Below are positions 1 through 14,419 of a stretch of 14,419 bases of DNA, piece after piece. A program made the position numbers and the translations under genes. Under the pieces are notes generated by a model that saw nothing but the letters and a program-made list of their open reading frames with translations, was not told where the DNA came from and made no database searches. Source of the DNA: Anaerolineales bacterium (GTDB taxonomy: Bacteria; Chloroflexota; Anaerolineae; Promineifilales; Promineifilaceae); the NCBI GenBank assembly GCA_020432595.1, contig JAGQGA010000065.1:1-14419 (forward strand). The letters are read 5' to 3'. Each line of letters starts with the position of its first letter. Position 1 is the stretch's first letter.

Positions 1-273
1 CATGTTGAACTGAGTACCTAACACATCAAAGGTTGGATACACTTTGAAGTAATATAGGGCAAACAATAGCTTATCTTTCATGGTGGGCAAGGCACCTTTC
101 TGCCCGCCCCCAGGTCGCCGTTGGCGTATCCCACTTAGTAGGCCTTCTTCATAGGCTTGCCATTGCATTTGATGATATGTTTGGCTAAACATGTCCAACA
201 AAATGTTAAATTGGCTTAATGACACGCCTGTTAGTGCACGCATTTGGCGATCATCTCGTATCTGTAAACTCAT
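1..273 (-). CDS. IS5-type transposase, N-terminal part (runs off left edge)
   Basis: An open frame of 91 codons begins with ATG at 273 and leaves the window without a stop. It encodes the N-terminal helix-turn-helix region of a DDE transposase. A 'LTGVSLSQFNILLDMF' helix pair is followed by a basic Gly-rich linker (RQRRPGGGQKG). After that comes 'LLFALYYFKVYPTFDVLG', the typical run in the HTH_Tnp_4 domain that precedes a DDE_Tnp_4 catalytic domain in IS5-superfamily elements. The catalytic residues lie outside the window, so I cannot say whether the gene is intact. It points away from the short membrane-protein fragment at 313-624, and that fragment ends right at the IS border. This suggests the element inserted there. 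Confidence 0.72.
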   Translation of the reverse strand, partial: MSLQIRDDRQMRALTGVSLSQFNILLDMFSQTYHQMQWQAYEEGLLSGIRQRRPGGGQKGALPTMKDKLLFALYYFKVYPTFDVLGTQFNM

Positions 274-328
274 TGGGTTACTCCACTTTTTGCTTAGAAT
301 TTACCCATTTGTTTAATAAGGAACAACT
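1..328 (-). mobile_element. One end of an IS5-type insertion sequence (partial)
   Basis: The transposase gene starts at 273. The AT-rich stretch 274-328 upstream of it probably contains one end of the element. Read on the minus strand, GAGTTGTTCCTTATTAAAC near 310-328 is a candidate terminal sequence, because the neighbouring membrane-protein frame loses family-like sequence exactly there. The other end is outside the window, so neither the inverted-repeat pairing nor the target duplication can be confirmed. The border position is inferred. Confidence 0.4.
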
Positions 329-624
329 CTAAAGAAGGTAATGGCTATTGGCCCAAAGCCAAAGACCATGGTGAGAAAAATGGCAATAAAGCCGCCAACG
401 CCAATGGCTCGGCTTAGCCCTGCCCAGCGAAGGGGCAAGATGGCGTTTTCGGCTAACAAAATGGGAACATAGGCAATAAAGGCCAACGGCCAAATGGAAA
501 AGGGTTGGAAAGCAAAAATGAACAAAATGGTGCTCAGGATACCCAGGGCAGCACCAAGCATGAGGCGCTGTAGATTGGATATGCCGCTAACCACTTTGAC
601 TCCGGGAACAGTTACCGCTGTCAT
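313..624 (-). pseudogene. Truncated Lnt-like membrane protein (N-terminal fragment)
   Basis: This 103-codon frame has a strong ribosome binding site (AAAGGAGG, 6 bases before ATG at 624). After about 18 residues comes a hydrophobic helix (about 20-40), then 'FQPFSIWPLAFIAYVPILLA' at about 39-58, then a further hydrophobic stretch (about 74-97). The PF-x3-WPLAFIA-x-VP pattern is the signature of the first membrane segments of apolipoprotein N-acyltransferase (Lnt), which transfers a fatty acid to the N-terminus of lipoproteins. Lnt is normally about 500 residues, with a C-terminal nitrilase-type catalytic domain that is absent here. The last five codons run into the presumed IS end, which also supplies the stop. 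I therefore read it as an Lnt-like gene broken by the IS. A small intact membrane protein is the alternative. Confidence 0.5.
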
Positions 625-644
625 GAGAAGCCTCCTTTAAAAAT

Positions 645-697
645 GGGATGTGGACAAACACGGACGAACGCGGACAAATCTGTGAAATCTTTGATTT
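645..697. repeat. 53-bp dispersed repeat, copy 1
   Basis: This copy matches 2413-2465 in the same orientation, with about nine differences that are all transitions. The right end (ATCTGTGAAATCTTTGATTT) also matches a partial copy at 3898-3917. It is built from loose repeats of a GGACaaAC-like word. All copies lie in gaps or at gene ends. Confidence 0.75.
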
Positions 698-955
698 TTG
701 TGCTTCGTGGTGGGCAATTGCCCATGTTGTATCCTTTATGGAAAGTAGCGTGGGCAACCACGCGGTTTATAAGAATGCATCATGAGGCTGCAATGTGGAA
801 TACAAGTAAAGACACCACCCCTACATTCAGGGTAAATGAAAAAACGCCGATTGGTTAAGTGAGGAATGACCTGAAAATTGTGGATCAATGTCATCTTTGC
901 CGGAGCGAAAGATTGTATTGATGGGTGGGGAGAAGGAGAATGGGGGTTAGAAGTT

Positions 956-1000
956 TGGTGCGTGGTACGTGGTGCGTAATTTGCCACGTACCACGCACCA
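956..1000. repeat. Perfect 17-bp inverted repeat with 11-base loop
   Basis: Arm 956-972 (TGGTGCGTGGTACGTGG) is exactly complementary to 984-1000. The right side continues with another copy of the same CGCACCACG word up to about 1009. It lies just beyond the stop codon of the minus-strand hydrolase, so its transcript could fold into a strong hairpin that protects or ends the mRNA. There is no T-run typical of an intrinsic terminator. It belongs to the class of word-built hairpins seen at several other gene ends here. Confidence 0.85.
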
Positions 1001-1019
1001 CGCACCACGTCAATCTTGC

Positions 1020-1862
1020 TCAACCAGTAAAAACAGCATCATACATCAGGCGAGCCAGCCGGCCGATGAGCAAATTCCCAGCCGCGTCGGTACTCCACAA
1101 TTCGGGGGCAGGGTCGTCCTGGGTCATGGCGGTGATGACAAAGCCGTTGTTGTCCTGCCAGGTGCCGCGCCACACAACGGCCGTTTGTACCCGCACCCCC
1201 TTAATCGTGCCCGTCTTGCCCGCCAAATGCAGTTGGGTCGCTTCGTCCTCGTTGGAGCCATAGTAGGCAAAGGGCAAGTAGCGACCGACTCGGTCAGCAC
1301 CCACGCCGTCCATCAGCCGCATCATTTCGTTGCAGGCGGCGGGGGAAAGAAGTTGGCGGCGAAAAACGGCCGTTATCAATCGCGTCAACCCGGCGGCGGT
1401 GGCCGTGCCAATGTGGGGCTTGTCCGGTGGCGGCGTGCCAAAGCTGATGGGGCGGTGAAGCTGGACATCGGCAAAGCCCGCTTCGTTGAGCCAGCTTTGG
1501 ATGTTGTCTAGCCCGACATAATCAATCAGCACATTGGTTGCCAAATTGTCGCTGATGTTCATCATCAAAAAAGCCCAGTCGCGCAGCGGCATGGTCAGCC
1601 CCGGCGACAGATGCCGCAGCACGCCGCTGCCGGTCACGTGGTCGGCGCGGCGCAGCATGATTGGCTCGTCGAGCGATGATTTGCCCCCATCCACCAGTGC
1701 CATGAGCGCAGCCACAATCCCCAGTTTGATGGCACTGGCGGTGGGGAACTGTTCGTTGTCGTGGTAGGCAACGGTTTCGTTGGTTTGCAGGTTGAGGCAG
1801 GAGAGGGCTAAACGGCCGTTAAACCCTCCCGCCAACTGTTCAATTTCGCGCTGAATGTCCAT
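1020..1862 (-). CDS. Class-A-beta-lactamase-like serine hydrolase (cytoplasmic, catalytically atypical)
   Basis: This protein of about 280 residues has the Beta-lactamase2/transpeptidase-like fold. The nucleophile motif is S43-A-I-K46 (in PTASAIKL), the second motif is S104-D-N106, and the third is K216-T-G218 (in HLAGKTGTIKGV). The segment corresponding to the omega loop (about 137-152, Pro-rich) contains no Glu, whereas true class A beta-lactamases use a Glu there to remove the acyl group. There is no signal peptide, so it probably stays in the cytoplasm. A role as an esterase, amidase or peptidase-like hydrolase is more likely than antibiotic resistance. I chose ATG 1862 because GAGGGA lies about 8 bases upstream; the longer frame to 1895 runs into a repeat. 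It is the last gene of the minus-strand run behind the aconitase-X pair, separated by a hairpin. Confidence 0.82.
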   Translation of the reverse strand: MDIQREIEQLAGGFNGRLALSCLNLQTNETVAYHDNEQFPTASAIKLGIVAALMALVDGGKSSLDEPIMLRRADHVTGSGVLRHLSPGLTMPLRDWAFLMMNISDNLATNVLIDYVGLDNIQSWLNEAGFADVQLHRPISFGTPPPDKPHIGTATAAGLTRLITAVFRRQLLSPAACNEMMRLMDGVGADRVGRYLPFAYYGSNEDEATQLHLAGKTGTIKGVRVQTAVVWRGTWQDNNGFVITAMTQDDPAPELWSTDAAGNLLIGRLARLMYDAVFTG

Positions 1863-1879
1863 CTGTTCCCTCAAATTTT

Positions 1880-1948
1880 TTGACAGGATTAACAAGATTT
1901 GGCAGGATTTGCCTGTTTAATCCTGAAAAACCCTGTTAATCCTGTCAA
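1880..1948. repeat. 15-bp inverted repeat built from a GGATTAACA-type word
   Basis: Arms 1880-1894 (TTGACAGGATTAACA) and 1934-1948 are perfectly complementary. The 39-base interior contains further copies of the caggattt / aatcctg words that can nest. The element overlaps the last codons of the upstream aconitase-X small-subunit gene and ends just before the ribosome binding site of the hydrolase gene. In mRNA it would form a long hairpin between the two cistrons. Confidence 0.85.
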
Positions 1949-2388
1949 GTTTTCCCATTCTCTAAAATAACCAGTTCGTTTTGCACGCAGACGGTGGTTT
2001 GGGGGAAGGCAGAGAGGTGGGCACAAACGGCCGTAAAATCCCCCCCTTCCAGCACCACCACCGGCAGCGATTGCCCATAAATTTCCTGCGCCACCACCGC
2101 CCCCAGCGCCAAAATGCTGTCCGCTTCGGCAGTGATAATTGCCGCTGGAGCCGTTTCTGCTCGCACCGCTTCCAGCAAAATGCTGCTGGCACTGCTGGAA
2201 CCGCGTCCGGCGGGCAAAATAAGCACCCGTCCCGTGACAATTTCGCCGCTTTGTGGGTGGCGACGGTCAATAATCTCCCCCGTCTGCGGATTCAGCCCGC
2301 CCCACAAACTCAGCGGCTCATCGAGAATGAGTGCTTGGCCGCTGCCGTTGCCTTCGACCAAACAAGTTGCTTGCCAATTTGTGTGCAT
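1945..2388 (-). CDS. Aconitase-X swivel domain protein (small subunit of AcnX-type dehydratase, DUF126)
   Basis: This 147-residue protein matches the swivel subunit of aconitase X. It carries LWGGLNPQTGEIIDRRHPQSG (about 28-48) and the hallmark LPAGRGSSSASS (58-69). That Ser-rich loop supplies the proposed catalytic serine facing the Fe-S subunit. Known two-subunit AcnX enzymes dehydrate either (R)-5-phosphomevalonate (archaeal-type modified mevalonate pathway) or cis-3-hydroxy-L-proline. The sequence alone does not tell me which applies. A weak AAGGG site precedes the ATG. The gene follows the large subunit after 109 bp, an unusually wide gap for tight partners, and that gap holds a copy of the 53-bp repeat. 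Confidence 0.9.
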   Translation of the reverse strand: MHTNWQATCLVEGNGSGQALILDEPLSLWGGLNPQTGEIIDRRHPQSGEIVTGRVLILPAGRGSSSASSILLEAVRAETAPAAIITAEADSILALGAVVAQEIYGQSLPVVVLEGGDFTAVCAHLSAFPQTTVCVQNELVILENGKT

Positions 2389-2412
2389 GACTACCCTTTA
2401 TCCGCTGAAAAT

Positions 2413-2465
2413 AGGACGCGGACAAACGCAGACGAACACGGATGAATCTGCGAAATCTTTGATTT
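2413..2465. repeat. 53-bp dispersed repeat, copy 2
   Basis: This is the partner of 645-697, in the same orientation. The ends match AGGACGCGGACAAACGC and AAATCTTTGATTT. It occupies half of the gap between the two aconitase-X subunit genes, so it may have been inserted into an operon that was once tighter. Confidence 0.75.
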
Positions 2466-2497
2466 ATCGCTCATAAAACCTCTGCACCCTTTGCCAT

Positions 2498-3751
2498 TCA
2501 ATTTTCCCATAACCCCTCATCCCGCCATACCTGCCCCTGCGCCGCCGAGCGTACGCACTCTTCCAGGCTGCCAAAAATGACCGAGAAGCCGATATTGCCA
2601 GGGGTGTAATGGGCAAATTTGCCCGAATTGGTCATCAGCGTGCCGCCCCGCGCCCGCACGATGGGGGTCACAACCACGCAGGTGTCCACCACAACGGTTA
2701 CACCTAGCTCTTTCAGTTCGGATAGCCAGCCGCGCTTTTGCAATGCCGCCAGCACCAGCCGGTGGGTGCAGACGATAAACTCGATGACGGGGGGAAATTG
2801 ACGCAAGATCGGCAAAAGCTGCTCAAATTCAGCCAGGGAAAAGTGGGGACTGCCCAGCGCCACCACGTCAATGGGGCCATCGGCGACGGTGGAAAGGTGG
2901 CCGCGCATTGCTTTCAGGTCGGCTACAGTGACGGTGATTTCGGCTTCGGGCGGCCGGCCGTGCAGGGCGGCTTCCAGCGTGGGGGCTTCAGGGGTGATGC
3001 CAACGGCGTGGAACAGGGCAACCGCGCCGGACGAGGCAGCGGCGGCACCCAACGCCTTAAGCTGATCTTCGCTGCTGCTGGCGGGCAGCCCGGTGATGAC
3101 GGGGATTTTGTTGGCGGCGCGGCTGCCGATGAGGTAGCCCAAGACAGGATAGAGAACATCGGCATGGCGCAGCCGGTCGGGGATGTTGTGGAGGTGAAAG
3201 ACGATTTGGCCGCGCCGGTTTTCCGGTAGATGCAGTCCATATTCGGGGGCGCGGCCGGTGATGGCGGCGCAAATGTCAATAAAATCGCCGTAACGGTTGG
3301 TGTGGGCACCGAGGACGGAGTTGGCGAAGACGATGGCGTTGCTTTCGGCCCAGGCGATTTGCTGCCCGGTTAACGGCCGTTGTTCCACCTGATAGGGCGC
3401 ACAGGTCCAAATGGGCGAGCAGCCCATTTGCTGGTAAAGCTGCATCAGGCGGGTGGCTTTTTGCGCTTGAACGGCCGTTCCCTGAAAATGTTCCGGGTGC
3501 AGCAAATCAATCGCCCCCACGTTGAGCGTCGTTGGCACCACCGTTTTCGCCCCGCCGTCCACCAGCTTTTGGGCAAAATCAAGCCCCGAATCGCCGTGGT
3601 AAAGACAGCCGTCAATGTGCGCCGATTCAATGGGAATGAGTCGCCGCGCCCCAAACACCCGCCCCATCGTCGTCAAAATACGCATGGCGATCTGAACGGC
3701 CGTTCCCCGTTCCCCCGCCAGCATCGCCTGCTCTTCCCGGCTCAGTTCCAT
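2498..3751 (-). CDS. Aconitase-X catalytic domain protein (large subunit, DUF521)
   Basis: This 417-residue protein is the Fe-S catalytic subunit of aconitase X, full length for the stand-alone large subunit. Family features include PIESAHIDGCLYHGDSGL (40-57, with C49), VPTTLNVGAIDL (72-83), CSPIWTCAPYQ (111-121, with C111 and C117), AESNAIVFANSVLGA (135-149), VVDTCVVV (354-361, with C358) and NSGKFAHYTPG (375-385). C117, C358 and one more of these Cys are the candidate cluster ligands. It pairs with the small subunit to remove water from a hydroxy-acid-type substrate. GAGGAA sits 7-12 bases before ATG 3751. Phosphomevalonate or cis-3-hydroxyproline are the known substrates of the family. The presence of an amine-oxidising Sox-type enzyme 6 kb away leans slightly toward amino-acid breakdown, but no isoprenoid or proline gene is adjacent. 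Confidence 0.92.
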   Translation of the reverse strand: MELSREEQAMLAGERGTAVQIAMRILTTMGRVFGARRLIPIESAHIDGCLYHGDSGLDFAQKLVDGGAKTVVPTTLNVGAIDLLHPEHFQGTAVQAQKATRLMQLYQQMGCSPIWTCAPYQVEQRPLTGQQIAWAESNAIVFANSVLGAHTNRYGDFIDICAAITGRAPEYGLHLPENRRGQIVFHLHNIPDRLRHADVLYPVLGYLIGSRAANKIPVITGLPASSSEDQLKALGAAAASSGAVALFHAVGITPEAPTLEAALHGRPPEAEITVTVADLKAMRGHLSTVADGPIDVVALGSPHFSLAEFEQLLPILRQFPPVIEFIVCTHRLVLAALQKRGWLSELKELGVTVVVDTCVVVTPIVRARGGTLMTNSGKFAHYTPGNIGFSVIFGSLEECVRSAAQGQVWRDEGLWEN

Positions 3752-3774
3752 TTACGCTTCCTCATATAAGAATA

Positions 3775-3877
3775 GGACGCTGATTTTCCTGATGGAACTG
3801 ATTTACCTGATTTTCTATTAGCGACGCGGTTGTGCTGGGCAACAACCTTATCAGGAAAATCAGGCAAATCAGCGTCC
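3775..3877. repeat. Long imperfect inverted repeat made of CTGATTTxC words
   Basis: GGACGCTGATTT (3775-3786) pairs perfectly with 3866-3877. Complementarity continues less perfectly through further ctgatttNcctgatttt copies on both sides. The centre (about 3828-3848) holds a second small stem, GGTTGT/ACAACC, with an 8-base loop. The element lies upstream of the aconitase-X large-subunit gene and just beyond the stop of the GNAT gene, so it would sit in the RNA linking the two. Confidence 0.75.
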
Positions 3878-3885
3878 CATCCTCT

Positions 3886-4695
3886 TCAATCTGCGCCATC
3901 TGCGAAATCTTTGATTTTCTGGGCTGCGGCGGGAATAGGGATGTTGATAACATAAAGCTGGTCGGTATGGTGCGGCCGGAAACCAAGCTTGTGCGCCACA
4001 CGCAGGCTGGCCTCGTTGTCAGGCGAGGTTGTCCAACTGGGGGTGCGCCCCCGCAGCTGGATGGCGCGGCAGACGGCGGCGGCACAGGCCGACCCCAGCC
4101 CCAACCCGCGTGCCTCCGGTTCGGTGGCAATGCCAATGTCTTCGTAGCGGTGGCCGAGGAAGAAGGTGTTGGCAAGGGAGAGCAAACGGCCGTTTCTCCC
4201 AAACACCCCCCACCCAACTCCACTCGCCGCCAGCCCCGCCAACCCGCCCCACGTTTTCGCCACCCAACTTGTCTCGTCGCTCAACTGTCGGATCTGCGGC
4301 AAATCGGCCGTGGTAAGCTGGCGCACACAGTAACCGTTTGGCACAACGTCCGTCGGCGCGTGGTCGAGCGTCAGAACGACCCGCTGCCACACCTGCAACT
4401 CGGGGAAGGCGGCGTGGAGCAGGGGGACAAACGGCCGTTCCGCAGCCACAAAACCGCGCACAAGGCCGTGCAGATCGGCCGGGGCAATATCGCCGGCCGT
4501 GCCGCAAAGGGCATAGTTTCCGGCGGTTTCGGCCAAAATGACGGTGGGGTGGGGCCATTGGTTGGTGTAAAAACGGCCGTTTTCCGTCTGCAGCACATGC
4601 CAAGCCACCAGCGGCCCCGGCTCGTCGGGCAGAAACCGTTCCCGCAAAGCCGCCGCTTGCACCAGCGTGATCTCAAACAGGCCATTGTTTCCCAT
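3886..4695 (-). CDS. GNAT-family N-acetyltransferase
   Basis: This protein of about 269 residues has its acetyl-CoA-binding GNAT core in the C-terminal half. Motif A is EDIGIATEPEARGLGLGSA (185-203), with the R-x-x-G-x-G pyrophosphate loop at 196-201. Motif B is SPDNEASLRVAHKLGF (224-239). The N-terminal half is a divergent domain of the kind seen in two-domain GNAT proteins; the substrate is unknown. ATG 4695 is preferred over a GTG at 4743, which abuts a repeat element and has no ribosome binding site. A TTGATG-18-TACAAT promoter-like pair lies directly before ATG 4695, which would make the message nearly leaderless; this is weak evidence. The C-terminal tail KIKDFADGAD is encoded by a partial copy of the dispersed repeat, which also provides the stop. 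Confidence 0.82.
   Translation of the reverse strand: MGNNGLFEITLVQAAALRERFLPDEPGPLVAWHVLQTENGRFYTNQWPHPTVILAETAGNYALCGTAGDIAPADLHGLVRGFVAAERPFVPLLHAAFPELQVWQRVVLTLDHAPTDVVPNGYCVRQLTTADLPQIRQLSDETSWVAKTWGGLAGLAASGVGWGVFGRNGRLLSLANTFFLGHRYEDIGIATEPEARGLGLGSACAAAVCRAIQLRGRTPSWTTSPDNEASLRVAHKLGFRPHHTDQLYVINIPIPAAAQKIKDFADGAD
3898..3917. repeat. Partial copy of the 53-bp dispersed repeat inside a gene end
   Basis: This 20-base match (ATCTGCGAAATCTTTGATTT) is identical to the right end of copy 2 and differs from copy 1 by one transition. It lies within the last codons of the GNAT gene. Confidence 0.7.
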
Positions 4696-4746
4696 ACCGC
4701 ATTGTACCAACAACGCCCCACACCCATCAAATGATACCACCACGCT

Positions 4747-5018
4747 GTAGGGGCGGGATGACCGGGGTTTACGCTGGCAACGCCGCTGGCCCCATCTCCC
4801 GGTCGTCTCGCCCTAGCCCCACCCATCCACACCGCAGACGGGTCACACATGGGCTAGACGACCGGGGTTAACGCTGGCAACGCCGCTGGCCTCATCTCCC
4901 GGTCGTCTCGCCCTTGCCCCCACCCATTTATATCGCAGACGGGTCACACATGGGCGAGACGGCGCGGTGAATAGGCCGCATGTTCTCCCTGCGCCAATCC
5001 GCGCCATCCCGCCCCTAC
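4747..5018. mobile_element. MITE-like element with 14-bp terminal inverted repeats
   Basis: GTAGGGGCGGGATG at 4747-4760 is exactly complementary to 5005-5018. The 272-bp interval encodes nothing convincing and contains two 100-bp tandem units. It lies between the diverging GNAT and EAD1-ATPase genes. Small non-coding elements with terminal inverted repeats are typical of non-autonomous mobile elements, but no target duplication is obvious and no other copy is in the window. A palindromic regulatory region is an alternative. The outer GTAGGGGCG is shared with the different repeat at 9829-9965 and 14291-14313. Confidence 0.55.
4751..4951. repeat. Two tandem 100-101-bp repeats
   Basis: Unit 1 (4751-4850) and unit 2 (4851-4951) align with about ten substitutions and one inserted base, so about 89% identity by eye. 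Most differences are C/T. A third unit begins at 4952 (GGGCGAGACG) but diverges within about 10 bases. Unit 2 contains a perfect 10-bp inverted repeat, GACGACCGGG at 4857-4866 with 4898-4907; unit 1 has a near copy. Confidence 0.85.
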
Positions 5019-5039
5019 CCTGTTTCATGGTAATCTACC

Positions 5040-5069
5040 TTACCGTTTTGATCAGGACAGTGTTACAAT
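5040..5069 (+). promoter_or_regulatory. Possible sigma-70-type promoter for the EAD1-ATPase genes
   Basis: TTACCG (5040-5045), an 18-base spacer and TACAAT (5064-5069) resemble -35/-10 boxes. The -10 box is good and the -35 box is weak. It sits immediately after the MITE-like element and would start RNA near 5076, shortly before the gene. Confidence 0.4.
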
Positions 5070-5086
5070 ACGGGCGCAGTTTTGTT

Positions 5087-6076
5087 ATGATCCAGCAGAT
5101 GGAGAAAACGGCCGTGAACCAAGCCAACCGCTCAACCAAATTACGCCAGCAAATTAGCCAACACTTCGACGATGAAGAACTTCGCACCCTGTGCGTGGAC
5201 GTGGGGGCTGATTACGATGACCTGGGTGGACGGGGCAAAAGCGACAAGGTGCGGGAACTGGTGGCCTGGGCGGAGCGACACGGCAAATGGGACGTGCTTG
5301 TGGCTGCCGTCCATGCTGCCCGCCCTCATCTGGCCGCCACGGACAGCCAACCGCCGCCCCACCCCGCGCCCCCAACCCCATCGCCCAACCACAACCCCTT
5401 TTTTTTCGGCGGCCGCATTACCCACAGCGACCACTTTTTCGGCCGGCAGCGAGTGCTGCGCGAACTGCGGCAGGAGCTGCAAAAGCGCAGCAATGTGTCG
5501 CTGGTGGGAGAATCGCAAATTGGCAAGTCGTCGCTGCTCTACTATTTGTACCAGAGCCGGGCGGTGTGGCTGCCCCACAGCACCGTGGCCTATATTGATT
5601 TGCAGGGGGTGCTGGATGAGGCCGACTTTTGCAAGACGGTGCTGGCGGCGCTGGGGCAGACGGGCGACAGCCTGCGCCAGCTTAAGTGGGCGCTGAGCGG
5701 GCAGGATGTGGTGCTGCTGTTTGACGAAATGGAGCGGCTGGCTGACCCAGACTTTAACCCGCGTTTGCACGATTTGCTGCGGAGCCTGTCGCAGGAGAGC
5801 CGGTTGGCGTTTTGTGTTGCCAGCCAGCAGCCGCTGGAGATTGTGTTTGCCCCGCCGCCCGGCCAAACGCTTTCGCCGTTTCACAATGTGTTTGTCAGCC
5901 AGCGGCTGGGGCCGTTTAGCGACGACGAGGCGCGGGAACTGCTGCTGACGCGGCTGCGGCCATTTCCTAACCTGTTTAGCCTGGCGGAGATGGCGCAACT
6001 GCTGGCGCAAAGCGGCGGCCATCCCGCCCGCCTACAGCGTGCCGCCCACCAGCTTTTCCGTGAGAAAACCACCTGA
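5087..6076 (+). CDS. EAD1-domain STAND-like ATPase
   Basis: This protein has about 329 residues. Residues about 17-80 form an effector-associated domain 1: LRQQISQHFDDEELRTLC, then DLGGRGKSDKVRELVAWAE. That helical adaptor is known from conflict/immune-type NTPase systems, where matching EADs bring sensors and effectors together. A Pro-rich linker (84-104) leads to NPFFFGG and HFFGRQRVL (116-124). These precede a P-loop ATPase with Walker A GESQIGKSS (141-149), Walker B DVVLLFDEME (207-216), a sensor-like CVASQQ and a C-terminal GGHPARLQRAAHQLF helix. There are no membrane segments and no effector domain, so it is probably a signalling or assembly part. Possible starts are ATG 5087, ATG 5099 and GTG 5114. 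The last has the best ribosome binding site (GGAG, 9 bases upstream) and all keep EAD1. The stop overlaps the next start by one base (TGATG). Confidence 0.85.
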   Translation: MIQQMEKTAVNQANRSTKLRQQISQHFDDEELRTLCVDVGADYDDLGGRGKSDKVRELVAWAERHGKWDVLVAAVHAARPHLAATDSQPPPHPAPPTPSPNHNPFFFGGRITHSDHFFGRQRVLRELRQELQKRSNVSLVGESQIGKSSLLYYLYQSRAVWLPHSTVAYIDLQGVLDEADFCKTVLAALGQTGDSLRQLKWALSGQDVVLLFDEMERLADPDFNPRLHDLLRSLSQESRLAFCVASQQPLEIVFAPPPGQTLSPFHNVFVSQRLGPFSDDEARELLLTRLRPFPNLFSLAEMAQLLAQSGGHPARLQRAAHQLFREKTT

Positions 6077-8919
6077 TGGAACCACAACCCCGCTTCCCCA
6101 CCTACCTTGGACCACCGCTGCCCAAAGTGCTGAATCCGCTCAACCCGCGCCATTATGGGTTGCTGCTGTTCTGGATTATTTTCCAGCCCAGCAGCCTGCT
6201 TCACTACCTGTGGCAAGCCGATACTCACCTGTTTTATCGCCGGGAATGGCCAGCCCTGCGTGACAGTTGGCGTGTTCCTGCTTACCATACATTGTATTTA
6301 CAGTCATTATTGTTGAGCATTGTGTTAGTAGCTGTTACTATAAGTTGGTTCGCCCTCCGGCTACAGGAAACGCCTGCTAATTGGCTTCGCGTGGCGTTTG
6401 CCGTGGGGGCTGGCGTGGCGGGTGTCGTAGGGACTGCCGTGGGGATTGGCGTGGCGTTTGCCGTGGGGGGTGCTGTGGGGGTTGGCGTGGTGTATGGCGT
6501 GGCGTTTGCCGTGGGGGCTGGCGTGGTAGTTGGCGTGGCGTTTGTCATGGGGGATGGCGTAGCGTTGGCCATGGCGTTTGCCGTGGGGATTGGCGTGGTA
6601 GGCATCGTGGAGGTTGGCGTGGCGTTTGCCGTAGTGGGTGCTGTGGGGGTTGGCGTGGCGTTTACTATGGTGGGTACAGTGGTGGGTGGCATGGGTGATG
6701 GTGTAGCATTTGGCGTGGCGGTTGCCATGGTGGGTAGTCGGCTTCTATTTTATCCGTTTGAGTTCTTCTTTTCCCTGCGCCTCCACCGTTGGCAAAGACA
6801 TGCTGCCTTGTGGAGCGATCTGGCCGTTTGGCCGTTGCCACAGACAAACCAACTTCTCCACCACCATCTTGCACAATCTGCACAACCTTATTGGCCTGCT
6901 GTGCAAAAAGTGGCTGCCAACCCGTTCCAGCGTGGTCGCTGCCAACGGGCAGTTACCTATTGGTTGGTGAAAAACCATTCAACCCTGGTAAAACTTTACC
7001 AACTGGTTGATGCTCCCCAACTTGATGAATATTTGGTTCCGCCAATGGATACCACGGGACGTAGAGAGTTTGGTCACTGGCCGTCCACCAAAGTTGTTTT
7101 GCTATATGAAGTGGGGCAGCAGTATGTAAGTGGTGTTGGTGGTGAGGATCCTTTAGAAAAATTTGTTTGGCGGCTCACCCGCCGCTACCGCAATATGGAG
7201 CCGACGCCGCTGGCACCGTTAGCGGCACTCCTGGGCGAACTGCTGCATCGCCAGAGCCGCCTGCAGGGAATAGATGTTGCCGTTTTATGTGAGGAAATGC
7301 TGGCTCCCGAACGGTATGAGCCAGCCCGCAGCCTGCCTTACGGCGCGGAAATTGCCGACAGCTTTGCCACCATTCGTGCTGCCCTCGGCTACCAGACCAT
7401 TGACGACCTTGCCACTTGCGCCGCTGCTTTTCGCTGGCTCGATTCGGCTGGGGAGGCGTTGCTGCGCCCCACCGTGGTGGACACTCTGCGTGGGCTGCGC
7501 GACATCAGCCAGCACGCTGCCCACTTTAAACAGCGCAGCAACGTGGCGCACCAAACAACCCTGCTCAACCTCGCCGTCGGGCAGCTCAACGAACTACAAG
7601 CCTACGTGACAACCCAGGTTCCCCTGCCGGAGCGCGGGCTGCTGGCTCGCGTCGTCGAAATTTGGCAAGACATCATCGCTGCCGCCCAGGGGGAACTGGC
7701 TCGCATCTCGCTGCAGCAAATGAGCCGCGCCGAACGGCGGCAAATTATTCGGGCAGAGACCACTGCTGCCCTCTGGGAGCGCCCCGCCGTTCCCTTTGAC
7801 AACCCCTATATGGCGGGCGACCCCGTTTATCCCCCCCTCTTTGTCGGCCGCCGCGACATTTTTAACCGCATCAGCGAGGTGTGGTCGGCCAAAGCCAGCC
7901 CCGACTCTATCATCCTCTTCGGCCACCGGCGCATGGGCAAAAGCAGCATCCTGCGTAACCTCGATCAGGCTGCCCCGCCCGGTAGCCTCATCGTCTACGC
8001 CGACATGATGGGCGAAACCAGCTTTGTCGAATCCACCGCCGACCTCCTCTTTACCTTGGCCGACAAAATCTATAGTGCCGTGCGCCAGCAGTACCCCACC
8101 GCCGACCTCACCGACCCCGCCCGTGCCGACTACAGTAGCCCCAGCCAGGCGCAGCGGCAGTTTACCCGGCTGGCGAATCAGGTGCAGCCTGTTTTAGGGG
8201 ACCAAACGCTCATTTTGGCGCTGGATGAGTTTGAGGCGGTAGAAGCGGCGGTGGCGGCGGGCAAAATCGGCCATGAGATTTACCAATTTTTGCGTACCAA
8301 AACGCAGGAGCGGTGGCTGACGCTCGTTTTTGGCGGTCTCCACACCCTCGACGAGATGAGCCGTGACTATCAGCAGCCGTTTTATGGCTCCTACACCAAT
8401 ATCCACGTTTCCTATCTGCAAAAAAACGACGCCCGTGCCCTGATTACCAACCCGACAACGGAATTTCAGCTTAACTACGAGCCAGCGGCGGTGGACAAAA
8501 TCATTGCCCTCAGCGGCGGGCAGCCCTATTTGATCCAGCAGCTTTGCCGCGATGCCGTCAACCAGCTTAACCACGCCATCTTTGACAACAACGAACGGCG
8601 CGACGGCATCATCACCGTGGCTGACGTTGAGGCGACGCTGGGGGATGCGGTCTTCCAGCGGGGCATGGTTTATTTTGACGGGGTGTGGCGGCAGACGGAA
8701 AACGAGGAGCAGCAACAGATTTTGCAAACGCTGGCGCAGCGGGAGGCAGCATGGTCGCTAGCCGACATGTCGGCGGCCACCGGTTTAACCGAAGCCCAGC
8801 TTGCCCCCCTGCTGCGCTGGGCAGAGCGGCAGGATATTTTGCAAAAACAGGGGGAAGCAGAGCCACGCTGGTCGTTTTATGTGCCGCTGCTGCGGCAGTG
8901 GCTGGCGCGGCAGTCGTGA
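6076..8919 (+). CDS. Large membrane-associated STAND-like ATPase with Val-led tetrapeptide repeats
   Basis: This 947-residue protein is translationally coupled to the EAD1-ATPase gene. In order it has hydrophobic segments at about 28-45 and 73-92, then 29 tandem tetrapeptides (106-221) that all begin with Val or Met and are rich in Gly, Ala and Val. Next come an aromatic hydrophobic stretch (about 223-234), a mostly helical region without recognised motifs (about 240-570) and a second P-loop ATPase. The ATPase has NPYMAG (576-581), FVGRR (589-593), Walker A GHRRMGKSS (616-624), Walker B LILALDEFE (712-720) and the GGQPYLIQQL helix (about 814-823), followed by a winged-helix-like tail (about 870-947). 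The same NPF/Y...FxGR entry motif in both genes shows the ATPase domains are related. The protein is probably anchored in the inner membrane with the ATPase in the cytoplasm. No nuclease or protease domain is visible, so membrane disturbance is the inferred output. I recognise the ATPase but not the whole architecture. Confidence 0.85.
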   Translation: MEPQPRFPTYLGPPLPKVLNPLNPRHYGLLLFWIIFQPSSLLHYLWQADTHLFYRREWPALRDSWRVPAYHTLYLQSLLLSIVLVAVTISWFALRLQETPANWLRVAFAVGAGVAGVVGTAVGIGVAFAVGGAVGVGVVYGVAFAVGAGVVVGVAFVMGDGVALAMAFAVGIGVVGIVEVGVAFAVVGAVGVGVAFTMVGTVVGGMGDGVAFGVAVAMVGSRLLFYPFEFFFSLRLHRWQRHAALWSDLAVWPLPQTNQLLHHHLAQSAQPYWPAVQKVAANPFQRGRCQRAVTYWLVKNHSTLVKLYQLVDAPQLDEYLVPPMDTTGRREFGHWPSTKVVLLYEVGQQYVSGVGGEDPLEKFVWRLTRRYRNMEPTPLAPLAALLGELLHRQSRLQGIDVAVLCEEMLAPERYEPARSLPYGAEIADSFATIRAALGYQTIDDLATCAAAFRWLDSAGEALLRPTVVDTLRGLRDISQHAAHFKQRSNVAHQTTLLNLAVGQLNELQAYVTTQVPLPERGLLARVVEIWQDIIAAAQGELARISLQQMSRAERRQIIRAETTAALWERPAVPFDNPYMAGDPVYPPLFVGRRDIFNRISEVWSAKASPDSIILFGHRRMGKSSILRNLDQAAPPGSLIVYADMMGETSFVESTADLLFTLADKIYSAVRQQYPTADLTDPARADYSSPSQAQRQFTRLANQVQPVLGDQTLILALDEFEAVEAAVAAGKIGHEIYQFLRTKTQERWLTLVFGGLHTLDEMSRDYQQPFYGSYTNIHVSYLQKNDARALITNPTTEFQLNYEPAAVDKIIALSGGQPYLIQQLCRDAVNQLNHAIFDNNERRDGIITVADVEATLGDAVFQRGMVYFDGVWRQTENEEQQQILQTLAQREAAWSLADMSAATGLTEAQLAPLLRWAERQDILQKQGEAEPRWSFYVPLLRQWLARQS
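6391..6738 (+). repeat. In-frame 12-bp minisatellite, 29 units
   Basis: From the GTG at 6391 the gene can be read as 29 consecutive 12-base units, loosely GTGGCGTTTGCC or GTGGGGGTTGGC. Every unit encodes Val or Met first (for example VAFA, VGAG, VGIG, VAFA, VGGA, VGVG). Spacings between successive VAFA-like units are 20, 16, 12, 12, 16, 12 and 16 residues, all multiples of four. Acidic breaks occur only around residues 159, 179 and 208. Confidence 0.9.
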
Positions 8920-8929
8920 GGAAAGATTT

Positions 8930-9472
8930 ATGGCAACGTATATTGCTTTGCTACGGGGGATTAACGTAGGAGGAAACCGCAAGATTTTGATGGCCGATTT
9001 GCGGCAGATGTGCGTGTCGCTGGGGCTGCGCGGGGTGGCGACGTATGTGCAGAGCGGCAATGTGGTGTTTGATAGCGACGACAACGACCCGGCGGCGGTG
9101 GCGGCGCGGTTGGAGGGGGCGATTGCGGCGATGACGGGGTTTGAGGTAGCGGTGGTGGTGCGCACGCCGGCCGACCTGGCGCGCATTTTAGCCCAAGAGC
9201 CATACCCACATGGCGAACCTAAGTTTGTCCACGTGCTATTTTTGCGGGAGGAAGGGGAGGAAACGGCCGTTTCCAACTTCACCCCACCCCCCGGCAGCGA
9301 CGACGAATACCGCATAGACGGCCGCGAAATCTACATTCATTACCCCAACGGCGCGGGCCGCTCCAAGCTGACGGGCAACTACTTTGAGCGCAAGCTGGGG
9401 GTGGTAGGCACCGCCCGCAACTGGCGCACGGTGCAGGCGTTGCTGGCATTAGCCGAAAAAGCCGAACGATGA
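8930..9472 (+). CDS. DUF1697 family protein
   Basis: This protein has 180 residues. It carries the DUF1697 signatures ALLRGINVGG (6-15), YVQSGNVVF (39-47) and a conserved C-terminal YPNGAGRSKLTGNYFERKLG followed by a GTARNW segment. The function of the family is not known; it is soluble with no signal peptide. GAGGAAAG overlaps the stop region of the preceding ATPase gene and lies just before ATG 8930, leaving a 10-bp gap, so it is probably transcribed with the ATPase pair. Because DUF1697 genes are widespread elsewhere, this may be ordinary neighbourhood rather than part of the system. The ACGGCCGT palindrome reappears inside it (9263). Confidence 0.9.
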   Translation: MATYIALLRGINVGGNRKILMADLRQMCVSLGLRGVATYVQSGNVVFDSDDNDPAAVAARLEGAIAAMTGFEVAVVVRTPADLARILAQEPYPHGEPKFVHVLFLREEGEETAVSNFTPPPGSDDEYRIDGREIYIHYPNGAGRSKLTGNYFERKLGVVGTARNWRTVQALLALAEKAER

Positions 9473-9587
9473 TACGGTTATGGGGTAAGCAACCAAAAAG
9501 TGACCAGTCCCGATGGTTGTTTGTCTAAAAAACGTGAACAGTTGGTTTCACAAAGATTTTTTGCACAGGTAAATAGGAGAAAACCGC

Positions 9588-9821
9588 ATGACAAAAGAAG
9601 CATTTGATCGGCAGAAGCGCAGCTTGGGCAGCGCAAAGAAACCAGAGGCGGCTAAGAAACACACGGTAGCGGCGGGTGAATCGCTGGCGGCCATTGCCCA
9701 GAAATATTATGGTTCTTCGTCCAAAGAAAGCTGGATGAAGATTTACAACGCCAACCGCTTTACGATTGGGGATAACCCATCGGCCATTAAAGTTGGGCAA
9801 GAGTTGACGATTCCCGCATAA
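9588..9821 (+). CDS. Small LysM-domain protein
   Basis: This 77-residue protein has a charged N-terminus (about 1-24, rich in Lys, Arg and Gln) followed by one LysM domain. The domain shows HTVAAGESLAAIAQKYYG (25-42), then WMKIYNANRFTIGDNPSAIK and VGQELTIPA at the end. LysM domains bind N-acetylglucosamine-containing glycans such as peptidoglycan. There is no signal peptide or membrane segment, so either it stays inside the cell or it leaves by a non-Sec route. TAGGAG sits about 8 bases before ATG 9588. It forms its own transcription unit, closed by the terminator at 9868. Confidence 0.85.
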   Translation: MTKEAFDRQKRSLGSAKKPEAAKKHTVAAGESLAAIAQKYYGSSSKESWMKIYNANRFTIGDNPSAIKVGQELTIPA

Positions 9822-9828
9822 GATTAGC

Positions 9829-9965
9829 GGTAGGGGCGTATTGCATACGCCTTTTACACCCAAACACAAAGCTGACCTTCAACCGGGGGTCAGCTTTTTT
9901 TGTGTTTATTTGGAGTTCTGTAGGGTGGCTGGCATATTTGAGGGCGTATGCAATACGCCCCTACC
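9829..9965. repeat. Pair of inverted 23-bp repeats flanking a terminator
   Basis: Sequence 9829-9851 (GTAGGGGCGTATTGCATACG core) is perfectly complementary to 9943-9965. Each arm itself folds into a 7-bp stem (GGCGTAT/ATACGCC) with a 3-base loop. A single extra copy with one change lies at 14291-14313. The 137-bp unit therefore looks like two repeat copies in opposite orientation around the LysM gene's terminator. Confidence 0.88.
9868..9901 (+). terminator. Rho-independent terminator after the LysM gene
   Basis: A perfect 10-bp stem, AAAGCTGACC (9868-9877) with GGTCAGCTTT (9888-9897), has a 10-base loop and a run of seven T (9895-9901). It lies 47 bases past the LysM stop codon. A shorter A-run on the left strand could let it work in both directions. 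Confidence 0.85.
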
Positions 9966-10104
9966 CGATCCTTTTTTTGTTTGGGGCGGCTGATACACCA
10001 ATTGCGGGGGAAAACGGGGATGGGTGGTGCGTGGTGAAGGTTGCAGAAAACGGCCGTTTTGCTACCCTTACACTCATTAGGCCACAACATGAAGGAAGGA
10101 ACCT

Positions 10105-12312
10105 ATGAGAGTGATCGTTGATCAAAAACCGATCCCGTTTGCCCCTGGCGACAGCCTGTTGGTTGCCATGCTGCGGGCGGGCGAACACCCCACCGGGGGC
10201 GGCTGTCTGTGTCTGGGCGGCGACTGCCCCAACTGCTTGGCAACCGTAGACGGCATTTCTTACGTCCGCACCTGCCAGGTGGCGGCCAAACCGGGCATGG
10301 TGGTCGAACGTCACCCCGCCGATGGCTACCCGCTATTACCCGACGACAGCAAGCACCGCGCCGAAGTCCACGCCCACAACCACCATTGCGATGTGGTGGT
10401 TATTGGGCAAGGGGAGTCGGGGCGGGCGGCATTGGCCGAAGCGGAAGTGGCGGGCAAGCAGGCGATCGGGCTGGATGTTGCCAATGGGCAAGAGGCGATT
10501 GGCATTTACAGCGGGCCGCTGGTGGTGGCGCGAACCGAGGCCGGAATGCTCCACATCCACGCCGAAGAGGTGGTGGTGGCAACGGGGGCGGCGGAAATTC
10601 AGCCCGTGGTGCCGGGGTCGGAACTGGCGGGGCTGTTTACCAGCCGGGCGGCCGAACAATTGGCGGCGGCGGGGCTGGATTTGGGTCGGGTTGTAGCAGT
10701 CGGCACGCCACCGGTCGGCATTGAATGCGAATTGGCAAGCGGCGACCTGCTGCGGTTTGAAGGGCAGGAAGGGCGCATAACGGCCGTTATTACCCAATCC
10801 ACCGACGGCAGTGAAAACCGCTACCCGTGTGAAACGGGCGTTGTCGGGCTGGGTCTCTACCCCCGTGATGCCCTCACCCGCATGGGCCACCAGCTACCCG
10901 TTCGCGCCGTGGGGGATGCCACCCGCGAGGCCGACATTCCGGCTTGCCCCGGCGAAGGGATCATTTGCCCCTGCTCCGGCGTGTCGGTGGCCGATTTGGA
11001 GCGCATTTGGGAGCAAGGCTTTCAGGAAATGGAGCTGGTTAAGCGGGCGACGCTGGCCGGAACGGGAACGTGCCAGGGTGGCGTTTGCACCCCTTACCTC
11101 CGCAGCTTTTTGCTGGCAAAGGGGAAGACGCTGCAGCCCGCTTTCACGGCTCGTCCGGTTAACCGGCAGTTGACGCTGGGCGAAATTGCCGCCGGAGCGC
11201 ACCACCACCCGACGGCTCGCACCGCTTTGGACGGGGAACACCGCCGCTTGGGGGCGAAAATGGAGCGCAGCGGCGGCTGGTGGCGGCCGTGGAACTATGG
11301 CGACGTGTGGGCGGAGTATTGGGCGGTGCGGGAAGCGGTTTCGATTATGGATGTTAGCACCCTGGGCAAGATGATTGTCTCGGGGCCGGATGTGCTGGAA
11401 CTGCTGGAGCGGCTGTATCCGACGAAGGTGAGTACGATCAAGAACGGCCGTTCGCGCTACGTCCTCCTCCTCGATGAGCGGGGCTACGTTTTTGACGACG
11501 GCATGATTTGCAAAGACAGCGACACCCAGTACACCCTCACCTTCACCAGCGGCGGCTCCAGCCACGCCGAAATGTGGGTGCGCGACTGGGCCGAAAGCTG
11601 GGGGCTGGACGTGCGGATTTTGCTGCAAACCCAGCGGCTGGGGGCGATCAATGTCACCGGGCCGCTGGCAAACGAGTTGCTGGCCCGCGCCGGGCTGGAC
11701 AACCCGCCCCCCTATTTGGGTCACATTGAGGCAACGGTGGCCGGGGTTCCCTGCCGCATCTTCCGCCTCAGCTTCACCGGGGAACTGTCCTATGAACTGC
11801 ACCACCCCGTTGAACAGTCGGTGACGCTGTGGCGGGGGCTGCTGGAACTGGGGCAAGAGCTGGGCATTCGGCCGCATGGGTTGGAAACATTGCTCAAGCT
11901 GCGGCTGGAAAAAGGCCATATCATCGTCGGGCAAGACACCGACATGGACTCAACCCCGCGCCGTCTGCACCACGAATGGGCGATTAAGCTGGACAAGGCG
12001 TTTTTTATCGGCCGGCAGGCGGTGCTGCGTACCAACAAAATTCCGCTAGACAAGCAGCTTGTGGGGCTGGAAATGGTGGGGCAGCCGGCCGGATATGCGC
12101 CGCTGGAAGGGGGGGTGATTTGGCACCAGGGCAACTATGCTGGGATTGTGACCTCGGCTACCTATTCGCCCGCGTTGGGGAAGACGGTGCTGCTGGGCTG
12201 GCTTTGCCTGCAAGATGGGGAGCTGCCGACTGAGGTGGAGATTGAAGGCAAGACGGCGCGGCGGGTTGAGGTGCCGTTTTATGATAAGGAGGCGAGTCGT
12301 GCCAGAGCTTAA
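10105..12312 (+). CDS. soxA: Sarcosine-oxidase-type alpha subunit, short, with two Fe-S cysteine sets
   Basis: This 735-residue protein contains three parts. The first is an N-terminal Fer2-type [2Fe-2S] domain with C36-x4-C41-x2-C44 and C57 (in GGDCPNCLATVDG). The second is a reduced FAD/NAD-binding region (about 95-285) with VVVIGQGESGRAAL (97-110) and EEVVVATGA (154-162). The third is a BFD-like [2Fe-2S] motif with C288-x-C290 and C323-x4-C328, leading into a GCV_T-like folate-binding domain (about 370-735, with YVLLLDERGYVFDDG). It matches heterotetrameric sarcosine oxidase alpha, but that protein is about 960-1000 residues and, as I recall, lacks these Cys. The expected reaction is oxidative N-demethylation of an N-methyl amino acid, with the one-carbon unit passed to tetrahydrofolate. 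AAGGA lies before ATG 10105. The gene overlaps the next one by 14 bases. Confidence 0.85.
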   Translation: MRVIVDQKPIPFAPGDSLLVAMLRAGEHPTGGGCLCLGGDCPNCLATVDGISYVRTCQVAAKPGMVVERHPADGYPLLPDDSKHRAEVHAHNHHCDVVVIGQGESGRAALAEAEVAGKQAIGLDVANGQEAIGIYSGPLVVARTEAGMLHIHAEEVVVATGAAEIQPVVPGSELAGLFTSRAAEQLAAAGLDLGRVVAVGTPPVGIECELASGDLLRFEGQEGRITAVITQSTDGSENRYPCETGVVGLGLYPRDALTRMGHQLPVRAVGDATREADIPACPGEGIICPCSGVSVADLERIWEQGFQEMELVKRATLAGTGTCQGGVCTPYLRSFLLAKGKTLQPAFTARPVNRQLTLGEIAAGAHHHPTARTALDGEHRRLGAKMERSGGWWRPWNYGDVWAEYWAVREAVSIMDVSTLGKMIVSGPDVLELLERLYPTKVSTIKNGRSRYVLLLDERGYVFDDGMICKDSDTQYTLTFTSGGSSHAEMWVRDWAESWGLDVRILLQTQRLGAINVTGPLANELLARAGLDNPPPYLGHIEATVAGVPCRIFRLSFTGELSYELHHPVEQSVTLWRGLLELGQELGIRPHGLETLLKLRLEKGHIIVGQDTDMDSTPRRLHHEWAIKLDKAFFIGRQAVLRTNKIPLDKQLVGLEMVGQPAGYAPLEGGVIWHQGNYAGIVTSATYSPALGKTVLLGWLCLQDGELPTEVEIEGKTARRVEVPFYDKEASRARA

Positions 12313-12685
12313 TCGTTTACCAGCAACGCGAATTGTATCTACAGCATTGGATGGGGCGGTTTGGCCGGAGGATCGGCTGGTGCTGAGAACGGCCGTTGAT
12401 GAACTGCTCATCATCCCCCCCGTGGCCGACGTGAGCAGCGTCACCAGCCGCGACCCATACGCCATTGTGGTGGAAGATGCCAGCTACGCCGGGGTGTGGC
12501 TGGGGGCGGATGAAGCAGCAGCCATTTTGCAGCGGCACTGCGAATGGCGGGTGGGAGAACAGCGACCCCTCTTTACCCAGGGAGCCATCGCTGGGATTGC
12601 TACCAAGCTGTGGCTGGAAGCCGACCGCGTGCTGTTTGTCGTCCCCGCGCCGTATGCGGCGGAGTTTGAGGAAAGAATTGTTTGA
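12299..12685 (+). CDS. soxG: Sarcosine-oxidase-type gamma subunit (SoxG-like)
   Basis: This protein of about 128 residues starts at GTG 12299, behind an excellent AAGGAGG site that lies within the end of the alpha-subunit gene. The second half (DASYAGVWLGADEAAAIL through FVVPAPYAAEFEERI) follows the GcvT-like pattern of SoxG. In that pattern a beta strand, a Gly-Ala helix and a closing 'vP..ya..f' helix pack on the alpha subunit. It is shorter than usual SoxG (about 180-200 residues). Sequence similarity alone is weak; its position between the alpha and beta genes gives much of the support. Confidence 0.65.
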   Translation: MPELNRLPATRIVSTALDGAVWPEDRLVLRTAVDELLIIPPVADVSSVTSRDPYAIVVEDASYAGVWLGADEAAAILQRHCEWRVGEQRPLFTQGAIAGIATKLWLEADRVLFVVPAPYAAEFEERIV

Positions 12686-12687
12686 GC

Positions 12688-12740
12688 GTAGGGTGTAGGG
12701 TGTAGGGTGTGGAATCCACTCCCTACACCCCACTCCCCAC
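12688..12740. repeat. 25-bp hairpin of GTAGGGT words between SoxG and SoxB genes
   Basis: Arm 12688-12712 (GTAGGGTGTAGGGTGTAGGG...) pairs with 12716-12740 at 21 of 25 positions around a 3-base loop. It begins two bases after the gamma-subunit stop and ends 14 bases before the beta-subunit start, where no ribosome binding site is visible. Confidence 0.85.
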
Positions 12741-12754
12741 TCTCTTCCTAACCT

Positions 12755-13963
12755 ATGAACGAATTTCAAGAAAAACTGGTTCACTTCACCTGGCCGGAGC
12801 CAAAAAAGAGCTACGATGTCGTTATTGTGGGGGGCGGTGGGCATGGGCTGGCGGCGGCGTATTATTTGGCGACGCGGCATGGCATTACCAATGTGGCGGT
12901 GCTGGAGCGCAACTACATTGGTGGCGGCAATTCTGGGCGCAACACCACCATCATTCGCGCCAACTATGGCATTCCCGAAGCGGTGCGCTTTTACCAGCAC
13001 AGCCTAGAGCTTTACCAAACGCTGGAGGCGGAGACGGGGCGCTGGATTATGCACCAGGAGAAGGGGATTCTCTGGATGGCGCACAGCGAAATTGGGATGC
13101 AGCAGCAGAAGGCGCGGGCGGCGATTAACCGCGCGTTTGGGGCTAAGACGGAGTTTTTGACCCCGGAGGAGATTCTTAAAGTTTGCCCGGAGATTGACCT
13201 GACGGGTGGCGGCGTGTGGCCGGTGGTGGGTGGCTCGTATAACACTGAGGCGGCGACGGCGCGGCATGACCGGGTGAATTGGGCGTTGGCGGAAGGGGCG
13301 ATGATGCGGGGGGTGCATGTGCATCAGAAAACGGCCGTTACTGGCCTGCTCATGGAAGGCAACCGAGTCACCGGCGTGCAAACGGACAAAGGGCCAATTT
13401 CGGCCGGCATTGTCATGAGTGCCGTTGGCGGCCACGTCACCTCGCTGGCGGCGATGGCTGGGCTGCGGCTCCCCATTCGCACCCACCCCCTGCAAGCGTT
13501 TGTCACCAACCATTACGCCCGCACCTTCCACCCCATCGTGGCCTCCACCAATTTGCTCTTTTACGTTTCGCAAACGGCGCGGGGCGAAATGCTGATGGGG
13601 GCGGAGATTGACCCGCAGCCCAGTTACAACTACCGTTCCGACCACCACTTTTTGCAAAGCTGCGCCTTCCGCGCCACCACGCTGCTCCCTTTCCTGCGCG
13701 ATTTGCGCGTCTTGCGGCAGTGGACGGGTGTCTGCGACATGAGTCCCGACTATTCGCCGATTATGGGCAAAACGAGCGTGGACGGCTTTTACATCACCAC
13801 CGGCTGGGGAACGTGGGGCTTCAAAGCCATTCCCGCCAGTGGCGAACAGATGGCGCAGCTTATCGCCACGGGCGAAACGCCGGAGATGATCGCCCCCTTT
13901 GCCCTTTCGCGTTTTGCTGAAGATCGTTTAATGGCGGATCGCGGTTCGGCCGGCACGCATTAG
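12755..13963 (+). CDS. soxB: Sarcosine-oxidase-type beta subunit (FAD/FMN amine-oxidising)
   Basis: This 402-residue protein has the length and motifs of the beta subunit of heterotetrameric sarcosine oxidase. The dinucleotide motif is DVVIVGGGGHGLAAAYYL (21-38). The family run GGNSGRNTTIIRANYG (57-72) follows. TARHDRV (168-174) includes His171, matching the His that carries covalent FMN in this family. The C-terminus has the FAD-side WGTWGFKAIPASGEQMA run. It binds the amine substrate and takes electrons from the methylamine carbon-nitrogen bond. A TATGA start without a clear ribosome binding site lies directly behind a hairpin, so its translation rate may depend on mRNA structure. The nearest alternative is another DAO-family amino-acid dehydrogenase beta subunit, for example a hydroxyproline dehydrogenase, but the delta gene downstream argues for the Sox type. 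Confidence 0.9.
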   Translation: MNEFQEKLVHFTWPEPKKSYDVVIVGGGGHGLAAAYYLATRHGITNVAVLERNYIGGGNSGRNTTIIRANYGIPEAVRFYQHSLELYQTLEAETGRWIMHQEKGILWMAHSEIGMQQQKARAAINRAFGAKTEFLTPEEILKVCPEIDLTGGGVWPVVGGSYNTEAATARHDRVNWALAEGAMMRGVHVHQKTAVTGLLMEGNRVTGVQTDKGPISAGIVMSAVGGHVTSLAAMAGLRLPIRTHPLQAFVTNHYARTFHPIVASTNLLFYVSQTARGEMLMGAEIDPQPSYNYRSDHHFLQSCAFRATTLLPFLRDLRVLRQWTGVCDMSPDYSPIMGKTSVDGFYITTGWGTWGFKAIPASGEQMAQLIATGETPEMIAPFALSRFAEDRLMADRGSAGTH

Positions 13964-13964
13964 T

Positions 13965-14036
13965 TTGGTAATCAGTAATCAGTTATCAGTTATCAGTTGC
14001 GGCACTGATTACCGATGACCGATTACTGATTACCAA
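13965..14036. repeat. 33-bp hairpin of TAATCAGT words between SoxB and SoxD genes
   Basis: Arm 13965-13997 pairs with 14004-14036 at 29 of 33 positions around a 6-base loop (TGCGGC). Each arm is made of about four loose copies of a 7-8-base TAATCAGT word. It begins two bases after the beta-subunit stop and ends 12 bases before the delta-subunit ATG. Confidence 0.88.
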
Positions 14037-14048
14037 TTACTGAAAAAA

Positions 14049-14285
14049 ATGAGTCTACAAATTCCCTGTCCCCACTGCGGGACGCGACCTGTGCAAGAGT
14101 TTGTTTATGGTGAGATTCCGGTGGTGCCGGATTCGATTACCGACCCCGATGCGCGTGATTTGGATCGGGCGTTTATGCGGAGTAACCTGGAGGGGGTGCA
14201 AACGGAGGCGTGGTTTCACGTTTTTGGCTGCCGCCGCTGGGTGCGGCTGCGCCGCGACACGCGAGCGGACGTGGTTGTTGACTGA
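14049..14285 (+). CDS. soxD: Sarcosine-oxidase-type delta subunit (zinc-binding)
   Basis: This 78-residue protein closely follows the SoxD pattern. It has C7-P-H-C10 at the N-terminus (IPCPHCGTRP), an EFVYGE strand, then WFHVFGCRRWVRLRRDT with H57 and C61. These four residues form the zinc site of the delta subunit. RDTR near the end is also typical. Its presence makes the alpha, gamma, beta, delta set complete. The start codon lacks a clear ribosome binding site and follows the long hairpin. Confidence 0.9.
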   Translation: MSLQIPCPHCGTRPVQEFVYGEIPVVPDSITDPDARDLDRAFMRSNLEGVQTEAWFHVFGCRRWVRLRRDTRADVVVD

Positions 14286-14290
14286 TAAAT

Positions 14291-14313
14291 GGTAGGGGCG
14301 TATCGCATACGCC
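14291..14313. repeat. Solo copy of the 23-bp GTAGGGGCGTAT repeat
   Basis: It differs from 9829-9851 at one base (T to C in the loop) and folds into the same 7-bp stem. It lies six bases after the delta-subunit stop. Confidence 0.85.
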
Positions 14314-14350
14314 CTTTCCTATTGGAATATATAAGGCGTAATAGGTGATC

Positions 14351-14419
14351 ATGATGTTTGATGAAGCGATTGAACAAGCGTTGGCGCAGGATTTGACGAT
14401 TGACATTACGACGATGGGG
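14351..14419 (+). CDS. Start of an unassigned gene (runs off right edge)
   Basis: From ATG 14351 there are 23 open codons, preceded by AGGTGA about 4-9 bases upstream. The visible peptide contains IEQALAQDLTIDITTMG. The DxxIDITTxG end resembles the N-terminus of deazaflavin/nitroreductase-type (DUF385-like) proteins. A quinolinate phosphoribosyltransferase start (EDxxxGDITT) is less close because the Gly before Asp is missing. Too little is visible to decide. Confidence 0.45.
   Translation, partial: MMFDEAIEQALAQDLTIDITTMG

What the first reader, a model, noticed from the sequence alone, without database searches (positions are those of the whole stretch)
5087..8919. Two-ATPase EAD1 module with a membrane repeat partner: candidate new conflict system
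Two adjacent genes share a related ATPase entry motif (NPF/Y...FxGR) and overlap by one base. The first carries EAD1, an adaptor domain known from NTPase-based conflict systems. The second adds two hydrophobic segments and a 116-residue Val/Gly/Ala repeat before its ATPase. No known nuclease, protease or TIR effector is visible. I infer a sensor/adaptor ATPase that assembles with a membrane ATPase whose repeat could alter the membrane.
Basis: partly seen in the sequence, partly recalled or inferred. Interest (0 to 1): 0.85.

Follow-up and report, generated by a model that had tools for sequence, protein, structure and literature searches.

The report
Membrane-anchored two-ATPase immune switch pair
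Two neighbouring genes encode a membrane-bound ATPase and a small partner ATPase whose front end is swapped between enzyme and adaptor domains in relatives, which looks like a bacterial counterpart of animal and plant cell-death alarm complexes.

Summary
The two genes are real, overlap by one base and both carry ATPases with intact Walker motifs. The adaptor is EAD7 (Pfam 74.6 bits, cut-off 32), not EAD1 (20.0, cut-off 24.2). The pair is a conserved unit: in 80 loci from Cyanobacteriota, Chloroflexota and Gammaproteobacteria, 61 of 81 gene-2 copies have a gene-1 relative just upstream on the same strand; 12 of the other 20 sit at contig ends. Gene 2 has a membrane region (usually Gly/Val/Ala-rich), a helical middle domain and a STAND-type ATPase with winged helix; closest solved folds are two archaeal ATPases, then Orc2, CED-4 and the NRC4 resistosome. 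The front of gene 1 varies: EAD7, EAD4, bDLD1, trypsin, TIR, CHAT, HNH, NNH2, Band_7. Best reading: gene 2 is membrane sensor and switch, gene 1 the effector arm; here it carries only EAD7 and would recruit EAD7-tagged effectors made elsewhere. The membrane repeat also occurs in copies with their own enzyme, so it is more likely anchor, sensor or oligomeriser than the killing part. Nothing is assayed, and no whole genome is held for the window. New variant of published EAD/STAND conflict systems; I saw this membrane pair in none of the paper listings or passages.

The parts
5087..6076 (+). gene 1: EAD7-ATPase protein, 329 aa (an in-frame ATG at 5027 could add 20 aa; the 95% identical relative P0122 is 349 aa)
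5141..5326 (+). EAD7 adaptor domain (residues 19-80), helical
   Evidence: Pfam PF19960 74.6 bits, cut-off 32; AF2 helices
5393..6073 (+). gene 1 ATPase (residues 103-329), AAA_22/nSTAND1-like, no winged helix after it; Walker A residues 141-148, Walker B Asp213
   Evidence: Pfam AAA_22 41.4 bits over cut-off 27, nSTAND1 29.9 over 27.1 on a short stretch; G141, G146, K147, S148, D213 in 94 of 94 rows of A3; Walker A pattern in 180 of 182 gene 1 sequences; fold
6076..8919 (+). gene 2: membrane ATPase, 947 aa
6076..6270 (+). conserved N-terminal segment of gene 2 (residues 1-65)
   Evidence: W33, F36, L41, Y44 nearly invariant in the 41 rows of A1
6271..6777 (+). membrane region (residues 66-234), hydrophobic, Gly/Val/Ala-rich
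   Evidence: hydropathy; AF2 helices, partly low confidence
6388..6747 (+). V/G/A repeat (residues 105-224), 12-residue period; DNA arrays of period 12, 36, 60 and 72
   Evidence: shuffle test
6793..7788 (+). helical middle domain (residues 240-571), no Pfam match; candidate sensor or regulatory part
7789..8565 (+). gene 2 ATPase (residues 572-830); Walker A 616-623, Walker B 712-718, GxP motif 815-817
   Evidence: Pfam AAA_16 33.2 bits, cut-off 32.6; G616, G621, K622, D717, E718 in 83 of 83 rows of A4; Walker A pattern in 180 of 181 gene 2 sequences; fold
8617..8910 (+). winged helix at the C-terminus (residues 848-945)
   Evidence: AF2; 2qen and CED-4 alignments run to 945-947; HTH_IclR 15.5 bits, below cut-off 22

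Best explanation
A two-component, membrane-anchored STAND (NLR-like) switch. Gene 2 sits in the inner membrane by its Gly-rich helical bundle and senses a cue with its membrane or middle domain (inferred). Its STAND ATPase then changes nucleotide state and oligomerises (inferred from fold and motifs). The short gene 1 ATPase, which lacks a winged helix and any visible sensor, joins the assembly through ATPase-ATPase contacts (inferred) and clusters whatever is fused to its front end. In many relatives that is an enzyme (trypsin, TIR, CHAT, HNH) or an adaptor (EAD7, EAD4, bDLD1). In this window it is EAD7 alone, so the cluster would recruit EAD7-tagged effectors encoded elsewhere, leading to death or arrest that limits phage spread (inferred). 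Shown: the pair, its conservation, the intact motifs, the varying front end, and EAD7 fused to effectors in related genomes. Not shown: any activity, interaction, trigger or phage protection.
Against: No experiment. No second EAD7 lies in the window, and no genome is held for it. G020, G014 and G003 do not show an EAD7-type gene 1: in G020 it is a TIR type, in G014 unassigned, in G003 cut off by the contig end. Of the two genomes with an EAD7-type gene 1, G001 has two further EAD7 proteins, neither with a clear enzyme (one EAD7 alone, one with a TRADD-N-like hit below cut-off), and G002 has none. The front-end classes are clustered on the tree (shuffled mean 46.5 changes, as low as 27 in 0 of 200), so they are swapped repeatedly but not freely. 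The window's other scanned genes are not known defence genes. 34 of 54 locus N-termini match no Pfam family at E 0.001. Two gene 1 sequences lack the Walker A pattern: L071 and L066, the latter a 177 aa piece. No PADLOC or NCBIfam cut-off is met (PADLOC gives none).
Confidence: 0.6

Rival explanations
1. The membrane repeat is the effector: on activation the Gly-rich helices of gene 2 open or reshape the membrane, and gene 1 only passes on the signal.
For: Glycine at every fourth residue is typical of tightly packed or pore-forming helices (recalled). It is widespread: 124 of 147 members with a long hydrophobic span (151 examined) have Gly-Gly spacing of 4 at z of 3 or more. In this window no enzymatic effector is visible.
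Against: It is kept in 11 of the 14 locus pairs whose gene 1 has a trypsin, CHAT or TIR front end. In the window's own copy the spacing-4 glycine signal is weak (z 1.1; the 12-residue period is strong). The model of residues 156-205 is below pLDDT 50, so no pore geometry can be read.
Confidence: 0.15
2. Not immunity: an envelope-stress, developmental or transcription-linked STAND signalling pair of multicellular bacteria.
For: Many cyanobacterial gene 1 N-termini fall in two families without a Pfam hit (15 and 10 loci), and 2 of 54 match HTH_31. The window's scanned neighbours are mostly metabolic.
Against: TIR, CHAT, trypsin, HNH, bDLD1, EAD4 and EAD7 in the same slot, with repeated changes, are the kind of variation that PMC7159879 and PMC8195603 (passages seen) take as the mark of counter-invader systems.
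Confidence: 0.15
3. It is a published family under another name: the Npun2340/2341 STAND family of Leipe 2004 (its name suggests two neighbouring Nostoc genes), or the two-gene nSTAND2 system.
For: PMC8195603 names the Npun2340/2341 family (passage seen) and a mobile two-gene operon whose two proteins are both STAND NTPases (section read). Many of the 80 loci are from Nostoc and its relatives. Gene 2 gives a weak nSTAND2 match (21.5 bits). One gene 1 relative (L071) lacks the Walker A pattern, as one partner does in the nSTAND2 system.
Against: For nSTAND2: below the cut-off of 24; Walker A kept in nearly every sequence of both families, whereas the paper says that one partner has eroded; effectors there are most commonly GT4 or HEPN. 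For Npun2340/2341: Leipe 2004 could not be read (the only paper listed for that name was PMC8195603), so it is untested.
Confidence: 0.25

Closest known systems
EAD principle / EAD-coupled conflict systems (PMC7159879 and PMC8195603, passages seen)
   Same: A small helical adaptor fused to a core NTPase component, with further copies of the same adaptor fused to effectors in the genome; reported as enriched in multicellular bacteria
   Different: The core here is a pair of STAND-type ATPases with a membrane partner, not MoxR-vWA, GTPase-GAP1 or EACC1-caspase
Two-gene nSTAND2 system (PMC8195603, section 15 read, Fig. 6C legend)
   Same: Two neighbouring genes, both with STAND NTPase cores, variable effector fused to one of them
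   Different: There one NTPase is eroded and effectors are most commonly GT4 or HEPN; here Walker A is kept in both families, front ends are trypsin, TIR, CHAT, EADs, and the partner is in the membrane
Animal CED-4/Apaf-1 and plant NLR resistosomes
   Same: Fold of the gene 2 ATPase plus winged helix; adaptor-driven recruitment of death enzymes is the proposed likeness
   Different: Split over two proteins, membrane-anchored; WD40 is inserted beside the membrane region in some relatives
Bacterial CARD-NLR-like system lypABC (PMC13236601, passages seen)
   Same: NLR-like ATPase in an operon resembling an immune system
   Different: Three-gene operon; the passages seen mention no membrane ATPase partner

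Membership tests
EAD7 (PF19960) | Match to the Pfam model above its cut-off | tested here: met
   74.6 bits, cut-off 32, residues 19-80
EAD1 (PF19955) | Match to the Pfam model above its cut-off | tested here: not met
   20.0 bits, cut-off 24.2
STAND NTPase, gene 2 | P-loop ATPase with Walker A and B, GxP motif and a following winged helix (definition recalled) | tested here: met
STAND NTPase, gene 1 | Same features, winged helix included | tested here: not met
   Walker motifs and GHP present, nSTAND1 29.9 bits over 27.1 but only on residues 112-151; the protein ends at residue 329 and the model shows no winged helix. STAND-like, truncated
nSTAND2 two-gene system | Match to nSTAND2 (PF20702) above cut-off | tested here: not met
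   21.5 bits against 24 for gene 2, none listed for gene 1
nSTAND2 two-gene system | One of the two NTPases eroded | tested here: not met
   Both window proteins keep Walker A and B; Walker A in 180 of 182 and 180 of 181 relatives
MoxR-vWA ternary systems | MoxR and vWA genes alongside | tested here: not met
   No such domain in the ten window proteins scanned; only the 14.4 kb window could be looked at
[quoted passage not shown]
   No genome held for the window. In relatives: an EAD7-type pair has further EAD7 copies in 1 of 2 genomes, without a clear enzyme; an EAD4-type pair has further EAD4 copies in 2 of 2, fused domains not examined (G006, G007)
Npun2340/2341 STAND family | Sequence membership | not tested
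   Only the name was found
Anti-phage defence system | Protects cells from phage | not testable with these tools
   Best PADLOC match 17.1 bits for gene 1, none for gene 2

The most novel reading that the evidence does not exclude
A widespread, undescribed class of membrane-embedded bacterial inflammasome: a near-constant pair of STAND-type ATPases in which a glycine-zipper membrane protein (some with a WD40 propeller inserted beside its membrane helices) is the sensor and the partner is a plug-in effector cartridge, shared by Chloroflexota, cyanobacteria and Beggiatoa-type bacteria. In EAD-type copies it would act as a hub that deploys several effectors of the genome at once.
Probability: 0.35. 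Interest if true: 0.8.

Novelty: new variant of a known kind. Interest (0 to 1): 0.6.

Why it matters
If true, it adds a membrane-bound, two-protein form to the bacterial relatives of NLRs and apoptosomes, with sensor and effector arm in separate genes. That makes two open questions testable: how EADs choose their effectors, and whether bacterial STAND switches watch the cell envelope. The pair also occurs in Nostoc-type cyanobacteria, some of which can be grown and manipulated (recalled).

Tried and rejected
Rejected: EAD1 label; nSTAND2 membership; MoxR-vWA system in the window; a third gene of the operon in the window (neighbours are an opposite-strand GNAT gene and a downstream DUF1697 gene). 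A neighbour of 178-212 aa in 16 loci, all cyanobacterial, lies on the opposite strand, so it is not in the operon.

Led nowhere: genome scan with the single sequence (53 pattern matches, none confirmed). PHROGs gave phrog_6841 (unknown function, 27.3 bits) for gene 2 and two weaker matches for gene 1. Solved-structure sequence searches gave nothing. A search with the N-terminal 100 residues of gene 2 gave 5 proteins, the query included, one a WD40 variant. The middle domain (240-571) is barely covered by the fold rows, so its fold is untested, not shown to be new. The EAD7 domain's fold was likewise not tested by itself.

Limits and dropped rows: only the best 80 of 212 confirmed loci were kept. 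A pair needed a same-strand gene-1 hit over 90 bits and a gap of -400 to 2600 nt; gene starts were taken at the first possible start codon, so overlaps are approximate. Seven of the 61 gene 1 N-termini were too short. The tree used 61 locus pairs, 12 pairs of database proteins joined only by equal longest-contig lengths (inferred, not seen as neighbours) and the window; 7 rows had no label; L001/P0066 and L002/P0068 are the same sequences; four further equal-length pairs with other front ends were left out. Alignments A3 (77 of 121 database gene 1 proteins, 17 of 61 locus ones) and A4 (68 of 120, 15 of 61) are subsets that I chose. A Walker B pattern was too strict to use and missed many sequences. 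The trypsin motif test found all three motifs in 15 of 26 by a strict pattern, CHAT His and Cys in 6 of 9; misses may be pattern failures. The labels HTHa, HTHb and HTHc are mine and not confirmed by Pfam. EAD7 proteins scanned with Pfam: 13 of 17 matches in G003, 2 further in G001, 2 of 3 in G005, 12 of 12 in G020 and 6 of 12 in G014.

Literature: a paired membrane STAND system was sought. I saw listings and abstract starts, plus passages of PMC7159879, PMC8195603 (one section read), PMC10907252 and PMC13236601; none of that describes this pair. The library lacks most subscription papers.
Full report
What is there. Gene 1 (5087-6076, + strand) encodes 329 aa and gene 2 (6076-8919, + strand) 947 aa; the stop of the first and the start of the second share one base. 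Gene 1 is EAD7 (residues 19-80) joined by a proline-rich linker to an AAA_22/nSTAND1-type ATPase; EAD1 is below its cut-off. Gene 2 has a conserved N-terminal segment, a Gly/Val/Ala-rich membrane region, a helical middle domain without a Pfam match, and an AAA_16-type ATPase ending in a winged helix. PADLOC and NCBIfam give no convincing match.

More than chance. Residues 105-224 of gene 2 repeat with a 12-residue period (7.3 s.d., 0 of 2000 shuffles reaching it) and more weakly with 4 (2.3 s.d.). Across the family, 124 of 147 members with a hydrophobic span of at least 80 residues (151 examined) show glycines spaced by 4 at z of 3 or more, but the window's own copy does not (z 1.1). The repeat is also visible in the DNA (period 12 to 72). 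So the repeat is a family feature, with what looks like local expansion here.

The pair is a unit. A profile scan of one genome per species gave 80 loci, the best of 212 confirmed: 60 Cyanobacteriota, 14 Chloroflexota, 6 Gammaproteobacteria. They hold 81 full or partial gene-2 ATPases over 300 bits; 61 have a gene-1 relative upstream on the same strand (49, 8 and 4 in the three phyla), 57 of these with at most 500 nt between, 22 overlapping or sharing the stop. Of the other 20, 12 begin at or within 709 nt of a contig end; 8 (L023, L036, one copy in L042, L046, L049, L053, L059, L074) have upstream DNA but no gene 1 by my rule. In L023 a weaker gene-1 relative stands further upstream.

The front end of gene 1 is a cartridge. 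Among the 120 listed of 207 relatives, my count is 47 EAD7, 22 trypsin, 13 TIR, 5 PF20689 (bDLD1), 3 CHAT, 3 PF22734 (NNH2), 2 HNH, 1 Band_7; three carry EAD7 with trypsin and three EAD7 with TIR. In these six the EAD7 comes first and the ATPase last, with the trypsin motifs in between in the three trypsin cases. Among 54 locus N-termini of at least 44 aa (of 61), Pfam finds CHAT 6, TIR 4, trypsin 4, EAD4 2, EAD7 2, HTH_31 2, which leaves 34 without a match. On the gene 2 ATPase tree the class changes at least 27 times among 67 labelled rows, yet classes are clustered (shuffled mean 46.5, as low in 0 of 200); the window's nearest rows, P0006, P0013 and P0042, are trypsin types by contig-length pairing. 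So the window's gene 1 seems to have an adaptor where close relatives have an enzyme.

Where the effector could be. EAD7 proteins were found in 4 of 5 and 4 of 15 genomes reached from the loci, in none of the 8 cyanobacteria searched. In G020 and G014, which hold complete pairs (L071, L013), EAD7 is fused to SIR2, TIR plus FGE-sulfatase, FGE-sulfatase, HD-CE plus receiver, and CHAT (G020, 12 of 12 matches scanned), and to TIR, NB-ARC, and trypsin plus TIR (G014, 6 of 12 scanned); the other scanned ones had no second domain over its cut-off. In G003, which holds gene 2 with gene 1 cut off, it is fused to TIR (L088), TIR plus FGE-sulfatase (L098) and Roc-COR (L085, L092), and one EAD7 protein has a sub-cut-off nSTAND1 match (L094); in G005, likewise cut off, to FGE-sulfatase (L084) and, below the EAD7 cut-off, to a caspase (L090). 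But the pairs in G020 and G014 are not EAD7 types. Of the two genomes with a visible EAD7-type gene 1, G001 has two more EAD7 proteins without a clear enzyme and G002 none. EAD4 is in 7 of 8 cyanobacterial genomes, and both with an EAD4-type gene 1 have further EAD4 proteins. This fits recruitment in trans but does not prove it; for the window's own genome it cannot be tested.

Known or new. Published work covers EADs, nSTAND1 and a two-gene nSTAND2 system (PMC7159879 passages; PMC8195603 passages and section 15; PMC10907252 passages). The pair differs from nSTAND2 in Walker sites, front ends, membrane partner and Pfam score. The Npun2340/2341 family named there could be the cyanobacterial form; I could not check. 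I file it as a new variant of a known kind.

Noticed in passing
4751-4961: Two tandem copies of a 100-base unit, each holding an imperfect inverted repeat of about 16 bases, between the opposite-strand GNAT gene and the pair.
   Followed up: no
L025, L029, L030, L033, L037, L038, L043, L056, L058, L060, L063, L065, L068, L070, L073, L077: In 16 cyanobacterial loci a protein of 178-212 aa that looks exported with an N-terminal hydrophobic helix is encoded on the opposite strand 137-451 nt upstream of gene 1; possible divergently transcribed partner.
   Followed up: partly
P0242; L020:9998-13813: Gene 2 relatives with a WD40 propeller inserted beside the membrane helices.
   Followed up: partly
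L013:12894-16655: A third, overlapping gene downstream of the pair encodes a GAF domain plus another ATPase related to gene 2, 1254 aa.
   Followed up: no
L071:8445-9989: TIR-type gene 1 without the Walker A pattern: an eroded partner in this family.
   Followed up: no
1945-3751 (minus strand): Two neighbouring genes for aconitase X: AcnX (2498-3751) and its swivel domain (1945-2388).
   Followed up: no
10105-13963: Fused Fer2 / GCV_T protein of 735 aa and an FAD-dependent oxidoreductase, resembling sarcosine oxidase subunits.
   Followed up: no
6282-6728 (minus strand): Long antisense open frame of 148 aa over the V/G/A repeat, probably a by-product of the repeat.
   Followed up: no
12688-12742 and 13971-14040: Short tandem repeats of 7 bases.
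   Followed up: no
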